64,000 nucleotides of DNA, from the NCBI GenBank assembly GCA_020846145.1, contig JADLEL010000051.1:1-64000 (forward strand), in the 5' to 3' direction. The DNA is from Pirellulales bacterium (lineage in GTDB: Bacteria > Planctomycetota > Planctomycetia > Pirellulales > Thermoguttaceae). The translations under genes were made by a program, and so were the position numbers. Shown here piece by piece: positions 1 to 64,000 of the stretch; position 1 is the first letter of the stretch, and each line of letters begins with the position of its first letter. The notes beneath the pieces were generated by a model. That model was given only the letters and a program-made list of their open reading frames with translations. It searched no databases and was not told the DNA's origin.

Positions 1-17
1 ATTATCCTCAAAGTTTT

Positions 18-105
18 TCGTTTAGCCCGGAGCCAACGGCGACGGCGGGTGGAGTTTTCCAGTGCCCCTTATGCCCGCCGTCGCCGTTGGCTCCGGGCTA
101 AACGA
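18..105. repeat. Palindromic element, perfect 32-bp inverted repeat (tcgtttagcccggagccaacggcgacggcggg), copy 1
   Basis: Arms 18-49 and 74-105 are exact reverse complements; a second copy lies at 3699-3807. Confidence 0.95.
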
Positions 106-370
106 TTGGTTGCGGCTACGCCGCGCTAGGCTAAAGGCATAACCTACTGAAAATCTCGTCCGGCAGGCGAGACCTTTTAATCAAACCTAGCTTATGGCAG
201 AAGAATTGGGATTCCACCCGGTTGGGTGTACCCGTGGAAACATCCGCCGCTATAATCGGAATAGCAGTTTCTTTCCCCCTGGCTTTACCGCGATGGATGC
301 ATATTCCAAGGCGAGAACTGTCGGCCGCGCTCATCCACCCAGACCAATGAGCACGGCCTTTTTATGTGAC

Positions 371-449
371 GTAGGACAGTTTTCTAAACTGTCCCCGATA
401 GGAAGCCAGGGATTGATAAAATCAATGACAGGTTGGAAACCTGTCCTAC
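371..449. repeat. Compound palindrome: two hairpins (ggacagttttctaaactgtcc and gacaggttggaaacctgtc)
   Basis: Internal inverted repeats at 374-394 and 427-445; outer gtaggacag/ctgtcctac also pair; ends at the stop of the 451-2433 gene. Confidence 0.8.
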
Positions 450-450
450 T

Positions 451-2433
451 CTATTCGAGGTTTTTGAGCGCGGCCTCGGCGGCCCAACGGACGCGGGGGC
501 TTTTGGCGAGTTCTTTGAGGACGGGGATACCCGGCACGGCGGCGGGTTTGCCGATCGCGCCCAGCGCCGAGGCGAAGGAGCGCTGCACCTGCACCTCTTC
601 GCCTTCGACTTCGGCGGCGGCAATGAGCGCGGACACCGCCGGGGCAGCTTGCGGGCCGATGGCCGCAATCGCATTGCCCGACATCAGCCGGACGTTCGGA
701 TCCTTATCCTTCAGCGCCGCGATAAGTGCGGGCAAGGCGAAGAGAGACGCTTTGCCCGCGTTGCGCAAGGCGATGGCCGCCAATCCGCGCACGACGGGAT
801 CCGCATCGGACAAGGACCTCGCGATTTCGGCGATGCTGCCGGTCGGGACGCGCGGTTCCTTCACGTTCGCGGCGGCGGCCCATGCGGCAGGGCCGATTTT
901 CGCGAGGATGATGTCATCCACGCCGAGGTTGTAGCCGGAAGAGGCCTCGCTCTTGCCGAGGCAAACGAAAGTCAGGGTGTGGCGGCCCTTGGTCAGATGC
1001 GGCCAGCCCACTTGATACGAAAGCCCGACGAACGTTTCGAGCGCGTAGCCGTTGAACTGCGTCCGCGGGCGGAGGTCCGCGCCCGGCTCGTGTTCGAGTT
1101 GCGCGGCCGAAGGCTCCTTGCCGTCGAGCAGCACCGTGTAAATGCCGTAATCGGAAGCTTGCGCAACCTCGGTGTAGATTTCGTAGCGGCCGTCTTCGGG
1201 CACGTCGAAGGGGATTTCGATCTTCGATCCCTTTCCCTCGGCCTTGAAGAGGATCACGTCCTTGGACCAGAAAAGCTCCGGCATGAGCGAGGCTTCACCC
1301 CCTTCGGTCTTCACCTCGGCCAGCGACTTCTCGACCTCGATTTGCCGGGCGTTGCCCTGTGGGAGCCGCGCCGAACCGTAGGGGACCGGCGGCTGGTCCA
1401 GGGCGATTCCTTCCTGATACCAGAAGGCGACGCTGGACATCAGATCGGTGCGCTCGCCGAAGGCCGATTTGACCGCCCCGTCGGCGTTGTAGGTCCAGCC
1501 TTTGTGCTCGATCTCGACCTTGAGCGATTTCGTGAACGGGATCGGATCGATCACGTGCCAGCGGTAGGCAGTCATGCGCGAGCCGAGATCGGTTCCTTCG
1601 GCGACGGTTACGCCGTAGTACGGGCCGTCGTCCTCGTGCAGGCCCCAGGCGTCATTGAAATAATCCTCGCTGCCGGTGCCCTCGATCGACGGCTTCCGCT
1701 CGCCATCGACCCAAAAGAACTCGTCCCCCTCGCCGAACCAACCGGCCTCGGCCTGCACGACCGAAAGCACGGTGCCGACGTAATGCCCCCTGCCGGAGAC
1801 TTTTAGGAATTCATACAAGCTGCCATCGGCCGGGGCGGGCAAGGACTGCCGGTAGCGGGCGTGGAAGTAGGGCACGTTTGCCGGAAGCCCGGGAACTTTT
1901 TGCCAATCGACGTGGAAGTAGAGGTTCGACACGCGGCGGCGGCCTTCGTTGGTAACGGTGATTTTACAGGACTTTTTGAAGGGCATCGGCCAGTAGCAAT
2001 TCCGCGCGCGGCCGTCGGAACTGTCGCGGACCATCAACGACCGGACTTTCTTCTCGACGCCGTGGCCGACGGCGAAGAAATCGCCCAACGGCGCATCGAC
2101 GCTCGGCGTTTCGCTGCCGTCGTAATAGACGCGCAGCCGCAGCAGCCGCGGCCAGCCGTATTCGTTGGCGGCGATGGTGATCCAAAGATGCGACACGACG
2201 CCGGGGCCTTGCAGATCGGCCAGCACGATGGTCTCGCCGGGGATCGGACGCTTGCTGTCGTCGTTCGAACTCCAGTCGGGATTGTTCGACGAAGCGCGAT
2301 GGGCGCTGAAGTTCTTAGGATCCAACAAGCGAAAGGGATCCGGTATGCCCAAGCCGGATAGTTGAGCGAAGAGGTTGCCGGCCGCGGAAAGCAATAAAAC
2401 CGACGTCAGGGCGAGGATGAAAGTTCGCTTCAT
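451..2433 (-). CDS. DUF2961-type secreted protein with C-terminal HEAT-like repeats
   Basis: Signal peptide MKRTFILALTSVLLLSAAGNLFAQ; GPGVVSHLWITI, FFWVDGERKPSIEGTGSEDYFNDAWG typical of DUF2961; C-terminal HEAT-like helices (DPVVRGLAAIALRNAG). Confidence 0.8.
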   Translation of the reverse strand: MKRTFILALTSVLLLSAAGNLFAQLSGLGIPDPFRLLDPKNFSAHRASSNNPDWSSNDDSKRPIPGETIVLADLQGPGVVSHLWITIAANEYGWPRLLRLRVYYDGSETPSVDAPLGDFFAVGHGVEKKVRSLMVRDSSDGRARNCYWPMPFKKSCKITVTNEGRRRVSNLYFHVDWQKVPGLPANVPYFHARYRQSLPAPADGSLYEFLKVSGRGHYVGTVLSVVQAEAGWFGEGDEFFWVDGERKPSIEGTGSEDYFNDAWGLHEDDGPYYGVTVAEGTDLGSRMTAYRWHVIDPIPFTKSLKVEIEHKGWTYNADGAVKSAFGERTDLMSSVAFWYQEGIALDQPPVPYGSARLPQGNARQIEVEKSLAEVKTEGGEASLMPELFWSKDVILFKAEGKGSKIEIPFDVPEDGRYEIYTEVAQASDYGIYTVLLDGKEPSAAQLEHEPGADLRPRTQFNGYALETFVGLSYQVGWPHLTKGRHTLTFVCLGKSEASSGYNLGVDDIILAKIGPAAWAAAANVKEPRVPTGSIAEIARSLSDADPVVRGLAAIALRNAGKASLFALPALIAALKDKDPNVRLMSGNAIAAIGPQAAPAVSALIAAAEVEGEEVQVQRSFASALGAIGKPAAVPGIPVLKELAKSPRVRWAAEAALKNLE

Positions 2434-2481
2434 GTTTCGTTCTCCGATAGGGATTTTCCGGTTCATCCTAAGGGAGGAAAA

Positions 2482-2536
2482 CCGGCGGAGGCGGAGCCTC
2501 CGGGGACAGTGTGTTCCCAGGCAGGAGCCTGGGAAC
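2482..2536. repeat. Two-hairpin element (ggaggcggagcctcc + gttcccaggcaggagcctgggaac)
   Basis: Inverted repeats read directly; a diverged second copy lies at 13651-13708. Confidence 0.75.
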
Positions 2537-2570
2537 AAGGAACAGGTTTCGTTCTCCGTGGAAAGGATGG

Positions 2571-3578
2571 TTACAGCGCGGTCGTTTCGGGGTATCCGAA
2601 CATCAAATTGAAGTTCTGCACCGCCGCGCCCGACGCGCCTTTGATCAGGTTGTCGAGGCAACTGATCGTCAGCACGCGGCCGCGAACGATGCGGATGGTG
2701 AGATCGCAAAAGTTGGTGTAGCTCGAATCTTTCGTGCCCGGCAGGTGCTCGACCACGCGGACGAACGGCTCGTCGGCGTAAAAATCACGGAACAGTTGCA
2801 TCAGTTTCTCTTCCGACGCTTCGACCAGGGGCTGGCTATACGTGGTGCTGAGGATGCCGCGGTCCATAGGCACCAAATGCGGCGTGAAGATCACTTCCAC
2901 TGTCTTGCCCGACGCGCGGCCGAGAATCTGCTCGATTTCGGGCGTGTGGCGGTGGCGGCCGATATTGTAAGCCGAAATGCTTTCGTTGCACTCGGCATAG
3001 AGCGTGGTGAGCTTGGGCGTGCGGCCCGCGCCCGAAACGCCGCTCTTCGAGTCGATGATGATCGTTTTCGGATCGATGAGTCCCGCCTTCAACAGCGGGA
3101 CCAAGGCCAAAATGGCCGAGGTCGTGTAGCAACCGGGGTTGGCGACCAGGTTGGCGGGCGGAATCTGCTCGCGGAACAACTCAGGCAGGCCGTAGGGCGT
3201 TTTGCCCACCCGCGCGGGATCGGCGTGTTTTTGGCCGTACCATTCGGCGTACGATTCGGGGGTATCGAGGCGGTAGTCGGCGCTGAAATCGATCACCCTC
3301 GCTCCTGCTTCTAAAAGCGGGGCGACGATCGACGCCGACGCGCCGTGAGGCAGGCAGCTAAAAACGCATTCCGCCCGGGCAGCGACTTCGGCCGGGCTAA
3401 GGTCTTCCAAACGCAAATCGAGCCGATTCGTGAGCGAGGGATGGATCATCGCAATCGGCGGCTGTCCCTCCTGCCGACTGGTAACGGCCACAATTTCGAC
3501 TTCGGGATGTCGAAGCAGGATTTTGATCAATTCCAAGGCGGTATAGCCCGTCGCGCCCAGAATGGCAATGCGTGTCAT
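2571..3578 (-). CDS. argC: N-acetyl-gamma-glutamyl-phosphate reductase
   Basis: [41 protein letters not shown] catalytic Cys, HRHTPEIEQ. Confidence 0.93.
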
Positions 3579-3698
3579 GGTATGCGTTCCACCAAAATGA
3601 AAATAGCCGAAAGGGGAGTAATCATCGATTTTATTCGGGAAAACATAAAAATATACCATCCCACCCTCCCGACCGCCAAGGGGCCGCGATGCCTCTCC

Positions 3699-3807
3699 TC
3701 GTTTAGCCCGGAGCCAACGGCGACGGCGGACGGCAAAAAAGCTCAATCAATAGATTATGTTATCCTTCTCCCCGAAACGCCGTCGCCGTTGGCTCCGGGC
3801 TAAACGA
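3699..3807. repeat. Palindromic element, perfect 30-bp inverted repeat, copy 2 of the 18-105 element
   Basis: Arms 3699-3728 and 3778-3807 identical in sequence to copy 1 arms; loop unrelated. Confidence 0.95.
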
Positions 3808-3924
3808 ATGGGTGGTCGAACTTGGCGCGGTTTCCCCCCTTGTTGATAAAGCATCCTTCAAAGTGGTAGAATTATTCGCTAGTCGAAATCGTCTTTGCAA
3901 AGATCGTTTCACCGAGGCGCATTC

Positions 3925-4989
3925 GTGAATTCACCCTCTCTTACGCCATCATCCGTCGAAAACCGCCTCGCGGGGCTGCAATACGTCATCGGCAATACGC
4001 CGCTGTTGGCTATCGAATACGCCTTTCGCGGCGAGCCGCGGATTATTTACGCCAAAGCCGAGCACTATAACTTGACGGGCAGCATCAAAGACCGCATGGC
4101 GCTGCATATTTTGCGAAAGGCGTATCGGGAAGGTCGCATTCGGGCCGGCGATCGAATCGTCGAGGCCACGAGCGGCAACACGGGCATTGCGTTCTCGGCC
4201 ATCGGCCGCGCGCTGGGGCATCCGGTGACGATCTTCATGCCCGATTGGATGAGCCGCGAGCGGGTGCTGCTGATTCGCGGCTTGGGGGCCGAGATCGTGC
4301 CCGTCTCCCGGCAGCAGGGCGGATTTTTGGGGAGTATCCGCGAGTCGGAAGAACTCGCCCGCAAGGATTCGCACGTCTTTTTGCCCTGCCAGTTCGCCAA
4401 CGATGCAAACGTCGAAGCCCACGAGCAATCGACCGGCCCGGAAATCTCCTTGCAGTTGGAATCGCAGGGACTCGAACCGGCGGCGTTCGTCGCGGGGGTG
4501 GGGACGGGCGGCACGGTGATGGGCGTGGGCCGCCACCTGCGGAGGAAAAATCCGGCGGTCCGCATTCATCCGCTGGAGCCGGCCGAATCGCCCACGCTTA
4601 CGGTCGGGCACAAGGTCGGGCAGCATCGCATTCAAGGCATTTCCGACGAGTTCATTCCGGCGATCGTGAAACTCGACGAACTCGACCGGACGGTGCAAGT
4701 TTCCGACGGCGACGCCATTCGCATGGCGCAAAAACTCGCCGCCCAACTGGGCTTGGCGGTGGGCATCTCCTCGGGCGCGAATTTCATCGGCGCGGTCATG
4801 CTGCAAAACGAACTCGGTCCCGAAGCCGTCGTGGCGACCGTTTTTTCCGACGACAACAAAAAGTATTTGAGCACTGATCTCTTCAACGAGGAGCCGATCC
4901 AAGACGGCCACCTCTCGCCGCACGTCGAGCTAACCGCCTACCGTGCAATAGACCGCGTTTGCGGCCTGTGCGAGGGGCAAAACGAATAG
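3925..4989 (+). CDS. PLP-dependent cysteine synthase family protein
   Basis: [53 protein letters not shown] start assumed. Confidence 0.88.
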
Positions 4990-5051
4990 GCTCCTCGAAA
5001 TGCAAGATCGGATCGAAAATGCCGCCGCCCGCGGATCTCATTCGGGAGTGG

Positions 5052-6146
5052 CTAGATCAATCGGTTATACATCTCGATGTATTCCCCGACCATTTTCTCC
5101 ACCGTGAATTCGCCGGCGGCTCGGTCGCGCGCGGCTTGGCCGAGGCGGCGGGCAAGCGCGGCATCTTCCAAGAGCCGAGAGGCTCCGCGGGCGAAGCCGG
5201 CGCGGTCGCCGACCCGCACCAACAAACCGGTTTGATTGTGGACGAGTTCCCGCGTGCCGGGAATGTCGCTTGCCACGACGGGAACGCAGGCCGCCATCGC
5301 CTCCAAAATCGCGTTCGATTGGCTTTCGTAGGCGCCGGTGGACCAAAGCAGGTCGAAATGCGGAAGAAACCGGTCCAAGTCGTCGCGAAATCCGAGAAAA
5401 TGCACGTGGCCGCCGATGCGGACCTGATCGCGGAACCTCCGCAGCCGGCCGCGGTGCGGTCCGTCGCCGAAAATCAACAGATGCACGTCCTTGCGGACGA
5501 CCTTCAACAGATCGGCGGCCCAAATGGCGTCCTTTACCCGTTTGTGCGGCAAGAGCCGGCCGACCAGTCCGATCAGGCGGCTGTCGCCGGGCAGGCCCAG
5601 TTCGTCGAGGATTTGCCGTCGCGTGCAAGTCGGCGGGCCGGGCAATTCCACGGCGTTGGAGATGATTTGGAACTTTTCCTCCGGCAGGCCGTTTCGCACG
5701 TAAAGATCCTTGACGCTCCCGCCGTTGGCCGCCAAGCACGCCGCGCGGCGGCCGATTTGACGGTCGAGCCTTGCTTGCATCCAACTTTCGACCGGCTCCA
5801 TGGAGCGGTAACTCGCGAAGAAGCGTTTTGCTCCGCCGCCCAAAACCGCCGCGAGTCCGTAGCCGTTCGCCGCGCCGCCCCAGGCATGGATCGCGTCGGG
5901 CCGCAAGCCGTCAACGAGCCGTTTCAGATTCCACAAGGCGCGGGGATCGAACATCCAGCGTCGTTCGAGGATCGTCGGCCGAATGCCGGAAAGGGGAATC
6001 ATTTCCGGCGTCGTTCCGGCGGACGCGAGGGCGCAGACGTGCGCGTCGAATCCTGCCCGCATAAGTCCCGCGGCCAGCAAGCCGAGCTGCTTCTCCGCGC
6101 CGGAGCGGTCGAGCATCGGAAGAAGATGGAGAATGCGCGGCGTCAT
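5052..6146 (-). CDS. Glycosyltransferase family 4-like
   Basis: MTPRILHLLPMLDRSGAEKQLGLLAAGL, VGRLLPHKRVKDAI, ESQSNAILEAMAACVPVVASDIPGTRELV. Confidence 0.9.
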   Translation of the reverse strand: MTPRILHLLPMLDRSGAEKQLGLLAAGLMRAGFDAHVCALASAGTTPEMIPLSGIRPTILERRWMFDPRALWNLKRLVDGLRPDAIHAWGGAANGYGLAAVLGGGAKRFFASYRSMEPVESWMQARLDRQIGRRAACLAANGGSVKDLYVRNGLPEEKFQIISNAVELPGPPTCTRRQILDELGLPGDSRLIGLVGRLLPHKRVKDAIWAADLLKVVRKDVHLLIFGDGPHRGRLRRFRDQVRIGGHVHFLGFRDDLDRFLPHFDLLWSTGAYESQSNAILEAMAACVPVVASDIPGTRELVHNQTGLLVRVGDRAGFARGASRLLEDAALARRLGQAARDRAAGEFTVEKMVGEYIEMYNRLI

Positions 6147-6170
6147 GGCAGAATTGGAAATTGACGATTG

Positions 6171-6240
6171 CAAATTTCAAATTTCAAATTGAACAAGATC
6201 AACTTTCCTTTTTTCCTATCCCCTATCCCCTATCCCCTAT
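6171..6240. repeat. Heptanucleotide arrays (CAAATTT)n and (CCCCTAT)n
   Basis: caaatttcaaatttcaaatt at 6171-6190; cctatcccctatcccctatcccctat at 6215-6240. Confidence 0.9.
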
Positions 6241-6762
6241 TTCTTGCATCTCCCCCGGTTCCAGCATGGCGACGTAGGGGAGGTTGCGATACCGATCGCG
6301 GTAGTCGAGGCCGTATCCGACGACGAAGGCGTCGGGGACTTCAAAGCCCACGAAGTCGGGTTTCATCTCGACTTCGCAACGCCCTTGCTTCATCAACAGC
6401 ACCGCGCATTTGAGGCTTGCCGGGCCGAGTTCGTCGATCTGCGGGATCAATTCCCAAAGCGTGTGCCCCGTATCGAAGATGTCGTCCACCAAAAGCACGT
6501 CGCGGTCGCGAATGCCGTCCGACAACAAATCGGTGTTCAACACCAAGGGGCCGGGCCGGGTGCCGCTCCGATAGCTGCGCGCCTGCACCAAATCGACGCG
6601 GAGCGGCATGTTCAACAGGCGGATCAAGTCGGCCAAGAGCACGATGCTGCCGATCAACACCCCCACGATCGTCAGCGGCTTGTCCCGATAATGCGCATGG
6701 ATGCTTTCGGCCAGCCGCCGTATTCCTTCGCGTAATTGCTCTTCGCTGAGTAAGGTTTTCAT
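6223..6762 (-). CDS. hpt: Hypoxanthine phosphoribosyltransferase
   Basis: LTIVGVLIGSIVLLADLIRLL, VLLVDDIFDTGHTLWELI (PRPP motif), VPDAFVVGYGLDYRDRYRNLPYVAML. Confidence 0.93.
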   Translation of the reverse strand: MKTLLSEEQLREGIRRLAESIHAHYRDKPLTIVGVLIGSIVLLADLIRLLNMPLRVDLVQARSYRSGTRPGPLVLNTDLLSDGIRDRDVLLVDDIFDTGHTLWELIPQIDELGPASLKCAVLLMKQGRCEVEMKPDFVGFEVPDAFVVGYGLDYRDRYRNLPYVAMLEPGEMQEIGDRG

Positions 6763-6979
6763 GATTTAACTTCCTAGCATCGAAAGGGGAGGATGGAACA
6801 GGATATCGCGATCCGCGGAAATATTACCACAATCCAAGCAAATTGCCCAGATCGTGGCGGAAAATGCGGGAAAAGAGCCTTTGAAACCGTGGATTGGGCC
6901 GGGGAATCCAACCGGATTATTCGCCAATACGCAGGAGAATAGGTTGGCAACCTGTCCTACGCGCGTGCAGTTTGCGCCA

Positions 6980-7185
6980 ATGTAACCGTACACAGGGGAC
7001 TGTCCCGATTTTCGCGGCGCAAAAGATGATGGTGCCGTAAAAGTGCTTAACCGCCGCGAAAATGGGACTGTCCCCCTCGCGCCGCGGGAAGGGGACAGGT
7101 CCATGTTTTCGGCCTACCGTTTGTCGGCAATATACGTTTTCCCGCCGAAAAATGGACCAGTCCCCGACCGGGGCGAGAACGCTTA
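6980..7185. repeat. Twin-hairpin dispersed element, copy 1
   Basis: ggggactgtcccgattttcgcggcg...cgccgcgaaaatgggactgtcccc then ggggacaggtccatgttttcggc...gccgaaaaatggaccagtcccc; near-identical copy at 55400-55597. Confidence 0.9.
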
Positions 7186-7336
7186 CGCGCCAATTTTCGA
7201 GATACCGCTGTTCAAATTCGCCGCTTGGAGGTATGCTAAAAGTTGAATTTCGATGGGTATTGACTTCATTTTGGACTTTGGACGGCAATGCCCGCCTTAC
7301 ATTCCTGCCAAATTCTTCCCCCCCCCAGGTGAAGCC

Positions 7337-8197
7337 ATGTTTCTCCGATGTTTGTTCGCGGCGGCGTTGTTTTTCCCGATGGCGCGCGTGCTCGAAGCCC
7401 AGGATATCCCCCAGCCGCAATTCGGCCGGCTGACTCCCGCCCAACAGCGACAGATTATGAAGGCCATGCAGCGTCAGGGCATGCAGCCGGGCATGCAGCC
7501 GGGGATGCAGGCAATGCAGGGCGTGCCGTTCGAGGCCGCCGGCAAGCTCGAGGCCATCGGGAGAGGCCAGGTAAAAATCATGGACGACAACGGAAAAGAG
7601 TGGGTGATTTCCTTCAATCAGCAAACCGCGGTCAAAACCACCGGCGAAGCCGCGCCCGAATTTCTCAAGCCCGGCATGTGCGTGGAATTCGCCGCCGAGG
7701 TCGATGCGAAAGGGATCGTACCCGGAAAAGTCGAGGAACTTTCCATCGTAACGCCTTCCAAGGAGCGGCCCAGCGGAGTCTTTCCCGAAGGGGGCGGCGA
7801 GGCGGCCAAAGCCGCGGCGAAACCGGCGGCAAAAACCGCGGCCGCCGCGAAAGCGAAAAAAGGAGCGGCCGCCGGACCCGCCGTGATGAGCAAAGTGGTG
7901 GGCCACGTCAAGAGCGCGAAAAGCGGAAAACTCCTGGTCCAAGCCGGCCGCACCACCGTGCAATTCGAGTTGGGCGAGAACGCGAAGATCTCCATCGACA
8001 TGGCTGACGGCGCGTTCGCCTCCAAAGGCGACAAGGTCGAAATCAAAGGCATGCAAATGCCCAACATGCCCAACCAGGGGCAAGCCCAATCGATAACCAT
8101 CGCACTTGCGGAACCGCTGGGCTTGCCGAAGAAAAAGGCCGAGGCCGGCAAATCCGAGCCGCCTCGCCCGCCCAAGGCCATCAAGCCTAAAAAGTAG
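7337..8197 (+). CDS. Secreted hypothetical protein with MQPG-rich and Ala/Lys-rich segments
   Basis: Signal peptide MFLRCLFAAALFFPMARVLEAQ; no recognised domain. Confidence 0.75.
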   Translation: MFLRCLFAAALFFPMARVLEAQDIPQPQFGRLTPAQQRQIMKAMQRQGMQPGMQPGMQAMQGVPFEAAGKLEAIGRGQVKIMDDNGKEWVISFNQQTAVKTTGEAAPEFLKPGMCVEFAAEVDAKGIVPGKVEELSIVTPSKERPSGVFPEGGGEAAKAAAKPAAKTAAAAKAKKGAAAGPAVMSKVVGHVKSAKSGKLLVQAGRTTVQFELGENAKISIDMADGAFASKGDKVEIKGMQMPNMPNQGQAQSITIALAEPLGLPKKKAEAGKSEPPRPPKAIKPKK

Positions 8198-8256
8198 GTT
8201 ATGCTTCGGCATAACGAAAGCATGGATGGCCAAAATATGCTGAGGCATAACCTGCG
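8194..8256. repeat. Inverted-repeat element (aggttatgcttcggcataac ... tatgctgaggcataacct)
   Basis: Paired arms directly readable downstream of the 7337-8197 CDS. Confidence 0.7.
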
Positions 8257-8267
8257 CGGCTACCCAT

Positions 8268-11200
8268 CTACGGTGCTTCGCCGTTTCCTTCGTAGTCCGC
8301 CTCGTTGAATTCATCGTCAACTTCATGGGTCGCCGCGCCGTCATCCTGCCAGAGCGAGCGATCCTCCTCGATATCTTCGAGTTCTTCCGCAATCTCGTTC
8401 GCTTCCTCCTCGCTATCGAAAAAATCGACGTCGAAGACGCCGGAGGATTTGACGCCCTTTTTCGATTGGAAAAGTGTTTTTTTGGGGGGCGGCGGCAGAG
8501 GGGCGGTCGGAGCGGGGACCGGCGTTCGGGCAACGGGCGGGGAAACCGATTCCTCTTCGGGGAGATCTTCGCAATCGGGCGGAAAATCTTCTTCCGGAGC
8601 TTTCGTTTTGACGACCGCTTTGCGCCGGGGGGACGGGCGCGGCTTTTCGCGCTTCGGAACCTCCGCGGGAGCAACGCGTTGGAAAGCGATCGTCGCGCCG
8701 CCCGGCTGAAATGCCGCGGGAAGGCGATTCGATGGCGCTCCGAGGAGCGCGAAAATTTTCTCGATGTGTTCGTGGCAGGTGCATACCAAGAGTTGATGGC
8801 CCGCCGCGGCGAAATCGCGGAGCACTTCGGCCGCGGCGACCGCCCGATCGGCGTCGAAATTCACGAGCACGTCGTCCAAGATCATGGGGAGCGCCGCGCC
8901 GCGGCGCGCATAACTTGCACAGAGCGCGAGCCGCAAACTCAAGAAAAGCTGTTCGCGCGTGCCGCGGCTGAGCGCTTCGACGGGCAGGCAATGCCCGTGG
9001 GCGTCGTCCACCCGCAGGGTTTTTTCGCCCAGCGGCGTCCAAACGCGGCAATAACGGCCCCGCGTGAGCCGGGCGAGATGCACGGACGCCTCCTTGAGCG
9101 TTTCGGGCTGCCGCTCGTGCTCGTAACTCGCGCGGATATTCTCCAACGCGCGGCACACGACCGCCAACACTTGCCAGCGCCGCGCGGCTTCGGCGATCTG
9201 CCTTTCGACGGCCGCCAAGTCCAATTGCAGCCGCGGGAGGCGGCGGTCTTCGGCCAGAGCTTGTATCTGGGCCGTCAGTTGGCCGCGTTTTTCCAGCCGT
9301 TCGCGGACTTGGGTATCGAGCATCGCCAGCCGGTCGCGGAGCAAATTGCCGCGCGATTCCAACTCCCCGGCCGGCGCGCCTTCGAGCAGTTCGCGGACCG
9401 CCTCCTCGCTGCATTGAGCGCCGATCGCGGCGGCGATGTCGCGGCGCAGCGTTTCCCGTTCGCGCCGCAGGCTTTCGCCGCGCGCGGATTGAAGTGCCTT
9501 CTCGCGAAAGGAATCCTCGTCTTCCGCGCCGGCCTCGAAGAACAGGCGGCGGCGGCGGTGATTCAAGCGGCCGATGGCCTCTTCGTGCCGTGCGCGCAAC
9601 CGGCGGAATTGTTTGATCCGACCGCGAACCGCTTCTTTCCGCTCGGCGGCCGCTTGCTCTTCGGCCAGCAGATTCGCGAGCAGTTTCAATCGTTCGAGGG
9701 GATTGCCGTCGGGGAGCGCTAGCTTGGCATCGGCGGCCACTTGGAGCAGCCGCGCCGAAAGCGCGTCGGCTTCCTTGCGGCGGCGGTCCAATTCCTCGCG
9801 GCATTGGGCCAATCGGCGCCCGGTTTCGGACATCCCGCTCCATCGGCCCGCGAGTTGGCGCACTTGCCGCGCCGACAGTTCGACCGGCAAGCCGGCCGCC
9901 GCCAGCAAGTCTCGCCATTTCCGCCTGGCCGATCGATATTCGGCTTCGAGCTGCGCCGCGCGCTCCCCGGCCGCCGCTGCCGATTGCATCGCCGCGTTCC
10001 GCCGCGTTTCCAAGGGAACCAGGTTTTCGAGTTCCGACAGATCGTTTTCCGCGGCTTCGAGGCGGCTCGCCAGCGGGCCGCCGCCGCGGGGGAGGCGGGC
10101 GTCCAGCGCATCGCGTTCTCCCAGGAGCTGTTCGATCTGGCTCTGCACCAAGGCAAGTTGTTTTTGACACGCATCCATTCGCTTGGCGTTCGCCCTCTCG
10201 AGCGCGAATTTTCCGAAGGCCGTTCCGATGATGCCGATCACGCCCAAGCCGGCCGTCATCCAATCGGTCGAACGGGAGAGAAGGAGCGGCAACACCAGCC
10301 CCGCGCATATCAACAACGCGCCGAGCACGAAAACCGTCCCCAAGCCGGCGAGCACCCACGTAGGCAAAAGCTGCCGCTCGACCGCCCGCTGGTTTTGTTC
10401 CTCGAGTTCCTTCCGATGCCGGGCGAGTTGGTCGAACCGTTCGTCGATTTGCAATCGCCGGCGGCACTGCGCGACCGTTTGGCCGGTCTTGTCCATCGCA
10501 TCGTTCAAATTCGTTTCGCTTCGCGCGGCGAGTGCGGCGGCGATCTCCTCCGCCAGCGACTCGGAAGCCTCCTGGGCGGCTTTCGCTTCGGCGCGGGCGC
10601 GATCGAGATTATCCCGCAAGCGGCGCAGATTCTTCGCGGGCGAGCGAAGCGCCGCGAACGACCGCCGCGAGAGCCTGTCCGATCGCGCCAGGGCGCCTTC
10701 GTTCAGTCCCAATGGTTTCCAAAGGCCGGCGGACTCGTTTTCGAGCAGGACGATTTCGGCCTCCAGTTCGCCGATCCGCGCTTGGAGGCCGGCGAACCAG
10801 GATTCCTGCTCCCGCAGGGCTTCGATGCGCGCGAATTGTTTGAGCAGGTCCTCGTTAATCGCGAGGTTCGCCGCCTCGTTTCGCAGTTGTCCGCGCTCGC
10901 GGCGCAATTCGGCGATGCGGCCGCGGTGGCGCTGCAATTGGGCGTTGAGCGCGTCGATCCTTTCGAGCATTTTGTCGGGCAGCGGCGCGATCGGGCCGAG
11001 GACGGCAAGCTCGCCGTCGATCGCGGAGCGCCGCCACCAGCGGTCGCGGAGCGCCGCCGCCAGTCCCTGGGTCCGCGATTGGCGTTCGAGTTGATTTTGC
11101 TCTTCTTCGAGGCGGGCGAGATCGCGTTCGAGTTGCGATCGTTCGCCGATCAGGAGGCCGAACCGCCGGGTCAGTCCGCCGAGTTGTTCGATTTCGGCGA

Positions 11201-11783
11201 GGAGTTTTTCGCGGCGGCCGCGAAGATTCGCGAGGAGCGACGAACCGCCCCCGGCGTCGAGGATTCGATTCCGCGAGATATCCAACTCCCGCAGCGCCTC
11301 GACGAGCGAAACGCGGTCGAGGCCGGCGGTCAGGTTGTAGAGCAGTTCGGCGGCCGCGGTGTCGCCCAGCGCGCCCAACTCCTGCATTTCCCGCAGTTCC
11401 ACGGCGAAAACGTTGTTGAAAATCGCTTCATCCACTTCGGACAGCATCGCCTTCACCAGATGCTCGCCTTGCCGCATGCCGTCGGATGCGGTGAGGACGA
11501 TCTCCTCGCCGCCGCTTGGGGGCAGCCAATGGCGGGCGATTTCATAGCGGCCCTGCGGACTATCGACTTCGGCCATGCCGCCCGGCCGTCCGCCATGCAC
11601 CGGCGGAAAATACTGCCGCCGCGATTCCGAATAACCGTAGAGCATCGAGCGAATGAATTGCAGGAGCGTGGTTTTGCCGGCTTCGTTCGGTCCGTAAAGA
11701 ACGTTGAGTCCGTCCGAAAATCTTTCGATCCGCAATCCGCTCCAAATGCCGTAACCGTCGATTTTTAAGGCAAGTATTTTCAC
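8268..11783 (-). CDS. AAA/SMC-like ATPase, YhaN-type (Rad50-like)
   Basis: KILALKIDGYGIWSGLRIERFSDGLNVLYGPNEAGKTTLLQFIRSMLYG (Walker A), long coiled coil, SRGTREQLFLSLRLALCASYARRGAALPMILDDVLVNFD; GTG start. Confidence 0.88.
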   Translation of the reverse strand: MKILALKIDGYGIWSGLRIERFSDGLNVLYGPNEAGKTTLLQFIRSMLYGYSESRRQYFPPVHGGRPGGMAEVDSPQGRYEIARHWLPPSGGEEIVLTASDGMRQGEHLVKAMLSEVDEAIFNNVFAVELREMQELGALGDTAAAELLYNLTAGLDRVSLVEALRELDISRNRILDAGGGSSLLANLRGRREKLLAEIEQLGGLTRRFGLLIGERSQLERDLARLEEEQNQLERQSRTQGLAAALRDRWWRRSAIDGELAVLGPIAPLPDKMLERIDALNAQLQRHRGRIAELRRERGQLRNEAANLAINEDLLKQFARIEALREQESWFAGLQARIGELEAEIVLLENESAGLWKPLGLNEGALARSDRLSRRSFAALRSPAKNLRRLRDNLDRARAEAKAAQEASESLAEEIAAALAARSETNLNDAMDKTGQTVAQCRRRLQIDERFDQLARHRKELEEQNQRAVERQLLPTWVLAGLGTVFVLGALLICAGLVLPLLLSRSTDWMTAGLGVIGIIGTAFGKFALERANAKRMDACQKQLALVQSQIEQLLGERDALDARLPRGGGPLASRLEAAENDLSELENLVPLETRRNAAMQSAAAAGERAAQLEAEYRSARRKWRDLLAAAGLPVELSARQVRQLAGRWSGMSETGRRLAQCREELDRRRKEADALSARLLQVAADAKLALPDGNPLERLKLLANLLAEEQAAAERKEAVRGRIKQFRRLRARHEEAIGRLNHRRRRLFFEAGAEDEDSFREKALQSARGESLRRERETLRRDIAAAIGAQCSEEAVRELLEGAPAGELESRGNLLRDRLAMLDTQVRERLEKRGQLTAQIQALAEDRRLPRLQLDLAAVERQIAEAARRWQVLAVVCRALENIRASYEHERQPETLKEASVHLARLTRGRYCRVWTPLGEKTLRVDDAHGHCLPVEALSRGTREQLFLSLRLALCASYARRGAALPMILDDVLVNFDADRAVAAAEVLRDFAAAGHQLLVCTCHEHIEKIFALLGAPSNRLPAAFQPGGATIAFQRVAPAEVPKREKPRPSPRRKAVVKTKAPEEDFPPDCEDLPEEESVSPPVARTPVPAPTAPLPPPPKKTLFQSKKGVKSSGVFDVDFFDSEEEANEIAEELEDIEEDRSLWQDDGAATHEVDDEFNEADYEGNGEAP

Positions 11784-11810
11784 GGGAGGGAATGGGGTTG
11801 GGGGGAAAGG

Positions 11811-11873
11811 ATGAAGGATGAAGGATGAAGGATGAAGGATGAAGGATGAAGGATGAAGGATGAAGGATGAAGG
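11811..11873. repeat. Heptanucleotide array (ATGAAGG)x9
   Basis: Nine perfect consecutive 7-bp units. Confidence 0.98.
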
Positions 11874-11970
11874 AAACGCCGCAAAGGCTTCACAACTCAT
11901 CATTAACCAATATTGCACGATTTACAACCAATGAACTTTCTCGTGTAACTTCAACCGCAATCGTTTTTTC

Positions 11971-11995
11971 GTCATTCGTCATTCGTCATTCGTCT
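11971..11995. repeat. Heptanucleotide array (ATTCGTC)n overlapping the 3' end of the exonuclease gene
   Basis: gtcattcgtcattcgtcattcgtc. Confidence 0.9.
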
Positions 11996-13267
11996 TTCTT
12001 CCCCGCCGAGCAATTCGACGCCCAATAGGGCAGCTTCATCGAGAATCTGCCGGCGAGTCGCCTCTTCGGGAACTATCGCCGCCGAGACTTGCGCGCCGGC
12101 GCGATGGGATTCGGGCAAATACTCCTCGATATCCAACGGTGCGGCGGGATTCACCCGCAATTGTTCGAGGGCGCGCAAAAAGTCGCCGCGAATGGTTTCG
12201 CGTTCGTACCATTGCGGGGGAATGGCTTCGACGAGTTCCGCTTCCAAACCGATGCTCCATGCCGCGGGGGAATCGAAGCCGAATTCGGCGCGCAGGCCTT
12301 CGAGCAGCTCGGAGGCGAGCCGCCCGCGGTGCAGTTCCCGCGCCAATTCGCCTTCGCCGGCTACCGTCCAGGAAACGAGCAAATTCATTTTCGGCGACGC
12401 GTCGCGGAGCGATTGCAATCGTTCCCGCAGCCGCAATTCCAAGTCCTGCCGGGTGGCGGTCGGCTCGATGACGATCCGTTCGGCCGGCCAGCGCGCGGCG
12501 TCGCAGGGGATCGGTGCGGTTCGCGCTTGATTTCGTTCATCGACTTGCACGAGCGTGCAACCGTGGACGCCGCTTTCGTCGGGCCGGCGGCCTTGAGGAG
12601 TTCCGCAGTAATGGATGATCGTTTGGCTGGCAGCAGGAGAATGGTCTTCGTGCCCCTGGGTTCGGCCGGGAACGAGTACGTCCCGGCTCGCCGTGTCGCG
12701 TTCGTGCCGGCCTCCCAAGGCCCAATAATGGATGCCGCGGTCATGCATGGAGGCGTCGGCTTCGCCGCAGGCGACGGCGACGGTAAATAAGCCCGCGGAA
12801 TCGGGCCGAAATTCGCCCGTGCGAATGGGCTGCCGCTGCTCGCGGCTGGTCCCCGAAATTCGCGCGGCGGGAATTCCCTCGAGAGAAACGAGATACTCAT
12901 CGACCCGGCCGCGAGGAAATACATGCACGTTTCCGGGCAGATGCAGCGAGGCGGGCCAATCGTCGGGCGCGTCGAGTTCTCCGCCGGACCAATAAACGTC
13001 GATTCCCCTAGCCGCCAATTTTTCGAATTGTTCGCAAAGGAACAAGAATGCGCGGGGGCCTGCCAAAAGCGGTCGTAGAATATTTCCGGCGAGAATGAGG
13101 AATGCCGCCCCTTCCAAAACGGCCGCCTCGAAAACCTTCTCTGCCGCCAGATAGGGGGCCTCGATGAAGAGTTCGCGCAGATGCCCCGGCACTTCGGATA
13201 CGCCGCCCAAGGGTTGATCCAAGTGAAAATCGCTAGCATGGAGGAATCGAAACGGCGGGTGATTCAT
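11972..13267 (-). CDS. Metallophosphoesterase DNA repair exonuclease, YhaO-type (Mre11-like)
   Basis: FRFLHASDFHLDQPLGGV; exonuclease-like fold; adjacent to the Rad50-like ATPase. Confidence 0.85.
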   Translation of the reverse strand: MNHPPFRFLHASDFHLDQPLGGVSEVPGHLRELFIEAPYLAAEKVFEAAVLEGAAFLILAGNILRPLLAGPRAFLFLCEQFEKLAARGIDVYWSGGELDAPDDWPASLHLPGNVHVFPRGRVDEYLVSLEGIPAARISGTSREQRQPIRTGEFRPDSAGLFTVAVACGEADASMHDRGIHYWALGGRHERDTASRDVLVPGRTQGHEDHSPAASQTIIHYCGTPQGRRPDESGVHGCTLVQVDERNQARTAPIPCDAARWPAERIVIEPTATRQDLELRLRERLQSLRDASPKMNLLVSWTVAGEGELARELHRGRLASELLEGLRAEFGFDSPAAWSIGLEAELVEAIPPQWYERETIRGDFLRALEQLRVNPAAPLDIEEYLPESHRAGAQVSAAIVPEEATRRQILDEAALLGVELLGGEERRMTNDE

Positions 13268-13650
13268 TTTCGCCTCCAAATATCGATTGCTTAACGCCGG
13301 CTTCGGATTCAACGCTCTTCGCCTTAGTGTAATGAAAAAAGAAAAGATAGACTATATCACTATGGGAAAGAAAGAAGCGATTAGGTGAATTGGGGTCTCT
13401 TTGCCTGCTAACTCTATCTCGCACAATGACGAAGATGGGCAATATGAGAAAATAAGGAAGTTTGCTTTCTGGGCTATTCGGAAATGAATCGGTGAGGATG
13501 AATTGTACTCCGCAATTGATCATATTGGGCAACCGGCAATCTCTTGTTAATCCTCTCAGATTCACAATATCATTTAAGGCATTCTGCAAGACAGCCGATA
13601 AAAGATGGCGTCAAGGTTTGCCCTATCGTCCTATTTTCTTGCGGCAAACT

Positions 13651-13708
13651 AATGGCGGTGAGGCGAAGCCTCCGAATCGGCGCGTTCCCAAGCCGAGCCT
13701 GGAAACGA
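13651..13708. repeat. Two-hairpin element, diverged second copy of 2482-2536
   Basis: ggcggtgaggcgaagcctcc then gttcccaagccgagcctggaaac. Confidence 0.65.
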
Positions 13709-13743
13709 ATATCCTTGGCTTTTCATCAATCATCAAGAAAACC

Positions 13744-15177
13744 ATGCGATTTATTAAAATTTTCGCCCGGAGCGGCCGAATTGCGGGAACCGTTGGTGCA
13801 TTGCTGCTGATTTGCATCGGCCTCGGCGATTCGCCAATCAATGCGCAAACGAACGCCGCCGGAGTGCCTCCTTGGCAGCTTCCGCCCGGGGGAGCGCGTA
13901 CGCATCAAAGCGCGCCCATCGAGCGGATGGCCTACGATGCGGAGGTTGAAGGAACCCCGGAAAGCGGAATTCATCCTGCCCAAACCGCGCCATCCCACTC
14001 GCCGCGGGCATTATCGGAGCCGGTCGGCGATAATTCGATCGATCGCGATGCGGGCGGCAGCGCTCCGTGGAGCGACGGCGAAGAAATCGATTGCTCTTCG
14101 GGATTTTGTCTGAGGCCGTTCGCCAATCGGCTCTGGGTGCGGAGCGAATTCTTGTCGATGTGGGGCAAGTCGGCAAACCTCAAGCCCTTGGCGACATCGA
14201 GCAATTCCACGGTTACCGACCGGACTCAGGCCGGTGTTCTCGGACTGCCGACGACGCGCGTGCTGTTCGGCGGAGAAAACGAAGGCAGCGGCTATGCGCC
14301 GGGCGGCCGCTTCACGTTAGGCTACAAATGCAATCCCTGCGAAGACACGGGCCTCGAAGTGGTTTACGCGTTTCTCGGTCAAAATTCCGCCGATTTTCAC
14401 GCGAACAACTCGAGTACCCCGATCCTCGCCCGGCCGTTCTACGACGTGCAAAGAAGCGTGCAGGATTCCTTGGTCGTCGCCTTTCCCAATCAACAAACCG
14501 GCAGCCTGAACATCGGCTTGAGCAACGAATTCCACTCGCTCGAAATGCTGTGGCGGCAATCGATGACCGCGCCGAACTGCCGCCAAGTGGATTTCCTGGC
14601 AGGCTACCGCTACGGCAGTTTCGCCGAGACGCTTTCGGTCAATTCGACATCGACCTACATCGCCCAGGTGGGAACGATCCCCGTCGGCACGATCGTGCGG
14701 GTAAATGATCGTTTTTCCGCGCAAAACGATTTTCAAGGAGGCGTACTGGGGATTGCCACGAAGCAGCGGTATTGCCGCTGGTCGGTCGAGTTGCTGGGAA
14801 AGATGGCGTTGGGCAACACCCATTCCACGATCGACATCGGCGGTAATCGAGTGGTTACCGTGCCATCCGCGGCGCCGGAAACCAGCAGCGGCGGATTGCT
14901 GGCGCAGTCCACCAACAGCGGACGTTTTGAGGAGCACAACTTCACGGTCATTCCCGAACTGGGGATCACGCTCGGCTACGACCTGACCGAACGTCTGCAG
15001 GCCACATTAGGTTATTCCTTCATCTACTGGAGCCGCGTCGCCCGGCCCACCGATCAGCTCGACCTCAACGTAAACCCCGATCCCGCGTCGGGCGGCAATC
15101 CCGCGCCGCTATTTCGCTACGTTCCCGGCGATTATTGGGTGCAGGGGCTTACGGTCGGCCTTGATTATCGATTCTAA
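13744..15177 (+). CDS. BBP7-like outer membrane beta-barrel protein
   Basis: Signal peptide; NRLWVRSEFLSMWGKS, GGRFTLGYKCNPCEDTGLEVVYAF, C-terminal YWVQGLTVGLDYRF. Confidence 0.8.
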   Translation: MRFIKIFARSGRIAGTVGALLLICIGLGDSPINAQTNAAGVPPWQLPPGGARTHQSAPIERMAYDAEVEGTPESGIHPAQTAPSHSPRALSEPVGDNSIDRDAGGSAPWSDGEEIDCSSGFCLRPFANRLWVRSEFLSMWGKSANLKPLATSSNSTVTDRTQAGVLGLPTTRVLFGGENEGSGYAPGGRFTLGYKCNPCEDTGLEVVYAFLGQNSADFHANNSSTPILARPFYDVQRSVQDSLVVAFPNQQTGSLNIGLSNEFHSLEMLWRQSMTAPNCRQVDFLAGYRYGSFAETLSVNSTSTYIAQVGTIPVGTIVRVNDRFSAQNDFQGGVLGIATKQRYCRWSVELLGKMALGNTHSTIDIGGNRVVTVPSAAPETSSGGLLAQSTNSGRFEEHNFTVIPELGITLGYDLTERLQATLGYSFIYWSRVARPTDQLDLNVNPDPASGGNPAPLFRYVPGDYWVQGLTVGLDYRF

Positions 15178-15180
15178 TCT

Positions 15181-18100
15181 TCAGTTCAAGAGCCAATCGT
15201 CGGTCAGATCGAAGAGGGAATCGGCGGCGGCCTGCGCGGTTTGTTGCGTCGCCGCGAGCGTGGCGGCGGCCGGCAGGCTATCGGCGACGCCGTCGTTGAC
15301 GACGATCTGAATAATGCGGTTGGCGGTTTGCGGCGATGCGGCGGTGTTGCCGTATTTCAAGGTCTTCAAAACTTGCGTATAGGTTGCCGTATCGGCCGCG
15401 CCGGAGAGCGTTAGGACGCCGTTCGCATAGTTGGACGTTAGGGAGGTATTGGCCACCGTGGCGGAGAGCGTTTCGGCGTTGCCGTCCAGCGGATTGGCGA
15501 GCGTTACCTTCATCGAGGCGAGCATCGGGCTGTCCGCATCGGCGGCGAGGGCATCCGCTGCGGCGAGGGCAACCGACGCGCCGCCGGCAGGGAATAACGC
15601 GGTGAAGCCGTTGCCCGGCAGCGATTTCGCCAAATCGACGACCGGGGCCGCGTTGGCTTGCACAACCGATTGCGAGCCGGTGGGAGCGGAAGCAAGGAGC
15701 ATCCGCAGCGTGATTTTTTCGGGCCGGATTCCCCGTTCGCCGAAGTTGTACTCGGCGCCGATCTCGCCGCCGCCGAGTTGAACGTCGAAGGCGTCCGCGC
15801 CGACCGTTCCGCGAACCGTTCCGCCGACGCTTCCGGCCGTATCCTTTCCGTCGAGGAAGTTCGCCGGCTGGATTTCTTGGATGCGATAGGTTCCGGCGAC
15901 GAGATTTCCGAAGCGGTAGGAGCCGTCGGCGGCGGTGAGGACGGGCGATTTGCCCGCCACTTCGGTCCAAGCGCCGGAGCCGTTTTTCAGCAGCAGTTTG
16001 ACGGGAACGCCGGGCAATCCGTAATGCGTGCCGCCGGACGCGGTCCGCAATCCGTCGTTATTCGAGTCGATATAGACGTAGCCCGACAGGCTCGCTCCGG
16101 CGAGCGCGAGCGAGGCGGTATCGGCGGCGGCGCTGTAGGCGGTGGCTCCGCCGACCGCTCCGGTCGCGGAGAGATCGACTTTCGTGTTGCTCGTGCCCGC
16201 GGTGGTGTCCCAGGCGCGATAGGCGATCGAGGGAGAATCGCTGAGGGAGGTTCCGGCGGTGTAGCGCAGCACGGCATCGCGGGGCAACAGCAGCGCGGAT
16301 GCGGCGGAGACCGTTCCGACGGGGCTGAAGGCGGAGCCGTCGAGCGAATACTCCCAAGTTCCCGCTCCCGTAATGCCGGTCAAGGCGATGCCGCCCACGA
16401 CGGCGCTCGCATCGACATCGGTGACGGCGGTGGAACCGGCGCCGGCGTTGATGAAATCGGCCAAGTCGAAGGTTTTCACGGCGCTGGGGGCGATGCTTCC
16501 CAGCGAGGGTTGGGCCGCGACGAGGACCGGCGCGTCGTTGACGGCGGTTACTGAAAGCGCGGCGGTGTCGCTGGCGAGGCTGAAGGCCGTGATGCCGCCG
16601 ATCGCGCTCGACTGCGAAAGATTGGCTCTACCGCCGATCGTGCCGCTGCTCGCGTCCCATGCGCGATAAACGATTGTGGCCGATTCGCCATTCTTGCCGT
16701 CGGGCGTATAGCGCAGCGAGGCGGTCTTGGGCAACAATAACGCCGACGAATTGCTCACGCCCGTAATCGTTACGAAGGTGCTGCCATCGAGCGCGTAGGC
16801 CCAAGCGCCGGTTCCGGTAACGCCGACGAGCGCGATGCCGCCGAGTTGCGCACTTGCGTCGGCATCGGTAACGGCGGTCGTTCCCGTGCCGTTGTTGATG
16901 AACGATCCGATCAACGCAAAAGTCTTGGCGGCATCTTCGCTGGTGGTGCCCAAGGAGGGATTGGCGGGCGTGAGGACGGGCGCGTCGTTGACGTCGATCA
17001 CGGAGAGCGAGGCGATATCGGTCGAGGCGCTAAAGGCCTTGTCGCCGCCCACGTCGCCGGTGGCGGAGATATCGACCTTATCGCCGCCCGCGCCGTTCGT
17101 GGCGTCCCACGCGCGGTAGCTGACGGTCGCCGTTTCGAGGTTCACGCCGTTGGGCGTGTAACGCAATTGGGCCGTTTTGGGCAAGAGCAAGGCGGCGGAA
17201 TCGGAAACGGTTCCCACGGCGGTGAATGTCGCACCGTCGAGCGAATAGACCCACGTTCCGCTGCCGGCGACGGCGAAAATGGCGACGCCGCCGACGATGG
17301 CGCCGGTATCGACATCGGTAAAGGTCGTCGTTCCCGTGCCGTTGTTGATGAACGTACTAAGGTTGATGGTCTTGGCGGCGTGGAAATCGGTGGTTCCCAG
17401 CGAGGGATTGGCCGCCGCGAGAACCGGCGCGTCGTTGACGGCGGTTACGGCGAGGCTTGCGGCGTCGGTGGCCGAACTGAATGCCGTATTGCCGCCGACC
17501 AAGACGGGCAGCGAAATGTCGATCCGCCCGCCGCTCGCGCCGGCGGTGGCATCCCAAGCCCGATAAGTGATCGTGGCGGATCCGCCGTTTTTGCCGTCGG
17601 GCGTGTAGCGCAGCGAGGCGTTTTGAGGCAGGAGCAACGCGGAGGAGGGGCTGACCGATGAGATGGCGTTAAAGGTCGAGCCGTCGAGCGTGTAGGCCCA
17701 AATACCTTGACCGGTAAGGCCGATCAGGGCGATGCCGCCGACCACGGCCGACGAGTCGGCATCGGTAATGCTCGTGGTGCCCGCGCCGTTGTTGATGAAC
17801 GTTCCCAAGCCGATGGTCGTGGCCGTGTTTTCATCGATGGTTCCCAGCACGGGCGATGCCGGCGCAAGCACGGGTGGATTGTTGGGCGGGACGATAGCGA
17901 TCGCGAAACTCGTTTCGGTTGCGTTGCCCGCGCGGTCGGTGGCTCGCAGGGTAACCTGCGCGGGCGATGCCTGTCCCGTCGGGGGCGTCCAGGCGATCAA
18001 GCCGGTCGTGGCGTTCACGGCCATACCCGCGGGCGATTGCGTCAGCGAGTAGGCGATCGTGCCGGCCAGATCGCCGATCACCGCCGCTTGGCAATTGTAC

Positions 18101-19674
18101 GCGAAGCCGATGTTGGCGGTCGTGATGGGCGTGAAGAAGAATTGCGGCGCGGCGGTATCGACGATCGCGCTCAGCGCGGTCGAGGCCGGGCTAGTCAGGT
18201 CGGCGGTGGTCTGCAAATTGCCGACGTTGACGGCTCTATCCGGCAGCGTTTGTTTCGCGGTGATGGCGTGCGAACCGTCGGTCAACGCTACCGTGCCGTT
18301 GGTGGTAATGACGGCGGTGGCTCCCGACGCGACGGCTTGGCCGATCGAGACGCCGTCGGCGAACAATTCGACCTCCGCGCCGGAAATCACTCCGTTGACC
18401 TGGAACTGCAAGGTCTTGCCGGCCGAGTTGTTCAAATTGGTTACTCGGTCCGAATTGCTGCTGCCGGTGTCGGAAGCCGCCAGCAACTGCACGCTGGTGG
18501 GCGCGGCGGGATTGACGTAAACGGGGACGAGTTGGGAATCGTAAAGGGATGAAGTGGAAGTGGCCGCCGCCACCAAACGCACGCTGTACACGCCCGGCGC
18601 CAGGTTGGCGTTCGGCGTAAGCGTTACGCTGCCGGTCGAATGATTCACGGCGAGCGTGAGATTGGCGTTGGCGGGACTGACGATCGCGTCGTAATAAATC
18701 GCGTCGCCTTCCACGTCGGTGGCGGGGATATTGAAGGTTACCGGCGTGTTGACCGGCGTTTGAATGGGCGCGATCGGATTGAGGAACGGCGGATCGTTGG
18801 TCGTGTCGGCGGCGATGGTCGCGGTGAATTGCTGGACGCTCGTTTCGTTGGTGATGGCGTCCGTCGCCGTAACGGTAACCAACGACGTTCCCGATGCGCC
18901 TTGGGACGCCGAGAGCCGCAGAACGCCGTCTTGATTCTCGGTTACGATCGCAGCGCCGGTGATGGTAACGGGACTGAGGGGCCTGTCGTTCGCGCCGGTG
19001 GGAACGGAGTCCAAGGCGTCGAGGATCGACCCGCCTTGGATCAAGACGCCGAAAATCGAATGTTGGAAATCGAGGTGCCGCGGCGAAGAAGTCGTGATGA
19101 AGAACTGCGAGCCGTTCGTATCGTCGCCGCCGTTGGCCATCGCCAGGAGGCCCCGGCCCGTGAACTGCAAATTGGCGCGGAATTCGTCGTCGAACTGGAA
19201 TCCCGGCCCGCCGCTGCCGGAGCCGGTGGGATCGCCGCCCTGGATCATGAAATTTTCGATGATGCGGTGGAAGATCACGCCGTCGTAAAAATCGGCGTTG
19301 ACCAGGCTCGTGATTTTGGCGACGGTGTTCGGCGTCAGATCGTTGAACAGTTGAAAGACCATGTCGCCTTGGATGCCGCCCGCCGCGGCATTGACCGAGA
19401 GTTTCAGATAGGTATTGCCCGTGGGAACCGCCGCCGTTACGTTGGAATTGTTCACCGCGACGGAGTAGCTCACGGAATTGGACGTGCCGCTGGTGTCGAG
19501 CGCGAGGTTCAGCGGCGCGCCGGCGAGCACGGTTTGCGGCCCGATCGGAGCCAGCGTCACGGCCAGCAACTGCCGCGTTTCGAGCGGCTCGAAGCACAGA
19601 TGCCGGGAAAGCCCCCTGAATGAGCTAGAATGGCGTTTTATCTTCAAGCTGCGCGCGCTTTGGTTGGTTCTCAT
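15181..19674 (-). CDS. Giant surface protein: LEPxxxRQLLA-type N-terminal motif, cyclophilin PPIase domain, cadherin/Ig-like repeats, SdrD B-like domain
   Basis: CFEPLETRQLLAV; MVFQLFNDLTPNTVAKITSLVNADFYDGVIFHRIIENFMIQGGDPTGSGSGGPGFQFDDEF (cyclophilin); four ~115-aa NDAPVLxxAxPSLGT repeats; GYVYIDSNNDGLR...GVPVKLLLKNGSG. Confidence 0.85.
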   Translation of the reverse strand: MRTNQSARSLKIKRHSSSFRGLSRHLCFEPLETRQLLAVTLAPIGPQTVLAGAPLNLALDTSGTSNSVSYSVAVNNSNVTAAVPTGNTYLKLSVNAAAGGIQGDMVFQLFNDLTPNTVAKITSLVNADFYDGVIFHRIIENFMIQGGDPTGSGSGGPGFQFDDEFRANLQFTGRGLLAMANGGDDTNGSQFFITTSSPRHLDFQHSIFGVLIQGGSILDALDSVPTGANDRPLSPVTITGAAIVTENQDGVLRLSASQGASGTSLVTVTATDAITNETSVQQFTATIAADTTNDPPFLNPIAPIQTPVNTPVTFNIPATDVEGDAIYYDAIVSPANANLTLAVNHSTGSVTLTPNANLAPGVYSVRLVAAATSTSSLYDSQLVPVYVNPAAPTSVQLLAASDTGSSNSDRVTNLNNSAGKTLQFQVNGVISGAEVELFADGVSIGQAVASGATAVITTNGTVALTDGSHAITAKQTLPDRAVNVGNLQTTADLTSPASTALSAIVDTAAPQFFFTPITTANIGFAYNCQAAVIGDLAGTIAYSLTQSPAGMAVNATTGLIAWTPPTGQASPAQVTLRATDRAGNATETSFAIAIVPPNNPPVLAPASPVLGTIDENTATTIGLGTFINNGAGTTSITDADSSAVVGGIALIGLTGQGIWAYTLDGSTFNAISSVSPSSALLLPQNASLRYTPDGKNGGSATITYRAWDATAGASGGRIDISLPVLVGGNTAFSSATDAASLAVTAVNDAPVLAAANPSLGTTDFHAAKTINLSTFINNGTGTTTFTDVDTGAIVGGVAIFAVAGSGTWVYSLDGATFTAVGTVSDSAALLLPKTAQLRYTPNGVNLETATVSYRAWDATNGAGGDKVDISATGDVGGDKAFSASTDIASLSVIDVNDAPVLTPANPSLGTTSEDAAKTFALIGSFINNGTGTTAVTDADASAQLGGIALVGVTGTGAWAYALDGSTFVTITGVSNSSALLLPKTASLRYTPDGKNGESATIVYRAWDASSGTIGGRANLSQSSAIGGITAFSLASDTAALSVTAVNDAPVLVAAQPSLGSIAPSAVKTFDLADFINAGAGSTAVTDVDASAVVGGIALTGITGAGTWEYSLDGSAFSPVGTVSAASALLLPRDAVLRYTAGTSLSDSPSIAYRAWDTTAGTSNTKVDLSATGAVGGATAYSAAADTASLALAGASLSGYVYIDSNNDGLRTASGGTHYGLPGVPVKLLLKNGSGAWTEVAGKSPVLTAADGSYRFGNLVAGTYRIQEIQPANFLDGKDTAGSVGGTVRGTVGADAFDVQLGGGEIGAEYNFGERGIRPEKITLRMLLASAPTGSQSVVQANAAPVVDLAKSLPGNGFTALFPAGGASVALAAADALAADADSPMLASMKVTLANPLDGNAETLSATVANTSLTSNYANGVLTLSGAADTATYTQVLKTLKYGNTAASPQTANRIIQIVVNDGVADSLPAAATLAATQQTAQAAADSLFDLTDDWLLN

Positions 19675-19714
19675 GTTCGATGGCTATCCGAAATTCTGGT
19701 CAGTTAACGGCTGG

Positions 19715-19813
19715 GAGGTTATGAAAAAATGGGACTGGCTCCGAACCGAGTTGTCGATAATCACTCGAATAACGGGCATTGTGAGGTGCCTGTCCCAATT
19801 TTTTCACAACCTC
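19715..19813. repeat. REP-like hairpin gaggttatgaaaaaatgggac ... gtcccaattttttcacaacctc
   Basis: Near-perfect inverted arms 19715-19735 and 19792-19813. Confidence 0.8.
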
Positions 19814-20271
19814 TGAGGCTGCTACAATTGGTTCATAACTCAAATCGATAATGGTTTATCACCTTCGATTGACGCTCGAATTGCATGAAAACCAGCCCAT
19901 CCATCCCGTTTTTATGTTAGACGGCCCGATGAACGTTAAAGTTCCACTTGACTTCACTCGTGAAACCGAATTCTCGAAAATTCGGGTGAGGGATGGAAGT
20001 TGGAAATAACGGTTCCCTTTTAAAATATGCTTTCCGGCCTTAGTTTTTGCCCAAGCATATCATTTATGCTAACCGGCGCCTGAGACAATGCAAGCTTTTT
20101 CACTGATCCCCAGCGGGATAAATGATCGTCCGTAAGAACTGAACGACAGGATTGCTTCAAGATAAGGTTTGTAATGATCTCTTCGGGGTATATCATTCCC
20201 AGCCTTTCGGGGGGAATGGTATAATGATATAGATTACCCGACAAGTTGAGAACATATTCATTGCCGCATTT

Positions 20272-21582
20272 TCAATGTCCACCCGTACTCGGGCGTTCGA
20301 CTTTGCAGTTGGGCAGGGCCTTTTGAAGGTGCTCCGCGCCTTCGGCGGTAACTTTGGTTTGGCGGAGGTCGAGAGATTTCAGGTTCTTCATCGCTTTGAG
20401 ATGCTCCAAGCCGGCATCGGTGATCTTGGTCAACATCAAGTTGAGCGTTTCCAAGCCGGGATTTTTGGAGATCTTTTCCAGGCCCGCATCGGAAATAAGC
20501 GTATCTTCCAAGCGGAGGTATTTGAGATTGGGTAGTTGGGCGAGATGCTCCATGCCGGCATCGGTGATTTTCGTGTGCCACAGGTCGATCCATTGCAGGC
20601 CGGACAATTTGGCGAGCAGGGCCAATCCGGCGTCGTTCGTGCCGGTTTCGGAAAGGTCGAGCTTTTTGAGATTGGACATTTCGGCGAGGTTCGCCAAGCC
20701 GGAGCCGTTAATCGGCGTGTCGCGCAGCGAAAATTGCTTGAGTTTTTTCAGCCCCTTGATATATTCCAGGCCCGTGTCGCCGATCAGGTAACAGCGAAAA
20801 ATGCTCAGGTCTTCGAGGTTGGGCATGTTGGCCAGGACTTTCAAGCCGTCGTTGGTGCATTCCAGGTCCTCGAGCGAAAGCGAGGTCAGCGACGTTAGCC
20901 CGGCAAGGTGAGCGAGGCCGTCGTCGGTTACGGCGGTATTGCGAAGTTTCAGGGCCTTCAGATTCTTCATGTTTTTCAGATTCGCCAAACCGTCGTCACT
21001 AACGAGCATGCAGCCCCGCAGGTCGAGCAATCGGAGCTTGGTCGCGTCCTTGAGTTCGGCCAATCCGTCGTCGCCGATGTTGTTGAAAAGCAGCGAAAGA
21101 TACTGCAAATTCGGCAAATCCTTGACGATGCTCATGGCGGCGTCGGTAATGGCGGCGCTGCGCCGCAAATTGAGCGACTTGAGCCGGGGAAGCTTGCGGA
21201 GCACTTCGAGGCCCTTGTCGGTAACTTCGGTGTTTTCGAGAACCAACTCGGCAAGTTGGGGGAAAGCGGCCAGTTCGCCCACGCCGGCGTCGGTGATTTT
21301 CGCGCCCCAGAGCGAGAGTTTCTGGAGATTCACCAGGGCTGTCAGAAGTTTGACGTCCCGATCGGTCGCGGGATGTTCGAGCAAATCGACGGCGATCGGA
21401 TTCTTGTCGGCAGCGAACGCGATCTTGCCGCCGAGTTCCTCGACGCGTTTGACGGCCGCGGCGACGGCATCGGGCTTATCGTTCGCCGCGGTGAGATTGG
21501 GCTTTTGGTCGGAAGGGGAAGGAACGCAGCCCGTCGCCGGCGATAGCACGACAATAAACATCCAAAGAAATCGGCGATCCAT
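20272..21582 (-). CDS. Leucine-rich repeat lipoprotein
   Basis: Signal MDRRFLWMFIVVLSPATGC; repeated LKSLxLxxTxITDAGLxxL units. Confidence 0.9.
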   Translation of the reverse strand: MDRRFLWMFIVVLSPATGCVPSPSDQKPNLTAANDKPDAVAAAVKRVEELGGKIAFAADKNPIAVDLLEHPATDRDVKLLTALVNLQKLSLWGAKITDAGVGELAAFPQLAELVLENTEVTDKGLEVLRKLPRLKSLNLRRSAAITDAAMSIVKDLPNLQYLSLLFNNIGDDGLAELKDATKLRLLDLRGCMLVSDDGLANLKNMKNLKALKLRNTAVTDDGLAHLAGLTSLTSLSLEDLECTNDGLKVLANMPNLEDLSIFRCYLIGDTGLEYIKGLKKLKQFSLRDTPINGSGLANLAEMSNLKKLDLSETGTNDAGLALLAKLSGLQWIDLWHTKITDAGMEHLAQLPNLKYLRLEDTLISDAGLEKISKNPGLETLNLMLTKITDAGLEHLKAMKNLKSLDLRQTKVTAEGAEHLQKALPNCKVERPSTGGH

Positions 21583-21894
21583 GTTCGAAGTTCCTCGAGC
21601 AAGGTTATTTCGATGTGCGGATTACGTTCCTGCGAGAATCGCAACGTAATATATCGGGGGGGGTATCCACTCGATTTTCATCTCCCTAGATTAGCGGCAT
21701 TCTCAAGAAAAGGCAAACCCTCCTTGGCATGAGACCCTTGCCAATGGTTGCCGAAATAGGTAAGTTGATAAGAGTATGCTCCTTCCCGAGTTGCGACGCC
21801 TCTTGACGGGCAAGCGATGCGAGAATGCCGCGACTCGGCTGTGCCGGCCCCAATTCCCACCTCCCCCGCCCTCCCCAATTAGGAGACACCAGCA

Positions 21895-23271
21895 ATGGCC
21901 AGTCGTTCGAATCGCCGCGATTTCATGAAAACCACCGCCGCAACCGGGATCGGCTTTTGGGTTGCCGCGGGTTTGCAAGCCGAAGAGAGCAAATCGCCCA
22001 ACGAAGCCATCGCCATGGCGAGCATCGGAATCGGGGGGAAAGGCTCCAGCGATTCCAAGGACGCGGGCAAGTTCGGGCGGATGGTCGCCATTTGCGACGT
22101 CGATGAAAAACGGCTCGAAACCAAAGGCAAAACGGAATTTCCCCAAGCGAAACTTTACACCGATTACCGCAAAATGCTCGAGGAGATGGGCGACAAGATC
22201 GACGCGGTTACCGTGAGCACGCCCGATCACAATCATGCGCCCGCCTCGCTGATGGCCATGCGGATGGGCAAGCACTGTTTCTGCCAGAAGCCGCTGACGC
22301 GCACGATCTACGAAGCGCGGTTGATGGCCCAAGTGGCGAAGGAGAAAAAGCTGGCCACGCAGATGGGCAACCAGGGGACGGCGTTATCGAGCCTGCGCAA
22401 GGCCGCCGCGGTCATCAAAAACGGCACGCTGGGAACGGTGAAGGAAGTCCACGTTTGGACGAACCGGCCGATCTGGCCGCAAGGCGGCCCGCGGCCGGAA
22501 GAAGCAAAATGTCCCGCGGGTTTGAAATGGGACGAGTGGATCGGACCGGCGCCGATGCGCCCTTACGCCCGCGGCGTGTATCATCCGTTCGCTTGGCGCG
22601 GCTGGTGGGATTTCGGTTGCGGTGCGCTGGGCGACATGGCCTGCCATACCATGAACATGCCGTTCATGGCGCTCGATTTACGCGATCCGATTTCGATCCA
22701 AGCCGAAACCTCGAAACACAACAAAGACAGCTACCCCAAGTCGTCGAAAATCGAATTCGTGTTCCCGGCGAATTCCTCGCGGCCGGCCGTCAATTTCTCC
22801 TGGTACGATGGCGGCAATTTGCCCGCGGAAGAATTGATCCGCGAAATGAAAGTGCTCTTCAAGGAGCAGATTGAAGAAGCACGGAAGCGAGGCGACAATT
22901 ACTTGTCGAGCGGATGCGTGGTGGTCGGCGAAAAGGCCAACTTCTACGTGCCCGGCGACTATGCCGAACGGTTGCTCAAGCTTTCGGGCAACCAACCGCT
23001 GCCCGACCCCGCGATCGTCGAATCGCCCGGCCATTTCGAGGAGTGGGTTCGGGCCATCAAGGGCGGCGAACCGGCGATGTCGAATTTCCCCGATTACTCC
23101 GGCCCGTTGACCGAGATGGTGCTAGTGGGCAACCTCGCCGTGTGGGTCGCGGCCGCCGGCCAGGGTGAGAAGGTTCTCTGGGACTCCAAGAATATGAAAT
23201 GCACGAACATCGCCGGCCTCGAATCGCTCATCAAGCCCACTTACCGCGCGGGCTACACGCTGGACGTTTGA
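21895..23271 (+). CDS. Gfo/Idh/MocA family oxidoreductase, Tat-exported
   Basis: SNRRDFMKTTAATGIGFWVAAG; VTVSTPDHNHAPASLMAMRMGKHCFCQKPLTRTIYEAR. Confidence 0.93.
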   Translation: MASRSNRRDFMKTTAATGIGFWVAAGLQAEESKSPNEAIAMASIGIGGKGSSDSKDAGKFGRMVAICDVDEKRLETKGKTEFPQAKLYTDYRKMLEEMGDKIDAVTVSTPDHNHAPASLMAMRMGKHCFCQKPLTRTIYEARLMAQVAKEKKLATQMGNQGTALSSLRKAAAVIKNGTLGTVKEVHVWTNRPIWPQGGPRPEEAKCPAGLKWDEWIGPAPMRPYARGVYHPFAWRGWWDFGCGALGDMACHTMNMPFMALDLRDPISIQAETSKHNKDSYPKSSKIEFVFPANSSRPAVNFSWYDGGNLPAEELIREMKVLFKEQIEEARKRGDNYLSSGCVVVGEKANFYVPGDYAERLLKLSGNQPLPDPAIVESPGHFEEWVRAIKGGEPAMSNFPDYSGPLTEMVLVGNLAVWVAAAGQGEKVLWDSKNMKCTNIAGLESLIKPTYRAGYTLDV

Positions 23272-23296
23272 TTCGTTTCGATAGCGGAAACATCAC

Positions 23297-23368
23297 GTAG
23301 GGTGCGTGCTTGTACGCACGCGCGGTGTTTTCCCGCAGAAAAATCGTGCATGCAAGCACGCCCCCTAC
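23297..23368. repeat. Inverted-repeat element gtagggtgcgtgcttgtacgcacg ... cgtgcatgcaagcacgccccctac
   Basis: Paired arms readable between CDSs. Confidence 0.75.
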
Positions 23369-23543
23369 GTTTTGAGCGCCTTCCGCAACGGAAAATAATT
23401 TGTTTCGGTTGCGGAAAGCATGTAGCGAGCCCGAAAAGAAGGATTCTTTTCATCAGGGATTGCCGGAACGAAGGGCTTCTGAGATTATTGAGCGGGATGG
23501 AGAATGAATCCACGAACGATAAACCTATTTTCCCCATGCCGAC

Positions 23544-25343
23544 GTGCCCCTCAACCTCGCCTCTCGATTGACGCGCCAGGCGGAAGCGCGGCCGGATGCC
23601 GCGGCCGTGGTCGAGCCGCTGGGATACGACCGCGCGGGGAAGCGGCGGTATCGGTCGATCACATTCCGCGAATTGGACGAGGATAGCGACCGCATCGCGC
23701 GGGGACTGCGCGCGTGGGGCGTGCCTAAAGGCGCGCGGCTGGCGCTTCTAGTCCGGCCGGGGATCGATTTCATCGCCCTGGTGTTCGGCTTGCTCAAGGC
23801 GGGCACGGTCGTGGTGCTGATCGATCCCGGCATGGGCCGCGGGAACCTGATCGAGTGCCTCGCCGAGGCCGAGCCGGATGGATTCGTCGCCATTCCGCAA
23901 GCGCAGGCCGTTCGCGCGATCTTGCGGCGACGATTTCCGAAAGCCAAATGGAACGTAACCGTCGGCCGACGCTGGTTTTGGGGCGGGAAGACGCTCGCGC
24001 AGCTTCGCAACAAAAAGGGGTCAGAACTATTATCAGAATTGACAATCCCAGAGAAAACAGTTCTGACCCCTTTTTCGACCACGGCCGACGATCCGGCGGC
24101 GATCATCTTTACGACCGGGAGTACGGGTCCACCGAAGGGGGTGCTGTTCACGCACGGCAATTTCGACGCCCAGGTGCGTGAAATTCAGGATTTTTACGGA
24201 ATTCGGGCCGGGGAGATCGACCTGCCCTGCTTTCCGATGTTCGGGCTGTTCAATTGCCTGATGGGCGTAACGGCGGTCATTCCCGAGATGGACCCGACGC
24301 GGCCGGCGCAGGTCGATCCGCGTAAAATCCTTGAAGCCGCCGGCGATTGGCGGATCACCCAGGCGTTCGGCTCGCCGGCGGTGTGGAATCGGGTCGGGCG
24401 CTACTGCGAAGAGCATAAGATCAAGCTGCCCACGCTCCGCCGCGTGCTGTCGGCGGGCGCTCCGGTGCCGTCGGACGTGCTGCGGCGGATGAAGGATTGC
24501 ATTCATCCGGAGGGCGATATCCACACGCCCTACGGCGCGACCGAGGCCCTGCCCGTGGCGTCGATCTCCGCTTCCGAACGGCTCGCCGAGACCGATGCAC
24601 GGACTCTCGAAGGGGCGGGGGTGTGCGTGGGGCGAAAGTTTCCGAGCATCGCGTGGAAGGTGATTCGCATCGTGGATGGGCCGATCGAGTCCTTCGACGA
24701 GATCGAAGATCTGCCGCCGGGCGAAATCGGGGAGCTTATCGTCAACGGTCCGCAAGTTACCCGCTGCTACGTTACGCGAATCGAGGCGAATCGGACGGGG
24801 AAGATATTGCAGGGGAGAGGGGAGAGGGGAGAGGGAAGAGAAGAAGGGGGAAGGGGGAAGGGGGAAGGGGGAGCGTTCGACGACCGGGCAGCAGCAGAAA
24901 AATGGCCGGGAAACGAGTCGGATGGCAGCGTTTGGCATCGGATGGGCGATGCGGGCTATTTCGATGCCCAGGACCGGTTTTGGTTCTGCGGCCGCGTGGC
25001 GCATCGGGTGTTGACGCCGCACGGGCCGCTGTATCCGATTCGCTGCGAGGCGATCGTCAATCGGCATCCCGACGTCTTTCGCTCGGCGCTGGTCGGCGTC
25101 GGGCCGCCGGGCGAGCAGCGGCCGATCATTATCGTGGAATCCCTGCCCGGCAAAATGCCGCAGTCGCCGGAAGCCGAGAAAAAGCTGTTGATGGAAATAC
25201 GACAGCTTGCCGCGAGCAGCCCGCTGACCGCCGCCATCCACGATTTTCTCCTGCATCCCGCGTTTCCCGTCGATATCCGGCACAACGCCAAAATATTCCG
25301 CGAAAAGCTGGCCGCGTGGGCGGAAAGGCTTTTTGAGAAATGA
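23544..25343 (+). CDS. AMP-dependent synthetase/ligase, OleC-like (beta-lactone synthetase-like)
   Basis: AAVVEPLGYDRAGKRRYRSITFRELDEDSDRIARGL, IIFTTGSTGPPKGVLFTHGNFDAQV, HTPYGATEALPVASI, WHRMGDAGYFDAQDRFWFCGRVAHRV. Confidence 0.85.
   Translation: MPLNLASRLTRQAEARPDAAAVVEPLGYDRAGKRRYRSITFRELDEDSDRIARGLRAWGVPKGARLALLVRPGIDFIALVFGLLKAGTVVVLIDPGMGRGNLIECLAEAEPDGFVAIPQAQAVRAILRRRFPKAKWNVTVGRRWFWGGKTLAQLRNKKGSELLSELTIPEKTVLTPFSTTADDPAAIIFTTGSTGPPKGVLFTHGNFDAQVREIQDFYGIRAGEIDLPCFPMFGLFNCLMGVTAVIPEMDPTRPAQVDPRKILEAAGDWRITQAFGSPAVWNRVGRYCEEHKIKLPTLRRVLSAGAPVPSDVLRRMKDCIHPEGDIHTPYGATEALPVASISASERLAETDARTLEGAGVCVGRKFPSIAWKVIRIVDGPIESFDEIEDLPPGEIGELIVNGPQVTRCYVTRIEANRTGKILQGRGERGEGREEGGRGKGEGGAFDDRAAAEKWPGNESDGSVWHRMGDAGYFDAQDRFWFCGRVAHRVLTPHGPLYPIRCEAIVNRHPDVFRSALVGVGPPGEQRPIIIVESLPGKMPQSPEAEKKLLMEIRQLAASSPLTAAIHDFLLHPAFPVDIRHNAKIFREKLAAWAERLFEK
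24012..24075. repeat. REP-like hairpin within the OleC-like CDS (aaaaaggggtcagaact ... agttctgaccccttttt)
   Basis: Perfect 17-bp inverted arms 24012-24028 and 24059-24075; encodes KKGSELLSELTIPEKTVLTPF in frame. Confidence 0.95.
24812..24871. repeat. Heptanucleotide arrays (GGGGAGA)n and (GGGGGAA)n within the OleC-like CDS
   Basis: ggggagaggggagaggggaga then gggggaagggggaagggggaaggggg. Confidence 0.9.
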
Positions 25344-25396
25344 TTGAAAGGTTAATTCCAACATTTCCGCAAGCGTCGTTTCCTGCGGAGTCGGCG

Positions 25397-25750
25397 TCAT
25401 TCTTTCGCGGATTTAGGGGGCTTTTTGCCGCATTTCGCCTCGTAGTCCGCGGCGAATTCGGCTTCGAGTCGGGGATTGCAGAGGAAGCATTGCGATTCCG
25501 GCCGGCTGTGTTTCTTGCACCAGTCCTCCTTCCGCTGATACTCCGCGGCGATCTTGGCGTTGCACTGCGCGCAGATCTCTTCCGGGACGCCGTGTTCGGT
25601 GCACCATCCGGCCACGGCGCATTCATCGGCGGCCGAAGCGGCGGCGTTGCCTCCTTCCGGCCCCTTCGCGCCATCGCCGCCGCAACCGCCGGCTGCCAAT
25701 CCCGCTATCGCCAGTAACGATAAGCCCAATCGAATTCGCATCGACGACAT
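25397..25750 (-). CDS. Small Cys-rich lipoprotein with WCxEHGVPExxCxxC motifs
   Basis: MRIRLGLSLLAIAGLAAGGCGG lipobox; WCTEHGVPEEICAQCN, WCKKHSRPESQCFLCNP. Confidence 0.8.
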   Translation of the reverse strand: MSSMRIRLGLSLLAIAGLAAGGCGGDGAKGPEGGNAAASAADECAVAGWCTEHGVPEEICAQCNAKIAAEYQRKEDWCKKHSRPESQCFLCNPRLEAEFAADYEAKCGKKPPKSAKE

Positions 25751-25787
25751 TTTTCCGATCTCCTCCAGGCGTCTGCCTGCGTTAAGT

Positions 25788-28700
25788 TTACGTCGAAATC
25801 GGCTCGGGCACGCGCCGCGATTCCGTTTCGGCTTGAGTCGTATTCTCGCTCGACCCCGTAGGGCCGCTAAACACCATGTAAAGCACGCGCAGCACCAGCA
25901 AACTCATCACCATCGCGCTGAAGATGCCGCCGATCACGACGGTGGCCAAGGGGCGTTGGACCTCGGCGCCCAGACCCTCGTTGAAGGCCATGGGCACGAA
26001 ACCGAGACTCGCCACGAGGGCCGTCATCAGCACCGGGCGCAAGCGGGTCATGGCGCCCTCCTCGACGGCCCGTTCGAGTTCCATGCCTCGGTTGCGCAAT
26101 TGGCGGATGCAGGACACCAGCAGCATGTCGTCGAGCACGGCCACGCCGGAAAGCGCGACGAATCCGACCGCGGCGGAGATCGAGAAGGGCATGTCCCGCA
26201 ACCAGAGGGCGAAGATGCCGCCGACCCAAGCGAACGGCACGGCGGTGAACACGCGCAGGGCGTCGATGAGATTGCGGTACGTCAGATACAGCAAGCCGAA
26301 AATCAGCGTCAAGGCCAAAGGCACGACGACCAACAGCCGTTGCCGCGCGCGCTCGTAATGCTCGAACTGTCCGCCCCACTCGACGCGATAGCGGCCGGGC
26401 GGCAATTGCACGCCGGCGGCCACTTTCCGCCGCGCCTCGGCCACGAAACCGACCATGTCCCGGCCGCGAACGTTCGCCGAGACCGTGATTCGACGCTGAT
26501 ACCACTCGCGTTTGATGGTGGAAGGCCCTTCGACGGATTCGATCGCCGCCAGGCGCGACAGCGGAATGCGCTGGCCGGAGGGGGCCGTAACTTGAACGGA
26601 GCCGATCGCTTCGGGACTCGCGCGCACGCTCTCCGGAAGACGGACGATCAAGGGAAAGCGCAACTGTCCGTCATAGACGTCGCCCAACCGCTTGCCGCCC
26701 AACGCCTCGACCAAGCCGAGCACGGCGTTGGCGGAAATGCCGCAGCGGGCAATCTCGTCTTGGTCGATGCGAATCTGCAGCACGGGCTGGCCCGTAACCT
26801 GTTCGGCGCTCACGTCGGCCGCGCCGGGGATCGATTTCAAAACGCGTTCGATTTCGGCGGCCTTTTTCGCGAGCGCGTCGAAGTCGTCGCCGTAGAGGAT
26901 GGCCGCCACGTCGGAGCGCACGCCGGAGATCATCTCATTCATCCGCATTTCGATGGGCTGCGTCATGGCGACGCGCTGGCCGGGCATGTCGCGGAGTTCT
27001 TTTTGAATCAAATCGGTCAATTCGTTTTGGGTTGCCGCGCGCTTCCACCGCTCGCGCGGCCGAAGCGCGATGAAGATGTCGGACAGTTCGACGCCCATCG
27101 GATCGGTCGCCACTTCGGCGGCGCCGATGCGGCTCCAGGCGTACAGAATTTCGTCGGGAAATGCCGCCAGCAGGGCCTTCTCCATCCGGGTGTTGTAACG
27201 GATCGACTCTTCGAGATCGATCCCCGCCAACCGCACGACGTTCACCACGATGGAGCCTTCGGAAAGCTTCGGAATGAATTCCGATCCCAGGTTCGGCGCA
27301 ATCATCCCGAAGGCGACCGCCAACAGCCCGACGGCGAATCCGAGCACCGCCGGCTTGTGATGCATCGTGAATCGCAGAACCGGTGCATAGAGCCGCTTCA
27401 AGAGGCGAAGCACGAGCGGCTCCCGTTCGTCGATTCGGCTGGGAAGCATCAAACTGGCGAGCACGGGCATCAAGGTCAGGGAGAGGACCATCGAGCCGGC
27501 CAGGGCGAAGATTACCGTCAAGGCCATCGGTCGAAAGAGCTTGCCTTCCACTCCCTCCAGCGCGAGGATGGGCAGATAGACGATCATGATAATAAGTTCG
27601 CCGAACATCGTCGGCTTGCGGACTTCGACGGCGGCGTCGCGGATGATTTGCAATCGGTCAGAAAAAGGGGACAGTCCCCATTTGCCGGAACGGCCCGGTG
27701 GGTGCTTCGCGCAAATGGGATTTATCCCCTTTTTCGCCTGGGCCAGGTGCCGCACGCAGTTTTCGACCACGACCACCGAACTATCGACGATCAGGCCGAA
27801 ATCGAGGGCGCCCAGGCTGAGCAGGCTGGCCGCGATGCCGAACTGCAGCATCCCGGAGAACGCGAACAGCATCGAGAGGGGAATCGCCAGCGCGACGATC
27901 AATCCGGCGCGGAGATTTCCGAGGAAGATAAACAGGACGGCGACGACGAGCAATCCGCCCTCGAACAGATTCTTTCGCACGGTGTCGATTACGCCGTCCA
28001 CCAGTTCCGTTCGGTCGTAAACTGTTTGGATCGTCACGCCCGGCGGCAGTGACGCCCGAATTTCTTGGAGTTTGCTTTTCAACGCCCAGGTAACTTCGTG
28101 GCTGTTTTCGCCCATCAGCATGAAGCCCAGGCCGAGAACGGCTTCGCCCCGGCCGTGGGCGGTTACCGCTCCGAGTCGGATTTCGCCGCCGGTTTGCACG
28201 TCGGACACGTCGCGGACGCGGATCGGTACGCCGTCTTCGGCGGTGATGACGATGTTCCCAATCTGCTCCAGGTCCGCCGTTCGGCCCTGGCCGTGGACCA
28301 GCAGCATCCGCGCGCCGACGCGGATGCTTCCGCCGCCGACGTTGCGATTGTTCTCCGCGACGGCCTCGGTAATCCGATCGAACGTTAGGCCGTGCTTGAT
28401 TAAGCGGTCGGGATCGATGCGGACCTGATACTGCTTCTCGTAGCCGCCCCAACCGTTCACTTCGGCCACGCCGGGGATCGACCGGAGTTGCGGCTTGACC
28501 ACCCAATCGTGAATGGTCCTTAGCTCGGAGAGTTTTTCGATGCGCTCATTCTCGGGCATTTTCGAGAAGTCGTAACCTTCGTAGGTCAGGACGTAATGGA
28601 AAACTTCCCCCAAGCCCGTCGAAACCGGTCCCATTTTCGGGCGTTCGATGCCCGCGGGGAGTTCCACCGCGCCGAGCCGCTCGAAGATTATCTGCCGTGC

Positions 28701-29015
28701 GAAGTAGATGTCGGTTCCGTCCTCGAAGGTAACGACCACTTGGGAGAGGCCGAATTTCGAGATCGAACGCACCATTTCCAAGCCCGGCAAACCGCTAATC
28801 GCCTGCTCGACCGGGAAGGTGATCTGCCGTTCGACCTCTTCGGGCGCGAGCGACGGGGCAATGGTGTTGACCTGAATTTGCACGGGGGTCGTGTCGGGGA
28901 AGGCGTCGATGTCGAGGCGTCCGAGCGAAAACGCGCCGACTGCGGCAAAGGCCAGCGCGATCGCCACGACCCGGAACCGATGCCGCAACGAGAGGTCGAT
29001 TATCCAATTGAGCAT
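25788..29015 (-). CDS. Heavy-metal efflux RND transporter, CusA/CzcA family
   Basis: DIDAFPDTTPVQIQVNTIAPSLAPEEVERQITFPVEQAISGLPGL, ALDFGLIVDSSVVVVENCVRHL, EVRKPTMFGELIIMIVYLPIL. Confidence 0.95.
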   Translation of the reverse strand: MLNWIIDLSLRHRFRVVAIALAFAAVGAFSLGRLDIDAFPDTTPVQIQVNTIAPSLAPEEVERQITFPVEQAISGLPGLEMVRSISKFGLSQVVVTFEDGTDIYFARQIIFERLGAVELPAGIERPKMGPVSTGLGEVFHYVLTYEGYDFSKMPENERIEKLSELRTIHDWVVKPQLRSIPGVAEVNGWGGYEKQYQVRIDPDRLIKHGLTFDRITEAVAENNRNVGGGSIRVGARMLLVHGQGRTADLEQIGNIVITAEDGVPIRVRDVSDVQTGGEIRLGAVTAHGRGEAVLGLGFMLMGENSHEVTWALKSKLQEIRASLPPGVTIQTVYDRTELVDGVIDTVRKNLFEGGLLVVAVLFIFLGNLRAGLIVALAIPLSMLFAFSGMLQFGIAASLLSLGALDFGLIVDSSVVVVENCVRHLAQAKKGINPICAKHPPGRSGKWGLSPFSDRLQIIRDAAVEVRKPTMFGELIIMIVYLPILALEGVEGKLFRPMALTVIFALAGSMVLSLTLMPVLASLMLPSRIDEREPLVLRLLKRLYAPVLRFTMHHKPAVLGFAVGLLAVAFGMIAPNLGSEFIPKLSEGSIVVNVVRLAGIDLEESIRYNTRMEKALLAAFPDEILYAWSRIGAAEVATDPMGVELSDIFIALRPRERWKRAATQNELTDLIQKELRDMPGQRVAMTQPIEMRMNEMISGVRSDVAAILYGDDFDALAKKAAEIERVLKSIPGAADVSAEQVTGQPVLQIRIDQDEIARCGISANAVLGLVEALGGKRLGDVYDGQLRFPLIVRLPESVRASPEAIGSVQVTAPSGQRIPLSRLAAIESVEGPSTIKREWYQRRITVSANVRGRDMVGFVAEARRKVAAGVQLPPGRYRVEWGGQFEHYERARQRLLVVVPLALTLIFGLLYLTYRNLIDALRVFTAVPFAWVGGIFALWLRDMPFSISAAVGFVALSGVAVLDDMLLVSCIRQLRNRGMELERAVEEGAMTRLRPVLMTALVASLGFVPMAFNEGLGAEVQRPLATVVIGGIFSAMVMSLLVLRVLYMVFSGPTGSSENTTQAETESRRVPEPIST
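27661..27735. repeat. REP-like hairpin within the CusA-like CDS (gaaaaaggggacagtccccatttg ... caaatgggatttatcccctttttc)
   Basis: Imperfect inverted arms 27661-27684 and 27712-27735; encodes KKGINPICAKHPPGRSGKWGLSPFSD in frame. Confidence 0.92.
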
Positions 29016-29027
29016 GGGAAGTCCTCG

Positions 29028-30689
29028 TTATTCCGCTGCGCAACAGCCTTCGCCAAGGTTGTTCTTCAGCAGTTCGGCCCTGAGCGCGTCGCTCCCCTTG
29101 GCGGCCACGACTTCGCCGGGGAGCAGGCCGGCGATGACCTCGGAATAATTCTTCCCCCGGATTCCCACTCGCACCGTGCGCACGTGAAACACCTTCAGGC
29201 TTTCCGGCTTGTCGAAGTAACTTTTGTCGCGGACGAACGCGATGCGGCAGCAACCATCCCCATGAATCGCTTCGTTGGGAACGGTGATCGCCTCGCGTTC
29301 CTCGCGCAGCACGATGCGGCCCGTTCCGAAGGTCTGGTTGCGAAGTAATCCCCCGGGATTGGACAGTTCGGCCCGAACGGCGACCATCCGCGTGTGTTGG
29401 TCGGCGGTAGTGCTGATCCAGACGAGAGTCCCGCCAACCTCCACGCGGCTTCCATCGGGCCGGAACTGAACCGGTTGTCCGAGAGCAAGTTTGTCGGCGT
29501 CTTCCGGCGGCACGTTCAAAGTGAGCCACATGCGGCTGGTGTCGGCCAGTTCGAACGCGATCCGCGCAGTGTCCACGACCTCGCCGGCGACGGCGTGCCG
29601 ATTGACGACGATCCCGTCCATCGGCGCTTTGAGCGGAAGCAGATTCGACGTCGTTTCGGCGTCATCGAACCGTGCGGCGAGCGGTTTGGGAAGGCCGAGC
29701 AATCGGAGATGTTGCGCAAAGTTTTGTTCGGGCAGCGCGCGCAATGCTTCGATATCCACCGGCAAGCCGAGATTCACGAGTGCCTGCTGAGCGTTCATCG
29801 AGCGAGCTTGCGCCAACACGAGATCGGCCTGTGCTTTTTCGAGTTGCCGACCGGAAACGACGCCGTCGGACGACGCCGGCAGGAGGCGATTTACGATCTT
29901 TCGCAGCAAGTTTTCCTCGGCCAAGGCTTGAATGAGTTCCGTCTTGGCCCGCCCGACCTCGGCCGTTTCGATCAATGCGAGGACTTCTCCCTTGCGGACC
30001 CGATCGCCGACATTCTTTTCGACGGACCATACGGTTCCCGGCAGGCGCGATGCAAGATTGGCGAAACGGGTTTGATCGTAAGTGATCTCGCCGTTGGCGG
30101 AGACCGAATCGACGAGCGGTCGGCGTGCGACCAACTCCACCTCGACTCCGGCCTTCCGCACCGCTTCCTGGGTAGCGAACTGGATCCGTCGCCGGTAATT
30201 CTTGCAAACGGCGTTGTTCTCCGGGCCGGGCGCCGACGCCAGCGCTCGCGCCGCCCGAGCGCGGTCCGCTTCGATGCCCTCCGTTGTCTGCTTCAGTTGC
30301 GCGGCTTCGGGATGGCACAGGGGGCAATCGTGAACGCCGTGCTCCTTGCACCAGCCGTAATCCTTGCCGCGGGGCAAGAGGCTCGGACGGCACTCGACGC
30401 ACTGCGATTCCGGCACGCCATGCTCTTCACACCATTCGTCCGGCAAGCCCGCGCCGCCGCCGGTCATGGTCGAGAACTTCGGCAGCTTCCAAGCGGAACA
30501 ATGCCCATAGAATCCGATGCCGGCGAGCGCGACGATGACCAGCACGGTCGGGAATTGCCCGATCGCGCGGTTCATGAGCATGAAGCCGCGGCGCGGCGGG
30601 GGCGTTTCCGCTTGCGGCGGTTGCTCCCGGCAATTCTCTTCACCGTCAAGCGGCCGAGAGGTTGGATGGTTTACGGTTACTTGATTCAT
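29028..30689 (-). CDS. Efflux RND periplasmic adaptor, CusB/CzcB family, with N-terminal Cys/His metal-binding-like module
   Basis: DEWCEEHGVPESQCVECRPSL, YGWCKEHGVHDCPLCHPEAAQ; RLPGTVWSVEKNVGDRVRKGEVLALIETAEVGRAKTEL; APMDGIVVNRHAVAGEVV. Confidence 0.92.
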   Translation of the reverse strand: MNQVTVNHPTSRPLDGEENCREQPPQAETPPPRRGFMLMNRAIGQFPTVLVIVALAGIGFYGHCSAWKLPKFSTMTGGGAGLPDEWCEEHGVPESQCVECRPSLLPRGKDYGWCKEHGVHDCPLCHPEAAQLKQTTEGIEADRARAARALASAPGPENNAVCKNYRRRIQFATQEAVRKAGVEVELVARRPLVDSVSANGEITYDQTRFANLASRLPGTVWSVEKNVGDRVRKGEVLALIETAEVGRAKTELIQALAEENLLRKIVNRLLPASSDGVVSGRQLEKAQADLVLAQARSMNAQQALVNLGLPVDIEALRALPEQNFAQHLRLLGLPKPLAARFDDAETTSNLLPLKAPMDGIVVNRHAVAGEVVDTARIAFELADTSRMWLTLNVPPEDADKLALGQPVQFRPDGSRVEVGGTLVWISTTADQHTRMVAVRAELSNPGGLLRNQTFGTGRIVLREEREAITVPNEAIHGDGCCRIAFVRDKSYFDKPESLKVFHVRTVRVGIRGKNYSEVIAGLLPGEVVAAKGSDALRAELLKNNLGEGCCAAE

Positions 30690-30786
30690 CGGAATACTCC
30701 TCTAGATTTTGCGGCGCAAGCGAGATGCCAAATGGTCGATGAACGTTGCAGCAACCAAGTAGCCGGGCGAGCAATTCCTGAAAGAA

Positions 30787-31236
30787 TCAAATGAGAAGCG
30801 ATGCGATGAGCGCGCGGACTTCCCTTCCGGAATCGGCCGTGGGAAAGTGACAAGCATCGCGGAGGGGGAAGAAACTTCGTCCGAAGATCGGCGGCTGCCC
30901 GGCGAATTCAATGGCGTCGGGCGCGGCGAAATAGACATTCTCGCAATCGGCGTCGGCCGCAACCACATGCCGATCCATGACTGCGCCGCGGCAAAGGCAC
31001 GTGCCGCTTTCCTGCCGCGAGTCGGATTTGCCGGGACCGTTTGTATCGTCGCCGGGAGCCGAACGCGAGCAACAACCGCAGCCGGAATGCTTGCGAAGCG
31101 CTGAAGTTCCACGACCTGCCGCCGCCGCTTCCGACATGCAGAGGTACGGACAGATCAGCATCGTGGCCGCAACTAAATGAACGGTAGCCACTCGGAGCGA
31201 CACGGGAATGTCTCGCGGAAATTGGGGTGCTTGCAC
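30787..31236 (-). CDS. Hypothetical secreted Cys-rich protein upstream of the efflux genes
   Basis: Hydrophobic N-terminus; SGCGCCSR, CLCRG; same strand as the efflux genes. Confidence 0.55.
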   Translation of the reverse strand: MQAPQFPRDIPVSLRVATVHLVAATMLICPYLCMSEAAAAGRGTSALRKHSGCGCCSRSAPGDDTNGPGKSDSRQESGTCLCRGAVMDRHVVAADADCENVYFAAPDAIEFAGQPPIFGRSFFPLRDACHFPTADSGREVRALIASLLI

Positions 31237-31339
31237 GACGGAAAAACAGCGCCTACGAACGATTATAGCATCTCAGGGTATGCTCGGCAAGCATGGAACG
31301 ATTCCGCACCGCATTGCCGACTGGCGATGAGCGCGCTTT

Positions 31340-32944
31340 TCACCATTTTTCCTCGTATTTCGTCCAGAGCAGATCGCCCAGGTTCCAGTAAGCTTGCGTG
31401 GCCTCGATGCAGGCCTCGCGGGTTTTTTGGGTCAGGAATTCGCGGGCTTTTTGCGGATCTTGCGCATGAAGCTCGCGGGCGCGGGCTTCGATTTCCTTTT
31501 GGCCGGCAAGCAGCTTTTCTTGCATGGGATTGCGGATTCCCGCCACGTCGTTGCGCATGTCGCCCCAGCGGTGCGCGGCCAGCTTGGCGACGCGGTTGAA
31601 GGCCCAAAAGGCCGCCCGGCGGCTGAAGCCCGTCGCGCGAGCGTCGGTTTCGAAGTCGTCGGGTAGATCGGTGATGCCGGCGTAGAGGGGCACGTAAGTG
31701 GTAGTCGCGGGGTTGGCGTAGCCCAGCCAGACCACGCCGCCCACCGCATCGGGAAGGGAGGCCCGCACTTGGATCACGGTCGCGTAAGAGCAAAAACCCT
31801 TGGCGATGGTCCGTTCGCCGCGCGGTCCCCAACCGCCGTTGATTTTGAAGAGCTTCATCATGTCGAAGGGCATGAAGGGATTGGCCAGCGGGCTTTTGAT
31901 CGTTTTTCCGGCGTCATCGACCACCGTGAGATTCTTGGTCATGTCGAATTCGGTGTCTTCGAAGGTGTCGCGGAAGAGTTCCATGACTTTTTCCGGCGTA
32001 ACGGGGTTTTCCGGCTTCACGGAAAAAGGCAGCACGTTGCTGTTGGGCTGCAAGTGCAGCGCGGGGGCCAGCAGATCGAGCACCCGCCACTCCCGCCGCG
32101 TCATGCAGAAATCGGTGCGGCTTTCGGGATGATAGGCTTCGTAGAATCGGAAGGGCCGGCCGCTCTTGGGATTCCAGTATCCCTTTTCTTCGGCGAGTTT
32201 CGTCACGTTGGCGGAGGCCATGAAGAAGTCGGGCTTGGAGAGGTCGATTTCGCCGATCCGCGAACCGTTGGCGAAGATCGAGACGTGATCGTCGGGCACG
32301 CGCTGCGCGGCCCAGGCGCCGCCCACGGCGTCTTTTCCCGGTCCCACGATTTCCATGAGCCACACTTCTTGCGGATCGGCGATGGTGAGCGCCTCGCCCA
32401 TGTCGGCCCAGCCGTATTGCTCGATGAGTTGGCCGGCGATTTGGATCGCCTCGCGCGCGGTCTTCGCCCGTTCGAGCAAAAGCCGCGTCAAGGTTTCGCA
32501 GTAGATCAGGCCCTTTTCGCTCGTCATTTCCTTGCGGCCGACGAACGTCGATTCGCCGATGGCCAATTGCCGTTCGTTCATGCAAGCGTAAGCGGGGGCG
32601 ATATAGCCGTAGGTCTCGGCCGTTTGGGGAATTTTTCCGCCGGCCGGCCCCCACGCGAACTGCGGCATCGGCCCGGTCGCATCTTCGCGGCGTTTGGGTA
32701 AAAACCGCTCCGCGCCGGGTTCGTGCTTCATCCCTGGAACCACTTCAATTCGTGTGCTGTAGCGCGTGCCGTCGCAGGTATGCGAGGTCATCACCGAGCC
32801 GTCGGACGAGGCCTTGCGGCCGACCATGATCGAGGTGCAGGAATCGGCGGGCTGCGCGGAGAACAGAAAAATAACGATACAGGCGGCGCGAATCGGGGAT
32901 TTCGGCATGTCTGGATTCCTCGGCGGCGTGAATTGTTGGTTCAA
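31340..32944 (-). CDS. C69 (U34) family dipeptidase
   Basis: Signal peptide then CTSIMVGRKASSDGSVMTSHTCDGTRY; EVWLMEIVGPGKDAVGGAWAAQRVPDDHVSIFANGSRIGEID. Confidence 0.9.
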   Translation of the reverse strand: MNQQFTPPRNPDMPKSPIRAACIVIFLFSAQPADSCTSIMVGRKASSDGSVMTSHTCDGTRYSTRIEVVPGMKHEPGAERFLPKRREDATGPMPQFAWGPAGGKIPQTAETYGYIAPAYACMNERQLAIGESTFVGRKEMTSEKGLIYCETLTRLLLERAKTAREAIQIAGQLIEQYGWADMGEALTIADPQEVWLMEIVGPGKDAVGGAWAAQRVPDDHVSIFANGSRIGEIDLSKPDFFMASANVTKLAEEKGYWNPKSGRPFRFYEAYHPESRTDFCMTRREWRVLDLLAPALHLQPNSNVLPFSVKPENPVTPEKVMELFRDTFEDTEFDMTKNLTVVDDAGKTIKSPLANPFMPFDMMKLFKINGGWGPRGERTIAKGFCSYATVIQVRASLPDAVGGVVWLGYANPATTTYVPLYAGITDLPDDFETDARATGFSRRAAFWAFNRVAKLAAHRWGDMRNDVAGIRNPMQEKLLAGQKEIEARARELHAQDPQKAREFLTQKTREACIEATQAYWNLGDLLWTKYEEKW

Positions 32945-33092
32945 TGGAAAAAGAGCGTTCTCGGACCGGTTCCTTCGCAGGTTCCATTATAATCGAAGAA
33001 ATGCCGGAATTAAAGCGAAATCCGCGCTTTGAATTTCGCCAGGGGGACACGCTCGATCGCGTGATTAGAGTGCAATTTCGTTCAGTTACGCC

Positions 33093-33214
33093 ATTTAGCC
33101 CCCGGTGAATACACCGGGGGCGAGTTGCGGGAAAGATTCGGGATGCATGAGTTTTGGGAAATTCAGGGGTTTGTTTGCGGCACCATGCCCCCCGTGTATT
33201 CACGGGGGGCTAAA
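33093..33214. repeat. tttagccccc-type palindromes (cccccggtgaatacaccggggg and ccccccgtgtattcacgggggg)
   Basis: Two hairpins in inverted orientation, bounded by tttagccc / gggctaaa. Confidence 0.8.
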
Positions 33215-33370
33215 TCGTGCTGAATGACTCGTGAAAGCTCCTCTCGTCCCCTGACTGGCGAGACGGTCGGCGGTGGATTATAATCGTTGCATCGGATGCT
33301 GGGGAGCGAGGGTAGTTCAAGCCCCCTCAATTTGACGAAACCGGCGACTTTTATTCAAGGAACCCTGCAC

Positions 33371-36300
33371 ATGTCTTGCAAACCCACTCGACGCGAATTC
33401 ATTCAACTGACGGGCGCGGCCTCGGTCCTCTTGGCGGCGGGCAGCAACATGGAGGCGATGGCCGGCCCCTTCGAGCCGAAAGACATCGCCGATCATTTCG
33501 TGCCCGTCGATAAAAAGCTCAAGCCCGAGTGGATCAAAAAAATGTTCGAGAAAGGGGAGCGGACATGGTATTCCGGCAGCGACCTCTCGACGATCGGCAT
33601 GCCCATCTGCGGGATCACCACCGGCCAACTCTATTTGACCGGCGACGGGCGACTGGCGCACTGGGATATTTTCAACATGACGCGCGGGGCCAATCGGGCC
33701 TACGAAGCGGGCCGCCGGATGACTTTCCCCGTGAAGCAGGGATTTGCCGTGCAGGTCGAAGCGGGCGGAAAAGCCGCGATACGGACGCTCGATGCCGAGG
33801 GATTTCCGGGAGTCCGTTTTTGCGGCGAGTATCCGCTGGGCTTCGTCGAGTACAAAGACGAGTCGCTGCCGGTTTCCATCGCTCTGGAGGCCTTTTCGCC
33901 GTTTATCCCCTTGAACGCCGCCGACTCGGCGCTGCCGATGACGGTCCTGCAATTCACCGTGAAGAACACGTCTTCGGCGCCGCTGGAAGTCGGGCTGGCC
34001 GGCTGGCTGCAGAACGCCGTGAGTTCGATCAACGGCGACGTGATGCTCGGCAAGCGCGTCAACCGCGCCGTGCGGAAGGACGGTCTGAGCCTGATCGAAA
34101 GCATCGCCGTCGCCAGCGCGCCGCCGAAGAGCACGCGCGAGCCGATCGTGCTGGCCGATTTCGAGGGGGACGATTACGGCAAGTGGACGGTTCAAGGAAA
34201 TGCCTTTGGCGACAAGCCCGCCCGGGGAACGCTCCCCGGCCAGCAGCCCGTCACCGGTTTTCAAGGCCGGGGATTGGCGAACTCGTATCTCGACGGGGAC
34301 GGTTCGCGAGGCAAGTTGACCTCGCCGAAGTTCAAGATCGAGCGGCCATTCATCAATTTTCTGATTGGCGGCGGGAATCGCAAGGGGACGCGCATCAACC
34401 TTCTGGTTGGCGGCAACGTGGTCCGCACGAAGACCGGCCGCGACGATGAGCGGCTGCTTTGGACGAGTTGGAACGTCCGCGATTACGAAGGACAAGAAGC
34501 GCAGATCGAGATCCTCGATCGGCAAGCGGGCAGTTGGGGGCACATCAACGTCGATCAGATCGAGATGGCCGACGTGCCGCGGAGCAGCGCGTCCGGCGCG
34601 CCGGAAAAACTGCCCGATTTCGGCTCGATGGCCCTCGCCATGCTTGGCCGGGGAGAAGAAATCATTCTGCGGCCCTCGCTGCCCGAGGAAAAAATAGCCG
34701 AGTCGCTGCTGGATGCCCCTCCCGCCCGCATCCCGGCGGAGGCCGAATCCTCGATCGAAAAATTGTTGATCGGCGGCCTGGGCAAGCGGATCAAACTCGC
34801 GGCCGGCCAGGAGGAGAAAGTAACGTTCTTCGTGACGTGGCATTTCCCCAATCGGGAGCAGCACGGCAACTTCTATACAAACCGATTCTCCAGCGCGGCG
34901 GCGGTCGCCGAGTATGCGGCCAAGAATTTGGACCGGCTGCAAGGTGAAACGCATCTCTGGCACAAGACCTGGTACGATTCCACGCTGCCCTACTGGCTGT
35001 TGGACCGGTTGTTCTCCACGACCTCGATTTTGGCCACCGGCACTTGCCAGTGGTGGGCCAACGGGCGGTTCTGGGCCTGGGAAGGCGTGGCCTGCTGCGC
35101 CGGCACCTGCGGCCACGTCTGGAACTACGAGCACGCCATGGCCCGGCTGTTCCCCGAGTTGGAACGCTCGGTCCGCGAAATGCAGGATTACGATCCCAAG
35201 GCGGGATTCGTGGAAGCGACGGGCGAGATTCACTTCCGCGGCGAGAGCGCTAGGCTTTGGGCGGGCGATTCCCAGCCCGGCTACGTGCTGAAAGCCTACC
35301 GCGAACACCAGATGTCGTCCGACAGCGAGTTCCTTAAAAAGCTCTGGCAGCGGATTCGCAAATCGATGGAGTTCATGATCCTCCAGGACGGCGACGGCGA
35401 CGGGCTAGTCGAGGGACAGCAGCACAATACTTACGACATCAACTTCTTCGGCCCCAACACGATGGTCGGTTCGCTCTATCTGGCCGCGCTCCGTGCGGCG
35501 GCGGCGATGGCCCGCGAGGTGGGCGACCTTCCCTTCGCCGAGCAATGCGAAAAGATATATCAAAGCGGCCGGGAAAAAACCGTCGCGGAGCTTTTCAACG
35601 GCGAGTATTTCATCCAGAAGGTCGATTTGGGCAAGTATCCCATGCATCAGTACGGCGAGGGATGCCTAGCCGATCAGCTCTTCGGCGAAGGTTGGGCGCG
35701 CCAAGTCGGATTCGAGCACATTTATCCCGCCGATAAAGTCCGCTCGGCGCTGAAGGCGATTTGGATTTATAACTGGGCGCCGGACGTCGCGCCGCAGAAC
35801 AAGGCCCATCCGCCGCAGCGCTGGTTCGCCCGGCCCGGCGAAGCGGGGCTGTTCACCTGCACTTGGCCGAAGAGCAAACACCTCGGACCCAAGAGCGTGT
35901 TGTACCGCGACGAGGTGTGGACCGGCATCGAATACCAGGTGGCGGGGAATATGGCCTGGGAAGGAATGCTGACCGAGGCGCTGGCGATCTGCCGCGCCGT
36001 ACACGAACGCTATCATCCTTCCAAATACAATCCCTGGAACGAAATCGAATGCGGCGACCATTACTCCCGGGCGATGGCCAGCTACGGCGTGTTCCTCGCG
36101 TTGAGCGGCTACGAGTATTTCGGTCCCAAGCGGCAACTGGGTTTCGCCCCGAAGATTACGCCCGAGGATTTCCGTGGAGCATTTACGACGGCGGAAGGCT
36201 GGGGCACTTTCGCCCAAAAGCGCGCCGGCGGCGTGCAAACCGAGCGGATCGAGGTCCGCTGGGGCAAATTGCCGCTCAAGACGCTGCGATTCGAGTTGCC

Positions 36301-36451
36301 CGAAGGGCTGGAATTGCAAAAGGCGACCGTGGCCGCGGCCGGCAAACCGCTTACCGCCCAGGCCCGCGCGGAAGGCCGCAGTGTGCAGATTACGCTTGCC
36401 GATCCGGTGGTGTTAAGCAAGGGCGAAGTGTTGACCGTGGAATTGCGTTGA
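33371..36451 (+). CDS. GH116-family beta-glucosidase/glucosylceramidase-like, Tat-exported
   Basis: [49 protein letters not shown]-like region; [65 protein letters not shown]. Confidence 0.92.
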   Translation: [1026 protein letters not shown]

Positions 36452-36799
36452 TTCGCGGTTTGATAGCGCCGCGGAGTTGCAGAATGAAACGCGCTGAATT
36501 GCCCGTTGTTGGACAAGCTGGCAAGAAACACGGTGAATACGAGTAGCGCGAAAGGCGAATTGCGCAAGCTTCATGAACGTGCAACAGATGGGCTGATGGG
36601 CATCCGGCGTTCGTTAGCGCCAATGAACCACCGGCCTCGCGAGACAATCTAATAGAATCACTCGGAAAATGTACGTCTTGGCCGATTCCTCCTGTGCCTG
36701 CGGCACCCCGATAGCAGAGCTATCGCGGCCACCCGCCGATTCCCCGCATCCTGTGCAACGAGGAGTTGGAGTGGTGCCAGTCCCGTGAGATAACCGGCA

Positions 36800-37285
36800 A
36801 TGACCGACACTTTTACGAAAGAAAAACGCCGCGCGATCATGCAAGCGGTCCGCCGTAAGCGGACATGGCCGGAGGATGTTCTGGCCGCCCGTTTCCGTAA
36901 ACACGGCTTGCGGTTTCGCCGCAACGTGGCCGACTTACCGGGCAAGCCGGACATCTTTTTTTCCGACGCCCGCGTGGCAGTCTTCGTACACGGTTGCTTT
37001 TGGCACGGACACACACGCTGTGAAAAAGGCCGAAAGCGTCCGAAAACCAACACGACCTATTGGAAAGCGAAGATTCAACGAAATCAGCGACGCGACCGCC
37101 GAGCCGCCAGACAACTGCGGGCACTCGGTATCAGCGTCTTTACGGTTTGGGAGTGCGAACTATCGGCGACCGGTCTGCCGAAGCGGCTCCTTACCCGTCT
37201 ATATTCCTCGAATACGAAAGCAATCTACAATGCCTCTCATTCCGAATGCCAAACTCAAGTTCAAGGTCGCCCCACATATTGTTGA
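36800..37285 (+). CDS. vsr: Very-short-patch-repair-like endonuclease (Vsr)
   Basis: ADLPGKPDIFFSDARVAVFVHGCFWHGHTRCEKGRKRPKTNTTYWKAKIQRNQRRDRRAARQLRALGISVFTVWECEL. Confidence 0.95.
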   Translation: MTDTFTKEKRRAIMQAVRRKRTWPEDVLAARFRKHGLRFRRNVADLPGKPDIFFSDARVAVFVHGCFWHGHTRCEKGRKRPKTNTTYWKAKIQRNQRRDRRAARQLRALGISVFTVWECELSATGLPKRLLTRLYSSNTKAIYNASHSECQTQVQGRPTYC

Positions 37286-39323
37286 GGACTTGGGGCTTAA
37301 TCTGTATACGACTCTTCCGAGAGTGTTGGTAGAGTTCGTCGCTAATGCATACGACGCAGACTCATCGTTTGTGAACATCAAACTAGACCATGAACGCATC
37401 AAAAAGGCCCGTGAGGTCGTAAAGAAGCAATATGAACTTGACAAGGCCAACCATCAGAGTGAAGGGGGGGCTGTTGCACCGCTTGAAACCCGTACGCTTC
37501 CGGGCGACCTGCAAATCGTTATCGAAGACGGCGGGTTCGGTATGTCGCGAGACGACCTCAACGAAAAATTTCTGTTTGCGGGCCGTCGTCGCCGATCTGA
37601 GGAACCGGCCGCTAAGGGCCGTACCCCTAAAGGCCGCCCCATCATGGGACGAAAAGGTCTGGGGAAGCTAGCTGGCTTCGGTGTAGCGAAGCTGGTAGAG
37701 GTTGTCACTCGAAAGGCCGGCGAAAATCATGCTACAAAAGTGACGCTCGACTACAGCGAACTCGTTAAGAAACAAAGCGTACATGAGATTGAAGTGCCTG
37801 ACGAAACGATAGTGAACGGAGCAGGCATCAAACCATCGGGTACAAGAATCGTCCTTTCAAGGCTGCTTTACGACCCGCTGAAAAGTCGTGCAAGGACTAT
37901 TCAGGAAGAGATTGCGGATTACTTCGCACAGATTGATCCGGCCGATTTCGTGATTCGACTGAACGACAATCCGATAAGGCCCGCCACCAGGAACTTGGCG
38001 TTCGCTTGGCCCGAACCGGACAGCGTGCTGATCGAGCAGTTTATTGAGAAGTCTCTCCCCCGCGAGGGCGGCGGGGAGATCAAGTTCGCTTATCGAATTC
38101 GTTTTACTGCTCCCAACGAAGCTCTTGAGGCCGAACAACGTGGTGTTCGCGTTTATGCTCACAAACGGCTGGCCGCTTCCCCTTCGTTGCTTGGTGCTGA
38201 CACGAACATGCACGGGTTCCGAATGACAGACTACATGGACGGGGTAGTTCATGCCGACTTCATCGACGAAGAAGAAGCAGATTACATTGCGACCGATCGC
38301 GGGTCGTTGCGGTGGGAGTCGCCGCTTCTTTCGGGAATGTTCGATTTTCTGAGCAATGAGATCAAAGAAGCGTGTAAACAGTACCAGAAAAGGCGTGACG
38401 AGCAATCGCCGAATATCGTCAAGAAAGATGCGTTCACTGTTGCCGAGATTAGCAAGTATGATCTCTCGAAAAAGGATCGCCGCATGGCACTTCGGTTTGC
38501 CGTCATACTGGAAAAGTCATGCAAGCGGGGAGTAGATGATCCGGTCTATCAGAGCACTCTTCCCCCGCTCGTCAAGGGAATTGGGCACGGCAATGTTCTC
38601 TCGGCAATTACCGTATTGGCCGATCAAAGGCACCCAAACCTCGACAACGTGGTTCGCGAAATGGTTCGCCTTACCAAGGATGAATTTGACCTATTCATTG
38701 GTGCCGTGAAAGGGAGGCTGAAAGGCGTTGAGGCTCTGAAAAAAATTGTGGAACATGTAGATTTTCGGGCAAAGAGAAATGAAAGGAGAATCCAAGAACT
38801 GTTTGAACGATGCCCTTGGATGGTCGATCCGACGTACACGCAGTTCTTAACCGCAGACGTTAGCCTTGGCACCGTTTTCAAGAGACTCGCCCAGGAACTC
38901 GGAATCGGGCAGTACGCAAGCAGTTCCAACAACGGAAAGGAACCAGATCTGGTATTTCTAATCGGAAACACCAGCCTTTGCAGGCTGGTCATCGTCGAAC
39001 TTAAGGCATCCAATATCGAGTTGGAGTCAGACCACCTCGGTCAATTGGAATATTATATGCAACGTGCGGAAGAATGGCTGGAAGAACAAAACTGCCACGG
39101 GTTTCAAGTACATGGACACCTTATAGGCACTAAAGCATCTCCGAAGTCACGGGCGCAAGGGACTGTGATCCTGAGACGGCGAATTAAGGAATCCGGTCCC
39201 GATACGCCCTGGAGGGTCCGGGACTACATGGACGTGCTACGCGACACGCAGGCTGCACATGAAGAGTTACTCGACATCTATCACCGCATCGAGAAGGCAG
39301 CCGCAGAAGACGACGAGGATTAG
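37230..39323 (+). CDS. GHKL (MORC/MutL-like) ATPase with C-terminal PD-(D/E)XK nuclease-like domain
   Basis: VLVEFVANAYDAD (N box), IEDGGFGMSRDDL (G1), GRPIMGRKGLGKLAGFGVAKLVEVVT (G2); C-terminal EPDLVFLIGN...LVIVELKASNIELESDHLGQLEYYM; ATG at 37230 overlaps vsr by 56 bp. Confidence 0.88.
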   Translation: MPLIPNAKLKFKVAPHIVEDLGLNLYTTLPRVLVEFVANAYDADSSFVNIKLDHERIKKAREVVKKQYELDKANHQSEGGAVAPLETRTLPGDLQIVIEDGGFGMSRDDLNEKFLFAGRRRRSEEPAAKGRTPKGRPIMGRKGLGKLAGFGVAKLVEVVTRKAGENHATKVTLDYSELVKKQSVHEIEVPDETIVNGAGIKPSGTRIVLSRLLYDPLKSRARTIQEEIADYFAQIDPADFVIRLNDNPIRPATRNLAFAWPEPDSVLIEQFIEKSLPREGGGEIKFAYRIRFTAPNEALEAEQRGVRVYAHKRLAASPSLLGADTNMHGFRMTDYMDGVVHADFIDEEEADYIATDRGSLRWESPLLSGMFDFLSNEIKEACKQYQKRRDEQSPNIVKKDAFTVAEISKYDLSKKDRRMALRFAVILEKSCKRGVDDPVYQSTLPPLVKGIGHGNVLSAITVLADQRHPNLDNVVREMVRLTKDEFDLFIGAVKGRLKGVEALKKIVEHVDFRAKRNERRIQELFERCPWMVDPTYTQFLTADVSLGTVFKRLAQELGIGQYASSSNNGKEPDLVFLIGNTSLCRLVIVELKASNIELESDHLGQLEYYMQRAEEWLEEQNCHGFQVHGHLIGTKASPKSRAQGTVILRRRIKESGPDTPWRVRDYMDVLRDTQAAHEELLDIYHRIEKAAAEDDED

Positions 39324-39324
39324 G

Positions 39325-40341
39325 TTACCATTGCAAGTGCCGCAACACTGCCGTAGCTATCGCTCGTCCTAGCCTGGGCGGCACGCTGTTTCCAATCTGC
39401 CGGGCAACTTGCGTAGGCAGCCCAGCAAACGTCCAGGAGTCGGGGATGCTGTGCAGGCGTGCGGCTTCGCGTAACGAGATCACTCGATGCTGTTCGGGGT
39501 GAATGTAACGACCTTTCGACGCATTCTGAAGTGCAGTCCGCAACGTGTTGCAGGGCGAGTCCCATTCCATTCGGCCCCATGCGTCCGTCACTTCGCATGA
39601 GACTTGCCACCAGGAGGGCGGGGCCAGACGGGGTGCTTTTCTCATCACGTCTCGCTTGTCACCGCCAGGGGGAATGACACGCATCCGGGCCAGAGCGACC
39701 TTAGAGGGTTTTGGAGAATAATGATGGTTCTTGCCGTCAGGTTCGGTCGGCAATCCTTCCCATGCCTGCCGAACAGTACGCACCCTTCGTCGTTGTTGCG
39801 GCTGAATAAAAATGCCCTCTCGGAATGCCACCGTGAAAGATCGCCGACGGTGTTGAGGAACACCGTAGTCGAAAGCGTCGAGAACGAACGCGGCAACTCC
39901 GTAATCGAGGCCCTTCAGCCGCCGCCCGAGAAGCCGCCATTCGTCTGACTCGAGGAAAGCGGAGACGTTTTCGATGACTATGACCTTTGGCCGCATTGAC
40001 TTCGCCCATCGGGCAACCTCAAGGCATAGAGAATTCCTCGGATCGTCGCTTCGACGAGCCCCAAGAGTCGAAAAACCTTGGCATGGAGGCCCGGAAATCA
40101 GAATATCACAACGCCCTGTCGGTTGCATCCGCAAAACGTCGCTTACTTCTATCTCCGGCCCCACGTTACGAACGTAAGTCTCGGCAGCCACGGAGTCGAT
40201 TTCAACGGCATGAATTATCCGGCAGCCGGCAGCACGGAAAGCCTGACTAAACAACCCGGCCCCGGCGAATAAGTCGACGACCGTTGGACGGGTATCAATC
40301 ACTTTCCTGTCTCCCTGTTTGCAGTAAGTGAATATCGACAA
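39325..40341 (-). CDS. DNA (cytosine-5-)-methyltransferase
   Basis: VVDLFAGAGLFSQAFRAAGCRIIHAVEID, ILISGPPCQGFSTLGARRSDDPRNSL, VIENVSAFL, FDYGVPQHRRRSF, QIGNSVPPRLGRAIA. Confidence 0.96.
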   Translation of the reverse strand: MSIFTYCKQGDRKVIDTRPTVVDLFAGAGLFSQAFRAAGCRIIHAVEIDSVAAETYVRNVGPEIEVSDVLRMQPTGRCDILISGPPCQGFSTLGARRSDDPRNSLCLEVARWAKSMRPKVIVIENVSAFLESDEWRLLGRRLKGLDYGVAAFVLDAFDYGVPQHRRRSFTVAFREGIFIQPQQRRRVRTVRQAWEGLPTEPDGKNHHYSPKPSKVALARMRVIPPGGDKRDVMRKAPRLAPPSWWQVSCEVTDAWGRMEWDSPCNTLRTALQNASKGRYIHPEQHRVISLREAARLHSIPDSWTFAGLPTQVARQIGNSVPPRLGRAIATAVLRHLQW

Positions 40342-40606
40342 TCCGCTACTTGGCCGACACGATTTTTTCGATTTTTCGGATTGTGGCGGTTGTATAAGAT
40401 GCGGCAGGGTAACACGTCCCTGAAAGAGCCTTCGGTGTCAAGGGGAATTCCGGTGCTTTTTATATATTTTTTAGCGGATAAGCGGAAAGGGGCTTCGTGA
40501 ACGGGATCGACGGGGTGTTTTCGGGTTCTGCTTTTCCTTCCAAACTGCTGGGCAAGCCAGCAGTGGCATCCAACGCGTCAACTGAGGGCGGTCGGGGCAG
40601 CAGGTT

Positions 40607-42625
40607 TTATTTCGCGGCATCGCAGTTGTTCATCCGCACCACCGCTTCCCACTCGGCGATGGTTTCGCCGCGCGCGGAGCGGCGTTTTTGGCCGACGTAG
40701 TTCAGGTAGAGCCGGTCGGTGGCGCGGCCGCGCTGCATGGTCTTTTCCCCCAGATAACGGGCCGCAAGCGGCTGCGCGGATGCAATATCGAGAATGCCGT
40801 CCACGACGATGTGCTTCGCCGACGGGCCTTTCAGGATTATCCCGCTGAGCGCGGGCACTTCGACGACGCGGTTATCGAATTGAATCCGCCGCGCGTCGTG
40901 GCTATAAACCCATCGGGGATTGTTGAGTATTCCGATCAGACCCGTGGCGATCTCCTCGGTCTCGATGTCCTTAAGCGCGACCAGCTTTTCGGACGCGGTC
41001 CACGTGCCGTCGGCCTGGGAACGGAATTTCAATTCGGCGCGGACGGCGTCGCCGTGTTTCACCGCCAGCGAGGCCAGGAAACCGTCGGCGGTTTCATCGA
41101 CCTTCGCGGAGTCGAGCGTTAGCGGCAGCGGTTTATTATCCCCGGCAAGCCGGATCTGGCCGACGCCGCTCCGTTGATCGGGGGAAATCAGCCGGTCCAT
41201 CTTCATCGGCGTCGCCATCGCCATGATCCGCGCGCCCCAGCTTACCGAGTGGACCGCCGACGGCGTGCGATGGAGGATGATCTTGCCGGAATCGAGCCGC
41301 CGCACGCCGAGCCGTTCGGCCGGGCGATCGACGATCTCCTCGCCCGCCAGTTGCAGCACGAGCCAAACCCGCCCGAGCTCGCGGAAGACGCCTTCTTGCG
41401 CGCCGCGATAGACGATCTCGTCGGGTTCGTAAATCGCCCCGTCGGCGCGGCGGGCCTGCATCTTTTCGGCGATCGTCGCCGAAACGTTCAACGCCCGCCA
41501 GGCGTCGGGGTGGCGGCCCAAGCCCGCCATCAGCGCATGGATGTGCATCCAAGCGGGATTGCGATACATCTCCCAGTCCTGACCGTTGGGATAGGCGAAG
41601 CCGCCGTCGGCCAGCGCGAACCACAACAAGTTCTCGTACAACGGCCGGACATTGTGAAACAGGGCATCGGGGGGACGGCGGCCGGTTACCCGATAATCGA
41701 AGTCGCAGGTCAAGAGCAAATTGAAGGTGGACATGTAGTCGGGATGGACGAAGCCGTGATTCTCGAGCGTGAAATCGTCGTGCAGGTTCGCGCCGGTGAA
41801 CTGCTCGGCGACCGTGCGGCCGTCCACCATTTCCCGCGAATGCTCGTCGGCGGACCGCAAAAACGAGGAGAGCGCCCAGCGCCGCAGCGTCTCCTCCCAT
41901 TTGCCGCGGCGCGGGTCGTCGGGCATGAGCGCGATCGCCGCGCTCACCGCGCCGGTGTTCCAGGCGTTTTCTTCGGCTTTCGTGTCGAGCTCGATTTGAT
42001 GCGGAGGCGTTCGATCGACGAAGCGGTCGGCTTCGTGCGCGACGACGCGGCGCGCCGCGCCGCGCAGTTCCGGCGGAAGATCGGCCCAGACCATCCAGGA
42101 TGCCCTCCCCATCAATTGCGCCCAATGGGCCGACTGCCACTGGTCGCCCCACCGTTTGCCGTCGTCGGTCGCGCGCGTGCCGGTTACGTGGGTCGCCGCC
42201 AAATATCGCAGCATCGGCAGGATTTTATTCTCGAAAAGCTCCTTGCGGTTCGCGCCCACGCGCGATTCGTCGAAGGGGCCGAAGCGGTACAAGAAGCAAA
42301 AACCCTCCAGGATCGCCGCGTTCGGCCGGATGTAGTGTTCGGTGCTGCGGCTCTCGGTGCTCAGGGAGCATTGCGGATCGGCGGGCCAAGGCCGTACTCG
42401 GGGCAACAGGAAACGGGCCTGATTCTCCGCAAGCCGATAGATGCGGTCTTGCATGGCGCGAATTTCCGGCCGTTTGAGTTCCGGCAGTTTCCAGGGCATG
42501 GCCTCCGTGGCGGGGGCGGCCGCCGTTTCGCCTGAGCTCGCGGCAAGCGGATTCCCGGCAAGCATCAGAAAGCCGATCGCCGGCAAAGCATAAGCCGGCC
42601 TACGAAGATAAATCGCTATTTTCAT
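40607..42625 (-). CDS. Secreted protein with predicted alpha/alpha-toroid (heparinase/lyase-like) architecture
   Basis: Signal peptide; NAWNTGAVSAAIALMPDD, FTLENHGFVHPDYMSTFN, YPNGQDWEMYRNPAW; family assignment tentative. Confidence 0.6.
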   Translation of the reverse strand: MKIAIYLRRPAYALPAIGFLMLAGNPLAASSGETAAAPATEAMPWKLPELKRPEIRAMQDRIYRLAENQARFLLPRVRPWPADPQCSLSTESRSTEHYIRPNAAILEGFCFLYRFGPFDESRVGANRKELFENKILPMLRYLAATHVTGTRATDDGKRWGDQWQSAHWAQLMGRASWMVWADLPPELRGAARRVVAHEADRFVDRTPPHQIELDTKAEENAWNTGAVSAAIALMPDDPRRGKWEETLRRWALSSFLRSADEHSREMVDGRTVAEQFTGANLHDDFTLENHGFVHPDYMSTFNLLLTCDFDYRVTGRRPPDALFHNVRPLYENLLWFALADGGFAYPNGQDWEMYRNPAWMHIHALMAGLGRHPDAWRALNVSATIAEKMQARRADGAIYEPDEIVYRGAQEGVFRELGRVWLVLQLAGEEIVDRPAERLGVRRLDSGKIILHRTPSAVHSVSWGARIMAMATPMKMDRLISPDQRSGVGQIRLAGDNKPLPLTLDSAKVDETADGFLASLAVKHGDAVRAELKFRSQADGTWTASEKLVALKDIETEEIATGLIGILNNPRWVYSHDARRIQFDNRVVEVPALSGIILKGPSAKHIVVDGILDIASAQPLAARYLGEKTMQRGRATDRLYLNYVGQKRRSARGETIAEWEAVVRMNNCDAAK

Positions 42626-42772
42626 GCAGATAGCCTTTCCTTCATTTGAGTTGTCCTTTATCCGTCATTCGGTCACCGCACCGAGCCGCATTTGAGCTAT
42701 TTTAGCCGAGGGAAGGGCGGGAGTGAATCCAGGCACAAAACGCCGGCCGTGTTGGCCGGGGATTCGCAATCG

Positions 42773-42894
42773 CGAGGTGGCCCCGATAGCTTGCCTATCG
42801 GAGCGGCGAAGCCGCAAGAGTTTTCAGGGATTGATTCCGATGCCTCTTGGGCCTTTGGCGCCCCGATAACCAAGCTATCGGGGGCACCCCGCGT
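42773..42894. repeat. Inverted-repeat element (ccccgatagcttgcctatcgg ... ccccgataaccaagctatcggggg)
   Basis: Paired palindromes; a related short unit occurs at 36705-36732. Confidence 0.65.
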
Positions 42895-42990
42895 TTCGAG
42901 GAGTTTTTTACTCAGAGAACTGCAATCTCCGTTTTTCCTTGAAAGCATTTTGCAGTTAGGCATTGCCCGACGATAAGTTGCCGGAATCGT

Positions 42991-43045
42991 AGTAGGCACA
43001 CTCCGTGTGCCGTCTGTGAATTACGGCACACGGAGTGTGCCTACT
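42991..43045. repeat. Perfect 23-bp inverted repeat agtaggcacactccgtgtgccgt with 9-nt loop
   Basis: Arms 42991-43013 and 43023-43045 exact reverse complements. Confidence 0.95.
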
Positions 43046-43232
43046 TTATAGGAATTCGGTAGTTTATTGTCGGACAGCGCCTTAGCTCAATAGCCCGGTT
43101 TCAAGTCTCCAAGAGAGGGGGATAAAAATGCCTTCGCGATTCTTTTATTCTGGACTTAACGGCATAATATGTGCATAATGGAGGGATAATGCCATGTAAG
43201 GAAGTTAGTTAGTCTAAGGAGGGGGGGTCATC

Positions 43233-43502
43233 ATGGGTTGGGAGCGTTTTTGGTCTTTGCAGCCAGAGCGTTTGATCTTGTGGTTGGCGGTCGTGGCCGC
43301 GATGATTGCCGTGGCGGCCTACTTCATTATGAAAATCCGTGCGAAAACGCTACAACGTGAACCGCCCGCCAGCGAAATGCTCTCAAAATTCCGGGAATTG
43401 CATAGCCGGGGTGAGCTAACCGACGAAGAATTCCGAACTATAAAAACGACGCTCACCGCGCAGCTCCAGAAAGAGTTAAACGACGGCGGCAAAACGGGTT
43501 AG
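43233..43502 (+). CDS. Small membrane protein with SHOCT-like C-terminus
   Basis: One TM helix; MLSKFRELHSRGELTDEEFRTIKTTL; good aggagg upstream. Confidence 0.75.
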   Translation: MGWERFWSLQPERLILWLAVVAAMIAVAAYFIMKIRAKTLQREPPASEMLSKFRELHSRGELTDEEFRTIKTTLTAQLQKELNDGGKTG

Positions 43503-43706
43503 GATACTGCTTCCGGCCGCGGCGTATGCGTCGAATCGTGGAAGTTTACGGCCTGTAGGGATGCGGGCATGGGGTGAGGGTAAACCGCGGCCCCTTCGCC
43601 TACGTAGAAATTGCATCATTGTCGAGAACCCAAGCAACCGATCACCTTTCGCCGATTCGCGTTTCAAACACGGCTGCACCGCCGGCGAAAGCGGGAAGGA
43701 AGGAAA

Positions 43707-44990
43707 ATGCCTACAGGACGCGACTTCACCACCGGGCGCCGCAGCGGCGGTCCCACCAAGAAAAACGCCTTCTGCTCTTTCTGTCGAAAGAGCTATCGCG
43801 ACGTCGGTCCCCTGGTCGAAGGGCCGGGCGACGTTTACATCTGCGGCGAGTGCATCGATCTCTGCCAGTCGATCCTCGATCAGGAACGCCGCCGCCGCGG
43901 GACGAGCAAGCAGCTCTTCACCAAGGTTCCCACTCCGCGGCAATTGGTGCAATCGCTCGACCAGTACGTCATCGGCCAGGACTACGCCAAGAAGGTGCTT
44001 TCCGTGGCGGTGCATAGCCACTACAAGCGGCTGATGCACGGCGCGAACGCGCCGGAAGTCGAAATCGACAAATCGAACATCCTCTTGATCGGCCCGACGG
44101 GTTCGGGCAAGACGCTCTTGGCGCAGACGCTCGCCCGGGTGCTCGACGTGCCCTTCGCCATCGGCGACGCCACCACGCTGACCGAAGCCGGCTACGTGGG
44201 CGAGGACGTGGAAAACCTGCTCCTCAAGCTGCTGCACGCGGCCGATTTCGACGTCGAATCGGCGCAGCGCGGCGTGCTCTACATCGACGAGATCGACAAG
44301 ATCGGCAAGACCAGCCAGAACGTCTCGATCACCCGCGACGTTTCCGGCGAAGGCGTGCAGCAAGCGCTGTTGAAAATGCTCGAGGGGACGATCGCCAACG
44401 TGCCGCCTCAAGGCGGACGGAAGCATCCCGAGCAGCAATACATCCAGATGGACACCTCGAACATCCTCTTCATCTGCGGCGGCACGTTCGTGGGCTTGGA
44501 CGACATCATCGGCAAGCGGATGGGCAAACGGACTATCGGCTTCACCCAAGAGGGCGTGCATCGCGATCAAATGGAGTTGGGCGACCTCTTGGCGCAGGTC
44601 ACGAGCGACGACCTCTTGGAATTCGGCATGATCCCCGAATTCGTCGGCCGCTTGCCGATCGTCTCGACGCTCCGTCCGCTCGACATGGAAGCTATGGTCC
44701 GCGTGCTGACCGAGCCGAAGAACGCGATGGTCAAGCAGTATCAAGCCCTCTTCGGCATGGAAAACGCGGAACTGGCCTTCACCGACGCGGCGCTGAAGGC
44801 GATCGCCGAGAAGGCGATGCAAAAAGACACTGGCGCCCGCGCGCTCCGCTCGATCATCGAAGACGTGATGCTCGACGTGATGTTCGATCTGCCCGACCAG
44901 CCGGCCGGCACGCAGTACCTCATCAGCGAGGACAACGTGAGCCGCCGTCAGCCGGTGATTCCGCGGCGGGCGGAAGCAAAATCGGCGTGA
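43707..44990 (+). CDS. clpX: ATP-dependent Clp protease ATP-binding subunit ClpX
   Basis: C4 zinc finger CSFCRKS...[68 protein letters not shown]. Confidence 0.97.
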
Positions 44991-45019
44991 GCGGCGCGAA
45001 TAACACATCATCACCACGA

Positions 45020-45050
45020 TCGTTTAGCCCCCGCGTCCGCGCGGGGGCGA
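45020..45050. repeat. tttagccccc-type hairpin (cccccgcgtccgcgcggggg)
   Basis: Palindrome downstream of clpX; may also serve as terminator. Confidence 0.6.
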
Positions 45051-45117
45051 ACCGTTTCTTGATACATATATTCCCAATTGAAATATAATTGCAGTATTCC
45101 TTTTCCCTCCCTGAGCC

Positions 45118-46131
45118 ATGCAATACACCCTCCGCGATTTATTGCTCGTGTTCGTCCTCCTCGCTTCGGCGATGGGGGCGTTCGGAACGTGGGGGATCGC
45201 TGTAGCGGTAATTTTGCTTGTAATTATAATTGGTGTGCGATGCAATTCTCCGCGTATTTGGACATTATTGTTTCTCGGCCTCTTTTTAGGAGTGTTTGTT
45301 CTACTGATGCTCGTTTATTTACTGCTTTCACCCGTTTCAAGGGCGAGTCCATTAACACGCAGGATTCAATGTGCAAATAACCTCAAGCAGATAACGCTTG
45401 GTTTGTATAATGTTTTGGACGCGTATCAATATAGGCATCTCCCGCCGGCGTATCTCACCGATGCCGTGAACAAACCTATGGTAAGCTGGCGGACTTTAAT
45501 CTTAGCAAGTATGGGGTATGACAACCTATTATGGTCATCTTGCCGCGATAAGCCGTGGAATGATCCGATGAATAAAGAATTTACAGAGATGATAATATCA
45601 GAATTCATTTGTCCTAGTAACACGGATGGATCTTTAAGAGCTATAACGAATTATGTTGCCATAACTGGTTCATGTACTCTTTGGCCGGGTAGCAATTATC
45701 ACAGTTGGAAAGACATACCCGATGGATTAGAATATACAATTCTGGTTATTGAACTGCCTCATTCCAAAATCTTAAGGGCCGAGCCGCGCGATCTGACTTT
45801 TGAGCAAGTTTGCAAAGCGATCGATGCTGATCCAGAATTGGAAATGTTTGCGGCGCATGAGATTGATCGTGGATTTTTCTGTTTGCCGGATAAGGGAGCC
45901 AATGTGGCGTTTGCCGATGGCAAAGTTCGATTTTTATCGACCGGCTTCTTGCATAAATATCTGAAAGCGATGCTCACACGCGACGGTGGGGAGAAGGTCG
46001 ATTTTGACGATTCACCCCCGCGATTGAACTGGCCGCGGTTTGTCGGCATGGCGGTTTTGGCGGTTTCGGTTATTTGTTTGTTACCCCGCCCTAAATGGGA
46101 ATCGGCTGCTTCTCAGCAAATCACCGGGTAA
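45118..46131 (+). CDS. DUF1559-like protein
   Basis: CANNLKQITLGLYNVLDAY..LPPAYLTDAVNKPMVSWRTLIL; GANVAFADGKVRFLS. Confidence 0.8.
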   Translation: MQYTLRDLLLVFVLLASAMGAFGTWGIAVAVILLVIIIGVRCNSPRIWTLLFLGLFLGVFVLLMLVYLLLSPVSRASPLTRRIQCANNLKQITLGLYNVLDAYQYRHLPPAYLTDAVNKPMVSWRTLILASMGYDNLLWSSCRDKPWNDPMNKEFTEMIISEFICPSNTDGSLRAITNYVAITGSCTLWPGSNYHSWKDIPDGLEYTILVIELPHSKILRAEPRDLTFEQVCKAIDADPELEMFAAHEIDRGFFCLPDKGANVAFADGKVRFLSTGFLHKYLKAMLTRDGGEKVDFDDSPPRLNWPRFVGMAVLAVSVICLLPRPKWESAASQQITG

Positions 46132-46593
46132 AATCGCGGTCCGAGCAGCGAAAAGGACCATTTTTCGCGGTTTTTTACCCCCCGCGGGAAATATATTCGC
46201 AAAATGCTTGCATTAAATCCGATCTATTTGTTAGATTAGGGGTAATGCATCCCTGATGTTCTCTGGTCGTACCCCTCATCCTTGATTTCGCATGCATCGG
46301 TCGTCGGCATCGGTTTAGTCGTATCGAAAGAATCCGGCGGGCAATAGTGATAATCGCGTTTCGCGGTCCGCGCCAGTAAAAGACATTTCCTCAAACCGAA
46401 AGGAGGCCTAAAATCCCGCGATGTTTTTTCGTTCCGCCGCCCGAACGGGCCAACAATTCCTCCGGCGGCGGCTTGGGGGGGTGAAAACAAAGGGCAAGTC
46501 GAATCGTTCGCTGCTCGCGATGAGGTTGCATTTCCTCCTCGGCGCGAACGCATCTCGTAAAAAACCTTTGTTTTTTAAGGAGCAAAGAATCGC

Positions 46594-48388
46594 CATGACT
46601 CGGCCCATTGATCCCTACCATCGCTTTTTAGGCATTCCGCCGCATCTGCAGCCTCCCAATCTCTATCGCTTGCTGGGGCTGGAACTCTTCGAGCGCAATT
46701 CCGACGTCATCGAGGACGCCGCCGAACGGCAGATGGCCCACGTTCGCAAATACGAGGGCACCCCCTACGCCGACGCCGCGAAGAAATTGATCGAGGAACT
46801 GGCGCAGGCGCGGGTTTGCCTGCTCCTTCCCGACCGCAAGGCGGCATACGATGCGGCCCTGCGGAAGCAACTCGCTTCGGCAACGGCACCCGCTCTCGCT
46901 CCGGCCCGGCCATTCGTCGCCGCCGGTCCGCCGTCGGAGGAAGAAGAAGAGGAACTGATCCTCGTGCCCGATAAGCCGCGGAAGGCTGCTCCTTCACCGC
47001 CGGCTCCGTCAAAGTCGGGCAGCGGGGTCGCGCTGCATCGCGCCGCGTCCGCCGCGAGCGGAAGCGCCGCATCGCTCCCGCCCGCCGCGCCGCGGCCGGT
47101 CTCTCCGCCTGCGGCCGCCAAGGACTACTCGCCCGTCGATCCGTTGAAATACGAGCCGCCCTATTTGGGCGAATACCGCCGCCGATTTTTCGAAACGCTC
47201 TTGAAGGTCGCCATCGTTATTTTTATCCTGATTCTGTCGCTCTTATTATTCAATGCGTTCCTGCTGCCTTGGTTGAAAGAAGGGCGTACCGCCCGCGAGC
47301 CGTCCCCCGGGGAGGAAGCCGAAACTTCCGCGCCCGCGAAATATATGCCTCCGCCTCCGCCTTCCCTGCCGAATCCCGCGAACGACGATGCGGCGACGGA
47401 GGCGGAGAACTCTCCGCTAAGCGAAATTCCCGCGGAAAATCCGCCCGATCCGGAATCCGAACGCGTCTCGATCTACAAGACGATCCAAACCGCGATCCGC
47501 AACGATAAAATCCGCCGCACGCGTTGCGTGGGGGACGATTCCGGCGAGGATTTCGAGGCCAAGCACGGCGACGGCGGGCTGTTGGTCGCGCTCAAACTGA
47601 CCTGGAAAAAATTCGGCAAGAACGGCGAATCGCGCGCGGTGGCTTCGCTGCAACCGGAGTATTCGACGCCGCTCGGCTACATCAAAGGAAGCATTATCGG
47701 CACGCCCCAGAAGAACGGCGTGCGTTTCCTGGCGCGGCAAGGGTACGCCGTCGGCGCGCTGAAAATCAACTGCACTCCCGGCGGCCGGGACAAGATCGGC
47801 AGGATCATCGGCCTGCGAATCGTCTTCATGCGCGTCGAGGGATTGCGGTTGAATCCGAAAGATTCCTACCTGAGTTCCCCCTTTCCGCTCGAGCATTCGG
47901 TCCCCTTCGACGCTCCGGAAATCGGCGGGAACGGCGATTTGATCGTCGGACTTTTCGGTAGCGCTTCCGGGGAGGATTTGCTTTCCTTGGGCTTGCTTTT
48001 CGTGAAGCAGAGTCCCCCTCCCGCGAACGCCGATTCGCGGCAAACGCCGCCGAACGCCGTGAATCCCTCCGGGGAAACGCCCTTGCCGCCGGAGGGCAAG
48101 GAATACTTCCTCGGCAGTTGGCACATCTACGAGGACGGCCGATTCAGTTCGACGATCGCGCTCCACGGGAACGGCAACGCCCGCGATCCCCGCTATCACG
48201 AAAAGGGGGGCAAGTGGGAGTGGAAGGACGACCGCGCGCGAATCCTCTGGAAAGACGGCTGGACGGACGTCCTAAAGCGCGACGGCGATACGGTGCGGAA
48301 ACACTCCTTCGCCCCCGGCGATCCCGAAGAACGTTTCCCCGTCAATGAAGGAACCGCCGCGAGAAGCCCAAAGTCCCTTGAGGAATAG
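46594..48388 (+). CDS. Planctomycete J-domain-like N-terminus, single TM protein
   Basis: MTRPIDPYHRFLGIPPHLQPPNLYRLLGLELFE...ARVCLLLPDRKAAYDAALRKQL; TM VAIVIFILILSLLLFNAFLL. Confidence 0.7.
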
Positions 48389-48421
48389 CCGATAGGAAGC
48401 CGTTCCTCTGCCGGAGAGTCG

Positions 48422-51400
48422 CTACGGCCTTCTCGGGGCGTTATGATTGTGGTTATTGGGATTGTTTTTCGGCGGGGTATTGGGGGGCGCGGAAGGTTTT
48501 TTGTCGGCAGCGACTTCCTTGGGCGGTTCCTGGCCGAGCGCTTCGAGCAGTTGGCGGCGGAGTTCGGGGCCGCGCATGCCGGGGCCGAGTTTGATGACTT
48601 TCATTTGAGAGGCGGGCGCGGCGGCGGCGTCCAAATCCAAGATCATCCTCTTCACCTGCTCGAACAGATACGCCGGCGCGGAAAGCACGATGGTATTCGA
48701 AAGTTCGTCGGCGGCGATCGAGAGCGAGCCCTTGAATTTCGGCATTTTTTGCTCTTTTTTGCCGTCGCCGGAATCGAACGTGATCGAGAAGCCGCGGTTC
48801 GCGTCGCGTTCGCCGTTCTTGCCGGCGAAGGCCTTGTCGTTGGTGCTCAACAAGTCGCGGTAAACGTCCTTCACCGTTTCGACGATGACCTCGGCCTTGG
48901 AGTATTCCAAGGGAATTGTTTCGGTCAAGCGGGTCGATTGCGCGTCGGCGGGGATGGGCTGATCGTAAAGTTTGATCAGCTCCTCGATGGTCTGAAGCTG
49001 CTTGGCGTCGGCCCCTTGGACGAGAATGCTGTTGGTGTCCGAATCGGTGATGAATCTCAAGGGCCGCCGCTTCGAAAGCCGCCCCGCTTTGTCGTCGTCC
49101 CCGGTGCTCGAAACGCCGTATTCCATCTCGATCCAAAACGGCAGGGCACGGCCCGGCTTTTTCAGGTCGTTCTTGAAAAACTCCTCGAGATTCAGCGCGA
49201 CGCCGTAGGCCAGGCAGTATTTCAGGTGGAAGACCTTGTAATCTTTCTTGGCTTCGGCCAACTGGCCCGCCAAGTCCTCGAAAAGTTCGAGGGCCTGGAG
49301 GTCGTCGGAGGTAACGGCGATCCGCCCGTCGGGCGTCAGTTCGACTTTCACCGGCGGAGTTTTCGCCGGCAGATTGGCCGCCGCGGAGCGGGGACGTTCG
49401 ACGGCCGCATCGCCGCCCAATTGCGCGAACTTGACGATCGCGCGCTGCTGCTCGTCCGGCGGAATATTTTCCTCGAAACGCATCGCGCTCGGCTCGGAAA
49501 TGGGCGCCGCTTGCGGCGATTTCGCGCTGGGCGGGGAGGGTTTGATTTCCAACGGATTCGGCGAGACCGACCCCCACGCTTGCTGAATGCGTTCGAGCAA
49601 GGCCTTGGCATCTTCGCTACCGGCGGTCTCGATGATCCGCCGCCTCGTGCCGGGGCCGTCCATCGCGGGAACTTCGCCCAGTTTCTGGAGCAGGTTATCG
49701 ACCTCGGCCAATTCCACGTCGTTCGCCCAGAGGATGAGTTGGTTGTGCTCCACGTCGGCATCGACGCGGAAGGCGTTATTGGTTTGGCCGGAATCGCCGC
49801 CGGAAGAAGAATAACGATCCCAGTAGGAATTCGAACGGGACTTGTCTTTCTTATCGCCGTTGATCATGAATTCGACCGTGCCCGCCACGTAGTCGGCGGC
49901 GAGCCGCCGCAATCGCCTGACGGCGATTTGGCGCTCGCTGCCGCTGAGCTTCTCGACGAGCGCGCCGATGATCGCGTGATCGGCCAGCGGCCCGAAGACG
50001 ATGATCGCCTTGTTCTTTCGATCGACTTGCAGATTCGTGCTGGGATCGAGGTTGCCGATCTCGCGCAAGGTATTGACCAGCGTATCCGGCTCGACGCCGG
50101 TGAGCCGATAGACCTGCGTCCGGCCGACGTTGGCCAACAGCGACGTGGGGGAGCCGACCGGCACGTCGAGCGTTTCCACGACTTGCACGATGAGCGCCAT
50201 TTTATCGGGCGGGGCGTAGGCCAAGATGCTGTTCTTCCGCGGATTGACGACGAAATACATCCCCGCCTGCGCCGCGGGCGGCTTGTTCTGCTGTCCCGGC
50301 GGCTGGCCGCCCTGGGGATTTCCGCCCTGGCGGGCCATCATTTCCTGCTGATGCTGCAATTGCTGCATCATTTCCGGCGTCATGGCTTGGCCGCCCTGGC
50401 CGGGTTGCGGCATCGACGGCCCTTTCTCCTTCCCCAGAAGCTCGTCGAGTTGCTTCCGCACTTCCTCGGCACGGGCAAAGCGAAGAATGAATTCCTTGAC
50501 GCTCCGCTGCTGGCCGCCGGGCGTTTGCGAATTGTTCAACAAGGCGTAGATCTCCCGCAAATTCACCACCGCATCGACCGCCTCGAGCCGATTGGTGAGC
50601 CGCAGGGGAATCAGCTTCCCGTTGGGGCTTTTCATCTGATCCAATTCCGCGACGGCTGAATCGGCGGTCATTTTTTCCAAGGCGAAGGAGACTTTCACGA
50701 ATTCGTAGGGCTGGCGATCCTTCAGCTCTTCCGGCGCGACGCGCGGCACCAAACTCAGGTCGAGCTTCTTGACGTTCACCACCGAGAGCGTCTCGCCCCG
50801 CGTAAGCAGCGTGAATCCGCGGGCGAGGAGATATTGATTGATCAGGTCGCGCACTTCCGGCACGCTGTAGCCGCGCTGCGTCGAGAGATTGAGATAATCG
50901 CCGGGCATTTCCTGCCAATCGAGACTCATGCCCGATATCTGCGCCAGCCATTCCAGCACCGCCGGCCAAGGCTGGCCGTTGAAATTGAAGGAGACTTTTC
51001 CATCGGGGCCGGGCCGCGCCTTGAGTTCTTCCGGCTTGGGAGGATTGGGCGGTTTCGTCGGATGCTGGAGCGGTTTCGCCGGTTCGTCGGGCTTCGTTTC
51101 GCCGGGCTTGGTTTCGCCGGGCTTCGTTTCACCGGGCTTGCCAGGTTGCTCCCCGGGTTTGCCGGGTTTGTTTTTATCCGGTCCGCCGGGACCGCCGGGG
51201 ATTTCGCCCGGCTTGATCGGTTGCCCGGGAGCATTAGGGGGCAGTGCCGCCGGTTGATCGCCGCTCACGATGACCGTTGCCGGTCCGGCCGGAGTCGCGG
51301 GAGCCGCGGGGGCGGAATACTGAATTGCCGCTTCGGCTTTGACGGGCGGATTATCGGCATGCGCGGGACAGATGCATGCCAGAAAAACAGCTAGACCCGC

Positions 51401-51424
51401 CACGCCCCGGAGCTTGTTTCGCAT
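48422..51424 (-). CDS. Secretin/T2SS GspD N-domain-like secreted protein
   Basis: Signal peptide; repeated N-domain-like segments (ILAYAPPDKMALIVQVVETLDVPVG, SILVQGADAKQLQTIEELIKLYDQP); GETKPGETKPGETKP low-complexity linker. Confidence 0.75.
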   Translation of the reverse strand: MRNKLRGVAGLAVFLACICPAHADNPPVKAEAAIQYSAPAAPATPAGPATVIVSGDQPAALPPNAPGQPIKPGEIPGGPGGPDKNKPGKPGEQPGKPGETKPGETKPGETKPDEPAKPLQHPTKPPNPPKPEELKARPGPDGKVSFNFNGQPWPAVLEWLAQISGMSLDWQEMPGDYLNLSTQRGYSVPEVRDLINQYLLARGFTLLTRGETLSVVNVKKLDLSLVPRVAPEELKDRQPYEFVKVSFALEKMTADSAVAELDQMKSPNGKLIPLRLTNRLEAVDAVVNLREIYALLNNSQTPGGQQRSVKEFILRFARAEEVRKQLDELLGKEKGPSMPQPGQGGQAMTPEMMQQLQHQQEMMARQGGNPQGGQPPGQQNKPPAAQAGMYFVVNPRKNSILAYAPPDKMALIVQVVETLDVPVGSPTSLLANVGRTQVYRLTGVEPDTLVNTLREIGNLDPSTNLQVDRKNKAIIVFGPLADHAIIGALVEKLSGSERQIAVRRLRRLAADYVAGTVEFMINGDKKDKSRSNSYWDRYSSSGGDSGQTNNAFRVDADVEHNQLILWANDVELAEVDNLLQKLGEVPAMDGPGTRRRIIETAGSEDAKALLERIQQAWGSVSPNPLEIKPSPPSAKSPQAAPISEPSAMRFEENIPPDEQQRAIVKFAQLGGDAAVERPRSAAANLPAKTPPVKVELTPDGRIAVTSDDLQALELFEDLAGQLAEAKKDYKVFHLKYCLAYGVALNLEEFFKNDLKKPGRALPFWIEMEYGVSSTGDDDKAGRLSKRRPLRFITDSDTNSILVQGADAKQLQTIEELIKLYDQPIPADAQSTRLTETIPLEYSKAEVIVETVKDVYRDLLSTNDKAFAGKNGERDANRGFSITFDSGDGKKEQKMPKFKGSLSIAADELSNTIVLSAPAYLFEQVKRMILDLDAAAAPASQMKVIKLGPGMRGPELRRQLLEALGQEPPKEVAADKKPSAPPNTPPKNNPNNHNHNAPRRP

Positions 51425-51751
51425 ATCCCATCCTCCCCAAAATAGACGTTTGCCGGTTCCCCCTCGATAGCGCTGGACATTATTATAACTTCTCCCTGCG
51501 AATAACACAATTTCCGGCACGGTAAAATCCTTGTAAATTGTACGGCCCTTCTAGCTCGTTTGTTTATCCCCTGGGCGATATTTTTCGGCGGATATCACGT
51601 TTCCAACCGAGGGGTGCAAGATGTTTATCAGCCAAGAGGACTTTGCAGATTGCCCTGGTTTATCGGCGATAATAGCGGACAATGCATGACGGTTGTGGTA
51701 TTATGGGGGGGTTGGATTTTTCCACTAATGAAATCCCTAGGTACTCCCCCC

Positions 51752-52522
51752 ATGCGCAACTCGTTTCGATCGGCCGCATTTTGTTCCGCTGTTTTTTCGA
51801 TTGCGGCGTTTACGTGCCTGCATCCAATAACGAACGCCCAGGCATCGGACCCAACTCCTTCAGGAAAAAAAACCGCCGCGCTTCCCGCCAACGTCGATCT
51901 TCGTCCCGAATTCAAGAAGTTCGGCTTCGAGCCGAAACGTCAAGGCAAACGCGGCACCTGCTCGGTGTTCACCGTAACCTCGGCGATGGAATTCGCCATC
52001 GCCAAGCGGCTCGGCAAGTCCGCGCCGCTGAGCGTCGAATATCTCAACTGGGCCGCGAATCAGGTCATCCACTACCATGCCGACGGGCAGTTTTTCCATA
52101 ATTTGCTGAAGGGATACGAACGATACGGTATTTGCCGCGAAGCGTTGATGCCCTACCGCAAGAAGTTCGATCCCGCGCTTGCACCTTCGGAAGAAGCGCG
52201 CAGCGACGCGAAAAAAATCGGTTCCGTTCCGGTAGCCATTTCATGGATCAAACCGTGGGGACGGAAAGCCGGACTGACCGACGAGCAAATGAACCAAATC
52301 AAAGAGCGACTGGTCCAGGGATGGCCCGTCGCCGCCGGCGCGGGGCACAGCCGATTGCTCGTCGGCTATCGTGATGATTCCGAGCGGCCGGGCGGAGGGC
52401 TTTTTGTCACCAAGGATTCGGGCAAGGGTGCCTACGCGGAAGTTACCTACGAATGGGCGAAAGCCCATCTCGTCGATGTGTTCTGGATCGAATCGAATCC
52501 CAAAAAAACCGAATCGCGATAG
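51752..52522 (+). CDS. C1 (papain-like) family peptidase
   Basis: VDLRPEFKKFGFEPKRQGKRGTCSVFTVTSAMEFAIAKRLG; AGHSRLLVGYRDD; signal peptide. Confidence 0.8.
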   Translation: MRNSFRSAAFCSAVFSIAAFTCLHPITNAQASDPTPSGKKTAALPANVDLRPEFKKFGFEPKRQGKRGTCSVFTVTSAMEFAIAKRLGKSAPLSVEYLNWAANQVIHYHADGQFFHNLLKGYERYGICREALMPYRKKFDPALAPSEEARSDAKKIGSVPVAISWIKPWGRKAGLTDEQMNQIKERLVQGWPVAAGAGHSRLLVGYRDDSERPGGGLFVTKDSGKGAYAEVTYEWAKAHLVDVFWIESNPKKTESR

Positions 52523-52542
52523 TGGTCCGACAAAATCAAATT

Positions 52543-52618
52543 GACAGGTTCATGTTGGGGCGATAGTTGTACTATCGCCCCAGGGATGGCAGTGCAACTG
52601 CCATCCCAACAACCTGTC
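52543..52618. repeat. Nested (three-way-junction-like) palindrome
   Basis: Outer gacaggtt/aacctgtc enclosing ggggcgatagttgtactatcgcccc and gggatggcagtgcaactgccatccc. Confidence 0.9.
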
Positions 52619-52686
52619 ATTCAACCTGTCATTTTATGGTTGGCGGAACACGAGAACGGATTGTTACGTTTCGTCGATCGAAACCA

Positions 52687-53892
52687 TCACGCGCCGAATT
52701 TTCCCAGCTTGCCGGCGTGTGCCAGGGCCAGCGGCATCAGATAAACCGCCGAAAACTGGCCCAATCCGCCGCAAAGCGTTTCCCGCTCGCCAAATTTCTG
52801 GCAGCCGTCGGGCCGGCAGGCGGGGGATGACAAAAGCACCGGCACCGGATGCCAACTGTGGCTCGCTAGCGCCGCCGGCGTACTGTGGTCGCCGGTTACG
52901 ACGAGCACGTCCGGCTTCAAGGCCGCCACGCGGGGTACGATCGCGTCGAACTGCTCGATCATCTTCACCTTCTCGGCGAAATTACCGTCCTCGCCGCGGC
53001 TGTCGGTGTATTTGAAATGCACGAAAAAGAAATCGTAGTTCTTCCACTCCTTTTCCAAGACATCGATCTCTTCCTGCAGCGTGTTCGGCTCGCCGACGAT
53101 CTCCATGCCGACCAACTGGGCCAATCCCTTGTACATGGGATAAACCGCGATCGCCGCCGCCTTGAGGCCGTAAACTTCTTCGTAGGAGGGGATGTGCGGC
53201 GCGGCCGAGAAACCGCGCATCGTCAGCCCGTTGGCTTTCGGTTGTCCGGCGAGAATTTTCACCGCCTGCGCGTAGAACTGCTTGGCGACTTCGGCCGTCT
53301 TCCGGCTGGCGTCGTCGTGTGCGACCGGATCGAGCGGCGGCACGCCGGTCTTTTGCGGATCGGTATCGGCCACGCGGCCGCCGAGTCCTTCGCCGCGAAA
53401 GATCACGCAAAAACGATGCTCCTTGACCGGCTCGACGAACACCTCCACGCCGGGTATTTTCACTTCGCGGAGTTTAATGGCCAGCGGGCCGCTTTCCTCG
53501 CTGGCGATGCGGCCGGCGCGGCGATCGGAGATATTTCCCGCGGCGTCGAGCGTGCAGAAATTGCAGCGAATGGCGACGTCCTTCGGTCCGAGCTTGAAAC
53601 CCACGCCGGTGGCCTCGAGCGCGCCGCGGCCGATGAGGTACTTCACCGGTTCGTATCCGAAAAGCCCTAAGTGTCCCGGCCCGCTGCCGGGGGTGATGCC
53701 CGGCGCGATCGGATTCATGCTCCCCAACACGCCGGCTTTGGCCAAGGCGTCGAGATTGGGGGTCTTGGCGGCCTCCAACTCGGTCGGTCCGCCCGGTTCG
53801 ACGGGCAGGCCGCCGATGCCGTCGGCGATGAGAAACACGATTTTCGAGTCGGTCTTCATCTTGAGTTCGCGGACGAGTGCTTGAATATCCAC
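52687..53892 (-). CDS. apgM: 2,3-bisphosphoglycerate-independent phosphoglycerate mutase, archaeal-type
   Basis: KIVFLIADGIGGLPVEPGGPTELEAAKTPNLDALAKAGVLGSMNPIAPGITPGSGPGHLGLFGYEP; VVTGDHSTPAALASHSWHPVPVLL. Confidence 0.92.
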   Translation of the reverse strand: MDIQALVRELKMKTDSKIVFLIADGIGGLPVEPGGPTELEAAKTPNLDALAKAGVLGSMNPIAPGITPGSGPGHLGLFGYEPVKYLIGRGALEATGVGFKLGPKDVAIRCNFCTLDAAGNISDRRAGRIASEESGPLAIKLREVKIPGVEVFVEPVKEHRFCVIFRGEGLGGRVADTDPQKTGVPPLDPVAHDDASRKTAEVAKQFYAQAVKILAGQPKANGLTMRGFSAAPHIPSYEEVYGLKAAAIAVYPMYKGLAQLVGMEIVGEPNTLQEEIDVLEKEWKNYDFFFVHFKYTDSRGEDGNFAEKVKMIEQFDAIVPRVAALKPDVLVVTGDHSTPAALASHSWHPVPVLLSSPACRPDGCQKFGERETLCGGLGQFSAVYLMPLALAHAGKLGKFGA

Positions 53893-53985
53893 GGCAAGTC
53901 TCCTGGTAATATTTGCGGAAAAAAGCTACAATTTCCCAAAAGTACCAAAAAAAACCGGAAAAACAAGTCTCCCGCTTTCATAATC

Positions 53986-55401
53986 ATGTCCACGTTGCCA
54001 ATCCCCCCGATTACTTACGATTTTTCAACGCTCTTGTCGTCTGCCGCCGATTCGCAATTCGCCCGGCAGACGGGCATCGCCGCGGCCGATTTGCAGTGGC
54101 TTGCCCCGCGATTGGAGATGGTCCGCCGAGAAGTGCTGGCCGACGGCGAATTGTTCCGCAAGGGCGGGCCGATTCCCGCCGAAAAGCAGCCGCTCGACGC
54201 CGCTTTCTTCGATCTGCCGGAAAACTTCCTCGGCCCCGACCGCAAAACGCTCGACGGCATCCTCGCCACCGCCGACCGGCTGGCCAAAGAGGTCGATCGC
54301 GTCGTGGTGTTGGGCATCGGCGGTTCTTACATGGGCGCGCGGGCATTGATGGAAGGCTGCTGCCATCCGTACCACAACGAGCTGCCCCGCAAACGCCGCG
54401 GGGGCCGGCCGCGCATGTATTTCGAGGGGAATAACGTCGATAACGACGCCGTCCAAGCCTTGCTCGATCTGGTCGAAGGCGACGACGATTGGGCGATCAT
54501 CGTCATCAGCAAGAGCGGCGGGACGCTGGAAACGGCAGTGGCGTTTCGCGTATTCTACGAGACGCTGAAAAAATCGTGCCAGGACGATGCGGAGAAATTG
54601 CGGCGGCGGATCGTGCCCGTCACCGGCGAAACGGGGAAACTCCGCGATTTAGCCAAGGCGATCGGCTGCCCGACGGTGTTTCCCATCCCCGACGGCGTGG
54701 GCGGAAGGTTTTCGATTTTAAGCGCGGTGGGATTGCTTCCCGCCGCGGTGCTGGGCATCGACGTGGTTCGCTTGCTCGAAGGCGCGGCCGCGATGAACGA
54801 GAGTTTCCGCACCGCCGCGCCGCTGGAAAATCCCGCGCTCGCCTATGCGGGCATTTCCCGGTTGATGGAAGTCCGCCGCGGCGCGACCACGCGCATTCTA
54901 TCTACCTGGGGCAAAGGCCTCGAGAGCCTGGGCCTGTGGTACGATCAACTGCTCGCTGAGAGCTTGGGCAAGAATGGCCAAGGGGCCACGCCGATCACGG
55001 TCGTCAATACCCGCGATTTGCATTCGCGCGGCCAGCAGCACCAGGAAGGGCGCCGCGACAAGCTCATCACCAACGTGGCGGTCGAGAAAGTCAATCGAAC
55101 GCCGATCGCCATCGAGCGATCCGCGCTCGATCAGGACAAACTCAACGAACTGGCCGGAAAAACGCTGCCCGACGTGCTTCGCGCCGCGTTCGAGGGCACG
55201 AATCAAGCCTACATGGATGACTTCCGCCGCGTCGCCGCCATCCGCCTGCCGCTTTTGGACGAAGGCGCGCTCGGCCAACTTTTCCAAATGTTGATGATCG
55301 CCACCGTCGCCGAAGGCCGCCTGGTCGGCATCAATCCCTACGGCCAGCCCGGCGTGGAAGCGTATAAAAATAAAATGAACGCCATTTTGCGAAAATGGTA
55401 A
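53986..55401 (+). CDS. pgi: Glucose-6-phosphate isomerase
   Basis: VVLGIGGSYMGARALMEGC, IVISKSGGTLETAVAFRV, GGRFSILSAVGLLPAAVLG, QQHQEGRRDKL. Confidence 0.92.
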   Translation: MSTLPIPPITYDFSTLLSSAADSQFARQTGIAAADLQWLAPRLEMVRREVLADGELFRKGGPIPAEKQPLDAAFFDLPENFLGPDRKTLDGILATADRLAKEVDRVVVLGIGGSYMGARALMEGCCHPYHNELPRKRRGGRPRMYFEGNNVDNDAVQALLDLVEGDDDWAIIVISKSGGTLETAVAFRVFYETLKKSCQDDAEKLRRRIVPVTGETGKLRDLAKAIGCPTVFPIPDGVGGRFSILSAVGLLPAAVLGIDVVRLLEGAAAMNESFRTAAPLENPALAYAGISRLMEVRRGATTRILSTWGKGLESLGLWYDQLLAESLGKNGQGATPITVVNTRDLHSRGQQHQEGRRDKLITNVAVEKVNRTPIAIERSALDQDKLNELAGKTLPDVLRAAFEGTNQAYMDDFRRVAAIRLPLLDEGALGQLFQMLMIATVAEGRLVGINPYGQPGVEAYKNKMNAILRKW

Positions 55402-55597
55402 CCGTTCACAGGGGACTGTCCCGATTTTCGCGGCGCAGAAGATTATGGTGCCGTAAAAGTGCTTAATCGCCGCGAAAATGGGACTGTCCCCCTCGCGCCG
55501 CGGAAAGGGGGCAGGTCCATGTTTTCGGCCTACCGTTCGTCCGCAAAATACGTCATATCGCCGAAAAATGGACCAGTCCCCGACCGGAGCGTGAACG
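55400..55597. repeat. Twin-hairpin dispersed element, copy 2
   Basis: About 90 percent identical by eye to 6980-7185 over ~200 bp. Confidence 0.9.
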
Positions 55598-55616
55598 CTC
55601 TCCATGAGTTTTTGCC

Positions 55617-57242
55617 ATGCACCGATTTTTTTCCCGCTCCTTGGTTCTGCTCTTCATGCTCGGCCTTGCGCTCGGCTGCGGGCGGCGGGCGGGGAACGAT
55701 CCTCCGCAAAAAGAACTCGCGAAAAGCAATTCCCCACCGGCCGCAAAAAGCAATCCCGCCATTCCGCCTTCCTCGAAGAATGCTCCCCCAGCCAAGCGGC
55801 AAGAAGCAAAACCGGCGCCCGCCGCCGAGAAAAATTCGGAGAAACCACCGACCAATGCGTTCGAGCAAGAACTAACTCCGCCGGGGAAGCAACCCGATCG
55901 CGCTTCGCTGGGCGATTTGCTCAAACAGCCGGCCGATTCGATGTCGCGGATGGTCCCCGATTATCCGCGGATCGTCGTCGATGACAAAAGGGTCGCGGCC
56001 GCCGGAATCCGCAAAATCCCCGGCAAACGGCTCACGCTCTACACCGACGTGCCCGGCGAGGAGATCGACCGGCTGCCGGAAGTCTTCGATCTGGCCTTTC
56101 CCCAATACTGCGAATACTTCGGCGTCGATCCGAAGACGCTTGACGATTGGCATGCGACCGGCTTTTTGATGAAGGACCGGAAACGGTTCGCCGAAGCCGG
56201 CCTGATTCCGGCGGCGCTGCCCAATTTTCGCAACGGCTTCTCCTGGAACTTCGATCTCTGGCTTTACGATCAGACGAGCGATTACTACCGGCGGCATCTG
56301 CTGCTGCACGAAGGGGTCCACAGTTTCATGAACACGGTGCTGGGCGGATGCGGCGCGCCCTGGTACATGGAAGGCATGGCCGAGATGCTTTCCACCCATG
56401 CCTGGCGCGACGGCCGGCTCGCGCTCAATTATTTCCCGCAAAACCGGGAGGAAGTGCCCGAACTGGGCCGCATCCGCATTATTCGCGACGAGGTTGCGGC
56501 GGGCCGCGCGTTGCCGCTTGCAAAGATCATCGAGTATCCGGCTTCGGCGCATCACGCGAACGACGGCTACGCCTGGTCTTGGGCGGCGGCGAAATTCCTG
56601 GACGCGCATCCGCGTTACCAAAAGCGCTTCCGCGAATTGTCCAAAAACGTGCCGCACGTCGATTTCAACGCGAATTTCCGCAAAAGCTTCGCCGCCGATC
56701 TGCCCGAGATGTGCGAAGAGTGGCAGGCGTTCGCCGCCGGCTTGGAGTACGGATACGATATTCCGCGAACGGCGATCGATTTCACGCCGGGCAAGCCGAT
56801 CGGGGAAAAATCGGGATCGACAAATGGCGAATCGATCGCCGTAACGGTTTCCTCCGATCGCGGCTGGCAAAACAGCGGCATCCGGCTGGATGGCGGCAGG
56901 AAGTACGAGCTAACCGCGTCGGGCCGCTGGCGCAAAACATGCCGCCCGGCGTTCTGGAGCGGATTGAAAAATCCGCCCGATCAGATCGAGTTGGAGCCGA
57001 ACGGCGTTTCGATTCGCTATTATCGCGGCCGGCCGCTCGGCATCCTGCTTGCCGCCGTGCGGCCCGACCGTCCAAATCCCGAAAAATCCTCGGTCTTTCT
57101 GAATCCCCTCCCCCTCGGTCCGAAAGCCTCCCTCGTCCCCGATGAATCCGGCACCCTCTTTTTCAAACTCAACGACTCGGGGGCCGACCTGGAGAGTAAC
57201 GAAGGGGGGATCGCATGTAAAGTCGCCCGCCAAATTCCGTAG
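55617..57242 (+). CDS. Lipoprotein with HExxH zinc-metalloprotease-like motif
   Basis: LVLLFMLGLALGCGRR lipobox; RRHLLLHEGVHSFMNTVLGGCGAPWYMEGMAEMLSTH. Confidence 0.75.
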   Translation: MHRFFSRSLVLLFMLGLALGCGRRAGNDPPQKELAKSNSPPAAKSNPAIPPSSKNAPPAKRQEAKPAPAAEKNSEKPPTNAFEQELTPPGKQPDRASLGDLLKQPADSMSRMVPDYPRIVVDDKRVAAAGIRKIPGKRLTLYTDVPGEEIDRLPEVFDLAFPQYCEYFGVDPKTLDDWHATGFLMKDRKRFAEAGLIPAALPNFRNGFSWNFDLWLYDQTSDYYRRHLLLHEGVHSFMNTVLGGCGAPWYMEGMAEMLSTHAWRDGRLALNYFPQNREEVPELGRIRIIRDEVAAGRALPLAKIIEYPASAHHANDGYAWSWAAAKFLDAHPRYQKRFRELSKNVPHVDFNANFRKSFAADLPEMCEEWQAFAAGLEYGYDIPRTAIDFTPGKPIGEKSGSTNGESIAVTVSSDRGWQNSGIRLDGGRKYELTASGRWRKTCRPAFWSGLKNPPDQIELEPNGVSIRYYRGRPLGILLAAVRPDRPNPEKSSVFLNPLPLGPKASLVPDESGTLFFKLNDSGADLESNEGGIACKVARQIP

Positions 57243-57362
57243 GCGGGGCTTCGCCCCCGACGTTTGGATCTCCGACGGCGGGCATCTGATCAACGTCACC
57301 CACCCCGACCAAGTGAATGAATTCATTCGCGCGGCGATGCAACGGGCAGCCGCCGATCGAAC

Positions 57363-58043
57363 CTAAGTCTTGCCGACGATCTTTTCCACCAAACCTCGCG
57401 GCTGGCCGATATCGAGCACGTGCAGACGGCCGACATAAGGCGCGGCGGCGGGTGTTAAAAAGCCCGGTTTGGCCGCCACGAAGGTGCAGGTCTCGGCCGC
57501 GCGGATCGCGTGCCGCGCCGGCTCGCCCGTGTCGCAGTCCAATCCGCTCGGCAGATCGATCGCCAGCTTGGGCGCCGCGGCGGCGTTGAGTTGATCGATG
57601 ACTTCATCGAAGGGAGAACGCGGGTCGCCGCGCGCGCCGGTGCCCAAGAGCCCATCGACGATCCACGCCGCGCCGCGAAGCAGTTTTTCCAGCCGCGGCG
57701 CATCGTGCCGGTTGCCGAAAACTTCAATCGGTACGTCGGTCTTTTCCAGAATGCGGAAATTGACGGCCGCGTCGCCCGTCAGTTCGGCCGGCTCGGCCCA
57801 GAGCAATATTTTGACCGCATGGCCGCGCAGGTCCAAGTGCCGCGCGATCACGAATCCGTCGCCGGCGTTGTTCCCTTTGCCGCAGCAAATCACGACCGGT
57901 CCGGTTAGCCCCAAGCGGCAGAGCACGTCGGCCGCGCCGCGCCCGGCGTTCTCCATGAGCACAAGACCGGTCATGCCGTACTCGTCGGTCGCCAGCCGAT
58001 CGACCAGGCGCGATTGTTCGCGGGTAAGCGCGATCGATTGCAT
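57363..58043 (-). CDS. nnrE: NAD(P)H-hydrate epimerase (YjeF N-terminal family)
   Basis: GMTGLVLMENAGRGAADVL, VICCGKGNNAGDGFVIARHL, WIVDGLLGTGARGDPRSP, AIDLPSGLDCDTG. Confidence 0.93.
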   Translation of the reverse strand: MQSIALTREQSRLVDRLATDEYGMTGLVLMENAGRGAADVLCRLGLTGPVVICCGKGNNAGDGFVIARHLDLRGHAVKILLWAEPAELTGDAAVNFRILEKTDVPIEVFGNRHDAPRLEKLLRGAAWIVDGLLGTGARGDPRSPFDEVIDQLNAAAAPKLAIDLPSGLDCDTGEPARHAIRAAETCTFVAAKPGFLTPAAAPYVGRLHVLDIGQPRGLVEKIVGKT

Positions 58044-58137
58044 GATGTTGACTGCCGAAAAAAAGCCCTTTCCTCAAGCGTCTAAATAACCTAAAATAGA
58101 TTGGTCATTGTATCATCGAAAAGGAAGGAAGGCCATC

Positions 58138-58371
58138 ATGCCGCTTTACGAATACACCTGCAAAACGTGCGGAAACGACTTCGAAGAGTTGGTCCTCGGC
58201 GACGTCAAGCCGGAATGCCCCTCCTGCGGATCGGCCGCCCTGACGAAGAACATGAGCGCCCCGGCGGCGCACGCCAACTCCGGCGCGAAAGACCCCGCCT
58301 GCCCCGTCCAATCTACTTGCGGCGCAACGCACTGCTGCGGCCAGAATTGCGGCATGGGCGATTTTCTGTGA
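58138..58371 (+). CDS. FmdB-type zinc ribbon protein
   Basis: MPLYEYTCKTCGNDFEELVLGDVKPECPSCGSAALTKNMS. Confidence 0.92.
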   Translation: MPLYEYTCKTCGNDFEELVLGDVKPECPSCGSAALTKNMSAPAAHANSGAKDPACPVQSTCGATHCCGQNCGMGDFL

Positions 58372-58558
58372 ATAATCTCCCCCGAGCCAACGAGCCCGAT
58401 CGTCCCCGGCTTCGCCGGCAATAGCGGGTGACGCTGCCGGCTTGCCCGGCAGTGTTGTGAAGAAATGACTGAACGATTCGATTTTCCGAACGGAAAACCT
58501 GGCCGGCCCAACACGTCCGATCTGCACTGCCGGACAAGCCGGCAGAGGCGCGCTTCCG

Positions 58559-60091
58559 TTACTCCTCATCCTCCGCGACATTTTCCGGCGGTTTCCCGCC
58601 GGTCGCCGTCCAATCGCGGCGTTGGCGGGAACTGGGGATGTTCATCGCCTTGCGGTATTTGGTGATCGTCCGCCGGGCGACGGTGATGCCCTGCGCGCCC
58701 ATCGCGGCCACGAGTTGGTCGTCGGAAAGCGGATGCTGCTTGTCTTCCTTGTCGATGACTTCCTGCAGCTTCAGCCGCACGATGTCCCAGGCGACTTCCT
58801 CGCCGCCGGCGCTCGTCGTGCCGCCGCAGAAGAACCGTTTGAGCGGGAAGATGCCGCGCGGCGTTTGAATCCACTTGTCGTCCACCGCCCGGCTCACGGT
58901 CGTGACGTGTACGCCCACCTTGTCGGCGATCTGCTGCATCTTGAGCGGCTCGATGGCCTCCGGCCCTTTGTTCAGAAATTCGATCTGATGATCGACGATC
59001 GCCTGCGAGACTTTCGTCAGCGTGCCGCGGCGCTGCTCGATCGATTCGATGAGCCACTGCGCCGAATTGACCTTCCGCTTGATGTACTCCCGCGTCTCCT
59101 CGGTGGTGTCGGCGTCTTGCAGCAGCTTGCGATAGTACGGACTGATGTGCAGGCTGGGCATCTGGGTGTCCTCGAGCCGCACCGCGTATTTGCCGCCGTC
59201 GTCGAGTTCCACGAACACGTCCGGGGTAACCGACGGGGCCGTAACGTTGATGAAATCGGCGCCCGGCTTGGGATGCAGCTTGCGCAGCTCGACGAGCGCG
59301 TTCTGGATGCGCTCGATGGTGTAGTTCGTCTTCCGGCAGATGACCGGCAGCCGATTGTGTTCGAGGTCCTCGAGATGATGGGAGATGAGCGTCTCGAGTT
59401 CCTCGTGCATCGCCATGCCCGGCACGAGTTGCAGCAGCAGGCATTCGCGCAGGTCGCGGGCGGCGATGCCCGGCGGATCGAGCTTCTGCACGATGTCCAG
59501 CGCCCGTTGGGCCAATGCCAGTTCATCCTTGCCGCGGCCGCCGCCCAGCAGGTCTTCGAGCCGGCCTTGCAAGTAGCCGTTGCTATCGAGATTGGCGATG
59601 ATCCGCTCGCAGAACAGGCGGATTTCCGGCTCCAGATCGAACCAGCCCAGTTGATCGGCGAGATAATCCTGCAGCGATTGCGGCCGGGCGACCATGTTCG
59701 CCATCGCGTCCAGCTTGCGGTCGCCCGCCTCTTCGACCTGCTCGCGCGACGGGCGGCTGCGCTCCTCGAAATGGTCGGGCCATTGCTCGTCCATCTTCAA
59801 CAGCCGCTCGAAATCGTCCTCGTTGCTGTGCGCTTCGTCGATCACCAATTCGCGCTCGTCCTCGCTGGGGGCGTCGGGCACGTCGCGCTCGACCGGCTCT
59901 CCCGCCGCCTCGACGGCCATTTCCGGCTCTTCCTCGAGGACCTCCAGGACCGGATTCTCCTCCATCTCCTGCTCGATCCGCTCCTGCAATGCGAGGATCG
60001 GCAACTGCAGAATCTCCATCGACTGGATCATCCGCGGCGCCAGCACCTGCTTCTGCACCATCCGCAGTTCTTGGCCGAACGACAAACGCAT
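58559..60091 (-). CDS. rpoN: RNA polymerase sigma-54 factor
   Basis: MRLSFGQELRMVQKQVLAPRMIQSMEILQLPILALQERIEQEMEENPVLE; HVTTVSRAVDDKWIQTPRGIFPLKRFF; ARRTITKYRKAMNIPSSRQRR (RpoN box). Confidence 0.97.
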   Translation of the reverse strand: MRLSFGQELRMVQKQVLAPRMIQSMEILQLPILALQERIEQEMEENPVLEVLEEEPEMAVEAAGEPVERDVPDAPSEDERELVIDEAHSNEDDFERLLKMDEQWPDHFEERSRPSREQVEEAGDRKLDAMANMVARPQSLQDYLADQLGWFDLEPEIRLFCERIIANLDSNGYLQGRLEDLLGGGRGKDELALAQRALDIVQKLDPPGIAARDLRECLLLQLVPGMAMHEELETLISHHLEDLEHNRLPVICRKTNYTIERIQNALVELRKLHPKPGADFINVTAPSVTPDVFVELDDGGKYAVRLEDTQMPSLHISPYYRKLLQDADTTEETREYIKRKVNSAQWLIESIEQRRGTLTKVSQAIVDHQIEFLNKGPEAIEPLKMQQIADKVGVHVTTVSRAVDDKWIQTPRGIFPLKRFFCGGTTSAGGEEVAWDIVRLKLQEVIDKEDKQHPLSDDQLVAAMGAQGITVARRTITKYRKAMNIPSSRQRRDWTATGGKPPENVAEDEE

Positions 60092-60128
60092 ATTCAGGGG
60101 CGAGGGGTTAGGGGCGTGGGGTGCGGGA

Positions 60129-60240
60129 ATGATGAATGCTGAATGATGAATGATGAATTGAAAGCACCATCTCATTCGCCATTCGGATACACGTTAGTCC
60201 CGTTGTGGTATTCATCATTCATCATTCAGCATTCATCATT
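60129..60240. repeat. Long inverted repeat of heptad arrays (aatgatgaatgctgaatgatgaatgatgaat / attcatcattcatcattcagcattcatcatt)
   Basis: ~31-bp perfectly complementary arms flanking ~50 bp between rpoN and recR. Confidence 0.9.
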
Positions 60241-60242
60241 TC

Positions 60243-60842
60243 CTAAAACTTTTGTCTTCCGCTCATCGCGTCGGCGAGGATTTCCTTGTTGGCGAACTCG
60301 AGCACGCTGCCGGTGGTGATGCCGCGGGCGAGGCGGGTGATTTGCACGGGAAATTCGCCGAGCAGGTTCGAGATGTGCAGCGACGTGCCGTCGCCTTCGA
60401 CCGTCGGGTTGGTCGCCATGATGACTTCCTTGAACCGGCCCGAGCGCACGCGCTCGACCAAGGCGTCGATGGTAAGCTGGTCGGGATTGATGCCCTCCAG
60501 GGGTGCAATCCGACCCAGCAAAACGTGATACAATCCGCGATACACGCCGGCCTGCTCCAGGGCGATCAAATCGCGCGGCTGCTCGACCACGCACAACACG
60601 TCCCGATCGCGGCGGGAGTCCTTGCAAATATCGCACAACTCTTCTTCCGCTAAATTATAACACGCGCTGCAATACCGCACGTTCTCTTTCACCGCCCGAA
60701 TGGCCTCGGCCAACGCCAGCGCCTCGTTTTTATGCACGCGCAACACGTGGTAGGTCAACCGTTCGGCCGACTTCCGCCCGATGCCGGGCAGTTTGGCGAA
60801 CTCGCCGATCAGCGTTACGACGGATTGCGTGAGTTCGGGCAT
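60243..60842 (-). CDS. recR: Recombination mediator protein RecR
   Basis: [59 protein letters not shown]. Confidence 0.95.
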
Positions 60843-60954
60843 TCTTAGGGGAGAGGGGAGAGAGGAGAGGGGAGAGAAAGAAGCAATGCTTTCACTCCCT
60901 TGTTGCCGCAAATACTAACAGCCGGGCCCGCGAGAATATATTTTGCGCGTGCAT

Positions 60955-61347
60955 TCATTCTTCACTCTCCCCTCTCCCCTCTCCCCTCTCCCCTGCTCCC
61001 GTTCCCATGAGCTTCTCCATCGCCGCGTCCAAGCCGGGCACGGAGAGGCCGCCGGTGAGGTCGCGCATGGCGTCGGCGTGCATTTGTTTGCTTTTGGCGA
61101 TGGCCTGATTGACGGCCGCGACGACGAGGTCTTCCAAAAACTCGGCATCGCCCTGGGTGATGAGCGCGGGATCGATCTTGCAGCGCAGCACTTCCATGAG
61201 GCCGTTGACTTCGATCTCGACCATGCCGCCGCCCGACGAGCCGACGACCCGCCGGCTCTTCATTTCTTCTTGCAGCTTGCCCATCTGCCCGCCGATTTGC
61301 TGGGCCTGCTTCAAGATCGCGCCGAGATTGGACAGTCCTTTGAACAT
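60955..61347 (-). CDS. YbaB/EbfC nucleoid-associated protein
   Basis: LGAILKQAQQIGGQMGKLQEEM, GGMVEIEVNGLMEVLRCKIDPAL, EDLVVAAVNQAIAKSKQ. Confidence 0.95.
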   Translation of the reverse strand: MFKGLSNLGAILKQAQQIGGQMGKLQEEMKSRRVVGSSGGGMVEIEVNGLMEVLRCKIDPALITQGDAEFLEDLVVAAVNQAIAKSKQMHADAMRDLTGGLSVPGLDAAMEKLMGTGAGERGEGRGESEE

Positions 61348-61354
61348 GGTTGAT

Positions 61355-63136
61355 TTATTCCCTATTCGGCGGATCGACCTTTACGGGAGTGGCGCCGAAA
61401 AGTTCCGCCGCCTGTTGCACCATCGGATGTTTGGCGATTTCCATGACCAGTTGATGTTGCGAGACGGCCCGAACCGGCGCCGGCGCTGCTCCCGACGGAC
61501 CGCCGCTCTCTTCCACGATAAATTGCAGCCGAATCGGCTGGCCGGTTACTTCGGCCAGGGCCTGCTCGAAACGGACGACCTGCCGCTCGCACATCGACTT
61601 CGGCATAGCATACTCCGCTTTGAAGGAAATAGCCAGGGTATTTGGCGCGGAAATTGCTACGGCGTGAAACCGCCGAGCGTGGTCGGCCACCATGCCCGAT
61701 ACCCGGCCGATGGCCCGATTCCACAGTTCCATTGCATTTTCGGGCGTCAAAACGGTCGGAGATGCCACTTTTGGAGTGGCTTCGGGTGGCGATTGATAGG
61801 GTGTTACGATGGATTCATCGTTTTTTTTTCCACCCAAATCCCCTGCGGGCGATTCCAACGCCGGCGGAGATATGATGCCGGAAGAATATCCGGCGGAGGT
61901 TCCGGCGGAAGGTAGGTCGGAAGTCGGCAAAGGCGTTGCTCCCGAACCGACCACCGTAATCGGCATGCCGCTGCGCACCTGGGCGACGATTTGCGCAAGT
62001 TCCTCCAGATCTTCCAAGTGGCAAATGCGCACCAGCGCCAGTTCGGCCAGAATGCGACCCTGCGTGCTATACCGCATTCGGGAAAGCGTTTGGTCGAGTA
62101 TCTGCATCATCGCCAGCACCGTTTGCAGGCCCAACCGCTGTCCGGCCGCCGCGATATCGGCCGCGCTCGAAGGCGAGGCGTAGAGAAACGCGTCGGCTTG
62201 GCAGCCGACCGACGCCGCCATGCAATCGCGGAAGTAGCCGAAAAGCTGCTCGACGAGTTGCGGGGCATCGACGCCGGCATGGAGGGCGGCGTCCAAATCG
62301 TTGAGAGCCGCCGCCGCATCCCGGCCCACGATATGCCCGACGAGGCCCATCAAGAGCGAATCGCCCGCCGTGCCGAGCATGTTGTGAACGTCTTCGACGG
62401 TAATCTTGCCGGACGAGAAGGCCAAAAGCTGCTCCAAGAGCGATTGGCTGTCGCGCATCGAACCTGCCGCGCGGCGGGCGAGCACCTCGAGCGCCTGCGG
62501 ATCGGCCTCGACCCCCTCCGCATCGACAATCTGCCGTAATCTTTGCGCAATGGATTGAGTCAGAATGCCCGCAAAGTCGAACCGCTGACAGCGCGAAAGA
62601 ATCGTAATCGGGATTTTCGTCGCTTCGGTCGTGCAGAAGATGAATTTGACGTGCTCCGGCGGCTCCTCCAGCGTTTTCAAGAGGGCGTTGAACGCCTCGC
62701 GGGTGAGCATGTGGACTTCGTCGATAATATAGATTTTGTGCCGCGAACGGCTGGGTCGCACGTTCACGTTCTGCCGCAACTGGCGGATTTCATCGATGCC
62801 GCGATTGCTCGCGCCGTCGATCTCGAGCACATCCACGTCGTCACCGGCGGCAATCGCCCGGCAGGTGTCGCATTCGTTGCAAGGATGGGCGCTGGTTCCC
62901 TTTTCACAATTCAGCGCCTTGGCCAAAATCCGCGCCGCGGAAGTTTTTCCCACTCCCCGCGCGCCGGTGAAAAGATAGGCGTGCCCCACGCGGCCGGCGG
63001 CAATCGCATTGGTAAGCGCCTGCGACACGTGCTCCTGACCGACCAACTCCGCGAACGCCTGCGGCCGATAGCGCCGCGCCACCACGACGTATTGCTTGGC
63101 GGGAAGGGCTTCGGCGGCGAGGGGAGTATCGGACAT
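61355..63136 (-). CDS. dnaX: DNA polymerase III subunit gamma/tau
   Basis: ARRYRPQAFAELVGQEHVSQAL, HAYLFTGARGVGKTSAARILAKALNC, YIIDEVHMLTREAFNALLKTLEEPPEHVKFIFCTTE. Confidence 0.97.
   Translation of the reverse strand: MSDTPLAAEALPAKQYVVVARRYRPQAFAELVGQEHVSQALTNAIAAGRVGHAYLFTGARGVGKTSAARILAKALNCEKGTSAHPCNECDTCRAIAAGDDVDVLEIDGASNRGIDEIRQLRQNVNVRPSRSRHKIYIIDEVHMLTREAFNALLKTLEEPPEHVKFIFCTTEATKIPITILSRCQRFDFAGILTQSIAQRLRQIVDAEGVEADPQALEVLARRAAGSMRDSQSLLEQLLAFSSGKITVEDVHNMLGTAGDSLLMGLVGHIVGRDAAAALNDLDAALHAGVDAPQLVEQLFGYFRDCMAASVGCQADAFLYASPSSAADIAAAGQRLGLQTVLAMMQILDQTLSRMRYSTQGRILAELALVRICHLEDLEELAQIVAQVRSGMPITVVGSGATPLPTSDLPSAGTSAGYSSGIISPPALESPAGDLGGKKNDESIVTPYQSPPEATPKVASPTVLTPENAMELWNRAIGRVSGMVADHARRFHAVAISAPNTLAISFKAEYAMPKSMCERQVVRFEQALAEVTGQPIRLQFIVEESGGPSGAAPAPVRAVSQHQLVMEIAKHPMVQQAAELFGATPVKVDPPNRE
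61821..61829 (-). promoter_or_regulatory. Candidate slippage/frameshift site: A9 run in dnaX coding strand
   Basis: ggtggAAAAAAAAAcgatga; both alternate frames stop at once (61815 and 61804 in the ORF track). Confidence 0.7.
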
Positions 63137-63256
63137 GATTTAAGGATTGCAAATTGCAAATTGAGCGAAGGCTTTTATTGACGATTGCATAAATGGTATC
63201 AACACGGAGGCACGGAGGACACGGAGGTGTCAACTATGCATATTAGATTTCACACA

Positions 63257-63700
63257 TTATGGTTCGAGTTCTCTCCTTAAGATTTTCGCACCCTCATACC
63301 CTTTGTGCTTTTCGGCTTCCGTTTTCTTCATCCAAAAATTTACCGTATTTGCTAGAACGGACTCGACATATTTTGATGGTACGAAGAATACTTCGGGTGG
63401 CTTGTTTTCATCTTTGGGCCATTCGGCAGGCAAATAAACGAAAGCGTACCAAAGCGATGAATTCTTCGGAAAGATTGGTTTCTTTATTCTCCAGATATAC
63501 TTATCTTTCACTTTATTCAAAGTGGTTGTTCCCGTTTTCACCTGAATCGCGATGGTTTCTCCACCTTTCGGCATTGCGACGAACAGATCGATACCGGGAA
63601 CACCCGCTCTCGGCAATCCGACCACCATACCCAGAGCGGAGAGATACGCAGCCACGTAAAATTCACCAGTTGCTCCCGTAAGAATCGAATTATTTGCCAT
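63257..63700 (-). CDS. Hypothetical protein, possible PD-(D/E)XK/endonuclease-like fold
   Basis: TGATGEFYVAAYLSALG...GVPGIDLFVAMPKGGETIAIQVKTGT. Confidence 0.6.
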   Translation of the reverse strand: MANNSILTGATGEFYVAAYLSALGMVVGLPRAGVPGIDLFVAMPKGGETIAIQVKTGTTTLNKVKDKYIWRIKKPIFPKNSSLWYAFVYLPAEWPKDENKPPEVFFVPSKYVESVLANTVNFWMKKTEAEKHKGYEGAKILRRELEP

Positions 63701-63776
63701 TTCTTCAATCTCGATGTCCGTTTAAAACTCCGTGTCCTCCGTGTCTCCGTGGTTAATTCCTTGTTTTCCCGTTGTT

Positions 63777-63816
63777 CAATTTGCAATTTGCAATTTGCAA
63801 TTACCAATTTGCAATA
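63777..63816. repeat. Heptanucleotide array (CAATTTG)n
   Basis: caatttgcaatttgcaatttgcaattaccaatttgcaat. Confidence 0.9.
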
Positions 63817-63822
63817 AAGCAC

Positions 63823-63942
63823 TCGCCGGCGGCCGATGAGAGACCCGCCGCACCTGGAGATGACTGCTTATGGCTGCTGACTTTCGTCCCTGACCAGGTT
63901 CGCAGGTCCCCATCGCGGGGGCCTCTCATCGGACGCCGGCGA
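63823..63942 (-). ncRNA. ffs: Signal recognition particle RNA, small bacterial (4.5S-like)
   Basis: Minus strand contains ACCTGGTCAGGGACGAAAGTCAGCAGCC, matching the conserved SRP helix 8 region; terminal stem tcgccggcg(t)ccgatgagag / ctctcatcggccgccggcga; located upstream of dnaX. Confidence 0.93.
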
Positions 63943-64000
63943 TAAAAGGCTAATCCTTTATTTGTATGCTCTGTCCCCGAAATCGTCAAAGGGGGGCAGG

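What the first reader, a model, noticed from the sequence alone, without database searches (positions are those of the whole stretch)
11811..11873. All microsatellites in the window are heptanucleotide arrays
Arrays with different units all have 7-bp period: ATGAAGG x9 (11811), ATTCGTC (11971), CAAATTT (6171), CCCCTAT (6215), GGGGAGA and GGGGGAA (24812-24871), GGGGAGA-type (60846-60875), CTCTCCC (60966-60994), GAATGAT (60129, 60210), ATTGCAA (63145), CAATTTG (63777). No other unit length was noticed. This recalls the heptameric STRR repeats of cyanobacteria. Period 7 is out of phase with codons, so length changes shift frames.
Basis: seen in the sequence. Interest (0 to 1): 0.6.

Follow-up and report, generated by a model that had tools for sequence, protein, structure and literature searches.

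The report
Heptamer-armed hairpin repeats between planctomycete genes
In this uncultured planctomycete the short tandem repeats almost all have a 7-base unit, and they are mostly the two arms of hairpin-like repeats lying between genes (purine-rich arm always first, pyrimidine-rich arm always second); the same layout was known for one repeat in Xanthomonas but here it holds for some 50 different units, so the layout, not the sequence, seems to be what is kept.

Summary
The window is from a Pirellulales MAG (5.8 Mb). In 597 kb of unselected genome, runs of 11 or more lag-7 matches number 102, against at most 8 for any other lag from 1 to 13. "All" is overstated: 9-, 12- and 15-bp arrays also occur in the window. 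A period-7 excess is a known bacterial feature. The new part is the anatomy. Arrays pair as purine-rich arm, core, pyrimidine-rich arm. Among neighbouring arrays within 150 bp the order is R-then-Y 44 times and Y-then-R never (17 to 0 in four other genomes). R arms abut stop codons and Y arms precede start codons (63/10 against 15/71, p=3e-19; replicated on unseen 636 kb). Arms in one spacer are more complementary than permuted arms, share variant units, and composite 31-bp modules recur with sharp edges at unrelated loci. One array lies in a 36-residue in-frame insertion in an acyl-CoA-synthetase-like gene. Best explanation: a dispersed, spacer-filling inverted-repeat element built of heptamers, lengthened by slippage and probably transcribed as an intercistronic hairpin. 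The layout was described for one G-rich unit in Xanthomonas; here about 50 units obey it, most without G-tracts. Mobility and function are inferred.

The parts
11807..11874 (+). (AAGGATG)9.7, perfect; pyrimidine-rich on the mRNA (- strand), 23 bp before the start of the AAA/SMC-like gene 8268-11783(-)
11968..11998 (-). (GACGAAT)4.4 on the mRNA strand: purine-rich arm overlapping the stop of gene 11972-13312(-); its partner arm is 11807-11874 but the two pair poorly
6215..6240 (-). (ATAGGGG)3.7 on the mRNA strand, overlapping the 3' end of the phosphoribosyltransferase gene 6223-6762(-)
6167..6190 (-). (TTGAAAT)3.4 before the glycosyltransferase gene 5052-6146(-); near-balanced R/Y unit
24811..24872 (+). 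AGGGGAG and GAAGGGG arrays inside a 36-residue in-frame insertion in an AMP-binding (acyl-CoA-synthetase-like) gene 23544-25343(+)
60210..60240 (-). purine-rich arm AATGATGAATGCTGAATGATGAATGATGAAT just after the recR stop codon
60127..60158 (-). pyrimidine-rich arm, perfect 31-bp inverted copy of the arm at 60210-60240 including the variant unit; between recR and rpoN
60096..60122 (-). further degenerate 7-bp array (AGGGGCG/AGGGGTT on +; pyrimidine-rich on the mRNA) directly before the rpoN (sigma-54) start
60965..61000 (-). purine-rich arm (GGGGAGA)5, encodes the C-terminal tail of YbaB and runs to its end
60847..60876 (-). pyrimidine-rich arm (CTCTCCC-type), ends 4 bp before the recR start codon; folds with 60965-61000 into a long hairpin
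63146..63163 (+). (ATTGCAA)2.6, outer arm upstream of dnaX
63777..63815 (+). (CAATTTG)5.6, inverted partner next to the SRP RNA gene
63202..63227 (+). 9-bp array (ACACGGAGG), inner arm of the same nested pair
63728..63751 (+). 9-bp array (CTCCGTGTC), inverted partner of the inner arm

Best explanation
The heptamer arrays are mostly the arms of a dispersed, spacer-filling inverted-repeat element: purine-rich 7-bp array, a short unconserved core, then a pyrimidine-rich 7-bp array. SHOWN: the period-7 excess; the fixed R-core-Y polarity; the concentration in spacers between co-directional genes in this genome; arm-to-arm complementarity within a spacer beyond permutation; composite 31-bp modules repeated with sharp edges at unrelated loci; an in-frame insertion inside a gene. 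INFERRED: short modules are copied between loci and inverted within a locus (template switching, recombination or mobilisation; the enzyme is unknown). Replication slippage in 7-bp register then changes copy number. In transcripts the matched arms form an intercistronic hairpin. The polarity is plausibly kept because a C-rich arm that emerges first would sit exposed (a Rho loading site) whereas one made second is at once paired, and because a purine-rich array before a start codon would mimic ribosome-binding and start signals.
For: Period. Polarity without any gene calls: arrays within 150 bp are RY 44, YR 0 in this genome and RY 17, YR 0 in four others, and the sign flips beyond 300 bp. It also holds for arms of different unit (RY 29:0) and for arms without GGG/CCC (25:0). 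Relation to genes: near stop R/Y 63/10, near start 15/71, p=3e-19, with discovery and unseen sets each significant. Array-free spacers show no purine skew. Complementarity: 51 arm pairs, mean -16.3 kcal/mol against -10.3 permuted, 0 of 5000; same unit 19 against 4.2 expected. Window hairpins of -58 and -94 kcal/mol, z about -7 (shuffling destroys arrays, so the permutation test is the better evidence). Arms share variant units. A variant-bearing 31-mer is found at 17 places, 14 with both edges sharp, and the parent 31-mer is exact at 9 places with 0 for the reversed control. In-frame insertion absent in 8 aligned homologues, with a separate R..Y heptamer insertion in the same loop in G021. Rho is present.
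Against: 32 of 51 paired spacers have arms of different units, and the titular pair (11807/11968) folds no better than shuffles, so a hairpin is not formed everywhere. Many spacers hold only one recognisable arm. No shared core was found, and no transposase or target-site duplication was identified. Enrichment in co-directional spacers is strong here but not in G004 or G140, where convergent spacers also carry arrays; convergent counts also rose in the second sample of this genome. In G124 the near-start arrays are not clearly pyrimidine-rich (7 R, 5 Y). Gene boundaries come from a home-made caller. The Rho and start-mimicry arguments are untested.
Confidence: 0.6

Rival explanations
1. Plain local slippage: each array arose in place from a chance seed because the replication polymerase slips preferentially by 7 bases (an idea attributed to Mrazek et al. 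2007 in PMC4692102); mismatch repair does not correct loops that large, and gene ends are merely where growth is tolerated.
For: Strict period 7 with about 50 units; lags 14 and 21 are the next peaks, as expected of slippage in register; arrays of 3 to 18 copies; MutL is present, so loss of mismatch repair need not be invoked.
Against: Does not predict R..Y order 61:0, arms sharing the same variant units, or identical composite modules with sharp edges at unrelated loci. Mismatch-repair blindness would also allow 5-, 6- and 8-bp units, which are almost absent.
Confidence: 0.2
2. G-quadruplex regulatory repeats, as proposed for GGGAATC/GGGGA(C/T)T in Xanthomonas and Nostoc.
For: Same gene-end and strand layout as reported in PMC4692102; AGAGGGG, AGGGGAT and AAGGGGG are common units.
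Against: Only 58 of 160 arrays in co-directional spacers have a G3 or C3 tract, and pairs lacking them obey the polarity just as strictly (25:0 here, 13:0 elsewhere).
Confidence: 0.05
3. A true miniature mobile element (MITE, REPIN or SDR-like) moved by a defined enzyme, the arms being its terminal inverted repeats.
For: Dispersed sharp-edged modules, insertion into a coding gene, patchy distribution with related genomes lacking the AAGGATG/AATGATG units; 12 Y1-transposase domains and many REP-like palindromes in this genome.
Against: No conserved core, arms often of different unit, no target-site duplication tested, no link shown between heptamer arms and any transposase.
Confidence: 0.3
4. 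Phase-variation (contingency) repeats: copy-number changes switch genes on and off by frame shift or spacing.
For: Period 7 is out of codon phase; many arrays end within 5 to 15 bp of a start codon.
Against: Neighbouring genes in the window are housekeeping genes; arrays are mostly intergenic and far too numerous (about 146 per Mb); the clear intragenic case is in frame.
Confidence: 0.04

Closest known systems
G-rich heptameric repeats (GGGAATC)n of Xanthomonas and (GGGGAYT)n of Nostoc, Rehm et al. 2015 (PMC4692102)
   Same: Tandem heptamers, mostly intergenic, mostly between co-directional genes, close to the ORF on the 5' side of the G-rich strand; 70 to 75 'convergent' plus/minus pairs per Xanthomonas genome; divergent spacers under-represented.
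   Different: One G4-forming unit family there; here about 50 units, mostly without G-tracts, obey the same polarity, with composite modules shared between loci and an in-frame insertion in a gene.
TAACTGA direct repeats of Beggiatoaceae, some Cyanobacteria and Bacteroidetes (MacGregor 2015, PMC4679880)
   Same: Intergenic heptamer arrays with fixed orientation, mostly just before a start codon; [quoted passage not shown] patchy phylogenetic distribution. A planctomycete relative (L070) carries TCAGTTA, the reverse complement.
   Different: One unit, and almost no inverted pairs (a single one in 170 sets).
Long simple sequence repeats with heptamer excess (Mrazek et al. 2007, known here only through PMC4692102 and PMC4679880) and STRR heptamers of Calothrix
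   Same: Period-7 over-representation, intergenic.
   Different: No inverted-pair polarity was attributed to them in the text I could read; the original papers were not available.
Small dispersed repeats (SDR) of Nostoc (Elhai et al. 2008, from memory; cited in PMC3116915)
   Same: Very small dispersed modules in heptamer-rich surroundings.
   Different: 21-27 nt, not themselves heptamer arrays as I recall; sequences not compared.
REPINs/RAYT (PMC3116915)
   Same: Short inverted arms in spacers that form hairpins and are dispersed within a genome.
   Different: REP palindromes, not heptamer arrays; no transposase link shown here.

Membership tests
Heptameric SSR excess of bacterial genomes (Mrazek-type LSSR) | Period 7 over-represented against other periods genome-wide | tested here: met
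Xanthomonas/Nostoc G-rich heptamer repeats | Intergenic, G/purine-rich strand reading away from the neighbouring ORF, paired in convergent orientation | tested here: met
Xanthomonas/Nostoc G-rich heptamer repeats | Unit contains a G-tract able to form a quadruplex | tested here: not met
   58 of 160 arrays only; polarity independent of it
Cyanobacterial STRR | Specific STRR1-3 units | tested here: inconclusive
   Unit list of this genome; STRR units recalled from memory, original paper not read
TAACTGA repeats | Unit TAACTGA | tested here: not met
   Not among the 20 commonest units of the own-genome sample; one relative (L070) has it
MITE-type mobile element | Terminal inverted repeats | tested here: met
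MITE-type mobile element | Conserved internal sequence between copies | tested here: not met
MITE-type mobile element | Target-site duplication and clean empty site | not testable with these tools
   No same-genus genome was listed
REPIN/RAYT | REP palindromes next to a cognate Y1 transposase | not tested
   12 Y1_Tnp domains present, no link examined
Phase-variation SSR | Copy-number differences between strains or cells | not testable with these tools
   single MAG

The most novel reading that the evidence does not exclude
A class of very small dispersed element defined by form and not by sequence: 7-bp period plus purine-first polarity, with the unit replaced freely between spacers and between genomes while position and polarity persist. 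It would imply either a copying process with an intrinsic 7-base step and strand preference, or RNA-level selection on intercistronic hairpins that ignores sequence.
Probability: 0.25. Interest if true: 0.8.

Novelty: new variant of a known kind. Interest (0 to 1): 0.55.

Why it matters
Heptamer excess in bacteria has been noted since at least 2007 without a mechanism. These genomes hold many units at once, so they separate sequence-specific explanations (quadruplex, one binding protein) from form-specific ones. The polarity rule (R then Y, 61 to 0) is simple, needs no annotation to test, and can be checked in any genome with heptamer repeats. It also shows that a 'microsatellite' class in bacteria can be arms of dispersed inverted repeats in operon spacers, with consequences for mRNA folding, polarity and protein C-termini.

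Tried and rejected
Shared-core mobile element: rejected, no core similarity. General purine skew of spacers: rejected. G-quadruplex as the common cause: rejected. Loss of mismatch repair: MutL present. Ancestrally compact spacers at ybaB-recR: not claimed, since relatives range from overlapping genes to 244 bp. Strain-to-strain length variation: no data. Scripts run afterwards loaded all files, but their key lists exclude those loci. Mrazek et al. 2007 could not be fetched.

Full report
WHAT IS THERE. The window belongs to a Pirellulales metagenome-assembled genome of 5.81 Mb in 224 contigs (window = C51:1-64000). The titular array is (AAGGATG)9.7, perfect, at 11807-11874. Arrays of other periods exist (15 bp at 51083, 12 bp at 7477, 9 bp at 63202 and 63728), so 'all' is too strong.

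IS IT MORE THAN CHANCE. I counted, for each lag, runs of consecutive matches, which gives all lags the same chance expectation. In 597 kb of unselected own-genome sequence, runs of at least 11 matches are 102 at lag 7 and at most 8 at any other lag from 1 to 13. A Markov null gives about 0.4 per 361 kb. A 21-base AAGGATG pattern matches 62 times in the genome, and its reversed control never. About 50 different units occur in 1.35 Mb. The AAGGATG/AATGATG unit is patchy among 148 genomes of this family and order: abundant in some (G004, G081, G124), absent from most. Other genomes have their own favourites, such as ACTGCCT in G021.

ANATOMY. In spacers between co-directional genes, arrays next to the upstream stop codon are purine-rich on the mRNA strand and arrays next to the downstream start codon are pyrimidine-rich. 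The rule was found on 713 kb and re-tested on 636 kb not looked at before: 23/2 against 5/29, p=1.6e-9; pooled 63/10 against 15/71, p=3e-19. Array-free spacers have no such skew. The same statement without gene calls: two neighbouring arrays within 150 bp are in the order R-Y 44 times and Y-R never, and in four other genomes 17 to 0; beyond 300 bp the sign turns over, as expected if each spacer is R..Y. The order holds for arms of different units (29:0) and for arms without GGG or CCC (25:0). R..Y reads the same on both strands, so this is a property of the inverted pair and does not by itself show an RNA role.

PAIRED ARMS. Arms in the same spacer are more complementary than arms permuted among spacers (-16.3 against -10.3 kcal/mol, 0 of 5000; same unit 19 against 4.2 expected). 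In the window the recR-rpoN spacer has perfect 31-bp arms that share a variant unit and folds to -58 kcal/mol; the ybaB-recR spacer folds to -94 kcal/mol. The titular spacer does not fold well. The YbaB C-terminal tail is encoded by the array. At the orthologous ybaB-recR spacer, relatives L052 and L053 have inverted heptamer arms of another unit (GGGATTR), and L060, L070 and L080 have pyrimidine-rich arrays of yet other units before recR: position kept, unit changed.

DISPERSAL. A 31-bp module with the variant unit in second position occurs at 17 distinct places in the sequence held, 14 with both edges sharp; genome-wide 9 exact copies and none of the reversed control. Similar composite modules exist for other units. 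Spacer cores are not alike. The array at 24811-24872 lies in a 36-residue in-frame insertion in an AMP-binding protein, where 8 aligned homologues have none and the G021 homologue has a separate insertion made of AAGAGGC and ACTGCCT arms, again R then Y. So arrays are, at least in part, inserted or copied and not only grown in place.

HOW IT PROBABLY WORKS. Shown: period, polarity, pairing, dispersal of modules. Inferred: copying of short heptamer modules between loci and their inversion within a locus, then slippage in register; transcription into intercistronic hairpins. For the polarity I propose that a C-rich arm emerging first would be open to Rho, whereas one emerging after its purine partner is sequestered, and that purine-rich arrays before a start codon would mimic initiation signals (SD-like motifs are in 0.31 of array-free spacers and in 0.06 of spacers with an array near the start). 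Rho is encoded. This step is untested.

COMPARISON. Rehm et al. 2015 (PMC4692102) describe the same layout for one G-rich heptamer in Xanthomonas, including convergent plus/minus pairs, and attribute interest to quadruplexes. MacGregor 2015 (PMC4679880) describes oriented TAACTGA heptamers before start codons. The kind is therefore known; the variant here is the multiplicity of units, the independence from G-tracts, the shared composite modules and the coding insertion. Why the unit length is seven remains unexplained.

LIMITS. Single MAG, sampled at 23%; home-made gene caller; no same-genus relative; no expression data. Co-directional enrichment is clear in this genome but not in G004 or G140.

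Noticed in passing
63146-63815: A 147-aa ORF (63257-63700, -) with weak, below-cut-off similarity to DUF4365, Mrr_cat and PD-(D/E)XK nuclease families sits inside two nested pairs of inverted arrays (7-bp outer, 9-bp ACACGGAGG inner), between dnaX and the SRP RNA gene; it looks like a small cassette.
   Followed up: partly
own genome, stretches L031-L050, L161-L180, L221-L260: Many other dispersed palindromic repeats, including an assembled 209-bp sequence whose 20-mers occur at up to 48 places in 1.35 Mb and REP-like hairpins (e.g. GACAGGTTGGAAACCTGTC), along with 12 Y1-transposase domains in the genome.
   Followed up: partly
60955-61000: The C-terminal tail of YbaB (GTGAGERGEGRGESEE) is encoded by the heptamer array, so arrays lengthen proteins at gene ends; about 40% of R arms overlap the predicted stop codon.
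   Followed up: partly
58559-63136: dnaX, ybaB, recR and rpoN (sigma-54) lie in one co-directional run; the ybaB-recR and recR-rpoN spacers are filled with array pairs.
   Followed up: no
51083-51139: 15-bp tandem array (3.8 copies, TTCGCCGGGCTTCGT) inside a predicted coding region.
   Followed up: no
L070 1-91 and 2945-2964: A related planctomycete carries ACTGACA, TGACCAC and TCAGTTA (=TAACTGA) heptamers, the last as known from Beggiatoaceae and cyanobacteria.
   Followed up: no
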